A stretch of 50,272 nt of DNA, taken from assembly GCA_004292595.1 (NCBI GenBank), contig RDXM01000099.1:1-50272 (forward strand), written 5' to 3'. The DNA comes from Candidatus Kapaibacterium sp. (GTDB lineage Bacteria; Bacteroidota; Ignavibacteria; Kapaibacteriales; UBA4661). A program made the position numbers and the translations under genes. Of this stretch, positions 1-50,272 are shown piece after piece; positions within the stretch are counted from its first letter, which is position 1; the number at the start of each line of letters is the position of its first letter. The notes beneath the pieces are model-generated. The model saw only the letters and a list, made by a program, of their open reading frames with translations. It was not told the DNA's origin and made no database searches.

Positions 1-363
1 AATCCCGACGGACAACGCTACGGCTTTTTGATTGCGGGCGAAGCCTTCCAAAGCGCACGAAACGGTGGACAAGGCACAGAAAGCAGCACCGAAGCGGCAT
101 TGGAGGAAAACGGCGTAGAGACCGCATCACTACTGCGTTCTTATCCGAACCCAGCCACGGAGACAGTTTCGGTGGAAATGCCAGCGAGCTTGAAAGCGCG
201 TCGGTACTCGGTTGTCAATACGTTGGGTGAGGAAGTGTTAAGCGGCACAGTACAAGGCGATGAAGCACTGACGCTAGATGTACGGCGTTTGGTCAAGGGC
301 TTGTACACGGTGCGCGTGGTGGGTGCGTCGCGTGTGCGGGCAGCGCAGGTGATTGTTCGGTAA
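1..363 (+). CDS. C-terminal end of a secreted protein with T9SS type A sorting domain (partial)
   Basis: The reading frame is open from base 1 and stops at TAA 361-363, so the gene begins outside the window. About 120 residues are visible. A linker rich in E, S and T is followed by a roughly 80-residue domain beginning with the motif SYPNPATETVSVEMP, then VVNTLGEEVLSG, LDVRRLVKGLYTVRVVG and a final VIVR. This PNP...G.Y.V pattern is the usual type A C-terminal sorting signal recognised by the type IX secretion system, which exports cargo across the outer membrane and often anchors it on the surface. The function of the missing N-terminal part cannot be judged. The gene converges on dapD across a shared terminator hairpin. 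Confidence 0.85.
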   Translation, partial: NPDGQRYGFLIAGEAFQSARNGGQGTESSTEAALEENGVETASLLRSYPNPATETVSVEMPASLKARRYSVVNTLGEEVLSGTVQGDEALTLDVRRLVKGLYTVRVVGASRVRAAQVIVR

Positions 364-431
364 ATGTTTGAGATAATTGTGCGTAGGGGTATGCACAAAC
401 AGTACAGGGGAGTACGTCATTCATACAAACC

Positions 432-484
432 AACCGCCTTGAAAGCAGCAGAAATGCTTGGTTTCAAGGCGGTTTTATTTTTGC
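432..484. terminator. Bidirectional rho-independent terminator
   Basis: A 13-bp perfect inverted repeat (AACCGCCTTGAAA at 432-444 and its complement at 462-474) is followed on the plus strand by a T-rich tract. It lies between the convergent ends of the T9SS cargo gene (stop at 363) and dapD (stop at 512), so it probably serves both. Confidence 0.8.
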
Positions 485-511
485 TTGGCAGACTGTTTGG
501 TGTATGTTTTC

Positions 512-1339
512 CTAGCGCAACGCCTGTTCTAATGCGGTTTTTGCGTCGGTTTTATCGTCGCGGTATTTCACGATGATGGGCGCGTACACGCTGAGTCCAT
601 GCTGCTTGCCGAAGTCTGTTTCAAGGGGACGCGAACCACTCACTAACACTGCTCCTTCGGGAATCTCCAAGGGCGCATTGGGGCTTGCTTGCAGCACACG
701 TTCCTTCACGGCATCATAGACTTTTGTCGAAGCATTCAAAATCACGCCAGAGCTAAGAACCGAGCGGCTTTTCACAATCACGCCTTCGTAAATGCCGCAA
801 TTTCCGCCTATAAAAACATCATCTTCGACAATCACCGGACGCGCACCGGCTGGCTCCAGCACACCGCCAATTTGTGCGGCTGCCGAGAGATGAACGCGCT
901 TGCCGATTTGCGCACACGTTCCGACAAGCGCGTGGGAATCCACCATTGTTCCCTCGTCCACATATGCGCCGATGTTGATGTACATGGGCGGCATACAAAT
1001 CACGCCCTTCGCCACAAACGCGCCCGAGCGAATAGACGAGCCGCCCGGAACCACGCGCACACCGCTTTCGAGCGACATTTGCTTCATGGGAATGGTGTGT
1101 TTGTCGAAAAAGCGGAACGTGCCAGTGGACATATCCGCGACTTTGCCGTACTTGAAGCAGAGCAAAATGCCCTTTTTTACCCATGTATTTGCACGCCAGA
1201 TGCCATGCAAATCCTGCTCGGCAGCGCGGACTTTTCCTGCGTTCAATAATTGGAGTAATTCGCTGACAACAGGCATAATTTCTTGCTCTGAGGGTGCTGC
1301 CTCGGCACTGAGCAACTCAATTTGTTCTTGAAGGGTCAT
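512..1339 (-). CDS. dapD: 2,3,4,5-tetrahydropyridine-2,6-dicarboxylate N-succinyltransferase
   Basis: This cytoplasmic enzyme of the succinylase branch of lysine and meso-diaminopimelate synthesis transfers succinyl from succinyl-CoA to tetrahydrodipicolinate. The product is 275 residues, close to the 274 of E. coli DapD. An N-terminal helical part (MTLQEQIELLSAEAAP) precedes a left-handed beta-helix of hexapeptide repeats from about residue 95 to 215, including VPGGSSIRSGAFVAKGV, MYINIGAYVDEGTMVDSHA and VFIGGNCGIYEGVIV. The frame stays open upstream to 1588, but the ATG at 1337-1339 matches the family N-terminus exactly, so the longer form is rejected. No strong Shine-Dalgarno sequence is seen. 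The gene is divergent from tilS and convergent with the preceding cargo gene. No other dap genes are nearby. Confidence 0.95.
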   Translation of the reverse strand: MTLQEQIELLSAEAAPSEQEIMPVVSELLQLLNAGKVRAAEQDLHGIWRANTWVKKGILLCFKYGKVADMSTGTFRFFDKHTIPMKQMSLESGVRVVPGGSSIRSGAFVAKGVICMPPMYINIGAYVDEGTMVDSHALVGTCAQIGKRVHLSAAAQIGGVLEPAGARPVIVEDDVFIGGNCGIYEGVIVKSRSVLSSGVILNASTKVYDAVKERVLQASPNAPLEIPEGAVLVSGSRPLETDFGKQHGLSVYAPIIVKYRDDKTDAKTALEQALR

Positions 1340-1687
1340 AATGTATTTTTGCAAAAGGAGTTCACAAAATAGCGCGAAAGATGGAATAATCGTAAAAATT
1401 ACATGCTTGACGAGAAATTTGACAAGAAAATAATATAGCGGTTTTTTGTGCGGCAGCCAATGTTTTTTTGCTGCGCTTCTTCGCGCTCCAACAGAGCAAA
1501 TGCCCTTCTCTTGCTGCCTCCAAGCGTGTTCTTTTTTCGTTGGACAGGATGCGAGAAAAGCGCATATTTGCTGTTTACGAATTTTCACTCCTCAAGATAC
1601 ATCGTAACTGGTCAGGAAGTACGTTTTCCCAGAAAAGCGACAAGATTTTTTACGACAATTTTTGACGACAACCCCGCTTCACACTTC
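1340..1687. other. Divergent dapD-tilS intergenic region
   Basis: About 350 bases lie between the chosen starts of dapD (minus) and tilS (plus). The tilS frame remains open through here from a GTG at 1448, but the encoded peptide does not resemble TilS and is not favoured as coding. At 1604-1616 there is a 13-mer, GTAACTGGTCAGG, identical to the terminus of the MITE-like element at 47.5 kb. Promoters for both genes are expected here but none was recognised with confidence. Confidence 0.5.
1604..1616 (+). repeat. Solo copy of a family C element terminus
   Basis: The 13-mer GTAACTGGTCAGG is identical to the left end of the MITE-like element at 47505. No partner terminus or GATGAAGATGAT core is seen within 300 bases. 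It may be the remnant of a decayed or excised element, or a chance or functional site. It lies 72 bases before the preferred tilS start. Confidence 0.4.
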
Positions 1688-4219
1688 ATGGCACGACGCA
1701 CCTTACAACGTACCCAACGCAGCATCCCGCCTCGCTTTCGGGGCAATGCACACGCTCCTGCACACGCTCATCCGTCGCATCCACACCCCGACGACCATGA
1801 CCATGGGCAAAACCCGCGCCGCGCCAATCCACGCGCCTTCCAGCCGCCTCGCGGAGAGCAGTATGCGCAGCACGACGCACCACGCTTCGGTCCGCCACCA
1901 CCACGAGGCGCATCACAGCGAGGAACATCACAGCGAGGAACATCACAACGGGGAACGCCACCACGCTCTGCGGCGCGTCCTAGCGGCAGTGGCTCAAGTG
2001 CGCCCGCGTCGCAGTCCAACGCGCCGAGAAATGCTCCATCGCTCCACCCAAGCACATCCGCATCAAGCTCCGCATCAAACAAAATTGCGGCGAAAAAGCC
2101 TACTGCCAAGAAAACAAGTACTGGCAGAATTGCGCCACCTGCTCCTCCGCGAGAACCGAGCGTTTATGAGCTTTTTGCGGTACAGGAAAATCAGCGTTTA
2201 TATGTGAATGATGTGCCAAGCAATTCTTTCCACGATAGCATTGATGAGTTTTCTACGGAAAAGTACTACGAACAAGCCTTAGCGCAGCATATCGGCATCG
2301 CTAGTCCGAATGCGTTGGCGTTGCCGTTTGTGTACCTTCCTAATGTTGAAGAAGTAACCGAAGAGGATGCTGCCGATGCCGAGCAAGCAGAGTCGCAGAC
2401 AAGTGCGCCCGAAAGACCCAGTATTGGTGAGCCTTTGCGCCGCATGAGCCAAGTTTTTCGTGCGGAAGAATCGCCCGAAAACCGCAGTCCGTTTGGTGAT
2501 ATTATTACCAGCGTTGAAGAAATTATGCGTGCGAAAAATGGCGGACGCTATATGCCACCGCCCAGAGAGCGCGTCCTTACTGATGCCGACCGCGAACAAG
2601 CTCACAAACACTACGCACAACGTGTGGTGCTGCATCCAGCGACAACCGTGCGCTACTTTGTGCCGCCGAATCCGAACTTTTCCCACAACGACCGCCGGCG
2701 TGGGCGCAATAAGTCTGCGACGGAATTTCCCGCCGCCATTCCCAAAGAAGGCATTTTCGACGCGCTGCCCGTAGAAACACAGGTTTTCTATGACAAAGTG
2801 CAGTCGTACCTCAGCAACAATGCGCTTTTGGCGCGTGGCTCGACGATTATTGTGGCAGTGAGTGGTGGCGTGGATTCCGTTACGCTTTTGGATATGCTCG
2901 TCAAGCTCCAGAAGACGCATAAATACAAGATTATCGTGCTGCATTTCAATCACCGTTTGCGTGGCAGTGAATCCGAAACGGATGAATATTTTGTCCGCGA
3001 AACGGCAAAACGTTACGGGTTGCCCTGCTACGTGGCGGCAGCGGACATCGGCTTGGTTTCTCGGCGCGAGCATCTTTCGCAAGAACACGCCGCACGGGAA
3101 TTACGCTACAACGCAATGGAGTTTCTCTCGCGCAAACTGAGTGCTGACGCGGTCTGCACGGCACACACGCAGAATGATTCCGTCGAAACACTCTTGCTGA
3201 ATTTGCTGCGCGGCTCAGGACTGGCGGGGCTTTCGGGCATTCCGAGCGAGCGGGCGTTTGGCGGACAAGGAAAAGTGATTCGCCCACTGTTGAACATGAA
3301 AAAAGCAGATTTGATGCGCTATGCAGAGCTGCGTACTCTTTCGTGGCGCGAGGATTCGTCTAATACCTTAACGCAGTTTACGCGGAATAAAATTCGGCAT
3401 ACCTTGCTGCCGCAGTTGGAAAGCGAGTATTCATCAGGTATTGTGGATGTTTTAGCTCGCACAGCGCATATTCTTTCTGGCGCGGACGACCTCGTGAGGG
3501 AAACTGTTGAGCGACTTTTTCCGTATGTTCTTGTGCAGGACGACACGCAGCCCTACATCGCGCTTCGCATCTCGGCTTTGCGCTTGCATTCGCCCTTTTT
3601 GCAGAGCGAGCTTCTTCGTCGCGCCGTGCAGAAGCGTTTTCATCTTGCCTTGCCGTTCGATGCCGTTGAGCGTCTGTTCGCCTTGTGCAATGCCGAAACG
3701 GGCGCGAAAGCTGACCTCACACGGAATTACTTCGCCGTGCGCGACCGCGATTTGCTCATGATTTCCGAACGCATTCCCGTTACCGATTTGAATGCGCGGG
3801 TGGAGAAAAACAGTCAGTACGATTTTGGTGGGTGGCGCATTTTTCTTGATGAAATTGACCGAAAAAATGTGAAATTTACTTCCGACCCCGCCGTAGAGTT
3901 CTTCGACAGCGAGCGGCTTCCCTACCGCATGACGCTCCGCAAATGGCAAGCCGGCGACGTGTTCACGCCATTGGGGATGAAAGGCACGATGAAAGTGAGC
4001 GATTTCCTCACCAATTCCAAAATCTCCTTTTTCAATCGTCAGCACATTCTCGCGCTGACCGCGATGCAGGAAGATGGCGAGAAACTCGTGTGGCTCTGCG
4101 GTCTGCGCTTGAATGAGGAATTTAAGGTGCAGCCCACAACGCGGCGCGTGTTGCGTGTGGAATTCCGCCGCCCGAAATTGCCCACTCCGCGCATTGTCGA
4201 AGCGGAAGATGAGGAATAA
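1688..4219 (+). CDS. tilS: tRNA(Ile)-lysidine synthase with long disordered N-terminal extension
   Basis: TilS uses ATP and lysine to convert C34 of the CAU-anticodon tRNA-Ile to lysidine, so that it reads AUA. The ATP PP-loop motif SGGVDS is at about residues 392-397, followed by HFNHRLRG, the DAVCTAHTQNDSVETLLLNLLRG stretch (quoted in part), and a C-terminal TilS domain (RKWQAGDVFTPLGMKGTMK). From the PP-loop to the end is about 450 residues, a complete enzyme. It is preceded by about 390 residues not found in ordinary TilS (E. coli 432 in total). These are a His/Pro/Asp-rich start (HAPAHAHPSHPHPDDHDHG), a three-fold SQRGT repeat, Ser/Ala/Lys-rich low complexity, then an acidic, more complex section. 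I chose ATG 1688. The frame extends further to a GTG at 1448 without supporting similarity. The true start is uncertain and a start much closer to the core cannot be excluded. Confidence 0.9.
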   Translation: MARRTLQRTQRSIPPRFRGNAHAPAHAHPSHPHPDDHDHGQNPRRANPRAFQPPRGEQYAQHDAPRFGPPPPRGASQRGTSQRGTSQRGTPPRSAARPSGSGSSAPASQSNAPRNAPSLHPSTSASSSASNKIAAKKPTAKKTSTGRIAPPAPPREPSVYELFAVQENQRLYVNDVPSNSFHDSIDEFSTEKYYEQALAQHIGIASPNALALPFVYLPNVEEVTEEDAADAEQAESQTSAPERPSIGEPLRRMSQVFRAEESPENRSPFGDIITSVEEIMRAKNGGRYMPPPRERVLTDADREQAHKHYAQRVVLHPATTVRYFVPPNPNFSHNDRRRGRNKSATEFPAAIPKEGIFDALPVETQVFYDKVQSYLSNNALLARGSTIIVAVSGGVDSVTLLDMLVKLQKTHKYKIIVLHFNHRLRGSESETDEYFVRETAKRYGLPCYVAAADIGLVSRREHLSQEHAARELRYNAMEFLSRKLSADAVCTAHTQNDSVETLLLNLLRGSGLAGLSGIPSERAFGGQGKVIRPLLNMKKADLMRYAELRTLSWREDSSNTLTQFTRNKIRHTLLPQLESEYSSGIVDVLARTAHILSGADDLVRETVERLFPYVLVQDDTQPYIALRISALRLHSPFLQSELLRRAVQKRFHLALPFDAVERLFALCNAETGAKADLTRNYFAVRDRDLLMISERIPVTDLNARVEKNSQYDFGGWRIFLDEIDRKNVKFTSDPAVEFFDSERLPYRMTLRKWQAGDVFTPLGMKGTMKVSDFLTNSKISFFNRQHILALTAMQEDGEKLVWLCGLRLNEEFKVQPTTRRVLRVEFRRPKLPTPRIVEAEDEE
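1910..1954 (+). repeat. 15-bp tandem repeat, three units, inside tilS extension
   Basis: Three successive units of the form ACATCACAGCGAGGA (the first and third slightly diverged) encode the repeated pentapeptide SQRGT in the disordered part of the tilS N-terminal extension. In-frame units suggest local slippage expansion. Confidence 0.85.
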
Positions 4220-4272
4220 TGCGGTTTGTAGAAGATGTTGTTTTGGATTTTCTCATTTTTTAAGGATGCGCC

Positions 4273-4485
4273 ATGATTCATGTAAGCGATTTATCCGAAC
4301 CCTACGACCCGATTGCAGCACAGATTGATGATTTGTTCAATAGTCCTGCGCCGTCGGATATGAAACTTGTCCCCATCAGCGATGAAGAAGTGAAAACGCT
4401 GATGACGCTTTCCCCCGCAGAGCAGAAAACCATGATGCAAAAGATTTATGCACAAGGAATTAAAAGTGAAGGACAGGCACAATGA
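4273..4485 (+). CDS. Small protein of unknown function, first of an overlapping pair
   Basis: This is a 70-residue acidic protein with no family I recognise. An ATG at 4273 is preceded by AAGGA at 4263-4267, a reasonable ribosome binding site. The sequence begins MIHVSDLSEPYDPIAAQIDD and ends in a helical-looking segment (SPAEQKTMMQKIYAQG). No signal peptide or membrane segment is seen. Its stop overlaps the start of the next ORF in ATGA (4482-4485), so the two are probably translationally coupled. It lies about 50 bases after tilS and could be co-transcribed with it. The tight pair of small ORFs resembles toxin-antitoxin or other two-component small modules in layout only. No toxin fold was recognised. 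Confidence 0.75.
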   Translation: MIHVSDLSEPYDPIAAQIDDLFNSPAPSDMKLVPISDEEVKTLMTLSPAEQKTMMQKIYAQGIKSEGQAQ

Positions 4486-4754
4486 ATAATTCTGTGCGTG
4501 AAATATTGATGATTGTCAACGGTTTCTCTAAAGAAGGAATTATCCTTGTTTTTGGTGTCAATGCGCTTGATTCCATCCAAGAAATTGCGAACGATTATTC
4601 GGTCATGTTTGTAATGATGATTATCGTAAAAGCATACAAATTTTTACGTGATGAACGCAGATTCGACGATGTTTATGTAGCTGATTATGAAGGATTTACA
4701 ATTACGTGCAGTTTATACAAGAATCGTATTTTTGAAATTACCTTTCTACGCTAA
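4482..4754 (+). CDS. Small protein of unknown function, second of an overlapping pair
   Basis: This 90-residue protein starts in the ATGA overlap with the preceding ORF. The sequence has a hydrophobic middle (YSVMFVMMIIVKAYKFL) that could be a buried helix or a weak membrane segment, then a polar C-terminal half with beta-like character (FDDVYVADYEGFTITCSLY). No catalytic motif was recognised. Codon composition is more A/T-rich than that of the neighbouring tilS and ftsH. It ends about 50 bases before hpt. The gene call rests on the coupled overlap and length, not on similarity. Confidence 0.7.
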   Translation: MNNSVREILMIVNGFSKEGIILVFGVNALDSIQEIANDYSVMFVMMIIVKAYKFLRDERRFDDVYVADYEGFTITCSLYKNRIFEITFLR

Positions 4755-4802
4755 CTTGTCGTTATTCCGTTCATCTACAACAAGATTTTCAAAGGAAATA
4801 TA

Positions 4803-5348
4803 ATGACCGAACACATTCAATTACACGATAAACGCTTCAAAAAATTTATCAGCAAAGAAGAAATTGATGCAGTAAACAAGCGGCTTGGCGAGCAAATGAC
4901 AAACGATTACAATGGAAACGAGGTTGTCTTCGTCATAGTGCTTAAAGGCAGTGTCCTTTTTGCGACGGATGTCATTCGCCATGTGCATTTGAACTGCACA
5001 CTAGAGTTTCTTCGTGCCGAAAGCTACGGCGCGGAAATGCACTCTTCTGGCAAGGTAAAAGTAGCGCACTATACGGGCGTTGATATTCGCGGCAAACACG
5101 TGATTGTCTTGGAAGATATTGTCGATACGGGCTTAACGATTAAGGAAATCCTCGCGCACTTAGAAACGATGCAGCCCGCCTCGCTCAAAATCGCAACACT
5201 ATTTTTGAAGCCCGAAGTCTGCAAAGGGACGGTCGAAACGCACTACGTTGGTTTTGAAATTTCCCCCTTGTTTATCGTTGGCTATGGCTTGGATTACAAC
5301 GAAATCGGACGTAATCTCGCCGATGTGTATGTTTTGGACAATGAGTGA
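4803..5348 (+). CDS. hpt: Hypoxanthine phosphoribosyltransferase
   Basis: This cytoplasmic purine salvage enzyme joins hypoxanthine or guanine to PRPP, giving IMP or GMP. At 181 residues it matches the usual HPRT length. The PRPP-binding loop VLEDIVDTGLT is at about residues 102-112. The preceding VIVLKGSVLFATDVI (about 44-58) is the conserved beta-strand and LKG loop, and FLRAESYGAEMHSSGKV is the flexible active-site loop. The ATG at 4803 follows AAAGGAAAT, a good ribosome binding site. It sits between the small ORF pair and ftsH, an order in which hpt and ftsH are neighbours, as in many bacteria. Confidence 0.95.
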   Translation: MTEHIQLHDKRFKKFISKEEIDAVNKRLGEQMTNDYNGNEVVFVIVLKGSVLFATDVIRHVHLNCTLEFLRAESYGAEMHSSGKVKVAHYTGVDIRGKHVIVLEDIVDTGLTIKEILAHLETMQPASLKIATLFLKPEVCKGTVETHYVGFEISPLFIVGYGLDYNEIGRNLADVYVLDNE

Positions 5349-5350
5349 AA

Positions 5351-5439
5351 GAAAGGATGAAATCTGAGGGATGAAGTTTGAAGGCTTTGAGACCTCATTC
5401 TCCATTCTTCTACCTTTCAGCCCTCATATTTCATCCTTC
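5351..5439. repeat. Imperfect inverted repeat between hpt and ftsH
   Basis: The left arm GAAAGGATGAAATCTGAGGG (5351-5370) and the right arm CCCTCATATTTCATCCTTC (5421-5439) are complementary with one or two mismatches and enclose about 50 bases. A related sequence (AAGGATGAAATGTGAGG) occurs just after the 1045-residue cargo gene near 19465. It may form a terminator-like hairpin for hpt, but no T-run follows. Confidence 0.55.
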
Positions 5440-5537
5440 ATCCCTTGACTTTAATTTATTACTCTCGTTTTTTATTTCACACCCCAGAGCAATTCTGTCT
5501 TGAACACAAGATGTGATGCGCTTTGTAGCGTGTCTCC

Positions 5538-5545
5538 AAAGGAGA
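5538..5545 (+). promoter_or_regulatory. Strong Shine-Dalgarno sequence deciding the ftsH start
   Basis: AAAGGAGA lies about six bases before ATG 5551. It supports this start over the in-frame ATG at 5500, which has no such site. Confidence 0.75.
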
Positions 5546-5550
5546 AACAA

Positions 5551-7611
5551 ATGGCGGCAGACGAACGCAAAAACAATAACAACACCGACCCGAAGAAGCC
5601 TTCGCGCCAGCAAAATCGCCCCAAGAACAACATGGGCGGTTTTCGCAATGGGAATAATGGCGATGAATCTGGCGCAGGAAAAGTAATGCGCACGGCGATG
5701 ATTTGGCTTTTTATTTTCGGCTTTGTCGTAGTGATGTATATGCTCGTGAGCAACGGGCAACAGTCCGAAATTGGTGTTTCCTACACCGAATACAAGCAGT
5801 TTTTGGAAGCAGGAAAAATCGAATCGGCGGTGATTAAAAAATCGCAGTTGAACGATTTTGTGTTTCATGGAACATTGCGCGAAAAAATCAGCATTTTGAA
5901 AAACAATAACCAAGTGGAAGTACAGAAATTCTTCACGCGCTTGGGTGTGTTGGATTCCGACACCGAAAAAGCATGGGCAGAAAAGAACATCACGTGGCGA
6001 TACGAAGAAGGCGACAGCCAATGGATGAGTTGGGTGATTTCCCTGCTTCCTTGGGCAGTGCTGATTGGCGTGTATTTCTTCGTCATGCGACGAATGCAAG
6101 GCGGCGGCGGACCAGGCGGAACACGCGGTATTTTCTCGTTCGGACGCTCTCGCGCTCGGCTTGTTAATGAAAATGCAAAGAAAGTTACCTTCGATGACGT
6201 AGCTGGCGCAGACGAAGCAAAATATGAATTGGAAGAAATTATTGAATTCCTCCGCGACCCGCAGAAATTCGAGCGTTTGGGCGGTAAAATCCCGCACGGC
6301 GTTCTCATGCTCGGACCTCCAGGCACAGGCAAAACCTTGCTTGCACGGGCAGTTGCAGGCGAAGCAGATGTGCCGTTCTTCAGCATTTCTGGCGCGGATT
6401 TCGTAGAAATGTTCGTCGGCGTTGGCGCGAGCCGCGTCCGTGATTTGTTCGAGCAAGCAAAGCGCAATGCGCCGTGTATCATTTTCATTGATGAGATTGA
6501 TGCGGTTGGTCGTCATCGCGGTGCAGGCTTGGGCGGCGGACACGATGAGCGCGAACAAACCCTCAATCAGTTGCTTGTGGAAATGGACGGCTTCGAGCAA
6601 AATAGCGGCATCATCGTCATTGCAGCAACAAACCGCGCCGATGTGCTTGACCCCGCGCTTTTGCGTCCAGGACGCTTCGACCGCCAAGTGGTGGTGGACA
6701 GACCCGATGTACGCGGACGTGCAGGTATTTTGCGGGTTCACTCGCGCAATATTCCGCTCGCGCCCGATGTTGATTTGGAAATTATTGCTCGCGGTACGCC
6801 TGGCTTGTCTGGTGCGGACTTGGCAAATCTTCTGAACGAGGCTGCTCTCTACGCTGCTCGGCGCAGCAACGAAGTGGTAACCATGGACGACATCGAAAGC
6901 GCGAAAGATAAAGTGCTGATGGGCGTTGAGCGCAAAAGCATGGTCATTTCCGACAAAGAAAAAGAAGTAACCGCCTACCACGAAATGGGACACGCACTTG
7001 CTGGCAAGCTGCTTCCCTACAGCGACCCTGTACATAAAGTGACGATTATTCCGCGTGGTCGTGCGCTTGGCATTACCTCATATGTTCCGACCGAAGATGC
7101 ACACACGTATTCGCGAGAATATCTCGAAACACGTCTTGTAACCTTGCTCGCAGGACGCGCGGCAGAACTCATTGTCTTTAATCAACTCACCACGGGCGCA
7201 GGCAACGACATTGAGCGAACAACGATGCTTGCCCGCAAAATGGTCTGCGAATGGGGCATGAGCGAGAAAGTTGGTCCGCTGAACTTTGCGAACAAAGATG
7301 AAGAGGTGTTTCTTGCCCGCGAAGTCTCGCACCCGCGCCAACACAGCGAGGAAACATCGCGCATGATTGACGAGGAAATTCGCCGCATTGTCACCGAATC
7401 CATGAAAAAAGCAGAAAATCTTTTGCGCGAAAACGTGGATATGCTGCACAAAACCTCGAAGATTCTGCTTGAACGCGAAACGCTGGATGCGGCAGAACTG
7501 GATATGATTATGCGTGGTGAAGAATTGCCGCCAGTGGCAGCGAAAATCACCTCGAAAGAGCATCCATCTTCACAAAATGGTGTAAATGCGAGCGAAACGC
7601 CGAGCGCGTAA
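5551..7611 (+). CDS. ftsH: ATP-dependent zinc metalloprotease FtsH
   Basis: This is a membrane-anchored AAA+ protease that extracts and degrades membrane and short-lived cytosolic proteins as a hexamer. The product is 686 residues. An Asn/Lys-rich cytosolic leader (1-45) is followed by TM1 about 50-66 ([16 protein letters not shown]), a periplasmic domain about 70-155, and TM2 about 161-180. The AAA module has Walker A GPPGTGKT (255-262), Walker B IIFIDEID (310-317) and the second region of homology RPGRFDRQ (372-379). The protease domain has HEMGH (477-481) with a probable third zinc ligand D553 in GNDIE. All catalytic residues are present. The polar leader is longer than in E. coli FtsH. 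A long gap follows before the next terminator at 7872. Confidence 0.97.
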
Positions 7612-7871
7612 GTTCTTTATTACAAATTGCTTGTAAAATCCATTTGTAAAACCTTGAAATTTTGAGCATATTTTAAGCACCTCAAGTATTCGCTCAAAAC
7701 ATTGATATTTCTTTTGATTTTTATGCTTTCTTCAGTATCACACATCGTTTTCCGCATGGAAATTATTCGTGAAAGCGGCGCAGCTTCGCCCTTTTACGGT
7801 GCTTTCTTTTTTTACGGTGTTACCTAATGCGGGACGGCGAGTGTGATATTTTTCGATAAAAATTTCTCAAC

Positions 7872-7906
7872 GTCCCGCAATCAGACCGATTGCGGGACTT
7901 TTTTTT
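7872..7906 (+). terminator. Rho-independent terminator
   Basis: An 11-bp perfect stem GTCCCGCAATC / GATTGCGGGAC with a 5-base loop is followed by eight T residues. It is placed to end transcription from ftsH. Confidence 0.9.
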
Positions 7907-7940
7907 GGTGGTATTTTCTTTGTCAGGTTCTGAAAACAGG

Positions 7941-8020
7941 TAGTGGCACAGACATTCTTGTCTGTGTTCGTCGCCTGAAGACCGCACCAACACTCACAGA
8001 CAAGAATGTCTGTGCCACTA
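7941..8020. repeat. Family A palindromic repeat, copy 1 (double hairpin)
   Basis: Two 26-base arms, each beginning or ending in TAGTGGCACAGAC, are perfect reverse complements separated by about 28 bases. Each arm is itself a hairpin (CAGAC, six bases, GTCTG). Copies with the same layout occur at 23539, 26288 and 26827, and a related single hairpin at 28153. Confidence 0.9.
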
Positions 8021-8083
8021 TTGAAAAGAGTTTGCTGTGATACTGAATAATCAAATTTTCCCAATGATGTTGCTTCAGAGACT

Positions 8084-9007
8084 ATGCAATTTCCACTTCG
8101 CACCATCGACCTTTTTGCTGGAATAGGAGGTATTCGCTTGGGTTTCGAGCATTTTGGCTGTCGCAACGTCTTTACGTCCGAATGGGACGCGGACGCGCAA
8201 GCCACATACCACGCCAACTTTGGCGAAATGCCAGATGGCGACATCACTGCTGTCCAGCCCGAAGATATTCCAGCCCATGATATTTTGCTGGCAGGTTTCC
8301 CGTGTCAGCCGTTCAGCATTATTGGGAACATGGGCGGTTTTGCTGATACGCGCGGAACGCTGTTTTTCAATATCGAAGAGATTTTGCGCGTCAAACAGCC
8401 GTATTCTTTTTTGCTGGAAAATGTGAAACAACTACGCACCCACGACAACGGGCGCACCTTCCGCACGATTTTGGAGCATCTGCACGAGCTTGGCTACACG
8501 ACGCATCATACCGTGCTGAACACGCTGGATTTCGGCTTGCCGCACAAGCGGGAGCGCACCTTCATTGTCGGGTTTCGAGAGAATATCGCCTTTTCTTTTC
8601 CGAAGCCGACAGGAGCGTACAAATCACTCACGGAAATCCTCGAAACAGGGGTAGATACAAAGCTCTATGCGTCGGAGATGATTGTCCAAAAACGCCGCGA
8701 GAAAATTAAACATGAGCCGTTTTTTCCTTCGGTTTGGCATGAAAACAAGGGCGGGAATATCTCCATCTTGCCCTTTTCATGCGCTTTGCGGGCGGGCGGT
8801 TCGTACAATTACTTGCTTGTGAACGGCGAGCGTCGTCCGTCGTCGCGGGAAATGTTGCGTTTGCAAGGTTTTCCTGATTCTTTCAAGATTGTTGTTGGAT
8901 ATAGTGCAATGCGGAAACTTACGGGCAATAGCGTGTCGGTGCCAGTGATTCAGGCGATTGCGGGCGAGATGATGCGAGCGTTGCGGGAACGGCACTTGGG
9001 AGTATAA
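8084..9007 (+). CDS. DNA (cytosine-5-)-methyltransferase, solitary
   Basis: This enzyme transfers a methyl group from S-adenosylmethionine to C5 of cytosine in a specific DNA site. At 307 residues it is compact, near M.HhaI in size. Motif I is DLFAGIGGIRLGFEHFG (about 9-25). Motif IV is GFPCQPFS with catalytic Cys74. Motif VI is ENVKQL, motif VIII is LPHKRERTFIVGF, and the C-terminal motifs are RLQGFPDSFKI and GNSVSVPVIQAIAGEM. All required motifs are present, so it should be active. No restriction endonuclease, Vsr or specificity subunit is adjacent, so it is either an orphan regulatory or protective methylase or the relic of a restriction system. It is bracketed by a family A repeat upstream and a decayed family C repeat downstream, which is consistent with acquisition. 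The target site cannot be read from the sequence. Confidence 0.93.
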   Translation: MQFPLRTIDLFAGIGGIRLGFEHFGCRNVFTSEWDADAQATYHANFGEMPDGDITAVQPEDIPAHDILLAGFPCQPFSIIGNMGGFADTRGTLFFNIEEILRVKQPYSFLLENVKQLRTHDNGRTFRTILEHLHELGYTTHHTVLNTLDFGLPHKRERTFIVGFRENIAFSFPKPTGAYKSLTEILETGVDTKLYASEMIVQKRREKIKHEPFFPSVWHENKGGNISILPFSCALRAGGSYNYLLVNGERRPSSREMLRLQGFPDSFKIVVGYSAMRKLTGNSVSVPVIQAIAGEMMRALRERHLGV

Positions 9008-9116
9008 CAAAATATAAAATTTCAAGAATTTTCCCCACAACGTAGATATGACGGGCTTCGTGATGAGCTTTGGCAATAAACATTTTTGCTACAAAAGGAA
9101 CATCAACCGCCCATTC

Positions 9117-9181
9117 TGAAATCATCTTCATCATGGCAATCATGGAAATCTGCGTTCAAAAAATCATGACATAACCAATTA
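9117..9181. repeat. Decayed family C MITE-like copy (right half)
   Basis: The stretch ATCATCTTCATCATGG, then ATCTGCGTTCAAAAAATCATGAC and an ending ACATAACCAATTA, matches the right arm of the MITE-like element at 47.5 kb with scattered changes (ATCTGCGTCCAAA and ATCATGACCTGACCAGTTA there). No left arm is recognisable, so this is a truncated or decayed copy. It lies just before the aromatic fusion gene. Confidence 0.65.
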
Positions 9182-9232
9182 TTGACAAACAACACCCTTC
9201 TTTTCCTCCATTTTTCAGAGAGAGTTACATTT

Positions 9233-11236
9233 ATGGCTACACATAAAATCGCCATTCAAGGCGTAGCGGGCGCGTTCCACGATATTGCGGCGCGTCGGTA
9301 TTTTGGCACAGGCGGCAACACGGTTGAAATCATTGAATGCGAGACCTTTGCTGACGTGTGCGATGCAGTGATGAAGAACGAAGCCACCGAAGGCATGATG
9401 GCGATTGAAAACACGATTGCTGGCTCAATCCTGCCAAACTACGCGCTCTTGCAGGCGTACAACTTGTCCGTGATTGGCGAAACCTACGTGCGTATTCAGC
9501 ACAATTTGCTTGCCTTGCCAGGGCAGAAAATTCAGGATATCCACACCGTGCAAGCGCACCCGATGGCACTGTTGCAATGCCGCGACTTTTTTCTCATGTA
9601 CCCGCATATTCGCGTCGAAGAGGCGTTTGATACGGCGGGTATTGCGCGGAAAATTCGTCAGGAAAATATCAAAGGCGTGGCTGCGATTGCGGGCTATTTG
9701 GCGGCGGAATTGTATGAATTGGAAACGCTTGCAGAGAGCTTGGAATCGAACAAGCAGAATTTTACGCGCTTTCTGGCTATTTCTCGCGTGGCGAATCATC
9801 TTTCGCGCGAATTTGATAAAACCTCGCTCGGTTTTCGCGTTTCGCACACGTCGGGTTCGCTCTCGGACGCGCTGGCGAATTTCAAACGCAATCGCATCAA
9901 CCTCACCAAAATCCAGTCTATTCCCGTGATTGGCGTTCCCTACGAATACACGATTCACGTGGATATGACATGGGAAGACGTTACCGACTTCGAGCAAGCA
10001 ATCAAGGAATTCCGCCCCGACGCGCTGGAACTGCGTATTTTCGGCATTTACAAAGAAGGCGAGAAAAATATCGACCTCACAACCAAGCACCACATCACGG
10101 TTGGCGAAGATAATGCGGAAGAAGTTGTTGAGGCGAAAAAAGCGGAACCCAAAGTGATGATGGAAAAAGTACAGCCTTGGCACAAGTGGATTCAACCTGC
10201 GCCCACAACCAAGCAAGAATACTTGATGATTGCTGGTCCGTGCAGCGCGGAAACGGAAGAACAAGTGCTGGAAACAGCGCGGCGCATCAAGGCGACGGGC
10301 AAAGCAAGTGTCTATCGTGCGGGCGTGTGGAAGCCGCGCACACGAGCAGGCGGCTTCGAGGGGCATGGAATCAAGGCTCTGCCGTGGTTGCAGCGTGCGA
10401 AGGAAGAAACGGGCTTGCTGATGGGCGTGGAGGTAGCAACGGCGCAGCACGTGGAAGATTGTTTGAAATACGGCATTGATGTACTCTGGGTGGGGGCGCG
10501 GACGACGGGAAATCCTTTCTCGGTGCAGGAAATCGCAGATGCGGTGCGGGGTACAGGCGTTGGAATGATGGTGAAAAATCCGATTAGTCCCGACCTCGAA
10601 CTCTGGATTGGTGCGCTGGAACGCCTCTATTTGGCGGGCATCAGCAATCTTGTGGCGATTCATCGCGGATTCTCGACGGGCGAAAAAACGGCGTATCGCA
10701 ACAGTCCAAATTGGAGCTTGCCGATGCAGTTCCGAAGCCGCTTGCCGCATATTCCGCTTATCAACGACCCAAGCCACATCACGGGCAAACGTGCGCTTCT
10801 TTCGGAAGTGGCGCAAAAAGCACTTGATTTGGGCATGGATGGATTTATTATTGAATCCCACATTGACCCCGATGCCGCATGGACAGACGCTGCGCAGCAA
10901 CTCACGCCCGAAGATTTGCGCGATATGCTGGACAATCTCGTGTGGCAACCCGCACGGCACAATCACGACGACGTGCAAAAACTCGACACGCTCCGTAGCT
11001 CCATAGACCGCTTAGATGCTGAGTTTGTTGATTTGTTGGCAGCACGGATGAATCTTGTGCGTGAAATCGGCGAGTACAAACGCCACAACAACATCGAAAT
11101 CAACCAGCCCGCTCGCTGGCAAGATGTGATGCAAAAACGCCTCGCGCAAGGTGGGAAGCTGAAACTGCCCGATGGTTTTATTCAAGATATTTTCAATCGT
11201 ATTCATACCGAATCGGTGAATACGCAGGCGAAGTAA
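9233..11236 (+). CDS. Trifunctional prephenate dehydratase / DAHP synthase / chorismate mutase fusion
   Basis: The 667-residue protein appears to combine three steps of aromatic amino acid synthesis. Residues 1-190 are a prephenate dehydratase domain (GAFHDIAARRYFG; the catalytic TRF motif at 178-180). Residues about 196-290 form an ACT-like regulatory domain (GSLSDALANFKRNRINLTKI), in which the classic ESRP-type effector motif reads QSIP. Residues about 328-570 are a type I DAHP synthase related to the KDO8P-synthase-like group, with AGPCSAE (334-340), KPRT (367-370) and NDPSHITGKR (511-520). Residues about 582-667 are an AroQ-type chorismate mutase (LRSSIDRLDAEFVDLLAARM). DAHP synthase-mutase fusions and separate PheA are common in Bacteroidota. 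The three-way fusion is less usual. ATG 9233 was chosen because MATHKIAIQG begins the domain. The role is entry to the shikimate pathway and commitment to phenylalanine, presumably with feedback control through ACT. Confidence 0.93.
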   Translation: MATHKIAIQGVAGAFHDIAARRYFGTGGNTVEIIECETFADVCDAVMKNEATEGMMAIENTIAGSILPNYALLQAYNLSVIGETYVRIQHNLLALPGQKIQDIHTVQAHPMALLQCRDFFLMYPHIRVEEAFDTAGIARKIRQENIKGVAAIAGYLAAELYELETLAESLESNKQNFTRFLAISRVANHLSREFDKTSLGFRVSHTSGSLSDALANFKRNRINLTKIQSIPVIGVPYEYTIHVDMTWEDVTDFEQAIKEFRPDALELRIFGIYKEGEKNIDLTTKHHITVGEDNAEEVVEAKKAEPKVMMEKVQPWHKWIQPAPTTKQEYLMIAGPCSAETEEQVLETARRIKATGKASVYRAGVWKPRTRAGGFEGHGIKALPWLQRAKEETGLLMGVEVATAQHVEDCLKYGIDVLWVGARTTGNPFSVQEIADAVRGTGVGMMVKNPISPDLELWIGALERLYLAGISNLVAIHRGFSTGEKTAYRNSPNWSLPMQFRSRLPHIPLINDPSHITGKRALLSEVAQKALDLGMDGFIIESHIDPDAAWTDAAQQLTPEDLRDMLDNLVWQPARHNHDDVQKLDTLRSSIDRLDAEFVDLLAARMNLVREIGEYKRHNNIEINQPARWQDVMQKRLAQGGKLKLPDGFIQDIFNRIHTESVNTQAK

Positions 11237-11253
11237 GGCTTTGCAGGTATTGT

Positions 11254-11286
11254 AGGTGTAGTCCACTTTAGAAGTGGATTACACCT
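11254..11286. repeat. Family B 33-bp hairpin repeat, copy 1
   Basis: The stem AGGTGTAGTCCACTT / AAGTGGATTACACCT has a TAG loop. Relative to the copies at 41189 and 48391, two stem positions differ on both sides so that pairing is kept, and one becomes a G-T wobble. It sits just after the aromatic fusion gene and may act as a terminator or processing hairpin, although no T-run follows. Confidence 0.85.
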
Positions 11287-11329
11287 CACTCACCTGATTC
11301 ACTTCATTTTTCATTTTTTACCATAAGCT

Positions 11330-11758
11330 ATGGAAACCCTCGAAGCCACGCTCGACGCGCTCTACGCAAGCATTTCCTTCGCAAAAGGCACAACGCCGCG
11401 CCTTGATTTGCTGCGTTCTTTATTCCTCCCACAAGGTTTGCTGATTAACAACACCGCGCCTGAAACGCCCGTCGTTATGAGCGTGGAGGACTTTTGCGGT
11501 GTGGTGGATGCGGCATTGGCGAGTGGAAATTTGACCGAATTTCACGAGAAAGAAATTGCCCGCACAATGGAAGTGTTTGGCAATATTGCACACGTTTTTA
11601 GCACCTACGAAGCGAGATTTGATGAGGCTTCCACAGAGCCATTTAGTGTTGGAATTAACACAATTCAATTCATTCGCACAAATGGCGTGTGGCAAGTAAG
11701 CTCTATGGCATGGAACGACCAAACCGCGCAAATGCTCATTCCTCCGCAATATCTGTAA
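11330..11758 (+). CDS. Probable NTF2/SnoaL-like domain protein
   Basis: This is a 142-residue soluble protein. The helical N-terminus (LEATLDALYASISFAKG), the middle SVEDFCGVVDAAL, and the C-terminal beta strands (VFGNIAHVFSTYEARF, GINTIQFIRTNGVWQVSSMAWNDQ) follow the pattern of the NTF2-like fold, in which a cone-shaped pocket binds a small ligand. The W-x-V-x-S-x-x-W-x-D ending is typical. No catalytic residue is evident, and members of this fold range from enzymes to ligand binders, so no reaction is proposed. It follows the aromatic fusion gene after 93 bases and a hairpin. Confidence 0.8.
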   Translation: METLEATLDALYASISFAKGTTPRLDLLRSLFLPQGLLINNTAPETPVVMSVEDFCGVVDAALASGNLTEFHEKEIARTMEVFGNIAHVFSTYEARFDEASTEPFSVGINTIQFIRTNGVWQVSSMAWNDQTAQMLIPPQYL

Positions 11759-11866
11759 AACCTTTCTCCGCCCACACCAAAAAAACTCCTTGCAAAATCC
11801 TCGCTTTGTGCTGAACTTCGCAGGAGAGGTTTTGATGTAGTTTTTTCATTTATTTTCTGTTTTCTT

Positions 11867-13300
11867 ATGAATATTTTTCGTACAACTCTTTGTGCATTCC
11901 TGTTCTGCGTGGCAAGTATTGATGCGGTGTTTGGGCAGGATGTTCCGACGTTGAGTGTTTCTGTTGTGGGTTCAAATGAGCCAAATGGTACTGCGAATGG
12001 TGCGCAGGCGATTCCACCAGCTACCCTTTTGCTTCGTGAGCGTCGGCATACTATGGCAGCAGCAGATAACGGTTTTCAATCCGGCTCTCTTCGGATTACG
12101 CGCTCTACAAGCGGCTCTCGTGCTGCTTTTATGGTTGCGTATTCGTTGGAGTATTTTGTTATCGCAAACACATCGGCGTTGTTTAGTACAAGTCGCTTAT
12201 CTCCTAGGCAAGTTATTATGCGCTTGCCGAATGTTGGCACACAAACACTTCAGCTTCCAGCACCGCCTAATGTTACGCTCGTACCAGTGTTTACACCAGC
12301 TCTACCCACTCCAACCCCTGTTGTAATCAATGGTTTGCAAGGTGATTTATCGCCAATTTTGCGCGCCTCAACAACTACCCAGCTTCCACTCGCCGCCACA
12401 GAGCCCAATGCTTCTGGTACAATCGCATGGGCAAGTGTGGATAATGAGCGTGTAATGACTTTTACTGGTCGTTGGAGCGACCAAGCCTGGCCCCGCAATC
12501 CAGGTGTGCAAGGTCATCGCGTTGCGGTTCTTCGGCTTTTGCCTTCTCCAGCTTCGCCTCCAGCGTATCAAATTGCTCCAAATCAAGATTCGGCATTTGT
12601 TTATCTGCTCGACCCCGCGCTAGCATCGCCAGTAATTATCAATCCATTACCAGACGTTGCAATGCGCCGTCCACAAGCAGGTATGCCTTCCGAGCATTTT
12701 CTTGAGTTAGAGTCTCCTGCTTGGCGTGAAGATGGTATCCCAGGTTTCGTTTTTTACGATGACAATTATGACCCTTTGCGTTATACCATTACCTCATCTG
12801 ACCCCGCAAGCGTCAGTGTGCGTCTTCTGCCGCTCAATCTTGATGGTGGTACGCAAAGTTCCGTACTTGCTCTCAGCGTCACACCACAGGCACAACTAAA
12901 TGCACGAGTTCGGATAAGTATTAGTGCTTCGGATGGCACAAATATTGACCCTGCCATAGCTCGTTTTGCCCGCGATGAATTCATCGTCCACGTCCGCGAT
13001 ATGCTCCCAACAAGCGTCGCTGCCACACAAGCCCAGAACAACGAGATTCCCAGCATTGCCAGCAGCCCAAACCCTGTTACGGACAAATGCACGGTGAGCG
13101 CGATTGTCCCCGATGCGGGATTTTACCGTCTGCGCGTGAGCGATGTGTTGGGTAATCTCGTGTACACGACTTTTGTAGAAGGCAAGCGCGGGCAAGAACA
13201 AGCCCACCAGATAGATATGACGGGCTTTGCGGCAGGCACGTACTTTGTGGAAATCCACAATGGCAAAGCTGCTGGAACGACGAAAATTGTGAAGATGTAA
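11867..13300 (+). CDS. Secreted protein with T9SS type A sorting domain, function unknown
   Basis: This protein has 477 residues. The signal peptide MNIFRTTLCAFLFCVASIDA probably ends near VFGQ. The body is rich in Pro, Ser, Thr and beta-forming residues. Around residues 245-380 it looks like an immunoglobulin- or cadherin-like fold (YTITSSDPASVSVRLLPLNL; ISISASDGTNIDPAIARFA). The last 80 residues form a T9SS type A sorting domain (SSPNPVTDKCTVSAIV, LRVSDVLGNLVYTT, GFAAGTYFVEIHNGKA). It is therefore predicted to be exported through the Sec system and then T9SS, and displayed or released. No enzymatic motif was seen. A terminator follows. Confidence 0.88.
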   Translation: MNIFRTTLCAFLFCVASIDAVFGQDVPTLSVSVVGSNEPNGTANGAQAIPPATLLLRERRHTMAAADNGFQSGSLRITRSTSGSRAAFMVAYSLEYFVIANTSALFSTSRLSPRQVIMRLPNVGTQTLQLPAPPNVTLVPVFTPALPTPTPVVINGLQGDLSPILRASTTTQLPLAATEPNASGTIAWASVDNERVMTFTGRWSDQAWPRNPGVQGHRVAVLRLLPSPASPPAYQIAPNQDSAFVYLLDPALASPVIINPLPDVAMRRPQAGMPSEHFLELESPAWREDGIPGFVFYDDNYDPLRYTITSSDPASVSVRLLPLNLDGGTQSSVLALSVTPQAQLNARVRISISASDGTNIDPAIARFARDEFIVHVRDMLPTSVAATQAQNNEIPSIASSPNPVTDKCTVSAIVPDAGFYRLRVSDVLGNLVYTTFVEGKRGQEQAHQIDMTGFAAGTYFVEIHNGKAAGTTKIVKM

Positions 13301-13322
13301 CAATGCTCTCTAAAATCAATGC

Positions 13323-13355
13323 AAAAGCCCACCAAGCAAGATTTGGCGGGCTTTT
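13323..13355 (+). terminator. Rho-independent terminator
   Basis: The stem AAAAGCCCACCAA / TTTGGCGGGCTTTT (one A-C mismatch) with a short loop is placed directly after the T9SS cargo gene ending at 13300. Confidence 0.75.
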
Positions 13356-13387
13356 GTGCGTTTTGAAATCATTGTACCGCAGAAAAA

Positions 13388-13421
13388 TTTGCGCAGAACT
13401 TTCCCGCAAATTCGTAAATTG
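13388..13421 (+). promoter_or_regulatory. Possible Bacteroidota-type promoter for the glycosyltransferase
   Basis: TTTG at 13388-13391 and TAAATTG at 13415-13421 resemble the -33 TTTG and -7 TAnnTTTG boxes, though the 23-base spacer is long. A very similar pair (AAAATTTGC ... CGTAAATTG) precedes tRNA-His. The suggestion rests on this resemblance only. Confidence 0.3.
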
Positions 13422-13425
13422 AGAC

Positions 13426-13455
13426 CACTTGAACGCAAGACACTTGAACGCAAGC
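13426..13455 (+). repeat. 15-bp direct tandem repeat, two units
   Basis: CACTTGAACGCAAG followed by A or C occurs twice in succession in the leader of the glycosyltransferase gene. Confidence 0.8.
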
Positions 13456-13484
13456 CACGCACCGTTCCATGATTTCCTTCCATA

Positions 13485-14840
13485 ATGTCATCTCATCAGA
13501 CCTTCGCACCATCACTCAATACCTCCAAACGCGAGACACCACGACCCTTGCGCATTGTCCACCTTGCCACGACCGACGTGGGCGGTGGTGCGGCGATTGC
13601 GTCCTATCGCTTGCATCAAGGATTGGTGCGGCTTGGCGTGGATTCCGAGATGATAGTGGCGCAAAAGCTCACCGACGACTCGCGTGTGCACGGTCCGAAA
13701 ACACTCATGGAAAAATTGATGCCGCGTCTGGCGCATCATATTGACCAAATGCCGCGCCGTTTCTTGCAGACAGCCAATCAGTCCTTGCTCTCACCAGCGT
13801 GGATTGGCAGCAATGCCCTGAAACGCGCACGTGCCTTGAAGCCTGACGTTATCAACCTTCACTGGATTTCAAATGGTTTTTTGCGTCCCGAAGCATTGTC
13901 AGCATTTACCACAGCCCAGCAAACACCACTCGTCTGGACGCTGCACGATATGTGGGCATTCTGCGGCGCGGAACACTACACCGAAGGCGATACGCGCTAC
14001 GTAAGCGGCTACACCGCACAAAATCGTCCACAGGGCGAAAGGGGCTTCGACCTCAATCGCTGGGCGTGGAAGCGGAAAATGCGCGTCTTTCCTCGCTTGC
14101 AGCAGTTTCGCGTTGTGAGCGATAGCCGTTGGCTGGGAGAATGCGCTGCGCAAAGCCAGCTTTTCCGTGAACACCGCGTCCTTCCTATCAACTACGGCTT
14201 AGATACCGATATTTTTAAGCCCATTCCGAAAGACGTAGCGCGTCAGATTTTGAATCTTCCCCGCGATAAAAAAATTGTCCTCTTTGGTGCTATCAATGCC
14301 TCTGGCGACAAGCGCAAGGGCATTGACCTCCTCGCAAACGCGCTCCATTCCTACTTTCTGAACACCGAACTGCGTGGAAATCTTGATGTAGAATGCGTCG
14401 TTTTTGGCGCGTCGCAGCCACCGAAAAGTGATGCCATCTCACCGTTAGAGTTTGGCTTTCCCATGCGCTTTTGCGGCTCTCTGACGGACAATATCGCCCT
14501 TGCGGTGCTGTATTCCGCCGCCGATGTGATGATTGTTCCCTCTCGCGAGGAAGCGTTTGGGCAAACGGCTCTGGAAGCCTTGTCGTGCGGTACTCCGGTG
14601 GTTGCCTTTCGTGTTGGCGGCTTGCCCGATATGATTCAGCACCAGCACAACGGCTATCTCGCAGAACCCTTCGACGTTCACGATATGGCGCGGGGCATCC
14701 ACTCTATTCTCAGCAATGATGCGGCTTGGCAAACGCTTTCCCACAATGCCCGCCAAAGCGTACTCGGCGGCTTTACGCTCGAACATCAGGCGCGACGCTA
14801 TCTGGAAGTGTACGAGGAATTGCTGGCTGTGCGTACCTAA
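13485..14840 (+). CDS. Glycosyltransferase family 4 protein
   Basis: This is a 451-residue GT-B fold retaining glycosyltransferase. The N-terminal domain starts RIVHLATTDVGGGAAIASY, the usual glycine-rich acceptor-side loop. The C-terminal nucleotide-sugar domain has KKIVLFGAINASGDKRKGID and the E-x7-E motif EEAFGQTALEAL at about 354-362, then VVAFRVGGLPDMIQ and GYLAEPFD. This type usually builds cell-surface polysaccharides. Donor and acceptor cannot be deduced. No other polysaccharide genes are adjacent. The last codons and stop (ACC TAA) coincide with the left end of a MITE-like repeat, so the C-terminus may have been shaped by that insertion. Confidence 0.92.
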   Translation: MSSHQTFAPSLNTSKRETPRPLRIVHLATTDVGGGAAIASYRLHQGLVRLGVDSEMIVAQKLTDDSRVHGPKTLMEKLMPRLAHHIDQMPRRFLQTANQSLLSPAWIGSNALKRARALKPDVINLHWISNGFLRPEALSAFTTAQQTPLVWTLHDMWAFCGAEHYTEGDTRYVSGYTAQNRPQGERGFDLNRWAWKRKMRVFPRLQQFRVVSDSRWLGECAAQSQLFREHRVLPINYGLDTDIFKPIPKDVARQILNLPRDKKIVLFGAINASGDKRKGIDLLANALHSYFLNTELRGNLDVECVVFGASQPPKSDAISPLEFGFPMRFCGSLTDNIALAVLYSAADVMIVPSREEAFGQTALEALSCGTPVVAFRVGGLPDMIQHQHNGYLAEPFDVHDMARGIHSILSNDAAWQTLSHNARQSVLGGFTLEHQARRYLEVYEELLAVRT

Positions 14841-14989
14841 CCATGCCGAAAGGGACGCAGATGAAGATGATTGGATTGATAAAGATGATAGCACGAAAGT
14901 GCATCCACTCCTGATATTTTCTGCTCTTTCATCATCTTCATCCATTCAATCATCTTCATCTGCGTCCAAAAAAATCTTTGACCAGTTAC
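14833..14989. mobile_element. Family C MITE-like element, copy 1
   Basis: The core is two inverted arms reading GGACGCAGATGAAGATGAT ... ATCATCTTCATCTGCGTCC. The right end is TTTGACCAGTTAC, matching the terminal sequence of the other copies. The left end (GTACCTAACCATGCC) is more diverged. It has no coding capacity. It overlaps the stop codon of the glycosyltransferase and lies just before tgt. No target duplication was found. Confidence 0.75.
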
Positions 14990-15011
14990 AAAAACTAAAA
15001 ACTCCTCAACA

Positions 15012-16160
15012 ATGTTCACGCTCGAAGCCAACGACCCACACTCAAACGCCCGTGCAGGGCGCATTAAAACTGACCACGGCGAGATTTGTACGCCAATTTT
15101 CATGCCCGTCGGGACGCAAGGAACCGTGAAGGCAATCGAGCAACGCGAACTTGTAGAAATGGGTGCGCAAATCATTCTCGGCAACACCTATCACCTGTAT
15201 TTGCGCCCTTCGGAAGAAGTTTTATCGCGCATGGGCGGCTTGCACACATTTATGAATTGGACAAAGCCGATTCTCACCGATAGTGGCGGCTTTCAAGTAT
15301 TTTCGCTGAAGGAATTGATGAAATTGAGCGAGGACGGAGCCGCATTTTCCTCGCATATTGACGGCTCGAAGCACTTTTTTTCGCCCGAGCGCGTGATGGA
15401 CATTCAACGTTGCATCGGCTCGGATATTATGATGCTGCTGGACGAATGCACGTCCTTTCCCGCCACGCACGACGAAGCAAAGCGGTCAATGGAGCGGTCA
15501 ATGCGCTGGGCAAAACGCTGTAAAACGGCGGTGGAAAATAGCGATGCTCGCTACGGAGCGCGTCAATTTGCCTTCGGCATTGGGCAGGGCAGCGTCTTCA
15601 AGGATTTACGCGCCGAGTCCATTGCCGCGCTCACCGATATTGGCTTCGATGGCTATGCTATCGGCGGTTTGGCGGTCGGCGAGCAAGCGGACATCATGTA
15701 CGATATTGTTGAGCATTCTACTGGACTCCTTCCAAAGGCGCAAGCCCGCTATCTCATGGGCGTTGGAACGCCACAGAATATCTTGGAATGTATTGAGCGC
15801 GGCGTGGATATGTTCGATTGTGTGATGCCAACCCGCAACGCCCGCAATGCCCAGCTTTTCACGACCAAAGGGCGCATCAATCTTCGCAATGCAAAACACC
15901 GATTCGATGAAACCCCGATAGATACTGGCTTGGAGAACTATGCGAGCAATAATTTTTCCCGCGCCTATTTGCGGCATTTGTTCATGGCGGATGAGATTTT
16001 GGCTCTCCAACTGGCTTCGCAGCACAATATCGCCTTCTACCTCTGGCTCACTCGCACCGCCCGCGAACATATTTTTGCAGGAACATTCACGACGTGGAAG
16101 CGGGAATTTTTGGCAGAATTTACGGCTGGTGCTGCACAAGAGAAAGCCCTACACGCCTGA
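15012..16160 (+). CDS. tgt: Queuine/preQ1 tRNA-guanine transglycosylase lacking zinc cysteines
   Basis: Tgt exchanges guanine 34 of GUN-anticodon tRNAs (Asp, Asn, His, Tyr) for preQ1 in queuosine synthesis. The protein has 382 residues. The proton-accepting Asp lies in LTDSGGFQVFSL (about 91-102), and the nucleophile Asp in DCVMPTRNARNAQLF (about 272). In the C-terminal zinc site, E. coli has three Cys in an ECDCYTC stretch. Here the aligned segment is GLENYASNNFSRAYLRHL, with all three Cys replaced, although the following His is kept. I recall the same zinc-free form from Bacteroidota, so the enzyme is probably functional. The gene stands alone after a MITE-like element. Other queuosine genes are not in the window. 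Confidence 0.95.
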   Translation: MFTLEANDPHSNARAGRIKTDHGEICTPIFMPVGTQGTVKAIEQRELVEMGAQIILGNTYHLYLRPSEEVLSRMGGLHTFMNWTKPILTDSGGFQVFSLKELMKLSEDGAAFSSHIDGSKHFFSPERVMDIQRCIGSDIMMLLDECTSFPATHDEAKRSMERSMRWAKRCKTAVENSDARYGARQFAFGIGQGSVFKDLRAESIAALTDIGFDGYAIGGLAVGEQADIMYDIVEHSTGLLPKAQARYLMGVGTPQNILECIERGVDMFDCVMPTRNARNAQLFTTKGRINLRNAKHRFDETPIDTGLENYASNNFSRAYLRHLFMADEILALQLASQHNIAFYLWLTRTAREHIFAGTFTTWKREFLAEFTAGAAQEKALHA

Positions 16161-16323
16161 TTATTCCTTGCTTTTCTCTTGTATTTTGTAACTATTTTCC
16201 TTCTCACGTGTTTTTCCTTTCTTTGAAGGCTGGCATATTTTTTGCCGCAAAACATTCCTCGTTCACATCTTCTCTCGCAAATGCAGGGTTGCAGACCCAC
16301 TTATTTTTCACGGAGTTTTTTCT

Positions 16324-19300
16324 ATGCACAACGTTTTCTTTTCTCGTGTTTCCATGAGAATATTTATGCTCAAAGCCGCATTAATACTGGGCTTTGGCGT
16401 AAACATACCTATTTTCGCGCAAACACTGACTCCCGTCATACCGCTTCCGCCCGTGCGCATTGACGCGGTACGATTTCTCTCTACGCCAGTAATGACAACG
16501 CTTGCAGGCAGCCCGTACCGCTACCAAGTACGGACTTCCACCGCAACGGCGGGTGTGCCGGTTGTCTATCGTTTAACCACCGCGCCGCAAGGCATGACGA
16601 TTGATTCTACAAGCGGTCTTGTTTCATGGACACCTTCCAGCGCAGCAACGGTGCGGGTTGGCATTCGTGCTGCTTACGCAACAAATGCAAGTGTGAATCA
16701 AACACAAAATTACGGATTGACGGTATTGCCGCAGTCCGCCGGGCAAGCAATGGTGCGCTTTACAAGCACTGCCCCGGCAAACGCAAACGTTGGTACGCCG
16801 TACACCTACCTTGTGCGAGCGTTCTACGGCGTAGATACACGCCTTGCACCCGAAACACGCCCAGTATCTGCAATGCGCTACGCGCTGTTGAACGCGCCGC
16901 AAGGAATGGTGCTGGATGCAAGCTCAGGAACGATTCGCTGGATTCCCACGACCGTAGGAACGGTGCGCTTTAGCGTTCAAGCCATTGCCACAACGCTTGC
17001 GAGTGCAACGGCAACGCAAGAGGTGGAAATTCGCGTCAGCCAAGTAATGCCGCAATTTTTCTCGCAGCCCGCGCGTGAAGCATTTGTGGGGCAAGAGTAC
17101 GTCTATCGCGCCATTGCGAGCTTGCCCGTTATTCAAGCCCGTCCCGCAACAACAACCAGCTCTGGAGGTAGCGCAAATACTGACCTCGCACGACTTCTCC
17201 CCGCAATTTTCCCTGGCACAACCCGCATGAACTACGCGCTCGTCACCGCGCCGCAAGGCATGATGATTGAGGCAACAAGCGGCATTGTGCGCTGGACGCC
17301 AAGCGCGACCGCCGCTTCGGTGAGCGTGAGCATCCGTGCGACGGTGGTGGGAAATACCACACAAACTGTTATGCAAAATTTCACGCTGACAGCGCGTTTT
17401 CCAGCAGTGAATTTTATCACGCAAGCCCCGAACCAAGCCGCTCTTGGGCAAAATTACGTGTATGAGCCGATTGCCGTTGTGAGCGGTTTTCCGAGTGCTT
17501 TGCCGATTGCTACGCTGCCAGTATTGCCCACAAGCGGCTCTATGACTGCGCCGCGAGACCTTGTCAATATCATTTCTTCCCTTCGTCCGCGCTCGACCGC
17601 AGGCTTGGTCTTTAGCCTTGTTGCCGCGCCGCAGGGCATGACGATCCAATCTACCAACGGCGTTATTCGCTGGACAGCAAGCAGCATTGGCACCTTCAAC
17701 GTCAGTATTCGTGCGACAATGGCGACGAATGCGCAAATTACGGGTGTACAAAATTTTGCTATCCGCGTCAATCAGCCAGAAGCACGTTTTATTACGCAAC
17801 CTGGCAGTGCGTTTGTCAATATTGGCGAGACATTCATGTATCGCGCACAGGCGCAAATCCCTGGCATGACGACTGCAACGCTCCGTTACAGCTTAGAAAC
17901 TGCTCCGCAAGGCATGACGATTGATTCTGTGAGCGGTGCAATTCGCCACACGCCGCAGTTTGCGGGCGAGTTTCCCGTTACCGTTGTGGCGCGTGTGGCA
18001 GGGCAAGCCTCTGTGATTGCGCGTCAAAACTTCACGTTGTACGCTCGTCCAGCAGTCTGCGCCGTTCTTCGCGGCGAGGTGAAATATGCAAACACCACCG
18101 CGACCGTGCAGCAAGCAACGGTGCGGGCTGTGGCAAATGGCACCTCGGCAAACGTGCGAAGCGGCGGACAGCTTGTTTATACCGCAACGGTACGCAATGG
18201 GCAATTTACGATTCCCGTTGCGAGCGGCGAATACACGCTTGCCGTTACGGGCAATGATTTCAACGAAGTGTGGTGGTCGAATGGTGTCGCGCCCGCAAGT
18301 GCAATGGCATCAGCAACACCAGTAACGGTGCGCTGTGGAGACTCACTTACCCGCACACTCAGTGTCACGCGCCGCGCTCCAGCAAAATTCTTTACTTTGT
18401 CGGGTAGAGTTATCCGCGCCGCGAATGGTGCTGCCGCGCAAGCAACTATCGAGGTTTTGGGCGATGCGCCGCCAGAAATTGCCCGCGAAACGCAACGCCG
18501 CACCGTGCGCACCGACACGCAAGGCAATTACCGCATTGCGCTGGATGACCGTTTTACCTACATTCTCCGCGCTTTGCCAGACAATGCGAATGCTTCGATT
18601 GCGCTTCCTGGCACGGTTTCAAGCACTACAGAGCTTTTGCCGCAATACTTCACCGGAAGTTCAGGCGGGAGCTTGAACATTGGCGATGCGCGTAAAATCA
18701 CGCTGACAGCCGACATTGCGAATATCAACTTTATGTTGAACAATCGCCCTGTCTATGCAAATTCGCTCTCTGGCACCCTGCGCAGCGCGTCAGGACAGGC
18801 GATTGCAGGGCGCGTGGTTGCCTTTATGACCGCCACAACTGCGAATACGCCGCAGTACGCTTCGATTGATGTTCGCACGGAAATCATTAGCAGCGCAGGA
18901 ACGTTCTCGGTGAGCAATCTCACGCCCGGCGAATACGTGATTCAAGCTCTTCCCAACGATGCACGAACCTTCTCGGCGGCGTATTACCGCGACGGCACAA
19001 ATGCAACAACGCTCTGGCGGTCTGCAACACGCCTCACCGTGAGCGCGACGAGCAATCTCCGCGTGGCGATTGTCTTACCAAGCCGCACAAGCGAAACCAA
19101 AGCAACGACGAGCCTTGCCGCAAGCGATGAAAACAGCGTGGAAATAAGCAATGATGCTTCTTCTGCGGCACTTCAAACAGCAACAGGTGTGCGCAATCAA
19201 ACGCCGAGCGCACAAATGCTGCTTGTCGCGCCAAACCCCGCATCAAACCTTGTTTCGGTGAGCTTGCCTACTTTTGCAAGCGAAGCACGTTTGGAACTCT

Positions 19301-19461
19301 TCTCGCTGCGCGGCGAAGAGCTTTTCCGCGCCACACTCACGCCGCGCAGCACCCCAAGCAGCTTCCCGCTTGATGTGAGCGCAGTGCCGACAGGAATGTA
19401 CCTGCTGCGTCTCTCTGGCGCAGATGTTCGCATGAGCGCACAAGTGCTGGTGCAACGGTAA
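16324..19461 (+). CDS. Secreted multi-domain protein with Ig-like (He_PIG) repeats and T9SS sorting domain
   Basis: This protein has 1045 residues. The signal peptide ends near FAQ (about residue 33). A second in-frame ATG (MRIFMLKAALIL) is a possible start, but GGAG at 16312 favours 16324. Residues about 40-580 contain five putative-Ig modules sharing the signature APQGMxIDxxSGxIRWTP, each spaced about 95-130 residues. Residues about 585-900 contain three carboxypeptidase-regulatory-like beta modules (GEVKYANTTATVQQATVRAV; SGRVIRAANGAAAQATIEVL; SGTLRSASGQAIAGRVVAF). A Ser/Thr-rich linker leads to a T9SS type A domain (APNPASNLVSVSLP ... TGMYLLRLSG). It is predicted to be a cell-surface or released adhesin-like protein. 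No catalytic motif was seen. It converges on a cyclophilin gene across a strong terminator. Confidence 0.9.
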   Translation: MHNVFFSRVSMRIFMLKAALILGFGVNIPIFAQTLTPVIPLPPVRIDAVRFLSTPVMTTLAGSPYRYQVRTSTATAGVPVVYRLTTAPQGMTIDSTSGLVSWTPSSAATVRVGIRAAYATNASVNQTQNYGLTVLPQSAGQAMVRFTSTAPANANVGTPYTYLVRAFYGVDTRLAPETRPVSAMRYALLNAPQGMVLDASSGTIRWIPTTVGTVRFSVQAIATTLASATATQEVEIRVSQVMPQFFSQPAREAFVGQEYVYRAIASLPVIQARPATTTSSGGSANTDLARLLPAIFPGTTRMNYALVTAPQGMMIEATSGIVRWTPSATAASVSVSIRATVVGNTTQTVMQNFTLTARFPAVNFITQAPNQAALGQNYVYEPIAVVSGFPSALPIATLPVLPTSGSMTAPRDLVNIISSLRPRSTAGLVFSLVAAPQGMTIQSTNGVIRWTASSIGTFNVSIRATMATNAQITGVQNFAIRVNQPEARFITQPGSAFVNIGETFMYRAQAQIPGMTTATLRYSLETAPQGMTIDSVSGAIRHTPQFAGEFPVTVVARVAGQASVIARQNFTLYARPAVCAVLRGEVKYANTTATVQQATVRAVANGTSANVRSGGQLVYTATVRNGQFTIPVASGEYTLAVTGNDFNEVWWSNGVAPASAMASATPVTVRCGDSLTRTLSVTRRAPAKFFTLSGRVIRAANGAAAQATIEVLGDAPPEIARETQRRTVRTDTQGNYRIALDDRFTYILRALPDNANASIALPGTVSSTTELLPQYFTGSSGGSLNIGDARKITLTADIANINFMLNNRPVYANSLSGTLRSASGQAIAGRVVAFMTATTANTPQYASIDVRTEIISSAGTFSVSNLTPGEYVIQALPNDARTFSAAYYRDGTNATTLWRSATRLTVSATSNLRVAIVLPSRTSETKATTSLAASDENSVEISNDASSAALQTATGVRNQTPSAQMLLVAPNPASNLVSVSLPTFASEARLELFSLRGEELFRATLTPRSTPSSFPLDVSAVPTGMYLLRLSGADVRMSAQVLVQR

Positions 19462-19525
19462 GAGAAGGATGAAATGTGAGGTGCGAGGGCTGAAATGTTT
19501 TCCTTCGTATCATATTCGCAAAAAG

Positions 19526-19568
19526 AAAAAGCCCACAAGCCTGATTGAACAAGGCTTGTGGGCTTTTT
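19526..19568. terminator. Bidirectional rho-independent terminator
   Basis: A 17-bp perfect stem (AAAAAGCCCACAAGCCT / AGGCTTGTGGGCTTTTT) with a 9-base loop has T-runs on both strands. It separates the convergent cargo gene (ends 19461) and cyclophilin gene (ends 19600). Confidence 0.92.
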
Positions 19569-19599
19569 ACGTTTTCAATGCTTTCGGCTTTTTTACCGC

Positions 19600-20295
19600 T
19601 TATTTTTTCACAATCGTCATTTCAACTTTTTCCACAGGGCTAGACATTGCGCCATCGCCACCTTGTTCGCACGGAATGCGGACGATTTGGTCAACAATTT
19701 CCATCCCGCTTACAACGCGCCCGAAAATAGAGTATTGTCCGTCCAAACTCGGTGCTGCTGCGTGGCAAATGAAGAACTGCGATGTTGCACTGTTCGGGTC
19801 GGACGTACGAGCAGCAGAGAGGATGCCAGGTTCGTGGCGCATGGTCGGGCTAAATTCTGCGGGGACTTTCGCTTGTCCAGGTTCGCCTGTTCCCCAAAAC
19901 ATTTTGGGTTTGCCGCTTGTGGGGCGAGAGTTCGGGTCACCGCCTTGAATCATGAAGCCTGGAATAACGCGGTGGAATGCGGTTCCGTCGTAGAATTTAA
20001 TGCTGACAAGGCTATCAAAATTTGCTGCGTGTTTTGGCGCGAGGTCTTTGTACAATTCAATAGTAATGCTGCCAAGCGGCTTGCCACCGTGCGTAATGCT
20101 CATCAGATATTGCGGGCGATTGGGGTTGGGTGCTTCCATTTTTGGTGTTTCTTTTGAGGATTTTGAAGATTTACTCGACTTTGATTTTGTTGATTGTGCA
20201 AAAAGCTCTGTACCGAACAATGCCAGAGACAACGCGAGAGCAACCATGGGCAAGAAGCCCGTTGCAAGACGCATAAATACTCGTGGTGTGTGCAT
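19600..20295 (-). CDS. Secreted cyclophilin-type peptidyl-prolyl cis-trans isomerase
   Basis: This enzyme catalyses cis-trans isomerisation of proline peptide bonds, assisting folding outside the cytoplasm. It has 231 residues. The signal sequence (FLPMVALALSLALFGTELFAQ) is followed by a Ser/Lys linker (SSKSSKSSKET) and a cyclophilin domain with GSITIELYKDLAPKHAANF, the active-site block FHRVIPGFMIQGGDP, SQFFICHAAAPSLDGQYSIFGRV and GMEIVDQI. The catalytic Arg in FHRV and the QGGDP loop are intact. The Trp seen in human CypA is not evident. A second exported cyclophilin lies at 31.9 kb. The product is likely periplasmic. Confidence 0.93.
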   Translation of the reverse strand: MHTPRVFMRLATGFLPMVALALSLALFGTELFAQSTKSKSSKSSKSSKETPKMEAPNPNRPQYLMSITHGGKPLGSITIELYKDLAPKHAANFDSLVSIKFYDGTAFHRVIPGFMIQGGDPNSRPTSGKPKMFWGTGEPGQAKVPAEFSPTMRHEPGILSAARTSDPNSATSQFFICHAAAPSLDGQYSIFGRVVSGMEIVDQIVRIPCEQGGDGAMSSPVEKVEMTIVKK

Positions 20296-20348
20296 GAAGT
20301 GTCCTTTCGGAAAGTGAAAAAAGAGAGAATAGAATAAAAAATAACCAT

Positions 20349-20504
20349 AGCTGATTAGGTCGTGATTTTTTGGACGCAGATGAAGATGATTTGATTGATG
20401 AAGATGATACGTGAACGTTTGATGTGTTCTGCTCTTTCATCATTTTCATCCATGCAATCATCTTCATCTGCGTCCCACTTGATTGTTGAGACTTGAGCAG
20501 TTAC
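20349..20504. mobile_element. Family C MITE-like element, copy 2
   Basis: Inverted arms TGGACGCAGATGAAGATGAT and ATCATCTTCATCTGCGTCC enclose a variable middle. The ends AGCTGATTAGGTC (left) and GAGCAGTTAC (right) are diverged forms of the terminal repeat. The 10-mer AAATAACCAT flanks both sides (20339-20348 and 20505-20514), which may be a target-site duplication. It is non-coding and sits between the upstream side of the cyclophilin gene and the end of the GNAT gene. Confidence 0.75.
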
Positions 20505-20522
20505 AAATAACCATCGTTTACA

Positions 20523-21200
20523 TCAAAAATTATCAATCAAGTCAATCGGCGGGCGTGGCGGCTCGTTGTCGGGCGGATGCTGCTGTAATTGCGCGAGAAA
20601 TTCCTCATCCACGTTGCGTGGCTCGTTGGGGTCGTAGAGCATACCCGTGCAAAGGCACATTTTACGCTGTGTGCGCGAGAGAATATCGTAATTGGGACAT
20701 GAAGAACAGCCATTCCAAAACGTATCGTCGTCGGTGATTTCGGAGAAGGGAACAGGCACGTAGCCAAGTTCGGTGTTAATTTTCATCACGGCATGGCTGG
20801 TGGTGATGCCGAAAATTTTTGCATCGGGGAAAAGTTCGCGGGAAAGCTCAAAGACGCGGCGTTTGAGACGTGTTGCCAAGCCATATTTGCGAAACTCTGG
20901 TGCAACAATCAAACCAGAATTGGCAACGAATTTTTTGCCGCTCCATGTTTCGATGTAGCAAAATCCCGCAAAGCGTCCGTCGGTGCTGAGTGCGATAACT
21001 GCTTTGCCGTCGCGCATTTTTTGTTCGATGTATTCTGGCTTGCGCTTGGCAATACCCGTACCGCGCACCTTTGCGGAGGATTCCATTTCCGCGCAGATTT
21101 CCGTCGCATATCTGCAATGCTCCTCGCGGGCGACATCAACAAAAAATTCAAGCGGCGCGGCTTGGATAATTGGTAAATTCGGTAATTCCACTATGCCCAT
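20523..21200 (-). CDS. GNAT-family N-acetyltransferase with C-terminal cysteine motif
   Basis: This 225-residue protein has a GNAT core. The acetyl-CoA loop is VAPEFRKYGLATRLKRRVFEL (quoted in part) at about 105-125, and the preceding strands include GFCYIETWSGKKFVANSGLI. The C-terminal part has GCSSCPNYDIL and KMCLCTGMLYDP, four or more Cys that could bind a metal. From memory, close relatives sharing SSAKVRGTGIAKRKPEYI and this Cys-rich tail occur beside argG in Bacteroidota and are suspected of acylating glutamate in arginine synthesis. Here no arginine gene is adjacent, so the substrate is inferred only. The start ATG at 21198-21200 gives the usual N-terminus. Confidence 0.85.
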   Translation of the reverse strand: MGIVELPNLPIIQAAPLEFFVDVAREEHCRYATEICAEMESSAKVRGTGIAKRKPEYIEQKMRDGKAVIALSTDGRFAGFCYIETWSGKKFVANSGLIVAPEFRKYGLATRLKRRVFELSRELFPDAKIFGITTSHAVMKINTELGYVPVPFSEITDDDTFWNGCSSCPNYDILSRTQRKMCLCTGMLYDPNEPRNVDEEFLAQLQQHPPDNEPPRPPIDLIDNF

Positions 21201-21311
21201 TTCGTGCTAAAAAATTCAACAAAAAAATTGCTCTGTGCCTCAATTCTTAGAAACTCTTGGACAGAGCAAGGTTTAATGCGGTCTTTCTTCTGTTTTTTTA
21301 TGTTATTTTGC

Positions 21312-21350
21312 CTACGGTGTTTCGTTCACAGTGTTTCGTGTACGGTGTTT
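21312..21350. repeat. Short imperfect tandem repeat
   Basis: The motif TACGGTGTTTCGT and variants (CAGTGTTTCGTG, TACGGTGTTTT) occur three times in a row, just past the end of the TerB-like gene. No function is apparent. Confidence 0.6.
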
Positions 21351-21353
21351 TTT

Positions 21354-21710
21354 CTACTTTGTTTCTTCAATACGAATTTCCAATTCCCAGAGCCGTGCAA
21401 GCCAATCCATAAACTCCGTGTTCTCGCCCACAAGCGCATTGATAGAACTGGCTTCCAGTACCGTTCCGTAGATTGTTTCCCGTATTTCGGTTTCGGTAAT
21501 GCTTTCCAGCAATGAGCGCAAGTCGTCGTCGCCATACTGACCGTCGAACTCGTCCAGCGCGTCAATGTAGCGTTCTTCGCCGACGGCTTCCATGAGCCAG
21601 CGCACAAATTCTTCTTCCTGCTCGTTCAAGAGCTTATCTGCCATCACGACACGTTCCATAATGCCAACAAGGGCGATAAGGTCGGAATGTTGTAGCTCTT
21701 TTAATTCCAT
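21354..21710 (-). CDS. TerB-like helical protein, function unknown
   Basis: This is a 118-residue acidic, all-helical protein. The start MELKELQHSDLIALVGIMERVVMADKLLNEQEEEFVRWL (quoted here only as a description of positions 1-39) is reminiscent of the TerB/DjlA N-terminal fold, in which an Asp- and Glu-rich helical pair follows a VVMADKLLNEQE segment. The pattern (V..M..AD..L...E...) is what suggests the family, and the resemblance is moderate. No membrane segment is seen. TerB proteins are linked to metal or stress response in other bacteria, but that role should not be assumed here. It lies downstream of the S41 protease gene on the same strand, separated by about 130 bases. Confidence 0.72.
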   Translation of the reverse strand: MELKELQHSDLIALVGIMERVVMADKLLNEQEEEFVRWLMEAVGEERYIDALDEFDGQYGDDDLRSLLESITETEIRETIYGTVLEASSINALVGENTEFMDWLARLWELEIRIEETK

Positions 21711-21842
21711 ATAGTTCGTGTTCTAAAATTTTCAAAAAAGATAGTCGAAAAGCCATATACCGAGCAAGATACAACTCGTTTTTGTTTAGCGCAACAATGT
21801 TTTTTGTGAAATACTGCGCGGTGAAGCAAGTTTATCAAAACA

Positions 21843-23471
21843 TTACTTCGCACGGGCAATTTTCATTGCTTCTGGGAAAAGCTGGATTGCTTTTTCCAAT
21901 TCCTTCTGCACCACGAACGATTCAACAAATTCTGGGCTTGTATTCCAAATGTACGTCGTTGCAAGTGCTTTCACGTAGCGGTCAATAATGGTCGTGTTTT
22001 TGAGATATTCTTCGTCTGCCCAGGTGAGTTTGCGCTCGCTTGCAATGCGCTTCAGCTCTTGCACGGCGGCATCATTCAGCGTGTACTTATGAAGGAATTG
22101 GTTAATATCTTTCGCATATTTTGTGCGAATGGTATTGCCCTCGCGCAAAATCAAATTATCAACAAACTCAGAAACCACGCCCTTTGCAATGAGGTTGCGG
22201 AAGAATGTCGTGAGCGTGTCGTTTTTCACAACATAATCGGGAACAATGCCCCCGCCGCCATAGACGGTGCGCCCTGCAAGCGTTTTGAACTTGGGGCGCG
22301 GCGTGGTGTCGTTGTCGTGCTTGTGGTCGAGATTTGAGCCTTCTTCCACGTCCTGCCGACCTTCGAGCGCGTAGTATTTGCTGCGGTCGCCAGACTTGTA
22401 ATCACGCTGGATGCAGCGTCCGGAGGGCGTGTAGTATCGCGCAATCGTCAAGCGCAATTCCGAGCCGTCGGGAAGCTGATACGGCACTTGCACCAAGCCC
22501 TTGCCAAAGCTCGTTTCGCCTACAACCAAGCCTCGGTCAAGGTCTTGAATCGCGCCAGACACAATCTCGCTCGCTGAGGCAGAACCAGAATTGACCAGCA
22601 CAATAAGCGGGATATTTTCAAGATTGCCAGCGCGTGTGGAGTAATATCGCTCGCTAAGTGCTTCGTTACGGGCTTTGGTATAGACAATCACTTTTCCGAA
22701 AGGAATAAATTCATCCACCAAGCCAAATGCCTGTTGCAAATAGCCACCACCATTGTTGCGAAGGTCGAGAATAAGTTTTTTCATTCCTTGCGCTTTGAGG
22801 CTTTGTGCGGCTTTCTCAATTTCATTTACTGTCGTCGCAGCGAATTTATTGAGGTAAATGTAGCCAATATCCGTGCCGTCAATCATCCACGACGCATCCA
22901 CCGTGCGAATGGGAACGGCATCGCGCACTATGGTAAGCGGAATGAGATTTGGTGCGCCTTCGCGCTTGATTTGAACTGTTACGCGCGTCCCTTGCGGACC
23001 TTTGAGCTTTTTCGGCACATCCTCGGTGGAAAGCCCGATAGCACTTGCGCCATCAATTTTCACAATTTTATCATTGCACATCACGCCCAGCTTTTCGCTC
23101 GGACCGCCAATAAGCGGCGTAAGCACAGTAATCGTGTCTTTGACCATACGAAAAAGAACACCAATACCGAAGTAATTTCCCTGAAATTTTTCCTGTTCAT
23201 CGTCGCGCACTTTCGGCGGAAGATAGTTCGAGTGCGGGTCGAGCTTTTGCAGCATCCCGCGAATCGCATTTTCGGTTAATTGATTCAACTGCACCGTATC
23301 AACGTAATTCTGGTTAATCAGGTTCATCACTTCGTTGAATTTGCGCATTTGCTGATAGATGTTCCCGCCATTGGCATCTTGCTGCGCACCGGCAACGTGC
23401 CAATCCGCGCACAGCAAACAACTTACACAGGCAAGATACACACACAAGGACGACAGATTGCGGTACAGCAT
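21843..23471 (-). CDS. S41-family carboxy-terminal processing protease
   Basis: This is a periplasmic serine protease of the Ctp/Prc type, which trims proteins near the C-terminus or in damaged chains. It has 542 residues. The signal sequence ends near AGAQ (about 29). An N-terminal helical cap (FNEVMNLINQNYVD) is followed by a PDZ domain (about 95-185), then the catalytic core. The nucleophile is Ser299 in NSGSASASEI, and the general base is Lys324 in SFGKG, 25 residues later, exactly the spacing of E. coli Prc. The substrate-binding strand DLRNNGGGYLQQA is present. The C-terminal extension of about 170 residues is helical and resembles that of Bacteroidota homologues. A family A repeat lies just upstream. 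Confidence 0.94.
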   Translation of the reverse strand: MLYRNLSSLCVYLACVSCLLCADWHVAGAQQDANGGNIYQQMRKFNEVMNLINQNYVDTVQLNQLTENAIRGMLQKLDPHSNYLPPKVRDDEQEKFQGNYFGIGVLFRMVKDTITVLTPLIGGPSEKLGVMCNDKIVKIDGASAIGLSTEDVPKKLKGPQGTRVTVQIKREGAPNLIPLTIVRDAVPIRTVDASWMIDGTDIGYIYLNKFAATTVNEIEKAAQSLKAQGMKKLILDLRNNGGGYLQQAFGLVDEFIPFGKVIVYTKARNEALSERYYSTRAGNLENIPLIVLVNSGSASASEIVSGAIQDLDRGLVVGETSFGKGLVQVPYQLPDGSELRLTIARYYTPSGRCIQRDYKSGDRSKYYALEGRQDVEEGSNLDHKHDNDTTPRPKFKTLAGRTVYGGGGIVPDYVVKNDTLTTFFRNLIAKGVVSEFVDNLILREGNTIRTKYAKDINQFLHKYTLNDAAVQELKRIASERKLTWADEEYLKNTTIIDRYVKALATTYIWNTSPEFVESFVVQKELEKAIQLFPEAMKIARAK

Positions 23472-23538
23472 AATGAATAAAAATGAAGGGTAAAAAAAGA
23501 ATAAACGCAGAACGTAATATGCAATAATTTTTTTTTAA

Positions 23539-23617
23539 TAGTGGCACAGACATTCTTGTCTGTGAGTATTGGTGCGAGGTTCAAGTAAAAAACACAGACA
23601 AGAATGTCTGTGCCACT
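23539..23617. repeat. Family A palindromic repeat, copy 2 (double hairpin)
   Basis: Arms of 25-26 bases start with TAGTGGCACAGAC and end with the complement. The spacer contains TTGGTGCGAGGTTCA, also found in copy 3. It lies between the S41 protease and the IgGFc-binding protein gene. Confidence 0.9.
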
Positions 23618-23669
23618 GAAACCTGATTCTACGCGCCCCAAATAGTTTGTATGGTGCTGAGAAATAGAT

Positions 23670-26261
23670 TCAGAAGCGCATTCTCCCACCAATCGAAAGC
23701 GAAAGCTGGGAAATACGCCATTCCTGACCAACAAGTACCGTGCCAAGCGGATGCGCATACGTCAGTTCGCCAAACGCCGCAATGTTGCGCCAGATAGGAA
23801 CAGTTACGCCAATACCGCCCACTACCGACGGCAAGAGCGTTGCAACACTTTCCGATGCACCATTAAAAATCTCACGTTCTGCTGTGCGCGTATTTGCGTA
23901 CACGGCGTTGCTGGGCGTAATAATAATGCGGTTCAGCGCGAGCGAGCGCGTGATGGCGAGCGAGGTTTTCAAGCCCGCCAGTGCGTAGAAATTATTGCTC
24001 AAATAACACTCTGCAAGCAGCGACAACGACGCATAGACACTCGTCAGCGCAAGCGTGTAGCCTTGCTGCGTCAGCGTCGGGCGACCGCTTGGGTCGAGCG
24101 TGAGCGTGTCCAAGCGTGGGCTGGCAGAGGCGGGGTCGGGAGCGCGAAGAATCCCCGGAAAGCTCTCTGTTCCAAGCCGCGCAGAAATGCCCCACGTGGG
24201 CGAGAAACGATAACCAACAACAATGCCGCCACCGACCAAACGCAGAACACCATCGGCAGTGCCAGCAAAATTACCAACGGTGCGGAAATTGTCAAAGCCA
24301 TTAAAACCGCTCGGCGCAAGTGTGTGTGCGGTCACGGCGAGTGTGCCGAATACGCCACCGTACCAGAGCGTTTTTTGCGGACAATACTCCTGTACGCCTG
24401 GACTTACCGAGATGAGATTATCCGACCCAACTTGGTCTTTCGTGAAGCACAGCGTAAAGCGTTGCGTATTGCCCGCCACATCGCTTGCTTCAATGATAGC
24501 GCGTCCACTCTGGGTTTGCGCTTGTTCGTTTAGAATAATTTCCGCCTGAGGCGCACCCGCAACGACAGACGGTGCAACGATATTCAAACCGCCAGCATCC
24601 ACAATCCGCACCAATGCAAGACCTTTGTCGTCTTCGCGGTCGTCGCTCACGATAACTTTTGAAATTTGCGGCGCAATGCTGTTGCGCAAACTCACGCGAG
24701 GATTTTGGGCAGAACTTGGAGAAGAAATAGGCGAAGAATTTGAGAGCGAATTTTGCTGCGACGCAAGGACTGATGCGGCGGAGAGGTTTGCCATTGGCGC
24801 GAGCGTGTCCTTGACTTCGCGCAATTCCAAGAACGATTGCCCGACCATGTTGCCGTAAGCATCGTAGCTGTCGTCGCCGTAGCCGAAGCCATAGCTGTAC
24901 AAACCAAAGTTTTCTGTGCCTTCCAGCGTGTGTGTGCCGTAACTGACTTCAATTTGCGCAATCGCGTAGCGGCTTTCGCCAAAGGGCTTGAATACTTGCG
25001 GATTCATTGGTCTGCCGTCCAAGCGCATAGATTCGACGCTCTCTTTCGGCACAACGAGATTCACGTAGTGATGCCACTGCCCACGTGTGGGCGTTGCGAA
25101 GCGGTATTTTTTGAGAAATTGCTGCGTTGGCGTGAGAAGAATCATCATTGGGTCGCCAATGGAATCAAGTCCGTTCTCGAATCCATGCGCGTACTGGGCA
25201 AGCAAAATCCGCTTGTCGCCCGTGATTTGCGTCATGCCGTTTACAGCACCGTTTTCGTAATATTCACCCGCAAGCAGCGTGGCTACTTGTTTTCCGTTGG
25301 CAAATACTTTCGTATCATCTTCCGCCGCGACAACGCGAATGGTCGAGCGTGTGCGCCCCAACAGCGTTCCGACGTAGTAATGCCGTCCCCATGCGGACAA
25401 GGGCGGAAGCTGCTCCACGAGATGGTTGTAGCCTTTTTCGGGAATCGGAATATACGCACCGTTGTGTCCCGAAAAGACCGCAATCGGCTTATTTGCTTGA
25501 ATGAGCGACCCCGTGAAATCGGCGGGCGAGCCTTTTGATGCCGACGAAGCGATAACTTGGTACACGTCGCCTTTGCGCAAATTCACGGTAAAGGGCAGAT
25601 TTGCTGGCTTCTTGGTAAAGGTCGGCGAAGTCGGCGTGATGGTAACGCTGGTGCTGTCTTGCGTTGCGATGATTGCAAATTGCGAAATCAAGTCCTCGCG
25701 CAGCTTGTAATAATTCACGGTGCGGTATTCCGTGCCGAGTGCCTCCACGGGCAAGCCCATGTAGGAATCCGTCGTTTGATAGCGATGACTTAATCCATAC
25801 ACGCTCAAGGTTTTTTCGGAGACGATATGCACTGCAAGCCGCTCTGGTACTTCGCTAGAGCGTACTTGCGCGGCAGTGTCAATTTTCACATTCACGACCG
25901 TTCCACCGCGAATCCGCATCTCTTGGCGGAAGAGCAAACCGTCAATTTCAATCACGACTTTCGTGTCTTCGCCAGAGGTTAAAAATAATTCCAAGAAAAT
26001 CTGATCTTTAGGATTGATGCGGTTTGTGCGGGCATCGCGCTCTGGCTCAATGCTATTTTTTTGAAAACACAACCAAAACTCACGCCCTTCGGATGTTGCG
26101 CGGATTGCCTCGCGCATTTTTGCTTGCGGTGCGGGCTTTGGTGATGATTCTTGAGCAAAAAGATTACCGAGAGAGAATAGAACAAAGCTCCCTGCAACAG
26201 CGCACCAATACAGGGCAGGAAGGAATTTACGAAAGGATGTTGTGTTTGGGGAAATGCCCAT
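23670..26261 (-). CDS. IgGFc-binding-like protein with C-terminal outer-membrane beta-barrel
   Basis: This protein has 863 residues with a signal peptide (FVLFSLGNLFAQ). The N-terminal 470 residues resemble the IgGFc-binding N-terminal domain, with GREFWLCFQKN near residue 57, YGLSHRYQTTDSYMGLPVEALG, VTITPTSP, GDVYQVIASS, LIQANKPIAVFSGHNGAYIP and ILLAQYAHG. This domain recurs in surface proteins of Bacteroidota and in metazoan Fc-binding proteins. The name does not imply that this protein binds antibody. Residues about 490-560 form a Ser/Asn-rich linker. The last 220 residues form alternating beta strands (GGGIVVGYRFSPTWGISARLG ... LSLSIGGRMRF, each quoted in part) ending in Phe, typical of an outer-membrane barrel. 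The combination suggests a self-anchored surface display protein. It has no T9SS sorting domain. Confidence 0.88.
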   Translation of the reverse strand: MGISPNTTSFRKFLPALYWCAVAGSFVLFSLGNLFAQESSPKPAPQAKMREAIRATSEGREFWLCFQKNSIEPERDARTNRINPKDQIFLELFLTSGEDTKVVIEIDGLLFRQEMRIRGGTVVNVKIDTAAQVRSSEVPERLAVHIVSEKTLSVYGLSHRYQTTDSYMGLPVEALGTEYRTVNYYKLREDLISQFAIIATQDSTSVTITPTSPTFTKKPANLPFTVNLRKGDVYQVIASSASKGSPADFTGSLIQANKPIAVFSGHNGAYIPIPEKGYNHLVEQLPPLSAWGRHYYVGTLLGRTRSTIRVVAAEDDTKVFANGKQVATLLAGEYYENGAVNGMTQITGDKRILLAQYAHGFENGLDSIGDPMMILLTPTQQFLKKYRFATPTRGQWHHYVNLVVPKESVESMRLDGRPMNPQVFKPFGESRYAIAQIEVSYGTHTLEGTENFGLYSYGFGYGDDSYDAYGNMVGQSFLELREVKDTLAPMANLSAASVLASQQNSLSNSSPISSPSSAQNPRVSLRNSIAPQISKVIVSDDREDDKGLALVRIVDAGGLNIVAPSVVAGAPQAEIILNEQAQTQSGRAIIEASDVAGNTQRFTLCFTKDQVGSDNLISVSPGVQEYCPQKTLWYGGVFGTLAVTAHTLAPSGFNGFDNFRTVGNFAGTADGVLRLVGGGIVVGYRFSPTWGISARLGTESFPGILRAPDPASASPRLDTLTLDPSGRPTLTQQGYTLALTSVYASLSLLAECYLSNNFYALAGLKTSLAITRSLALNRIIITPSNAVYANTRTAEREIFNGASESVATLLPSVVGGIGVTVPIWRNIAAFGELTYAHPLGTVLVGQEWRISQLSLSIGGRMRF

Positions 26262-26287
26262 AAACGCAGTCTAATTTTCACCATAAA

Positions 26288-26365
26288 TAGTGGCACAGAC
26301 ATTCTTGTCTGTGAGTGTTGGTGCGAGGTTCAGGAGATAACACAGACAAGAATGTCTGTGCCACT
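26288..26365. repeat. Family A palindromic repeat, copy 3 (double hairpin)
   Basis: This copy has the same arms as copy 2, and its spacer GTGTTGGTGCGAGGTTCAGG is nearly identical. It lies just upstream of the IgGFc-binding-like gene, beyond the CHMI gene end. Confidence 0.9.
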
Positions 26366-26412
26366 GAAGCCTGATTTTTGAAGTTTGCTGAAGTTTTGTA
26401 GGATATTCAAAC

Positions 26413-26769
26413 TCAATTCTTAAAATACGCATCGCGCTGCATATCGCGCAATTCTACGCTGAGAGCGCAGGAGCGTTGCTCGACCGACAACGCAAAGGTT
26501 TCTTTCAATAGTGTTAGAAGCCGCTCTCCTGCTTGCTTTTTCACGTCGTGGCTGCGTCCTTCGAGTATTTCCAAGCGCACGTGAACAAAGGCATTGTTCG
26601 CATTGCCATCGGCGAGGTAGAAGGTTGGACAAGGAACGGCGCGGCTTTTGATGTCGGCGAGCTTGAACGCACCTGTTTCGGTGAGTATCCAGTGCATACG
26701 GCTAAAGAGTCGCTCAAAATCTGGTTGTTCGACGATATTGGTTGAGTATTCAAGGACGAGATGCGGCAT
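26413..26769 (-). CDS. 5-carboxymethyl-2-hydroxymuconate isomerase-like tautomerase
   Basis: This 118-residue protein belongs to the tautomerase superfamily. After removal of Met, Pro is N-terminal (MPHLVLEYSTNI), the catalytic base in this fold. Other matches to the CHMI family are ALKLADIK-like text (AFKLADIKSRAVPC), FVHVRLEILEGRS and a C-terminal LSVELRDM. The known reaction is ketonisation of 5-carboxymethyl-2-hydroxymuconate in homoprotocatechuate degradation. No other gene of that pathway is present, so the physiological substrate is uncertain. It follows dnaN on the same strand after a family A repeat. Confidence 0.88.
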   Translation of the reverse strand: MPHLVLEYSTNIVEQPDFERLFSRMHWILTETGAFKLADIKSRAVPCPTFYLADGNANNAFVHVRLEILEGRSHDVKKQAGERLLTLLKETFALSVEQRSCALSVELRDMQRDAYFKN

Positions 26770-26826
26770 GAAATCTTGCTCCGTGTGGGATTGAATAATT
26801 GGGAAAGCAATGCGGTTTTTTATTTC

Positions 26827-26898
26827 AGTGGCACAGACCTTTCTGTCTGTGAATGTGTAGTGTTGGCGGAGAACACAGGCAAGAATGCCTGTGCCACT
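26827..26898. repeat. Family A palindromic repeat, copy 4 with compensatory changes
   Basis: The left arm has CAGAC ... GTCTG with an altered loop. The right arm reads CAGGC AAGAAT GCCTG, so both sides of its own hairpin have changed from AC/GT to GC/GC together. Pairing within each arm is kept while pairing between arms is reduced. It lies between dnaN and the CHMI gene. Confidence 0.88.
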
Positions 26899-26931
26899 GA
26901 TGAATTGTACACCTTAGTTTTTTGCGCTGCT

Positions 26932-28059
26932 TTACAAGCGCACGGGCATTACGAGCATCAGCACGTCGTCTGCCTCTACGTCGTCGCGGAGCGGTTTCAA
27001 GAGGGCGGCGCGATTCGGATTGGAGAAGGTCATCGCTGCTGCATTCACGCCTTCATCGGTGAGGTGTGTGATAGCTTCTTCGACGTAGCGGTGATTAAAG
27101 CCAATCTCAAATTCCTCGCCCGCATAGTCGCACGTTACGTTTTCATGCGCGTTGTTGCCTGTTTCTTGGTCTTCGGCAAGCACCGTGATTGTATTTGGCG
27201 AAACGCGGAAACGCACTTGCTTTGTGTTGGAGTTCGCAAAAAGAGCAACGCGCTTCACGGCAGCAATAAGCTCCAAGGGGCTGACACGCACGGTTTTGTC
27301 GTTGTCGGCGGGAATAACACTTTGATAGGGCGGAAAACGCTCGTCAATAATGCGCGTGATGATAGTTGCACCTGCGCTGCTGAACTTCGCGTGTGTGGGG
27401 CTCAGAAGAATAATCACATCGCCCTCAACGCGCTTCAGAAGGTCAATCGCACGAATAGGAATAATCACATCGGTTTTTTTGTCGGCAATCTGCTTACCTT
27501 CTTGAGGCGTGATGCGCATTTTCACAAGACGATAGCCGTCGGTGGTAACGGCTGTAAGGCTTTCTGTGTCGCATTCCATCAGCATTCCCGTCATTGCGGG
27601 GCGGTATTCGTCGCGGGAAGCCGCAAAGGAAGCCGTTTTTGCAATGCGCATGGCATCTTTGCCCGAAAGCTCAATGCTTGTACCACTGGCAAAATCAGGC
27701 ACGGCGGGAAATTCTGCGGCATCCAAACCATGCAAAACGTATTCGCCAAAATCAGTTTTGAGCGTAATTTTATACGATTTTTTGTCCATGCTCATTGTTA
27801 CGCGCCCCGCCGAGCCAAGTGCTTTCACAATATCGGTCAAACGCCGCGCTGGAACAAGCATTTCGCCATTTTGCTGACCATCGACGACCAGCCGCGAGAT
27901 AATCGTCAGTTCTTGGTCGGTCGCCGTGATAAGCAACGATGCGTCTTCCAGCACAAAGTGGAAATTCTCCAGCACGGGCAAGGTAGATTTCGGGGGAACA
28001 GCTTGAAGCGCGGTTTGGAGCGTCTTCTGGAGTTCGGGCAATGCAACGGTAAATTTCAT
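26932..28059 (-). CDS. dnaN: DNA polymerase III beta subunit (sliding clamp)
   Basis: The dimeric ring encircles DNA and tethers the replicative polymerase. The product is 375 residues, close to the usual 366-375. It begins MKFTVALPELQKTLQTALQAVPPKSTLPVLENF (quoted in summary; positions 1-33), the typical domain I start, followed by TATDQELTI, then RRLTDIVKAL. It ends with the C-terminal MPVRL, equivalent to the conserved MPMRL that contacts clamp-binding partners. The frame extends upstream to 28113, but the family N-terminus fixes ATG 28057-28059. dnaA and recF are not adjacent in this window, so this is not the classic origin-region operon. Confidence 0.97.
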   Translation of the reverse strand: MKFTVALPELQKTLQTALQAVPPKSTLPVLENFHFVLEDASLLITATDQELTIISRLVVDGQQNGEMLVPARRLTDIVKALGSAGRVTMSMDKKSYKITLKTDFGEYVLHGLDAAEFPAVPDFASGTSIELSGKDAMRIAKTASFAASRDEYRPAMTGMLMECDTESLTAVTTDGYRLVKMRITPQEGKQIADKKTDVIIPIRAIDLLKRVEGDVIILLSPTHAKFSSAGATIITRIIDERFPPYQSVIPADNDKTVRVSPLELIAAVKRVALFANSNTKQVRFRVSPNTITVLAEDQETGNNAHENVTCDYAGEEFEIGFNHRYVEEAITHLTDEGVNAAAMTFSNPNRAALLKPLRDDVEADDVLMLVMPVRL

Positions 28060-28152
28060 AGTTGTAGAACAGTTGTAGAAACAATCTGGAAAAGGAGAGA
28101 ATGTGTTATGCAAATGGGTAATGAAAACAAGTGGCGAAACGCTTCGTATTCG

Positions 28153-28180
28153 GTAGCGCAGACAGGAGTGTCTGCGCTAC
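28153..28180. repeat. Family A-related single hairpin
   Basis: A perfect 11-bp stem GTAGCGCAGAC / GTCTGCGCTAC has the loop AGGAGT. The CAGAC-6-GTCTG core equals the core of family A arms, while the outer stem (GTAGCG/CGCTAC) differs on both sides. It lies upstream of psd and near the divergent dnaN start. Confidence 0.85.
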
Positions 28181-28311
28181 AAATACAGATTTTGCGAGAA
28201 GAATTTCACACGAATACTTTGTAGTCCGCAAAGATTTGGTTAAGTTTTCAAATATTTCAAAACGATGTACAATTTACAAAACTTCAGCACTTTTTTCTAA
28301 GGACTTTTCAG

Positions 28312-28977
28312 ATGATTACACGCTACGGCTACGATAATTTTTTCGCGCTTTTTGGCGGCGGTCTTGCAGTGATGCTTTTTTCATTCTTTTTCATTCACCC
28401 AATTTTTATGCCGCTTGCAATGATGCTTGGTGGCTGGCTGTGCTTTTTTGCGTGCTGGTTTTTCCGCAATCCCAAGCGCAGCATTCCTCAGGAAGCCCTC
28501 AGCAACGACGCGATTGTTATTGCGCCCGCCGATGGCAAAGTTGTGCAGATTATTTCGCTCGACGAACCGCGTCTGATTCAAGGCAAAGCAAAGCGCGTGA
28601 GCATTTTTCTCTCGCCCTTGGATGTCCACGTAAACCGCGTTCCAGCAAATGGCGAAATTATTTTTTCGGAATATAAACCTGGAAAATTCCTCGTGGCAAT
28701 GGACCACCGCGCTTCAGAGGAAAACGAACAAACAATTATCGGCTTGAAAAATAGCAAAGGTACGCTTCTCTTCAAGCAAATGACAGGTGCGCTCGCACGG
28801 CGTATTGTCAATGAAGCAAAGACAGGTGAACGCTACACGGCAGGGCAGGAATTTGGCATGATGAAATTTGGTTCGCGTATGGATGTGGTTGTGCCAGAAA
28901 GCGCAGAAATACTGGTGAAGGAGGGACAGCGCGTTGTCGGTGGAGAAACCTTGCTGTGCCGCTTTGCGGAGAAATAA
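28312..28977 (+). CDS. psd: Phosphatidylserine decarboxylase, short form
   Basis: This membrane-associated enzyme converts phosphatidylserine to phosphatidylethanolamine through a pyruvoyl group. At 221 residues it belongs to the short PSD class. Two N-terminal hydrophobic segments (about 10-30 and 32-51) precede FFRNPKRSIP, a family marker. Further matches are VIAPADGKVVQI, VSIFLSPLDVHVNRVPANG and the self-cleavage site KFGSRMDV, with cleavage expected between Gly187 and Ser188, which becomes the pyruvoyl residue. The catalytic His of HVNR is present. AAGGA precedes the ATG. No pssA gene is adjacent here. Cyclase-family hydrolase follows after 43 bases. Confidence 0.94.
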   Translation: MITRYGYDNFFALFGGGLAVMLFSFFFIHPIFMPLAMMLGGWLCFFACWFFRNPKRSIPQEALSNDAIVIAPADGKVVQIISLDEPRLIQGKAKRVSIFLSPLDVHVNRVPANGEIIFSEYKPGKFLVAMDHRASEENEQTIIGLKNSKGTLLFKQMTGALARRIVNEAKTGERYTAGQEFGMMKFGSRMDVVVPESAEILVKEGQRVVGGETLLCRFAEK

Positions 28978-29020
28978 ACGCTATTGAAATTGAGCGATTC
29001 AACCATCACTTTTCAACATT

Positions 29021-29776
29021 ATGCTTGCAGAAATTCGCACCGAACACAATAGCTTTCGCGTCAATCTCGCAAAGCCGATAGATATTAGCATTCCGCTTCG
29101 GCATGGCGCGGAGAATCCAAATGCGTTTGGCGTTCACGACCCAGATTTTACGCCGTTTCGTGCGGGTGCTTTCGTTGGCAGTGTGCGCGAGGGCGGCGCG
29201 TGTAATTGCGAGAATATTTTCTTGAACCCGCATGGAAACGGCACACACACGGAATGCGTTGGGCATATCACCCAAGAGCGCGTTACTATCAATGCGCAGT
29301 TAAAAAACTTTTTTGCCGTTGCTGCACTTGTATCAATTCAGCCAGAGACCGCACCAAATGGCGATGTGGTGATTCAAGAGCGACACATACGTGCGGCGGT
29401 CAAAAACCTTCATACCGACGTGCTAGGATTGATAATCCGCACTTTGCCAAACGCTGCAAGCAAAGCAACGATGCGCTATGCAGGGACAAATCCGCCCTAT
29501 CTCAGCCAAGCAGCAGCGACGGCACTTGCTGTGAGCGGTATTCAGCATTTGCTTGTGGATTTCCCCTCGCTCGACCGCGAAGACGATGGCGGCAAAATGC
29601 TTGCACACCGCGCCTTTTGGGACTTCCCGCACAATACACGCTTCCATGCCACCGTTACCGAAATGGTCTTCATTCCCGATTCTGTCCGAGACGACGTGTA
29701 TTTGCTGAATTTGCACATTCCTTCTTTTGAAAGCGACGCTGCGCCGAGCAAGCCCGTGTTGTATGAAATAGAGTAG
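29021..29776 (+). CDS. Cyclase-family (kynurenine formamidase-like) metal hydrolase
   Basis: This 251-residue protein of the cyclase family includes arylformamidases and related amidohydrolases. The metal-binding signature HGNGTHTE is at residues 71-78, with His71, His76 and Glu78 as likely ligands, where many members have HxGTHxD. The opening PIDISIPLRHGAENPNAFG is typical. The central VLGLIIRT and NPPYLSQAAATAL, and the later LLVDFPSLDREDDGGKMLAHRAF, also match. The substrate is unknown. Kynurenine pathway genes are absent. It is likely co-transcribed with psd, although the functions are unrelated. Confidence 0.88.
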   Translation: MLAEIRTEHNSFRVNLAKPIDISIPLRHGAENPNAFGVHDPDFTPFRAGAFVGSVREGGACNCENIFLNPHGNGTHTECVGHITQERVTINAQLKNFFAVAALVSIQPETAPNGDVVIQERHIRAAVKNLHTDVLGLIIRTLPNAASKATMRYAGTNPPYLSQAAATALAVSGIQHLLVDFPSLDREDDGGKMLAHRAFWDFPHNTRFHATVTEMVFIPDSVRDDVYLLNLHIPSFESDAAPSKPVLYEIE

Positions 29777-29847
29777 CTGCTGAACACACGTATTTACGGG
29801 GCATTGAAAGCTATTTTTTTGTGTTTGCGTTCTCTCCTTCATAAAAA

Positions 29848-29879
29848 TTTGCACATCACAAAAAAACACCGTAAATTGC
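29848..29879 (+). promoter_or_regulatory. Possible promoter of tRNA-His
   Basis: TTTG at 29848-29851 and TAAATTGC at 29872-29879, separated by 20 bases, approximate the -33 TTTG and -7 TAnnTTTG boxes of Bacteroidota. The boxes end about 40 bases before the tRNA. The -7 match is imperfect. Confidence 0.4.
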
Positions 29880-29917
29880 ATTTCTCTGTACAACGAGACT
29901 GTTGTACACAGCACAAC

Positions 29918-29991
29918 GGCGGGCGTAGCTCAGTTGGTAGAGCGCCAGATTGTGGCTCTGGCTGTCGCGGGTTCAATCCCCGTCGCTCGCC
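29918..29991 (+). tRNA. tRNA-His (anticodon GTG)
   Basis: A cloverleaf can be drawn. The acceptor stem is GCGGGCG (29919-29925) with CGCTCGC (29984-29990). The extra G at 29918 pairs with discriminator C at 29991, the identity element of tRNA-His. The D arm is GCTC/GAGC, the anticodon stem is CCAGA/TCTGG with GTG at 29952-29954, and the T arm is GCGGG TTCAATC CCCGT. A full CCA end is not encoded (CCACA follows in a different register), so it must be added by enzyme. A terminator hairpin follows. Confidence 0.96.
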
Positions 29992-30022
29992 CACACGACA
30001 TAGCGAAATAATAGAAATAGTC

Positions 30023-30067
30023 AGGTGTTTACGGCAATGTACCCATTGCATTGAACACCTTTTTTAT
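30023..30067 (+). terminator. Terminator after tRNA-His
   Basis: AGGTGTT ... CAATG pairs with CATTG ... AACACCT around a TACC loop, with a few unpaired bases mid-stem, and is followed by TTTTTTATTT. Confidence 0.8.
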
Positions 30068-30151
30068 TTCCACTTTTCTTTCCATACCGCGCTGTCAAGC
30101 ATCGTCCAATTATTATAGTGCAATCTTTTTGTTCATATATTTTCATTGCAG

Positions 30152-30838
30152 ATGAGCCTCCACACAACATTTGAAGGTATCAGCACGATTGTCTTTGATT
30201 TAGGCGGTGTGCTGTACAACGTTGAATATAGCATTGTTGAGCAAGAATTTTCTGCCTTAGCCAAAAACGGCGTGGTAAAAAATGGTGCGGACACAAGCAG
30301 TGCGGAAAAACCCAGCAAAGCCCTTACCTACACGCGCCAAACGCAGCCAGAGCTTTTGAGCCAGTACGAAATTGGCGCAATTTCTACTGCCGATTTTTAC
30401 GCGGGATTGCGCAAAGACCTCCACCTAGAAGGCGACGATGCCGCGCTTGCTGCGGCGTGGAATGCCATGCTTTTGGGCGTATATCCGGGACGCAACGCGC
30501 TTGTTTGGCGATTGAAGCAAAAATACAAATTGGCAATGCTCAGTAATACCAACGAACTCCACATTAACCACGTGCGCCCCGAATGTCAAGAATTGTTCTC
30601 ACTGTTCGACAAACTCTTTTTCTCCTACGAAATGGGTTTGCGCAAGCCTGATGCCGCAATTTTTCACAAAGTTCTCGAAGAAATGGGCTGCAAGCCCGAT
30701 GAAATCTTGTTTATTGACGATTCGCACCAGCACATCGAAGCTGCTCGTGCGCTCGGCATTCGTACCTTGTGGTTGCAGCATCCCGATAGCTTGGAGCTTG
30801 CCGTAGAAATGCTCTTGGGACTCCCACAAACAGCGTAG
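30152..30838 (+). CDS. HAD-superfamily hydrolase (subfamily IA)
   Basis: This 228-residue protein of the haloacid dehalogenase superfamily is probably a small-molecule phosphatase. Motif I is FDLGGVLYN, with the Asp nucleophile at about residue 18. The usual second Asp of DxD is replaced by Gly (DLGGV), as in epoxide-hydrolase-like and several IA members, so phosphatase activity is less certain. Motif II is MLSNTNELHI, motif III Lys is in MGLRKPDAAIFHKVLEEMG, and motif IV is ILFIDDSHQHIEAA. The cap domain is helical. The ATG at 30152 was preferred over a TTG six bases earlier. It lies downstream of tRNA-His. Confidence 0.9.
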   Translation: MSLHTTFEGISTIVFDLGGVLYNVEYSIVEQEFSALAKNGVVKNGADTSSAEKPSKALTYTRQTQPELLSQYEIGAISTADFYAGLRKDLHLEGDDAALAAAWNAMLLGVYPGRNALVWRLKQKYKLAMLSNTNELHINHVRPECQELFSLFDKLFFSYEMGLRKPDAAIFHKVLEEMGCKPDEILFIDDSHQHIEAARALGIRTLWLQHPDSLELAVEMLLGLPQTA

Positions 30839-30854
30839 GCAGTCTTTTCGCCTA

Positions 30855-31094
30855 TCAGACCACTCCTGATACTGCTTGATACTCGTACATTGCTACGCGA
30901 ATATCAAAGCTATCATTCACAGCATAGGCATCGTTGAACGGCTCGGTTACGCGCACGGTTGCCCAGCAGCCGCCGTCGTATTTGGTAATTTCTGCGCTGT
31001 ACATAGCCGTGCCGTTGTGGGAAAGCGTGTACACGCCGCCTTCACTTGGGCGAGCGTTTTTAGGGAGTTTTTCGTGTTTCTGGCGAATGCTCAT
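30855..31094 (-). CDS. Small hypothetical protein
   Basis: This 79-residue protein with no recognised family starts MSIRQKHEKLPKNARPSEGG. The central part (VYTLSHNGTAMYSAEITKYDGGCWATVRV) has the alternating pattern of a small beta-sandwich or barrel. It ends convergently 17 bases from the HAD hydrolase stop. The complementary strand also has an open frame of the same length. The minus frame is favoured because of its ATG start and more ordinary composition. There is no signal peptide. Confidence 0.6.
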   Translation of the reverse strand: MSIRQKHEKLPKNARPSEGGVYTLSHNGTAMYSAEITKYDGGCWATVRVTEPFNDAYAVNDSFDIRVAMYEYQAVSGVV

Positions 31095-31170
31095 GGTGGT
31101 GTGGTGGTAAGATGAAAAAATAATACATTACGGTACACGGTACGCCGCGCCGAGTGTGCTGAGTTTGCCT

Positions 31171-31830
31171 TTACCCAACAAGTGTATAGTAATCGTGCTT
31201 CTCGTGCGAATACAGACGAATCAAGCCGATGCGTACTAAGCGCACCAGCAGGCGGATAGCGCGGCGTTCCGAGATATTCGCAATGTGTGCAAATTCCTTT
31301 GCCGTAATTTTATTGCTTTGCTCAAGATACTCAAATAACCGCTTTTCGTGCTTCCCGATGCTCAGTGTTACGCCTTCGTCATCGTTACTGGCTTCTAAGA
31401 CCTTCACGACTTCTTTGCTGGCGTGAAGCGTTACATTTCCTTCGCGCACATAAACGGGGCGTTCGTGGATTTTTTCTAAATACTTGCCATCATTATCAAC
31501 CGTGATACGATGCGGCTTTGTATCGCTTTCGTGGATTCTTACCACGACCACATCGCGGTACTCAATGTTCACAATTTCGATTTCTGGCTGTATCGGCGGC
31601 TCAATGTAATAACTGCACACGGATTCAATAAAGCCAATTTCTTCTTTTTCACTCTTCACGCCCACCACCGTTTTGTCGTCGTCCACGCCGACAATCAAGT
31701 AGCCGCCATCGGTATTGGCAAAGGCAACAATTTCCTTTCCAATTTTCACCTCAGAAGTAAATTTTCGTTTGAACTCGACCGTTTGCGTTTCACCGCCATT
31801 GATGATTTCGCGGAGTTGTTGTCGGCGCAT
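31171..31830 (-). CDS. AlbA_2 (Schlafen-type) domain protein with C-terminal winged helix
   Basis: The AlbA_2 domain of about 120 residues is marked by GETQTVEFKRKF, IVAFANTDGGYLIVGVDDD and VVVVRIHESDTKPHR, with VYVREGNVTLHAS at its end. This fold occurs in bacterial regulators and in Schlafen-related nucleases. The glutamate and lysine of VEFK are present. A C-terminal winged helix-turn-helix (LSIGKHEKRLFEYLEQ ... AKEFAHIANISERRAIRLL) suggests transcriptional regulation. The start is uncertain: ATG at 31830 gives 219 residues, and a TTG at 31869 would add 13. The downstream edge of an upstream cyclophilin gene (ends 31874) nearly abuts the TTG start, suggesting an operon with it. Confidence 0.85.
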   Translation of the reverse strand: MRRQQLREIINGGETQTVEFKRKFTSEVKIGKEIVAFANTDGGYLIVGVDDDKTVVGVKSEKEEIGFIESVCSYYIEPPIQPEIEIVNIEYRDVVVVRIHESDTKPHRITVDNDGKYLEKIHERPVYVREGNVTLHASKEVVKVLEASNDDEGVTLSIGKHEKRLFEYLEQSNKITAKEFAHIANISERRAIRLLVRLVRIGLIRLYSHEKHDYYTLVG

Positions 31831-31873
31831 AAATGGTGCGTGTTTGTCGTAAAGAATGTATTCGGGCAAGAGC

Positions 31874-32701
31874 CTACTTGCGGCGAAGACTCATAATAAG
31901 AATGGGTGGCGTGAGGGATTGTCCAGCAGATTTTGCGCGGTGAATTTTCTTCACTACATCCATGCCCTTGACCACGCGCCCAAATGCCGCAAAGCCTTGT
32001 CCGTCGGGATTGCGCTTGCCGCCAAAGTCTAGCGCAGGCTGCGCACCAAGACAAATAAAAAACTCATACTGTGCGCTGTTTGGCTCATCGCGTGCCATGG
32101 AAAGTGTGCCGTCAAGGTGCTTCAAACCTGTCTGCTCAGTTGTTTCCAGCTCAATTGGCGGCAAGGCATATTGCCGATAAATATCGCCTACTGCGCCTTG
32201 AATCACTTCAATTTTGACCTTTGCCTCTTTATCTGGCTGATTGTCCAGCGTTACTGTGCGATGAAAAATTCCTCCCGACCAATAGCCGCCATCCACATAG
32301 CGCAAGAAGTTTTCAACCGTCGCTGGTGCTGCACGGCGGTATAAATCTATCTCTATCATACCAACGGTTGTCCGCAAAAGAAGCCGCACTGCCTGCGAAG
32401 TATCGCCGCGCTGCGGAGCAATCGGGTCTATCTCGAAGCGAGAAAGTGTGCCGCTTGTCGCACGGGCAGGATTCACAGAACGAGTAGTAGGAAGCGAGGC
32501 ATTCGCCGATGATGTTTGTGGTGGTGCTTGCATTGAAGCATTTGTCGCGGTGCGAATAGGAGTGTTTTGGGCATTGCTCGGCTGCAAAAACACCACACAC
32601 CATGCAAAAGCAATCACACATCCGTAGCGCAACGACAAAAAACTAGACCAACGGGATGCTCTCTTACGCAAAAAAATGAAAAACACTAAAAAATGCTGCA
32701 T
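31874..32701 (-). CDS. Exported cyclophilin-type peptidyl-prolyl cis-trans isomerase, second copy
   Basis: This protein has about 275 residues from the ATG at 32701. ATG 32737 is an alternative. The N-terminal segment has a charged part and then a hydrophobic segment (GCVIAFAWCVVFLQPSNAQ) that is a plausible signal sequence or membrane anchor. An 80-residue Ser/Thr/Ala linker follows. The cyclophilin domain has VGMIEIDLYRRAAPATVENFLRYV, GGIFHRTV, SMARDEPNSAQYEFFICLGAQPALD (quoted in part) and GFAAFGRVVKGMDVVKKIH. The active-site FHR is kept, but the QGG that normally follows is not found in its usual place (QGAVGD appears later), and an insertion lies in between. It is divergent enough from the copy at 19.6 kb not to be a recent duplicate. 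Confidence 0.88.
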   Translation of the reverse strand: MQHFLVFFIFLRKRASRWSSFLSLRYGCVIAFAWCVVFLQPSNAQNTPIRTATNASMQAPPQTSSANASLPTTRSVNPARATSGTLSRFEIDPIAPQRGDTSQAVRLLLRTTVGMIEIDLYRRAAPATVENFLRYVDGGYWSGGIFHRTVTLDNQPDKEAKVKIEVIQGAVGDIYRQYALPPIELETTEQTGLKHLDGTLSMARDEPNSAQYEFFICLGAQPALDFGGKRNPDGQGFAAFGRVVKGMDVVKKIHRAKSAGQSLTPPILIMSLRRK

Positions 32702-32837
32702 AATCAAAGAAAGAAGTGATACTGAATCTATGTCCATGGGTTCAAGAGATTTTGCTGAATTGATTTTCAAAAGTTTTCGATACAAAACTTACTTCAGCGC
32801 ACGTGCTTGCGTACAATCTTTTTGAAGCCATGCACGT

Positions 32838-33959
32838 TCAGTTTTTGGGTTTTGGTAAAGTAAACGAGAAGGTCGAACCGATGCCTTTTTCGCTATGAAT
32901 GGAAAGAACACCGTGATTTTTCTCGGCAAGTTCGCGGCAAAAAAGGACACCCAGCCCCGTTCCTTTTTCGCCAAACGTGCCAAGCGTCGTAAACTCGCTT
33001 TCTGGCTGCAATAGGCGCACAATATCGTCTTCGCTGATGCCAATGCCCGTATCCCGCACGGCAATGCGCACGTTGTCTGCATCGTCTTCGTCGTCGGTGG
33101 CAACAAGAGTAATCGAGCCGCCTCGGTGCGTGAACTTGAGAGCATTGTAGAGGAGATTGCGCAAAATTGCCTCGACCATGCGGGTGTCTGCCCAAACAAA
33201 AGTTTCTTCGGGAATAGTATTTTTTACGACGATGTTTTTATGCCGTGTGCTTGCTGCCAGCAGAGAGACGGTGCGCTGTCCGGTCAGTTGAATATCAAAT
33301 TTACTTGGGTTCGCGTTCATGCCACCAATTTGCAAATGCGACCACTCTAAGAAGGAATCAAGCAAGCCGTAGGTAGATTGGGCGGTTTCGTTCATCAGAG
33401 TAATTGTTTCATCAAATTCTTCCTGCGCCATGCCGTGATGCTTCACGCTGAGTAATTCTGCCAATCCGAGGACGCCAGTAAAAGCACTTTTGAGGTCGTG
33501 CGTCATTAGAGACAAAAATTTATCTCGCGTGAAGGAGACGTTTGCCAGAGCGGATATTTTGCCAGAAAGAATGCGCTTGGTGGTTTCGTAGCGGTCGAGA
33601 CGCGCTTCGATAGCTTTCAAGAGGTCTTCGGTGCTGAAGGGCTTCCACAAATAGTCATCTGCACCAAGATTCATACCCTGCCGAATATCCTGCTTTTCTG
33701 CTTTTGCTGAAAGGAAGAGAAAGGGAATATCGGCGGTTATTGCATTACTGCGCAGCATACTGAGTACGCCGTAGCCATCCAATTCTGGCATCATAATATC
33801 GCAAATAATCAGGCTCGGTATAATTTCCCGTGCAGTTTGTACGCCTTCAGTTCCATTGGAAGCCATAAATGTTTGATAGCCTTCCAGCTTCAGCACCAGA
33901 TTTATCTGTGTGCGGATGTGTTTATTATCGTCAATGATAAGAATGCTGTTGCGGTTCAT
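32838..33959 (-). CDS. Response regulator-histidine kinase hybrid (REC first), copy 1
   Basis: This protein has 373 residues. Residues 1-120 form a receiver domain (ILIIDDNKHIR, phospho-acceptor Asp in IICDIMMPELDG, Lys in LWKPFS). A coiled linker (about 120-150) leads to a dimerisation/phospho-acceptor segment with the H-box FTRDKFLSLMTHDLKSAFTGV (quoted in part). The HATPase domain has ILRNLLYNALKFT (N box), VRDTGIGIS (G1) and GEKGTGLGVLFCRELAEKNHG (G2). No membrane segment or sensor domain is seen, so it is a soluble kinase controlled through its own receiver. ATG 33957-33959 was chosen because MNRNSILIIDDN starts the domain. A GTG further out at 34022 is less likely. It has the same layout as the gene at 46362. 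Confidence 0.93.
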   Translation of the reverse strand: MNRNSILIIDDNKHIRTQINLVLKLEGYQTFMASNGTEGVQTAREIIPSLIICDIMMPELDGYGVLSMLRSNAITADIPFLFLSAKAEKQDIRQGMNLGADDYLWKPFSTEDLLKAIEARLDRYETTKRILSGKISALANVSFTRDKFLSLMTHDLKSAFTGVLGLAELLSVKHHGMAQEEFDETITLMNETAQSTYGLLDSFLEWSHLQIGGMNANPSKFDIQLTGQRTVSLLAASTRHKNIVVKNTIPEETFVWADTRMVEAILRNLLYNALKFTHRGGSITLVATDDEDDADNVRIAVRDTGIGISEDDIVRLLQPESEFTTLGTFGEKGTGLGVLFCRELAEKNHGVLSIHSEKGIGSTFSFTLPKPKN

Positions 33960-34071
33960 AGAAGTAGAGAAGTTCTCAAACAATGGAGAAAAAACGTGGC
34001 TCAGTAAAAAAACGCGGCGCACGAAGCTACATAAAATCAGAAGAGACTACAAGTCTTTTTTGATGAAAATT

Positions 34072-34084
34072 GTAACTGCTCAGG
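34072..34084 (+). repeat. Solo copy of a family C element terminus
   Basis: GTAACTGCTCAGG corresponds to the terminus seen, inverted, at the right end of the element at 20.5 kb (GAGCAGTTAC). No partner end or core arms were found in the surrounding 700 bases. Confidence 0.35.
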
Positions 34085-34493
34085 CATGGGTATTCTGTTT
34101 CTAAGCAAGTCTCTTGCTGTCTATGCTTTTGATATGTTGTACGGCATCCACACGGTACTTTGACCTAAAACGAAAATGTGCTGGACACTACGCAATCATT
34201 CATTCTCTCGTTTCTCTCATTTTTGAGAGAGCTTTGTGAGAGTGTATCTCCAATGTGCCAATTTTAGCGAAATAAAGATGTTTTTATTTTTGGTACAATT
34301 TTTGATTGGGTACTTAATTCATAACATCTGTGAAACGAGAGGAAATGTACGGTAAGGTTCTGTTGAATATTTTTCAACAATGACTTTTTTATGCGAAAAA
34401 CGCTATTTTTAGATTCATTTTCTTTGATAATATTTGCACAATTAAGTAAGTTTGTAGGTTATCATTGCCATACAAAAAAGAATATTGTTGTTT

Positions 34494-34526
34494 GAGATGT
34501 AGTCCACCGCAAAGGTGGGCTACCTC
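34494..34526. repeat. Family B hairpin repeat, copy 2 (diverged)
   Basis: GAGATGTAGTCCACC and GGTGGGCTACCTC pair with a T-G wobble and a small bulge around the loop GCAAA. This is the most diverged copy of the family. Confidence 0.75.
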
Positions 34527-34685
34527 ATAACTCCTTCACGTTTGGTTCTACGGTTTTTGGTTATCGCTTCGATAGTTATTCGGAACACAGTTCCTCAATA
34601 AAGTTTTCTTCTCTACGTTTTCACAAAAAGTTATCGCCGTTGAGTTTACCCAATTTTTAATTTCACTACCTTATTACTGCGCTTT

Positions 34686-37600
34686 ATGAATACGCTGTAC
34701 TCTGGTGTTTTGTGCGCTCGCTCGCCGCAAAATATCGCTGCACTGGATAGTGTGCCGCTTCCAGTTCGCCACACTCGCGCTCGCTTGTTTGCCCTTCGTT
34801 CTTCGTTTGTTTTGTTGTTGATTGCTCTCGTTTCGTTGATATCTCAAGGTGCCGTAGCGCAGATTCTCGACCCCACCATGACCTTTATGGGTATGAACAA
34901 CGGCTTTGCTGCGGAGGTTCGAGATATTTTAGAGCTCCCAAGCGGGCAGATGCTCGTGGCAGGGAACTTCAATAATTATCGCGGTACGGCAGTAAACCGC
35001 ATTGTTCGCTTGAACGCCGACGGTACGCTGGATGCAACCTTTACGCCTCCAGCAGCTACGGTTATCAATGGTCAGATTAACTCCATTGGGCGCACCTCGA
35101 CAGGACAAATCGTCATTGGTGGTGCGTTCAATAACGGTACGCAAGACTACGTTGCCCGCTTGAATGCCAATGGTACGCTTGATGGCACGTTCACCAACGG
35201 CGGCATTATTGACAACCTCGTCAAATCTATTGCCGTAGATGCGAGCGACCGTGTTGTGGCGGTCGGTGATTTTTCCTTTCCACGTAATCGCATTATTCGC
35301 CTAACAACAACGGGCGCGGAAGATGCTACATTTAGTGCCAATGTTACTACTGGTTTGGGTGGTGGTCTTACAGCGGAAAAAGTAACGATTGATGCTGCTG
35401 GAAGAATCCTTGCTGGTGGCGACTTCCTCACCTATAACGGCGCAAGTAGTCCAGGTATTGTGCGTCTCCTCGCCACAGGTGTTCGTGATGCAGCGTTCGC
35501 TGTCGGTACAGGATTTACGGGTAAAGTCAATGATATTCAAGTAAGCGGTACAAATTACCTTGTTGGTGGCGATTTCACGAACTATAACGCCTTTGCAATC
35601 AACCGTATGACGCGCTTGCAAACAAACGGCACACGCGATGCAACGTTTAATCCAGGTTCTGGCTTTAATGCTGCGGTGAATACCATTACGATAGAAACAG
35701 CCACAGGGCGCATTTTCGCTGGTGGTGGCTTTACCCAATACAACGGGCAACCCCGCAATAACATTACCCGTATGTCGGCAACGGGCGCGATTGATAATTC
35801 GTTCAATCCAGGCACAGGCTTCGACCTCGCCGTGATTAAACTCATCGTGCAAACCGTTGGTGCCGATGTAAATAAACTTGTTGCGGGCGGACGCTTCACG
35901 ACCTATAACACCACATCATTGCGCGGGCGGATTGCACGCTTTGCATATGCTTCTGGCGTTGCCACCAACGGACGAGTTTTTTCAGAACGCACACAAAATG
36001 ACGGTGTAACAACCGATATTCTTGAGGTTTTGCTTGGTCCTGCTTCTCCGACTGCTCCGCTCGACGTTGAAGAATGGATTTCTACCGTTGCAGACGGTTC
36101 AGATTTTACCTTGGGAACGCATTATACCATAGCAGGCGGACCTGTTCCGGGCGTTATGACGCTTGCGATTCAAAAAGTGAGCAACAAACTCGCTCGTATC
36201 CGCCTCACAGGGACTGCGACTGCCCATGCTAATGCAAATGACGTGACGAATCTTCGTATCGTGTGGCAGAATGCGGCTCTCTTGGGAAATAATGCTGCGG
36301 GCGTAGAAAACCTCAATACCGATGCTGGCACAGGGGCGAATATCAACTATACCATTGACTTCCGCGACCCCGCAACGGCTGTCTATTCAGGACCAATGTT
36401 CACTGAAACCTTTGCCAATAACGGCACAGTAACCGGAACGCGCACCGTTACGCTTGCCAATGCGATGTTCCGCACTGCACTTGCCACAGGTGCTACATTT
36501 ACAAATGGCGGAGACTACACCGTTACTGGCATTCCAGCAGGTATGGGCATTACCATTACCAAAACAGGCGCGAATACGGCAAACTTTGTGCTGACAGGCA
36601 CAGCCTCGCCGCACACAAGCGCACAAAATGGTAATGTGCAAATCACATGGAACACAGCAGCCTTTGAAGGTATTGCCGTTGGCAGCATTATGGGCATCAA
36701 TGGCGTAAATACGACCACGACTTTTCTCGACCCCGCAACGGCGGCGTATTCTGGCACGGTCTTTCCCGAAGCCGTCCCGCCGAATACAGGCACAATTACC
36801 CAAACCCGCACCGTTACCCTCACCAACGACAACTGGTTAAATTCTATTGCTAATGGAACGGTTCTCACCGGTGGTGGCGTACACTACACGCTTGGTGGTA
36901 CTGCTGTTCCGGGTAGCTTGGCTTTCCGCGCAACAAAAACGAGCAATACCGTTGTAACGCTTGATTTTACTGGAGCAGCAGGATCGCACGCAAACGCAAA
37001 CGACGTAGCTGGAATTACTGTGAACTTCGCAAATGCTGTATTAGAAAGTAATAATGCGGCTGGTGCTACAGGCTTGAATCCTGGAAGTCTCTCTATTGAC
37101 TTCCAAGACCCAACACCGCAAGTAACCTACTCTGGCACAACCTTTCAGGAAGATTTTGCGGCGGATAACGGTTCTGTGCCGACAACCCGCACCATTACGA
37201 TTGCGAACGACACATGGACAATGCCTGATGGACTTCTCACCGCAGGCACACACTACACAGTAGCGAATGTTCCCGCAGGCTTGACAGCAACATTGACGAA
37301 GGCTGGTACAGTCCTGACTGCTGCCCTAACGGGGAATGCCGCGCCACACACCGTTGCTGCAAACACTGCAGCCATGCAGTTTACGTTCTTGAATGCTGCC
37401 GTAACAAGCAATAATGCGGCGGGCGTTATCAATCTGAACACGACACCTTTGTCCGTTACCTTTGGCGATGCAATTACCGCCTTCACCAGTGCTGCTGCGC
37501 CAAACGGCTCTACGGGTATTGCCTACACTCATACCTTTGCGGTCAATGGCTCTCCCGCTTCGACGTTTGCTGTGTCATCAGGCACATTGCCGCCCGGACT

Positions 37601-40600
37601 TACGCTAAATGCAGCAACGGGCGCACTGACTGGCACACCGACAATGGCGGGAACGTTTATGTACACGATTCGTGCGACCAACAGCGTAGGAGCGCCAGGG
37701 TCATTCGACCAAGCCGTAACAACAACCATCTCCGCAGGCACAGCACCGACAATGTTCACCAGTGCTGCACCGCCAAATGGCTTGCCCGCAACGGCGTACA
37801 CGCACACCTTTGTTGCCAATGGCAATCCCGCTCCGAATAGCTATACCGTTATTGCTGGTACATTGCCAGGCGGTTTGACGCTCAATGCCGCAACAGGCGT
37901 AGTTTCTGGTATGCCAGCTGCAAACGGTATATTTAACTTTACCGTTCGCGCAAATAATGGCGTTGGCACGTTCGACCAACCCTTTACGATTAACGTTGGT
38001 GCTGGAACGACGATGGTAACATCTGCGCCACCGCCAACAGGAAACTTGACAACCGCCTACACGCACACCTTTACGGGCAATGGTTCTCCAGCAGCAAATA
38101 ACTTCACCGTGAGCGCAGGTGCATTGCCGCCAGGCTTGACGCTCAATGCTGCAACGGGCGTACTTTCAGGTACACCGACCGCGCTTGGCTCGTACAATTT
38201 CACTATTCAAGCAGGTAACGGTTTCGGCACGGCAACAGAACCCTACACGGTGCAAATAGACCCCGCAAACGTTGCGCCTACGATGTTCACCAGTGCCGCA
38301 CCTTCGGCAACAGCAAGCGTTGGCACAAATTATACGCATACCTTTGTTGCAAATGGCACTCCAGCACCGTTTTACACGCTTGCTTCTGGCACATTGCCGC
38401 CCGGACTTGCATTGAATCCCATTACGGGCATCCTCACTGGTACGCCAACGCTGAACGGAACGTTTGGTCCTATCACGGTTCGTGCCTTGAACATTGCTGG
38501 CAATACCGTTTCTCCGCCATTTACGATTACGGTCAATAGCACACCACCGCCAGCACCGCCAGCAACAACAACACCAGAAACCACCGCACCGCCAGCACCG
38601 CCGACCGCATTTTCGCTGGGGCAAAGTCCGATTCCGATTGGCAGTTCTGTGGGCTTGCCCTACGCCTTGCCAGTGATTGCTAATGGTAATCCAGCACCAA
38701 CGTATTCCATTACAGGTGGGAGCTTGCCTCCGGGCGTTACCTTGTCGCCAAGCGGTGTGTTGAGCGGCACACCAGAACAAGAAGGAACGTACACGTTTAC
38801 CGTCCAAGCAGCAAATAACCTTGGCGCACATCCAGCAACGTTTGTGATGACCGTTGGTCCGCCGCGCCCGCTCATAACGGCAATTTCGCAAACAATGGGT
38901 TCTATTGGTGACCGCGTTGTGCTTACAGGCTATAATCTGCGGAATACTCAAAATGTTTCTATCGGCGGCGTTCCCGCAACGAGTTTCAGAATTGATAATG
39001 ATAATCAAATTACTGCGACCGTTGGTAATGGCAATACTGGTCTTATTTCTGTGCGCACACCAAACGGCACGGCATCGTCGGGAGATGTGTTCACCTTTGT
39101 GCCGCCGCTTATTCCAGAGTTACTTTCTGCTTCGCCAAACCCCGTTGTTACTGGTCCGAGCAATTATCCTTTGACTGTTCAAGGTCGGAATTTATCGCCC
39201 TTCGGTACGTTTGCCGTTGAACCCGTCAATCGTCCAGGTTTCCGTTTGCCAGTAGAAGCCACTTCTATTAACAGCACACAAGCAACGCTCAATATGCCGC
39301 TTGCAAGCCGCCTTGCTGGTACCAATCGCATTCTCTACACCATTGGCAACAATACCGTTTCCACAACCTTTGCCGTTGTTGGTGCGCCGGCTCCGTTCAT
39401 CAGCAATCTGAGTGTAAACTCGACCATTGCCAGTGCGCAGCCTTTCTCAACAGTTTTGACGGGTGGAAATTATTTCACGAATGGCTTTGCATCGCTCACG
39501 GTGAATGGTCAGCCTGCTCGCGGCGAGGTGTTTAATCAAAATCGTGCAGTGATTGAGATTCCACGCAATTTGAATATCATCGGCTCGGATGTGCGTGTGC
39601 GTTTAGCGAACTACGACGGTCAATTTACCGAAGCAACCGTCCGCGTAAACTCATTGCCCGCGCCGATTATCAACACCGTTACGCCCATCTGGAATGGCAA
39701 TTCGCAACAGCTTGTTTTGAAAGGTAATAATTATCAACCCGGCGCGATTGTGCGCTTGCAAAACCGTGATATGCGCGTTGTTGCTCTTTCGCCAACAGAA
39801 ATCACGATTCAAGTGCCAGAGAATTTCCCGCGTCCGTCGCCGAATGAGGAATCATGGGTATTGGAGGTAGAAAATCCAGACACGCAAAACTACCTTTACC
39901 GTATCGCACCAGTGTTTCTTTTGCCGCCCGCATCATCAACAAGCTCCTGCGCAAGCTGCCCCGCCGCACCCACGCCAGAGCTGATTAGTGCTGCACCGCA
40001 AGAGATTGTAACGAGCGAAGAAGATTATACTATCACCGTTACAGGCAAAAATATGCCACCGAGCGCATCCTTCCGCGTTGAATCGGCAATCGGTGGTGGT
40101 GTGGCATATCCGGCTGTGGTGGAGTCTATCAGCCCCGACCGTGCTGTTTTGCGTTTGCCGGGTGCGAGCCGCAAAGTTTGTCCGCAGCGTATTGTGATGA
40201 ATGCTGGACGAACAGCATCTTCGACAGGATTCAATATCGTTCCGGGTCGTCGCCCTGTTATCACATCTCTCAGCGTTCCTTCCACAACCGCCACTGGTCA
40301 AGCATTTACAACGCTCGTCAATGGAAGCAATTTCTTTACCACACCGCCAGCAGTGCTGACGGGCGATAATGGACGCATATTGAAATCCCGTATTCTCAGC
40401 GACAACCAAGCTGTGGTCGAAATTCCCGCCGATATGAACGCGCCGGGTGCGCCGATTCCGCTTCGCCTAACGAATGCTGACAATCAATTTGCCGAAGCTC
40501 CACTTGCTATCAATGGTGCCGACCCGCTCACCATTCGCAGCGTTCAGCCGACGCGCTTTACAGAGACAACGATTGAATATCTCGTGCGTGGCACAGGCTT

Positions 40601-41156
40601 CTATCCAAGCTCTCGTGTGAGCATCAATGACCGCCCTGTGCGTGTGCGCATGGTGCAATCAACGGAGATGGTGGTGGAATATCCGCGCTCGGCACCAGCA
40701 CCAACGCGCCCAGGCGAAAGCACAGCACTTCGTATTCAAAACACCGACGGACAGTGTGCGAGCTATTGCATGGATGCAACGCTCTTCACGCCACCGAGTT
40801 CTCCGGGTATTGGTATTGGAAATAATAGCATGAATGGTAAAACTGGCTCGGAATCGCATTCTTCATCGTCTGCAAACGATTTCACCACGAGCGAAAGCAT
40901 AGGAAATCTGAGCGTTTTTCCCAATCCAACCGATGAAAATATTACCGTGCAGTTTTCTGTTGAAAAAGCAGGAGCGGTGAGTTTCAGTGTGAAAGATATG
41001 CTTGGGCGGCTTGTGCTTGCGCCATCGGAAGAAACCTTCCAAAGCGGCGCGGCATCGAAATCGCTTTCGCTCGGCACACTGCCACAAGGCGTGTACTTTG
41101 TAGAGCTTCAGCAGCAGTCTCGCCGCACGGTGATGAAAGTGGTCAAGCAACGCTAG
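34686..41156 (+). CDS. Giant mosaic cell-surface protein with T9SS sorting domain
   Basis: This protein has 2156 residues. The long signal region ends near AVAQ (about 58). Residues about 65-430 carry delta-60 (DUF5122) repeats of the form VARLNANGTLDGTF ... VGGDFTNYN, at roughly 50-residue spacing, predicted to form a beta-propeller. Residues about 434-929 hold four tandem modules of about 125 residues with YSGxxFxE...TRTVTLAN...G.HYTV. Residues about 932-1392 hold five He_PIG Ig-like modules (SGTLPPGLTLNAATGALTGTP). Residues about 1395-2030 hold IPT/TIG-like modules arranged as a duplicated triplet. A Ser/Gly/Asn linker and a T9SS type A domain follow (VFPNPTDENITVQFSV ... LPQGVYFVELQ). The domain order suggests a stalk-like adhesin with a propeller head. 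No enzyme motif was seen. Its 6.5-kb length and tandem modules make misassembly or copy-number change between strains possible. Confidence 0.93.
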   Translation: MNTLYSGVLCARSPQNIAALDSVPLPVRHTRARLFALRSSFVLLLIALVSLISQGAVAQILDPTMTFMGMNNGFAAEVRDILELPSGQMLVAGNFNNYRGTAVNRIVRLNADGTLDATFTPPAATVINGQINSIGRTSTGQIVIGGAFNNGTQDYVARLNANGTLDGTFTNGGIIDNLVKSIAVDASDRVVAVGDFSFPRNRIIRLTTTGAEDATFSANVTTGLGGGLTAEKVTIDAAGRILAGGDFLTYNGASSPGIVRLLATGVRDAAFAVGTGFTGKVNDIQVSGTNYLVGGDFTNYNAFAINRMTRLQTNGTRDATFNPGSGFNAAVNTITIETATGRIFAGGGFTQYNGQPRNNITRMSATGAIDNSFNPGTGFDLAVIKLIVQTVGADVNKLVAGGRFTTYNTTSLRGRIARFAYASGVATNGRVFSERTQNDGVTTDILEVLLGPASPTAPLDVEEWISTVADGSDFTLGTHYTIAGGPVPGVMTLAIQKVSNKLARIRLTGTATAHANANDVTNLRIVWQNAALLGNNAAGVENLNTDAGTGANINYTIDFRDPATAVYSGPMFTETFANNGTVTGTRTVTLANAMFRTALATGATFTNGGDYTVTGIPAGMGITITKTGANTANFVLTGTASPHTSAQNGNVQITWNTAAFEGIAVGSIMGINGVNTTTTFLDPATAAYSGTVFPEAVPPNTGTITQTRTVTLTNDNWLNSIANGTVLTGGGVHYTLGGTAVPGSLAFRATKTSNTVVTLDFTGAAGSHANANDVAGITVNFANAVLESNNAAGATGLNPGSLSIDFQDPTPQVTYSGTTFQEDFAADNGSVPTTRTITIANDTWTMPDGLLTAGTHYTVANVPAGLTATLTKAGTVLTAALTGNAAPHTVAANTAAMQFTFLNAAVTSNNAAGVINLNTTPLSVTFGDAITAFTSAAAPNGSTGIAYTHTFAVNGSPASTFAVSSGTLPPGLTLNAATGALTGTPTMAGTFMYTIRATNSVGAPGSFDQAVTTTISAGTAPTMFTSAAPPNGLPATAYTHTFVANGNPAPNSYTVIAGTLPGGLTLNAATGVVSGMPAANGIFNFTVRANNGVGTFDQPFTINVGAGTTMVTSAPPPTGNLTTAYTHTFTGNGSPAANNFTVSAGALPPGLTLNAATGVLSGTPTALGSYNFTIQAGNGFGTATEPYTVQIDPANVAPTMFTSAAPSATASVGTNYTHTFVANGTPAPFYTLASGTLPPGLALNPITGILTGTPTLNGTFGPITVRALNIAGNTVSPPFTITVNSTPPPAPPATTTPETTAPPAPPTAFSLGQSPIPIGSSVGLPYALPVIANGNPAPTYSITGGSLPPGVTLSPSGVLSGTPEQEGTYTFTVQAANNLGAHPATFVMTVGPPRPLITAISQTMGSIGDRVVLTGYNLRNTQNVSIGGVPATSFRIDNDNQITATVGNGNTGLISVRTPNGTASSGDVFTFVPPLIPELLSASPNPVVTGPSNYPLTVQGRNLSPFGTFAVEPVNRPGFRLPVEATSINSTQATLNMPLASRLAGTNRILYTIGNNTVSTTFAVVGAPAPFISNLSVNSTIASAQPFSTVLTGGNYFTNGFASLTVNGQPARGEVFNQNRAVIEIPRNLNIIGSDVRVRLANYDGQFTEATVRVNSLPAPIINTVTPIWNGNSQQLVLKGNNYQPGAIVRLQNRDMRVVALSPTEITIQVPENFPRPSPNEESWVLEVENPDTQNYLYRIAPVFLLPPASSTSSCASCPAAPTPELISAAPQEIVTSEEDYTITVTGKNMPPSASFRVESAIGGGVAYPAVVESISPDRAVLRLPGASRKVCPQRIVMNAGRTASSTGFNIVPGRRPVITSLSVPSTTATGQAFTTLVNGSNFFTTPPAVLTGDNGRILKSRILSDNQAVVEIPADMNAPGAPIPLRLTNADNQFAEAPLAINGADPLTIRSVQPTRFTETTIEYLVRGTGFYPSSRVSINDRPVRVRMVQSTEMVVEYPRSAPAPTRPGESTALRIQNTDGQCASYCMDATLFTPPSSPGIGIGNNSMNGKTGSESHSSSSANDFTTSESIGNLSVFPNPTDENITVQFSVEKAGAVSFSVKDMLGRLVLAPSEETFQSGAASKSLSLGTLPQGVYFVELQQQSRRTVMKVVKQR

Positions 41157-41188
41157 GTATTACTATACTGAAAAAGGTTTGTTGCTTC

Positions 41189-41221
41189 AGATGTAGTCCA
41201 CCTCAAAGGTGGACTACATCT
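41189..41221. repeat. Family B hairpin repeat, copy 3 (perfect stem)
   Basis: AGATGTAGTCCACCT and its exact complement flank the loop CAA. The flank GTTGCTTC on the left and CTCAAT on the right also occur, in inverted orientation, around copy 4 at 48.4 kb, so the element is longer than the hairpin. It lies between the giant gene and the IS607-type element. Confidence 0.9.
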
Positions 41222-41335
41222 CAATGCCTTCACTTTTCGATATGCAATTCTTAACCTTTTTTAGTATCAAATAACTTCAATGATTTCATAGACAATTATA
41301 GTCGTAAATAGGCAAATAAGTCGTATGTTTGCCGA

Positions 41336-41911
41336 ATGAAACTCTCAGAATATGCAAAACGCCATTCGATTTCGTACCGCACCGCACACCGCCATTGGAA
41401 GCAAGGTTTTATCAAGGGTACACAACTTGCAAGCGGAACGATTGTGGTCGAAGAAGAATCTTCACCCGTTGTTAGAACCAAGCAACGAGCCGTATTGTAC
41501 GCCCGCGTTTCGTCATCGGAAAACAAAGCCAACGTCGAAACACAGCTTGAACGCTTGCGTGGCTATGCCTCAGCCAAAGGCTACACAATCGTCCGCGAGG
41601 TGAAAGAAATAGGAAGCGGTTTGAACGATAAACGTCCGTTATTAGAAAAAATCTTGCTCTGGGACGCTTGGGATATTGTGCTTGTCGAACACAAAGACCG
41701 TTTGGCGCGGTTTGGCGTAAATTATCTTGATGTGCTGCTGGAAAAACAAGGCAAACGCATTGAAATTATCAACAACGTTCAAGACAACAAAGATGATTTG
41801 ATGCAAGATTTTGTCGCCATCATCACGAGTTTTACAGCGCGTCTCTACGGTTTGCGCCGCTCTGAGCGCAAGACCGAAGCCATCATTAAAGAACTTCACG
41901 AGAACGAATGA
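41336..41911 (+). CDS. IS607-type serine recombinase TnpA
   Basis: This 191-residue enzyme excises and inserts the element. The N-terminal MerR-like helix-turn-helix (MKLSEYAKRHSISYRTAHRH) binds element ends. The catalytic domain begins RAVLYARVSSSENKANVET, with nucleophile Ser59 by comparison with the RVS motif of resolvases. The conserved Arg pair lies in VEHKDRLARFG. It ends with an IIKEL helix. Its stop overlaps the tnpB start in ATGA (41908-41911), the usual coupled arrangement in this family. Confidence 0.93.
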   Translation: MKLSEYAKRHSISYRTAHRHWKQGFIKGTQLASGTIVVEEESSPVVRTKQRAVLYARVSSSENKANVETQLERLRGYASAKGYTIVREVKEIGSGLNDKRPLLEKILLWDAWDIVLVEHKDRLARFGVNYLDVLLEKQGKRIEIINNVQDNKDDLMQDFVAIITSFTARLYGLRRSERKTEAIIKELHENE

Positions 41912-43131
41912 GACTTGTAGAACGTCATATCATTACCAAAAACCACCGACTTTTTGCCGAGTGCGACCGCGTGTGCTTTGCCGCAAAAAACCTCTACAAC
42001 CTTGCTAATTACACGATTCGCCAACATTTTTTTGCGACCAGTACCGTGCTTGGCTACAACGCATTGGACAAACTCATGCAGCCAAACGATGCCTACCGTG
42101 CTTTGCCGTCAAAAGTCTCTCAGCAAGTCTTGATGCAGCTTTGCCGTAATTGGAAAGCGCATTTTGCCGCTATGCGTGAGTACGGCAAGCATCCCGAGCG
42201 CTTTCAAGGCAAGCCAAAACTTCCACGCTACAAGGACAAAGAGCAAGGGCGATTTCTCGCGCTCTACACGGTACAAGCCGTTTCCAAACCTCATCTTCGC
42301 AATGGCATCGTGCGCTTGTCCATGACGACGATTGATGTACCAACCAAGCAGCGCGATATTCAGCAAGTCCGCATCAGCCCCCAACTTGACCACTATGTTA
42401 TTGAAATTGTGTACGAACAAGCCCCCAAGCCCTACGACCTTGAAAAGACCGCCGACAAAAGCAAGATAGCAAGTGTAGATATTGGCATTGGAACGCTTGC
42501 GGCTGTAACTTCCAATCAAGCCGGATTCCCTCCGCTCTTGATAAACGGCAGACCGCTTAAATCCATGAACGCCTACTACAACAAGCAAAAAGCAGTATTG
42601 CAATCACGAATGGGCGGCGAAAAGCAGACTTCGCGCCGTATTCGCAAGCTGACGCACAAACGAAACTGCAAAGTGGACAATTACCTGCATCATGCAAGTA
42701 GTGTCATTATCAAAGAACTGCTCAAACACCGCATCGGTACACTGGTCATCGGTAAAAACCCGCATTGGAAGCAAGAGGTCAATCTTGGTAAGCGCACCAA
42801 TCAAGCCTTTGTGAATATTCCTCATGCGCGATTTATTGACCAACTGCGCTACAAAGCAGCATTGGTCGGCATTACCGTTATTTTGACCGAAGAAAGCTAC
42901 ACCTCAAAATGCTCGTTTTTGGACAATGAGGCTTGCACCAAACACGAAACCTATATGGGCAAACGCAAGCATCGGGGCTTGTTCGTGGCTTCGGATGGTC
43001 GCCAAATCAATGCCGATATTAACGGAGCGGCAAATATTCTCCGAAAAGTATTCCCAAACGCTTTCGCCGATGGGATACAGGGCGTTGTAGTTCGCCCAGT
43101 ACGCCTTACACCGTACAAAGTAGCAGCTTGA
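41908..43131 (+). CDS. TnpB RNA-guided nuclease with rearranged RuvC site
   Basis: This 407-residue TnpB protein belongs to the family ancestral to Cas12 nucleases, which cleaves DNA guided by an RNA from the element end. RuvC-I Asp is D191 in SVDIGIGTLAAV. RuvC-III Asp is D370 in INADINGA. The region where a catalytic Glu is usual (VIEDLN-like) reads TLVIGKNPHWKQ, with Gly in place of Glu. A Glu pair instead occurs in VILTEESYTSKCSFL (about 328-329), a likely substitute position, as reported for rearranged TnpB groups. The zinc ribbon is reduced (TSKCSFLDNEAC, with no second CxxC). The N-terminal helical part is complete. Activity is plausible but not certain. Confidence 0.92.
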   Translation: MRLVERHIITKNHRLFAECDRVCFAAKNLYNLANYTIRQHFFATSTVLGYNALDKLMQPNDAYRALPSKVSQQVLMQLCRNWKAHFAAMREYGKHPERFQGKPKLPRYKDKEQGRFLALYTVQAVSKPHLRNGIVRLSMTTIDVPTKQRDIQQVRISPQLDHYVIEIVYEQAPKPYDLEKTADKSKIASVDIGIGTLAAVTSNQAGFPPLLINGRPLKSMNAYYNKQKAVLQSRMGGEKQTSRRIRKLTHKRNCKVDNYLHHASSVIIKELLKHRIGTLVIGKNPHWKQEVNLGKRTNQAFVNIPHARFIDQLRYKAALVGITVILTEESYTSKCSFLDNEACTKHETYMGKRKHRGLFVASDGRQINADINGAANILRKVFPNAFADGIQGVVVRPVRLTPYKVAA

Positions 43132-43197
43132 CTTATTTGTCTATGCTTTTACGAACTATATACACACTCCTTGCCTAGCATATTTAGTAAAAGTCCT

Positions 43198-43205
43198 TAT
43201 CTTTG
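43198..43205 (+). promoter_or_regulatory. Possible -7 promoter box for purM
   Basis: TATCTTTG fits the Bacteroidota -7 consensus TAnnTTTG and is followed by GCA, a frequent context. A TTG at 43171 is 24 bases upstream, slightly far for the -33 box. The start codon is 51 bases downstream. Confidence 0.4.
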
Positions 43206-43255
43206 CACAATGCAGCCAAAGTACATTTTATTCGCACTTACGAAACGATACTATT

Positions 43256-44239
43256 ATGGATTACAAAACAGCAGGAGTAAGCATTGAAGCAGGTGAAGAG
43301 CTTGTTGAGCGCATAAAACCTCATGTTCGCTCTACCTTCACGCCGCGCGTTCTCACCGATATTGGTCTTTTCGGTGCGTGTTTCGATGCGCGGTTTCCCG
43401 AATACGAGCATCCGGTCTTGGTTTCAAGCGTGGATGGCGTTGGGACAAAGCTCAAAATCGCGTTTATGATGGATAAGCACGATACAGTTGGGCAAGATTT
43501 AGTGAATCATTGCGTGAACGATATTCTTGTCTGTGGCGCATCACCACTGTATTTCATGGATTATTTTGCCACAGGCGCACTCAAGGCGCACGTCGCCGAG
43601 CAAGTAATAGCGGGCTTTGCGAAAGCCTGCCGCGAAAACGGCTGTGCGCTCATTGGCGGCGAAACAGCAGAAATGCCGTCCATGTACGCCGCCGACGAAT
43701 ACGATATGTCTGGCACGATTGTCGGCGTGGTAGAAAAAGCAAACATGATGCGCGGCGATACCGTCCAAAAGGGCGATGTTCTCTTGGGTTTGGTTTCAAG
43801 CGGCTTGCACACCAACGGCTATTCGCTTGCCCGCAAGGTTTTGTTTCCACGCTTTTCGGCAACTGATACCTTCAACGACCTCGCAATGCCGCTTGGCGAG
43901 GAGCTTTTGGCGGTGCATCGGTCGTACTTGCACGTCGTGAAGCCGCTTTTGGAGAAAAAACTTTTGCATGGCTTGTCGCACATCACTGGTGGCGGGATTG
44001 TGGGCAATACAAAGCGCGTTGTGCCGAAGCACTTGCGTTTGGAGATAGATTGGTCGGCGTGGCAGCTTCCACCCCTCTTTGCGATGATTCAGCGTGAGGG
44101 AAACATTGCCGACGAGGAAATGCGTCACGTGTTTAATCTTGGTATCGGTTTGATTCTCATTGTCCCCGAAGCCAACGTTGATGCGGTCTCTGCGCTTTTG
44201 CCAGAGCAAGTTGTTGTGATGGGGCGCGTTATTGAATAA
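43256..44239 (+). CDS. purM: Phosphoribosylformylglycinamidine cyclo-ligase (AIR synthetase)
   Basis: This enzyme closes the imidazole ring in the fifth step of purine synthesis, using ATP. It has 327 residues. It opens with MDYKTAGVSIEAGEELVERI, the classic PurM start. Further matches are VSSVDGVGTKLKIA, the ATP-site GQDLVNHCVNDILVCGA, FMDYFATG, ALIGGETAEMP and LVSSGLHTNGYSLAR, then HITGGGIVGNTKRVV and VFNLGIGLILIV. All conserved blocks are present. It is the first gene of a tight run with pth and cinA (gaps of about 40 bases). Confidence 0.96.
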   Translation: MDYKTAGVSIEAGEELVERIKPHVRSTFTPRVLTDIGLFGACFDARFPEYEHPVLVSSVDGVGTKLKIAFMMDKHDTVGQDLVNHCVNDILVCGASPLYFMDYFATGALKAHVAEQVIAGFAKACRENGCALIGGETAEMPSMYAADEYDMSGTIVGVVEKANMMRGDTVQKGDVLLGLVSSGLHTNGYSLARKVLFPRFSATDTFNDLAMPLGEELLAVHRSYLHVVKPLLEKKLLHGLSHITGGGIVGNTKRVVPKHLRLEIDWSAWQLPPLFAMIQREGNIADEEMRHVFNLGIGLILIVPEANVDAVSALLPEQVVVMGRVIE

Positions 44240-44279
44240 AAAATGCTTTTTTGTTTCTTGAACACACTCGCTTACTTCA

Positions 44280-44846
44280 ATGGATTGGATAATTGTTGGC
44301 TTGGGAAATCCAGGCGCGAAATACGCTGAAACCCGCCACAACATTGGTTGGATGGTGGTTGAGAAATTTGCGCAAAAATATCACGCAACCTTCACGCACG
44401 GCAAAGGCGATTGGCACGAGGCGCGATGCACCGTCCACGACCAAAACGTGTTACTCATGCTGCCGACAACCTACATGAATCTTTCTGGCACGGCTGCTGC
44501 GCACGCGCAGAAATTCTTCAAAACCCCTGCAACCCGCTTCATTGCTGTTGTGGACGAATACAACTTCCCTGTTGGGCGCATTCATATCAAAAATTCTGGC
44601 TCCAACGGCGGGCATAACGGCACGGCTTCGATGATTGAGGAACTGGGTACGGATAAATTTGTGCGTTTGCGCTGCGGCATTGACAAAAACTTTGGTCCTG
44701 GCGAATTGGTGCAATATGTATTGCAAGCCTTTGCGCCTGATGAAATCTTGCTCCGCGATGACATGATTCAAAAATCCATTGACGCTATTGAGACAATTCT
44801 TGAAATCGGCTTGGCAAAAGCAATGCAGACTATCAATAGACAATGA
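44280..44846 (+). CDS. pth: Peptidyl-tRNA hydrolase
   Basis: Pth frees tRNA from peptidyl-tRNAs dropped by ribosomes. The protein has 188 residues, close to E. coli Pth (194). The catalytic His20 lies in RHNIGW, and the N-terminal motif is IIVGLGNPGAKYAETRHN. Further matches are PTTYMNLSG and the Asp-containing strand VVDEYNFPVGRIHIK, followed by GSNGGHNGTASM. All active-site residues are kept. Its start is 40 bases after purM, and cinA follows after 39. Confidence 0.95.
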   Translation: MDWIIVGLGNPGAKYAETRHNIGWMVVEKFAQKYHATFTHGKGDWHEARCTVHDQNVLLMLPTTYMNLSGTAAAHAQKFFKTPATRFIAVVDEYNFPVGRIHIKNSGSNGGHNGTASMIEELGTDKFVRLRCGIDKNFGPGELVQYVLQAFAPDEILLRDDMIQKSIDAIETILEIGLAKAMQTINRQ

Positions 44847-44885
44847 AAATTATACAATTGAGCATTCAACACTGAGCATTCAACA

Positions 44886-46196
44886 ATGAACATTTCTCTT
44901 TTAACGATTGGCGATGAAATTTGTATTGGTCAAATTGTCAATACCAATGCGGCATGGATGGCGGAAGCCTGCGCAAAAGAAGGCTGGCGCGTTGTGGCTC
45001 ATTCTGTTGTTGGCGATGACTTGCCCCAGATTTTATCAGAGTTTGAGCGGCTTTTGAGCCTGACCGATATTGTCCTCATCACTGGCGGGCTTGGTCCCAC
45101 ACACGACGACCGCACAAAAACTGCCTTGCTGGACTATCTGCACGATAGTCTGCGTTTGCACGAGCCAACGTTGGAGCATTTGAAAGCATTATTTCAACGA
45201 TTCGGGCGCGAACTTTCCGAGCGCAATGCCGCACAAGCTCTCTTGCCCGCAAGCTGTACACCGCTTCAAAACGACAAAGGCACAGCCGCCGGAATGTGGT
45301 TCACACTCGGCAAAACAAGCAATGAAGCAAATGCGGAGGCGGCGGAGGTTCACGGCGAAGCAGGGAAGCGTCATGCAGGAAAAGTGCTGGTGTCAATGCC
45401 AGGCGTACCGCATGAAATGAAGCACTTGATGGAAGAGCGCGTTATTCCTCGCTTGCGCGAGCGTGCTGTGGGCGAAGAAGTGATGCTGTATCGAACACTG
45501 ATGACCACAGGCATTGTTGAATCAAGCCTTGCCGACCTGATTGGCGACGTAGATGCAGTGTTGGAAGGGCAAGAACTCGCATTTTTGCCGTCGGCATCGG
45601 GTGTGAAATTGCGTATCACGGTCACGGCTGCACAGCGCACCAATGCTGAAGAGATGCTCAATCGCATTGATGAGCGGATTCGCTCGCTCGCTGGACGCTA
45701 CATCTACGGTGTGGATGGAGCGAGCTACGAGGCTCTTCTTGGGCAAAAGCTCCGCGAAAAAGGACTCACGCTGGCAGTGGCGGAATCCTGCACGGGCGGG
45801 CTTTTGGGCGCAACCTTGACGAATATGCGCGGCTCATCGGCATATTTTCTGGGCGGTGTGCAATGTTATAGCAATGAAGCAAAAATGAGCATGGTGGGCG
45901 TTTCGCCCGAAACTCTGCGTCAGCACGGAGCAGTGAGCCAAGAAGTAGCAATGGAGCTTGCCGCAGGCATTCAAGCACGATTTCATGCGGATATTGGGGT
46001 TTCTATCACGGGCATTGCTGGACCCGACGGCGGTACGCCAGAGAAGCCCGTCGGAACGATATGGGTTGGCATTTGTGCAAAAAATCAGACTCCTTTTGCG
46101 CAGAAATTCTCCACTGGAAACGACCGCGCCACAAACCGCGAGCGGGCAGTAATGGCGGCAATGCAGCTTGTTTACAAGCGGGTTATGGAAGAATGA
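44886..46196 (+). CDS. cinA: CinA-family protein (NMN deamidase / ADP-ribose pyrophosphatase type)
   Basis: This protein has 436 residues. The N-terminal molybdopterin-binding-like COG1058 domain (ISLLTIGDEICIGQIVNTNA; ITGGLGPTHDDRTK) has ADP-ribose pyrophosphatase activity in characterised relatives. The C-terminal CinA domain has VAESCTGGLLGATLTN, GAVSQEVAMELAAG and SITGIAGPDGGTPEKPVGTIW, the pattern of nicotinamide mononucleotide deamidases that recycle NAD by-products. The middle segment TSNEANAEAAEVHGEAGKRHAG is an Ala/Glu-rich insertion of about 20 residues between the conserved FTLG and KVLVSMPGVP, not seen in typical CinA. It is the last gene of the purM-pth-cinA run. Confidence 0.94.
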   Translation: MNISLLTIGDEICIGQIVNTNAAWMAEACAKEGWRVVAHSVVGDDLPQILSEFERLLSLTDIVLITGGLGPTHDDRTKTALLDYLHDSLRLHEPTLEHLKALFQRFGRELSERNAAQALLPASCTPLQNDKGTAAGMWFTLGKTSNEANAEAAEVHGEAGKRHAGKVLVSMPGVPHEMKHLMEERVIPRLRERAVGEEVMLYRTLMTTGIVESSLADLIGDVDAVLEGQELAFLPSASGVKLRITVTAAQRTNAEEMLNRIDERIRSLAGRYIYGVDGASYEALLGQKLREKGLTLAVAESCTGGLLGATLTNMRGSSAYFLGGVQCYSNEAKMSMVGVSPETLRQHGAVSQEVAMELAAGIQARFHADIGVSITGIAGPDGGTPEKPVGTIWVGICAKNQTPFAQKFSTGNDRATNRERAVMAAMQLVYKRVMEE

Positions 46197-46361
46197 TGCA
46201 CACCAATCATTGTTTGCTCCAGAGGCTTGCTTTCCTTGCTGCGCCCCTGTGTCCACGAGCCAAGAATACATTTCCTGTGTATTTGTGGTAGATTTTCAGT
46301 ATATTTCATCCGAACTACTCCTACATAACTGTCTTGTATCACAAGACGCTCCCTTGATTGT

Positions 46362-47462
46362 ATGCGGACACGCAAAGTTGTTATCATTGATGATGATTCT
46401 ACAACGCTCGAAACGATTGAGCATATCCTGATGGTGTATAATTTTGCTGTTTTTACGGCAAATGGCGGCACCGAAGGAATTGGCGTTGTGCAGCGAACGC
46501 AGCCAGATATTATTTTGTGTGATGTTATCATGCACGATATGAGCGGCTTCGAGGTGCTTGCGGAGCTACGCAAACACAGTGCCACAGCAACAATCCCGAT
46601 TCTCATGCTCTCGGCAAAGCACGAACTCACCGACATTCGGACAGGAATGCAGCTTGGCGCGGATGATTTTCTTACTAAGCCATTTTCGGTGGACGACCTG
46701 CTCTCCAGCATCAATACTCGCTTAGAGAAGCACGAGCGTATTACCTACCAAGCAAATCAGCAACTCAAGCAACTTCGAGAGAATATCGCACTTGTTCTGC
46801 CGCATGAGTTCCGCACGCCACTGAATTCTATTATCGGTTTTGGTGAACTTCTTACCTCGCAATACGACCGCTTGGAGCGCTCAGAAGCAATGGAAATGCT
46901 TACCACCATGGTATCGGCTGGGTATCGTTTGAGCGTTCTTGTTGAGAATTTTATCTATCTCTCGCGCTTGGAAATTCTTGCTGCAAACCCCTCAGCAATG
47001 AAGGAATTATCTCACGAGAAAGTCTTGAATTGTTCAGAAATTATTATGGAAATGGCATGGCACTCTGTTATGCAAAACAGCCATCAGCACCAGCTCGACA
47101 ACGACGTGCAGCCTGCTTCGCTCGCCATCTCTGATGCGTATTTGCGCAAACTTATTCTGGAATTGATTGATAATGCCTGTAAATTTTCCCCTCCTAAGTC
47201 TTGTATTCGCTTGCATGGCAGGCTTCGGAATGGCTTCTACACGCTTGCTATTCACGACCAAGGACGCGGCATGAATGCCTCGCAAATCGCACAAATAGGC
47301 GCGTATATGCAGTTCGACCGCAATATCCACGAGCAGCAGGGGCAGGGGCTAGGACTTGCCATTGCAAAGCGCATCACCGAATTGCATAAAGGCAGTTTTA
47401 TGATTGATAGCACGCTAGGCAAAGGCACAACCGTTGAAGTGCGTCTGCCAACAGTCATCTAA
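46362..47462 (+). CDS. Response regulator-histidine kinase hybrid (REC first), copy 2
   Basis: This protein has 366 residues. The receiver domain (about 1-120) has VVIIDDDSTTLETIE, acceptor Asp in IILCDVIMHDMSGFEV and Lys in LTKPFS. The kinase part has the H-box LPHEFRTPLNSIIGFGELL with His at about residue 149. The HATPase N box is LILELIDNACKFSPP, G1 is IHDQGRGMNASQI and G2 is GQGLGLAIAKRITELHKG. No sensor or membrane domain is present. The layout equals that of the gene at 32838, but sequence identity outside motifs is low, suggesting an old paralogy. The cognate output protein is not obvious in the window. Confidence 0.93.
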   Translation: MRTRKVVIIDDDSTTLETIEHILMVYNFAVFTANGGTEGIGVVQRTQPDIILCDVIMHDMSGFEVLAELRKHSATATIPILMLSAKHELTDIRTGMQLGADDFLTKPFSVDDLLSSINTRLEKHERITYQANQQLKQLRENIALVLPHEFRTPLNSIIGFGELLTSQYDRLERSEAMEMLTTMVSAGYRLSVLVENFIYLSRLEILAANPSAMKELSHEKVLNCSEIIMEMAWHSVMQNSHQHQLDNDVQPASLAISDAYLRKLILELIDNACKFSPPKSCIRLHGRLRNGFYTLAIHDQGRGMNASQIAQIGAYMQFDRNIHEQQGQGLGLAIAKRITELHKGSFMIDSTLGKGTTVEVRLPTVI

Positions 47463-47504
47463 AAGTACATCTGTAAAGTACATAGATTCTATTTAAGATT
47501 TTCT

Positions 47505-47699
47505 GTAACTGGTCAGGTCTCAAGCATGAAGAGGGGACACAGATGAAGATGATTGGATGGATGAAGATGATATTGATAAAAAAATAGGAGCGTGAATGCA
47601 GACTTTATCCGTTGTTGATATGTTCTGCATTTTCATCATCTTCATCCATTCCATCATCTTCATCTGCGTCCAAAAAAAAATCATGACCTGACCAGTTAT
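47505..47699. mobile_element. Family C MITE-like element, copy 3 (best preserved)
   Basis: This element is about 195 bases. TAACTGGTCAGGTC at 47506-47519 and its exact complement at 47685-47698 form 14-bp terminal inverted repeats. Inside lie arms ACAGATGAAGATGATTGGAT and ATCATCTTCATCTGCGTCC. The 8-mer GATTTTCT occurs directly outside both ends (47497-47504 and 47700-47707), a likely target-site duplication. It is non-coding. Its right end supplies the stop codon (TAA, read on the minus strand at 47696-47698) of the SUI1/YciH gene. Confidence 0.85.
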
Positions 47700-48058
47700 G
47701 ATTTTCTTTTCGCTTGTTGCCTGTTGTCCTTTGTCTCTAGGATGAATCCTTTCGTTGCCAGAAATGCAGCAATTTTGCTTGTGTGGTCGCCCTGTATTTC
47801 TAGGGTATTATCAAGTACACGTCCTCCGGTGCCGCATTGTTTCTTGATGTTGGCTACAAGGCTCTCCAATTCTTGCGGATTGGACTGAAAACCTGAAATT
47901 ATCGTAACGGTCTTATTTTTCCGCTTTTCTGTTGCAATCCGCACCTGCTGTGCTTTGCCGTCGTAGCCGAGTTTTGATGCGGCTTTTGGGGCTTTTTCGC
48001 TGGTGTAATTCTCTGGCAAAAGCGCGGATAAATCGGCAAAAGAAGAAAGTTTGGACAT
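47696..48058 (-). CDS. SUI1/YciH-family translation factor
   Basis: This 120-residue protein of the SUI1 (eIF1) family is represented in bacteria by YciH, thought to influence start-codon selection or stress translation. An N-terminal linker of about 38 residues is followed by VRIATEKRKNKTVTIISGFQ, then LESLVANIKKQCGTGGRVLD and LEIQGDHTSKIAAFLATKGF, the family signature including the K-x-C-G-x-G-G loop. The last residues (NRQQAKRKS) and the TAA stop fall at the end of a MITE-like element, so the tail may differ from the ancestral one. Confidence 0.93.
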   Translation of the reverse strand: MSKLSSFADLSALLPENYTSEKAPKAASKLGYDGKAQQVRIATEKRKNKTVTIISGFQSNPQELESLVANIKKQCGTGGRVLDNTLEIQGDHTSKIAAFLATKGFILETKDNRQQAKRKS

Positions 48059-48126
48059 ATTTCAACAAGGAAAAAAGTGATGCTGCGCGACCGTTGCAAG
48101 GACGCATGAAAAGTTTACTGTACCAT

Positions 48127-48309
48127 TTACTTCAACGTTGGATATTTTTTCTTGACGAAATACATAAAAAGAAACAACGCTGCCGAGGCACAAATAAAAA
48201 TCCAGCCAAGAAAGCTCATAAGCGGCTTTCCGCCAAAGGTGCCGCCCACAAAAAAGACAGCAGCAGCCATCAGATTACACGCCAGCATGATGTAAAGAGC
48301 TTTGTACAT
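48127..48309 (-). CDS. Small hydrophobic membrane protein
   Basis: This protein has 60 residues from the ATG at 48307-48309. A TTG two codons earlier is possible. It has two predicted membrane segments (ALYIMLACNLMAAAVFFVGG and SFLGWIFICASAALFLFMYF) and a basic C-terminal tail (VKKKYPTLK), likely cytoplasmic. Function is unknown. The gene call rests on composition and length. Confidence 0.65.
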   Translation of the reverse strand: MYKALYIMLACNLMAAAVFFVGGTFGGKPLMSFLGWIFICASAALFLFMYFVKKKYPTLK

Positions 48310-48390
48310 ACTCAAAAAATATGGTGAAAAATATGGTGAAAAATATACTAAAAATGAGTAAAAATTGCATACCGAAAAGTAAAGGAATTG

Positions 48391-48423
48391 AGATGTAGTC
48401 CACCTTCAAGGTGGACTACATCT
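48391..48423. repeat. Family B hairpin repeat, copy 4 (perfect stem)
   Basis: AGATGTAGTCCACCT and its exact complement flank TCA. Right flank GAAGCAAC equals the inverted left flank of copy 3 at 41.2 kb, so the two copies are inserted in opposite orientation. Confidence 0.9.
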
Positions 48424-48535
48424 GAAGCAACAATGAAAACTCCATGAGTTTGCAGTAGTAAGCAAAGCGCAAAATTAGAAGATTTCAAGAGAGCGAACAA
48501 AGAAAATCTCTTTTTTCATAGATGTTCCTTCACAA

Positions 48536-48901
48536 ATGGAAACACCGCATAACCGCGCACGCGGAGCCGATGCCGAGACCATTGCCGCACAATTTCTCCA
48601 ACGCTTGGGAATGCGCATTGTGAAGCGAAATTTTCACTTCGGGCGCATTGGCGAAATAGATATTATCGCCGAAGATGCGGAAATACTCGTCTTTATCGAA
48701 GTAAAAGCCCGCAGCAATGACCACTACGGCTCGCCCGAAGCCGCAATAACCGCCAGCAAACAACGCTCTCTGCGCCGCGTTGCCGAGGGCTATTTGTACA
48801 CGCACGGCATCAGCAACCGCGAATGTCGCTTTGATGTCATTACTATTCGCTGGAGGCACGACGCAGAGCCAGATGTACGGCATATTCCGAGTGCGTTCTA
48901 G
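48536..48901 (+). CDS. YraN/UPF0102-family putative endonuclease
   Basis: This 121-residue protein of the YraN family has a restriction-endonuclease-like fold. The core motif is GRIGEIDIIAEDAEILVFIEVKAR, with Glu, Asp and the ExK triad (E..D...EVK) of PD-(D/E)xK nucleases. Also typical are the N-terminal GADAETIAAQFLQRLG and later KQRSLRRVAEGYL. Its cellular role is not well established. It overlaps an antisense frame, which is rejected. It is preceded by a long A/T-rich leader holding a family B hairpin. Confidence 0.92.
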   Translation: METPHNRARGADAETIAAQFLQRLGMRIVKRNFHFGRIGEIDIIAEDAEILVFIEVKARSNDHYGSPEAAITASKQRSLRRVAEGYLYTHGISNRECRFDVITIRWRHDAEPDVRHIPSAF

Positions 48902-48940
48902 CCGAATGCGTTCTCGCTATCATATTTTCTCGTTTCTTGT

Positions 48941-50182
48941 ATGCGTATCCTTCTTTTTCGCACCAGTTCTTGCGGTGCGGCACTCTTTTTGGCAATGCAG
49001 CTTTTCTGCGCCGCGATGCTCTTCGCGCAAGAAAATACCCCATCTCAACCAGAATTGCGCCTTGCGGGCGTAGATGCTGCGGGCAAAGAAATTCCACTCA
49101 CAACGGTAACTGTTACCAGTTCCCGCACTGTTTCTATCTATGCGCTTCAACGCGCTCTGGCAGCCGATTGTGCGCCCTTGCGTACGATGTTTTCCGATTC
49201 CGCCTTGATAGCAAATTTTCTCTACGAGGCGCGTGGGACAAGGCTTGAGCGGTTTCGACGGCATGAAATGGTGCGGATTCTGCAAGAACGCCTTCGCCTG
49301 AATCCCGCATTAACACTTGCTTTACAGCCTTCTTCGGAAGAGCGCACTCAAAAAAATGCAGTGATATTGAAAGAATGTTTGCTTGAAGGAACAAGCATTG
49401 ATGCGGGACGTGTGAGTATCAGCACCACTCCGCACAATCGCAAAAATGGTCAAATCCTGCTGCAAGGCGCACCAGAACTCTTTGCGCCGATGATGCAAAT
49501 TGATACCATTTTCACAGCATCGCCTTCTATCGTCCGCTTTTTCTGCACTTCCGCAACAGCACAGTCCTTTATACCGCAGCAATGGGCGATTACAATAAAG
49601 CTCGTAGGAGAAAATCGCCAGTCCAAAAACATCCGCGCTCCAATCACGGCAGCAGGAAATCTCCGCCCTGTTGTCGATTGGAAATTCAAAGATGCGGCAT
49701 ATACTTTTCACGAATTTTCTTTCACCAAGCCAGACACGGTGCGTTGTGCATTAGAAATTCGCTACAAAGACCCCAGTATTTCAAACGAGCGTTCTGCACC
49801 AGTATCTTTCGCTGTACAGCGCATAAACACTCTTCAGGACAGCATTCCGCCTGTTCCAGAAATGTGTGAATTGGACTTTGAAGACGATGGTAAGAATGCC
49901 AGACTTAGTGCTGAAGGACAAGCAACAGTGCGGCAAATGAAGCAGTCTGCTCGCTTTGTGCAGGGATTCAGTATTGTTTGCACGATGAAAGCAAAGGAAG
50001 AGGAGGTAGCAACGGCAGCATTTCAAGCACAGTGCAAAGCCCGCGCCCGCACGATTGCCCAGCAATTTGGATGCCCCGAAACGAAAGTAAGCGTTCAGAA
50101 GCAAGCATTGGAGACGGATTCACCCGCAGGATGGTTGCTTGCCTCACGAATGGTGCAGTGTAGATTTATTATGCCGTTTTGA
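48941..50182 (+). CDS. Secreted protein of unknown function with possible degenerate OmpA-like end
   Basis: This protein has 413 residues. The signal peptide (LFLAMQLFCAAMLFAQ) is followed by mostly beta-rich sequence without a recognised domain. The C-terminal 100 residues (LDFEDDGKNARLSAEGQATV ... CKARARTIAQQFGCPETKVSV) resemble the OmpA-like peptidoglycan-binding domain in overall pattern (an Asp-containing strand, a helix, then RARTIAQQFG). The TD and N...LS..RA peptidoglycan-contact residues are not all kept. It may therefore be an inactive relative, or only similar by chance. The gene starts 40 bases after yraN and ends 27 bases before a palindrome. Confidence 0.82.
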   Translation: MRILLFRTSSCGAALFLAMQLFCAAMLFAQENTPSQPELRLAGVDAAGKEIPLTTVTVTSSRTVSIYALQRALAADCAPLRTMFSDSALIANFLYEARGTRLERFRRHEMVRILQERLRLNPALTLALQPSSEERTQKNAVILKECLLEGTSIDAGRVSISTTPHNRKNGQILLQGAPELFAPMMQIDTIFTASPSIVRFFCTSATAQSFIPQQWAITIKLVGENRQSKNIRAPITAAGNLRPVVDWKFKDAAYTFHEFSFTKPDTVRCALEIRYKDPSISNERSAPVSFAVQRINTLQDSIPPVPEMCELDFEDDGKNARLSAEGQATVRQMKQSARFVQGFSIVCTMKAKEEEVATAAFQAQCKARARTIAQQFGCPETKVSVQKQALETDSPAGWLLASRMVQCRFIMPF

Positions 50183-50208
50183 CTATATTTTGAATACTTT
50201 GATTTTAG

Positions 50209-50228
50209 CAAGGCAGCATGCTGCCTTG
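50209..50228. terminator. Perfect palindrome, probable terminator
   Basis: CAAGGCAG CATG CTGCCTTG is a 20-bp perfect palindrome followed by TTTC, 27 bases after the stop of the last gene. The T-run is short, so termination is likely but not certain. Confidence 0.65.
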
Positions 50229-50272
50229 TTTCGGAGAATTGAAAGTATTCATTTTACAATCGAAACGGTATT

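Follow-up and report, generated by a model that had tools for sequence, protein, structure and literature searches.

Five intergenic loci in the window (the whole stretch of 50,272 nt analysed here) carry hairpins of the form GTRG-CACAGAC-N6-GTCTGTG, and these hairpins, pointed out in a sequence-only reading, are real. Searching the window by pattern, we found exact CAGAC-N6-GTCTG at 7949, 7997, 23547, 23595, 26296, 26343, 26834 and 28159, and CAGGC-N6-GCCTG at 26876. As that reading had it, four loci are inverted doublets (7943-8018, 23541-23616, 26290-26364 and 26828-26897, with arms 22-28 nt apart), the copy at 28153 is a single hairpin (palindrome 28153-28180), and four of the five loci cluster, within 23.54-28.18 kb. 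The double change that it described in the right arm of the 26828 doublet is also there, giving the stem CACAGGC/GCCTGTG. The features are as follows.

7943-7966, plus strand: REP arm with head GTGG and stem CACAGAC/GTCTGTG (pattern search)
7967-7994, no strand: doublet linker of 28 nt, the minus strand of which reads AGTGTTGGTGCGG... (sequence)
7995-8018, minus strand: second REP arm, inverted (pattern search)
8031-8047, minus strand: remnant of a 17-bp IS4-MITE TIR, 5 mismatches, at the expected 29 nt (TIR search)
23541-23564, plus strand: REP arm (pattern search)
23593-23616, minus strand: second REP arm, inverted (pattern search)
23645-23661, minus strand: IS4-MITE TIR, 2 mismatches, at the expected 45 nt (TIR search)
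26290-26313, plus strand: REP arm (pattern search)
26341-26364, minus strand: second REP arm, inverted (pattern search)
26394-26410, minus strand: IS4-MITE TIR remnant, 5 mismatches (TIR search)
26828-26851, plus strand: REP arm with loop CTTTCT (pattern search)
26874-26897, minus strand: REP arm with compensated stem CACAGGC/GCCTGTG (pattern search)
28153-28180, no strand: single palindrome GTAGCGCAGACAGGAGTGTCTGCGCTAC, a GTAG-headed variant, upstream of dnaN (sequence)

An arm consists of GTGG, CACAGAC, 6 nt and GTCTGTG. The GTGG or GTAG head lies outside the arm's own stem and, in doublets, has the other arm's head as its one possible partner; in the palindrome at 28153, GTAG pairs with its own CTAC. 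This copy is of the GTAGCGCAGAC/GTCTGCG variant, which has 15 matches genome-wide. A loose pattern (2 mismatches allowed) was not enriched in the window (20 found vs 14.9 expected), and the TIR search found no terminal repeat around the 26828 doublet. In a sister species (G005), the site of the 23541 doublet holds a doublet with one degenerate arm, the 26290 doublet is absent from the same site, and the gap of the 28153 palindrome contains a full GTGG doublet. Most window sites have no clean empty counterpart in G005, the gaps being occupied by other repeats.

Other repeats and elements share the window. A second family, also dispersed, has inverted arms of 37 nt (GGACGCAGATGAAGATGATT...) and lies at 14853-14967, 20372-20475 and 47535-47671, and a third hairpin family (AGATGTAGTCCACCT/AGGTGGACTACATCT) at 41186-41224 and 48388-48426, as well as near 34461 and in another stretch (L129). 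At 41336-43131, a Resolvase gene (PF00239) adjoins TnpB as an IS607-like element. T9SS sorting domains are present in the window's proteins, pointing to Bacteroidota or a close relative.

Throughout the 4.6-Mb genome (G000), the pattern GTGGCACAGACN{4,8}GTCTGTG has 431 matches (223 + 208) and the reversed-pattern control 0, on which ground chance was rejected as the source of the hairpins. Exact-stem matches occur in five of 61 genomes of the order, all of one genus (431, 382, 121, 70 and 31), and number 0 in the other 56; a sixth genus member (G002) has one match, in the GTAG-headed form. Doublet statistics were taken from about 1.04 Mb of G000 (about 22%) and 0.47 Mb of G005 read as stretches, and the assemblies are fragmented drafts. 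The preferred linker is 28 nt (29 of 49 doublets), and both single arms and doublets lacking TIRs are common. Doublets of a head-to-head subtype (CCAC...GTGG inside) join a GGC/GCC arm to a GAC/GTC arm (L046 12776-12849, L049 19-92, L128 7245-7318 and others). Some arm loops hold a second small hairpin, CTGAGGGCTTCCCTCAG or near (L045 1193, L061 9664 and L124 2680, all on the minus strand). Form, copy number and the partner gene described below agree with tail-to-tail REP doublets (BIME/REPIN), and by sequence criteria the hairpins are REP units with a GTGG or GTAG head and a 7-bp stem, mostly in that arrangement.

Known REP/BIME and REPIN systems with RAYT (Nunvar 2010, PMC2817692; Bertels and Rainey 2011, PMC3116915) are similar in the GT(A/G)G head, the hairpin, the size of the inverted doublets, copy numbers in the hundreds, complementary changes in the stems and a RAYT between inverted REPs. 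The present case differs in that many doublets are cargo of IS4-type MITEs and that the RAYT is inserted in frame into recG. GTAG-tagged palindromes (PMC3733652) have the same head class, and the excerpted text of that paper lists GTAG repeats for Proteobacteria, Cyanobacteria, Chloroflexi and PVC, not for Bacteroidetes/Chlorobi.

The covarying stem pairs expected from the sequence-only reading were found. Among 48 distinct arms, both-side stem changes made up 24 cells vs 6.0 in shuffles, and 94.0% vs 87.5% of cells were paired, with the counts being of non-independent events (members of a subfamily share descent, and a full palindrome is counted once on each strand). Both-side changes fell at five of the seven stem pairs in these arms, and sliding the partner destroyed the signal. 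When G000 copies were collected by sequence, with four stem mismatches allowed and pairing not required, both-side changes were far above independence at pairs 1, 2, 4 and 6. The compensated pairs are of at least seven different types. The claim that each arm is maintained as its own hairpin held as well: in 15 doublets with unlike arms, 206 of 210 cells were Watson-Crick within the arm vs 180 of 210 between arms. Hence, the arm is the unit; a plain two-arm inverted repeat without arm structure was rejected. For a doublet with like arms, the more stable fold is one long hairpin, and both folds have been described for REP doublets, with compensatory changes called common (PMC3116915).

Templated correction within the palindrome, in which one hairpin strand serves as the template for the other, could be the main source of the paired changes in place of selection on protein recognition; we give this a substantial, if minority, chance. 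Correction, too, would switch several independent pair types, and the outer TIRs of the MITEs described below are matched within elements more than between elements. However, the unpaired GTRG head is conserved too, and the G-T intermediates that are seen are equally expected under stepwise change. RAYT recognition, templated correction of the palindrome, or both would keep up the hairpins.

A Pfam search found two Y1_Tnp genes in G000. The first is an IS200-type TnpA truncated by a contig end; the second, a RAYT, lies within a 950-aa open frame that is otherwise RecG. This RAYT, the only one in the genome, is flanked by the same hairpins as those in the window, as had been suggested for a search: a pair of direct arms lies upstream and a single inverted arm downstream, and the arms are read through as VAQTFLSV and SQTRMSVP. 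It forms an unbroken in-frame insert between helicase motifs II and III, bounded by DEQHRFGV and MSATPIPRTL. The arrangement is identical in G006 and G007, and in three species the RAYT flanks are the same hairpins, without TIRs; RAYT is present in three of the six REP-bearing members of the genus. The corresponding recG loops are short or empty in G001, G002, G003, G004 and G009. In G005 (L086), a different in-frame palindromic insert (SLIPTLLPEGEG...PSPSGRGLGEG) takes the place of the RAYT, which was not detected in that genome despite its 382 GTGG copies; a 10-nt match in the G005 recG loop hints that a RAYT may have been lost there.

The RAYT scores 78.9 bits against NCBIfam REP_Tyr_transpos (cut-off 80) and is over the cut-off for Pfam Y1_Tnp. 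Its match among PDB sequences is 4er8 TnpArep (E=5e-14), and its predicted model (pLDDT 92) has as top fold match the same 4er8, a REP transposase bound to a REP hairpin (TM 0.77/0.68). The HUH motif and a catalytic Tyr in Y-x-x-N-P context are present; across 29 sequences H55, Y117 and N121 are invariant and H57 and P122 nearly invariant. Searching genome contigs with the RAYT as query returned two distant relatives only. recG is single copy, the second search match being a 41%-identical protein of ~1,180 aa, probably Mfd. The ratio of nonsynonymous to synonymous changes in the RAYT part is 0.40-0.42 in the RecG frame vs 0.85-1.71 in shifted frames, and 0.07-0.17 in RecG. Hence, the RAYT is under purifying selection, though its rate of evolution is higher than that of RecG. 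In a tree, the three RAYTs from recG form one group with weak support (88/67), and judging from these comparisons a single old insertion in recG followed by losses is likely.

We consider it unlikely that RecG and RAYT form a single protein, made and acting together as a fork-remodelling helicase with a hairpin-cutting transposase domain. Such a protein, if it exists, would bring REP processing to stalled forks. A model of the fusion, built from nine sequences, reached pLDDT 50 and supports no claim about the fused structure. We found no precedent for a RAYT in frame in recG in the literature searched. The excerpted text of PMC3733652 describes in-frame REPs within DNA repair genes; there REPs lie inside host genes, whereas here a whole RAYT reading frame lies inside recG. 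The RPE palindromic elements of Rickettsia (cited in the same excerpt) are alike in inserting in frame into working genes; as presented there, they have neither a RAYT nor a GTRG head and are an unrelated family.

Conservation of the doublets extends past the arms into their flanks. In the two sister species, at least 31 of 71 oriented doublets (44%) have, on one side or both, a TIR with up to 5 mismatches in the expected place, vs 2 of 213 shifted-position controls; three of the window doublets have such TIR remnants. These 17-bp TIRs have sequences near CTTTGTACACGACAAAA or CTCAGTACCATACAAAA. Two ends were found for 16 MITE copies, 14 of which measure 148-153 bp (~151 bp), with most at 150-153 bp, and nine of the 16 are flanked by 9-bp duplications (at least 7/9 matches; for example ATATCCTTC and ACTATTTGC) vs 0.8% in the control. 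An autonomous IS4-family element of 1,179 bp with the same TIRs (CTTTGTACACGACAAAA) occurs in G005 (L222 1324-2502 / L248), where it is inserted into a REP arm and flanked by a perfect 9-bp duplication, GGTACAGAC; its transposase scores 203 bits against the NCBIfam IS4 cut-off of 152. The G000 stretches read contain no complete IS4 element with these TIRs; at contig ends in G000 (L044 and L228), a TIR is joined to a C-terminal transposase fragment, and a further TIR lies near a contig end (L061).

One site is cleanly filled in one species and empty in the other: in G005, GAGATTCTC and GAAGTTCTC enclose a 150-bp unit, and G000 has a single GAGATTCTC. As read from this alignment, the site shows that the whole TIR-bounded unit moved. 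The outgroups G002, G004 and G006 align outside the insertion point only, and the polarity was taken from G002 and G004 being without, or nearly without, the hairpin family. In more than half of the doublets sampled, no type-1 TIR is recognisable; some have other outer inverted repeats, the doublet core being common to several such types, and others, that at 26828 among them, have none. Since a TIR is recognisable in 31 of 71 only, the doublet as such is not classed as a MITE.

TIRs with target duplications are characteristic of DDE transposases, not of the Y1 type. No target duplications are known from Y1 transposases of the IS200/IS605 type, nor would RAYT transposition be expected to produce them. 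Hence, an IS4-type transposase probably spread the TIR-bounded copies. The sequence-only reading had the hairpins mobilised by RAYT proteins; a RAYT flanked by the same hairpins does exist, but as the mover it is not supported, given TIR MITEs in at least 31 of 71 doublets and many 9-bp duplications. We consider it probable that the REP doublets were amplified largely as cargo of IS4-type MITEs and that the REP core is RAYT-derived. Much of the recent spread is best accounted for by an IS4-type transposase that would act in trans on doublet-bearing MITEs, copying TIR-bounded units and with them the REP doublets they contain. Recognition of hairpins by RAYT would be the origin of the REP core. 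The RAYT, now retained within RecG as an in-frame domain, may still be able to bind or cut these hairpins on single-stranded DNA.

That the doublets are classical REPINs, moved by RAYT in trans via single-stranded hairpins and landed in MITEs secondarily, seems unlikely to us, although the RAYT flanks, its fold and intact HUH/Tyr residues, the presence of one doublet core within several different outer inverted repeats, and the confinement of REPs to a genus in which half of the REP-bearing members have RAYT all agree with it. Against it stand the TIRs at expected distances with 9-bp duplications, the whole TIR unit carried at the clean filled/empty site, and G005, rich in GTGG copies with no detectable RAYT. 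It is very improbable that the hairpins are merely interior MITE stem-loops with an incidental REP likeness and RAYT link: many copies do lie within TIR-bounded units, but in three species these hairpins flank the RAYT with no TIRs around them, TIR-less singles and doublets are common, and REPs are matched in both copy number and GTRG head. That the hairpins are transcription terminators or structured RNA elements, as the intergenic position of the five window loci and the great stability of the hairpins might suggest, was rejected as very unlikely, because no T-run follows the arms, divergent and same-direction gaps are occupied alike, an Rfam search of the window gave one tRNA and nothing else, and the sister species differ in presence at the same gaps.

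IS4-family ISs, their MITEs and REP-targeting ISs (PMC1525189) are alike in TIRs, 9-bp duplications and, in G005, an IS4 copy in a REP arm; here the MITE core is a REP doublet, so IS movement multiplies REPs, a combination that we did not find in the literature searched. Each part is already known; new, within that literature, are the REP doublet in a MITE and the RAYT in frame in recG. REP multiplication is still debated because RAYT-driven movement is hard to show. Here, the duplications and an empty site make a DDE-type element visible as a vehicle, and two sources of REP spread are separable within one genus. The RAYT housed in recG, under purifying selection and present in three species, is a testable case of a transposase inside a repair enzyme.

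Searching 391 genomes of the class, we found further RAYTs in long open frames; in those read, the RAYT is in frame within a DUF1156 protein or an ORF of the Eco57I methylase type, and repeated peptides often lie on either side. These RAYTs belong to other RAYT clades; hence, nesting arose more than once, and the in-frame position of RAYTs within restriction enzymes of other families suggests that the recG case is not a single accident. If RecG and RAYT do work as one protein, these would be further cases of a general nesting in DNA-handling enzymes. Eco57I restriction-modification-type ORFs with a RAYT in frame, often between REP-like peptides, were seen in L163, L164, L165, L166, L167, L168, L169 and L171 (hosts checked by Pfam for L163, L168 and L171, the others by eye), and DUF1156 proteins of two families with a RAYT in frame at L161 2264-4843 and L170 1438-5301.
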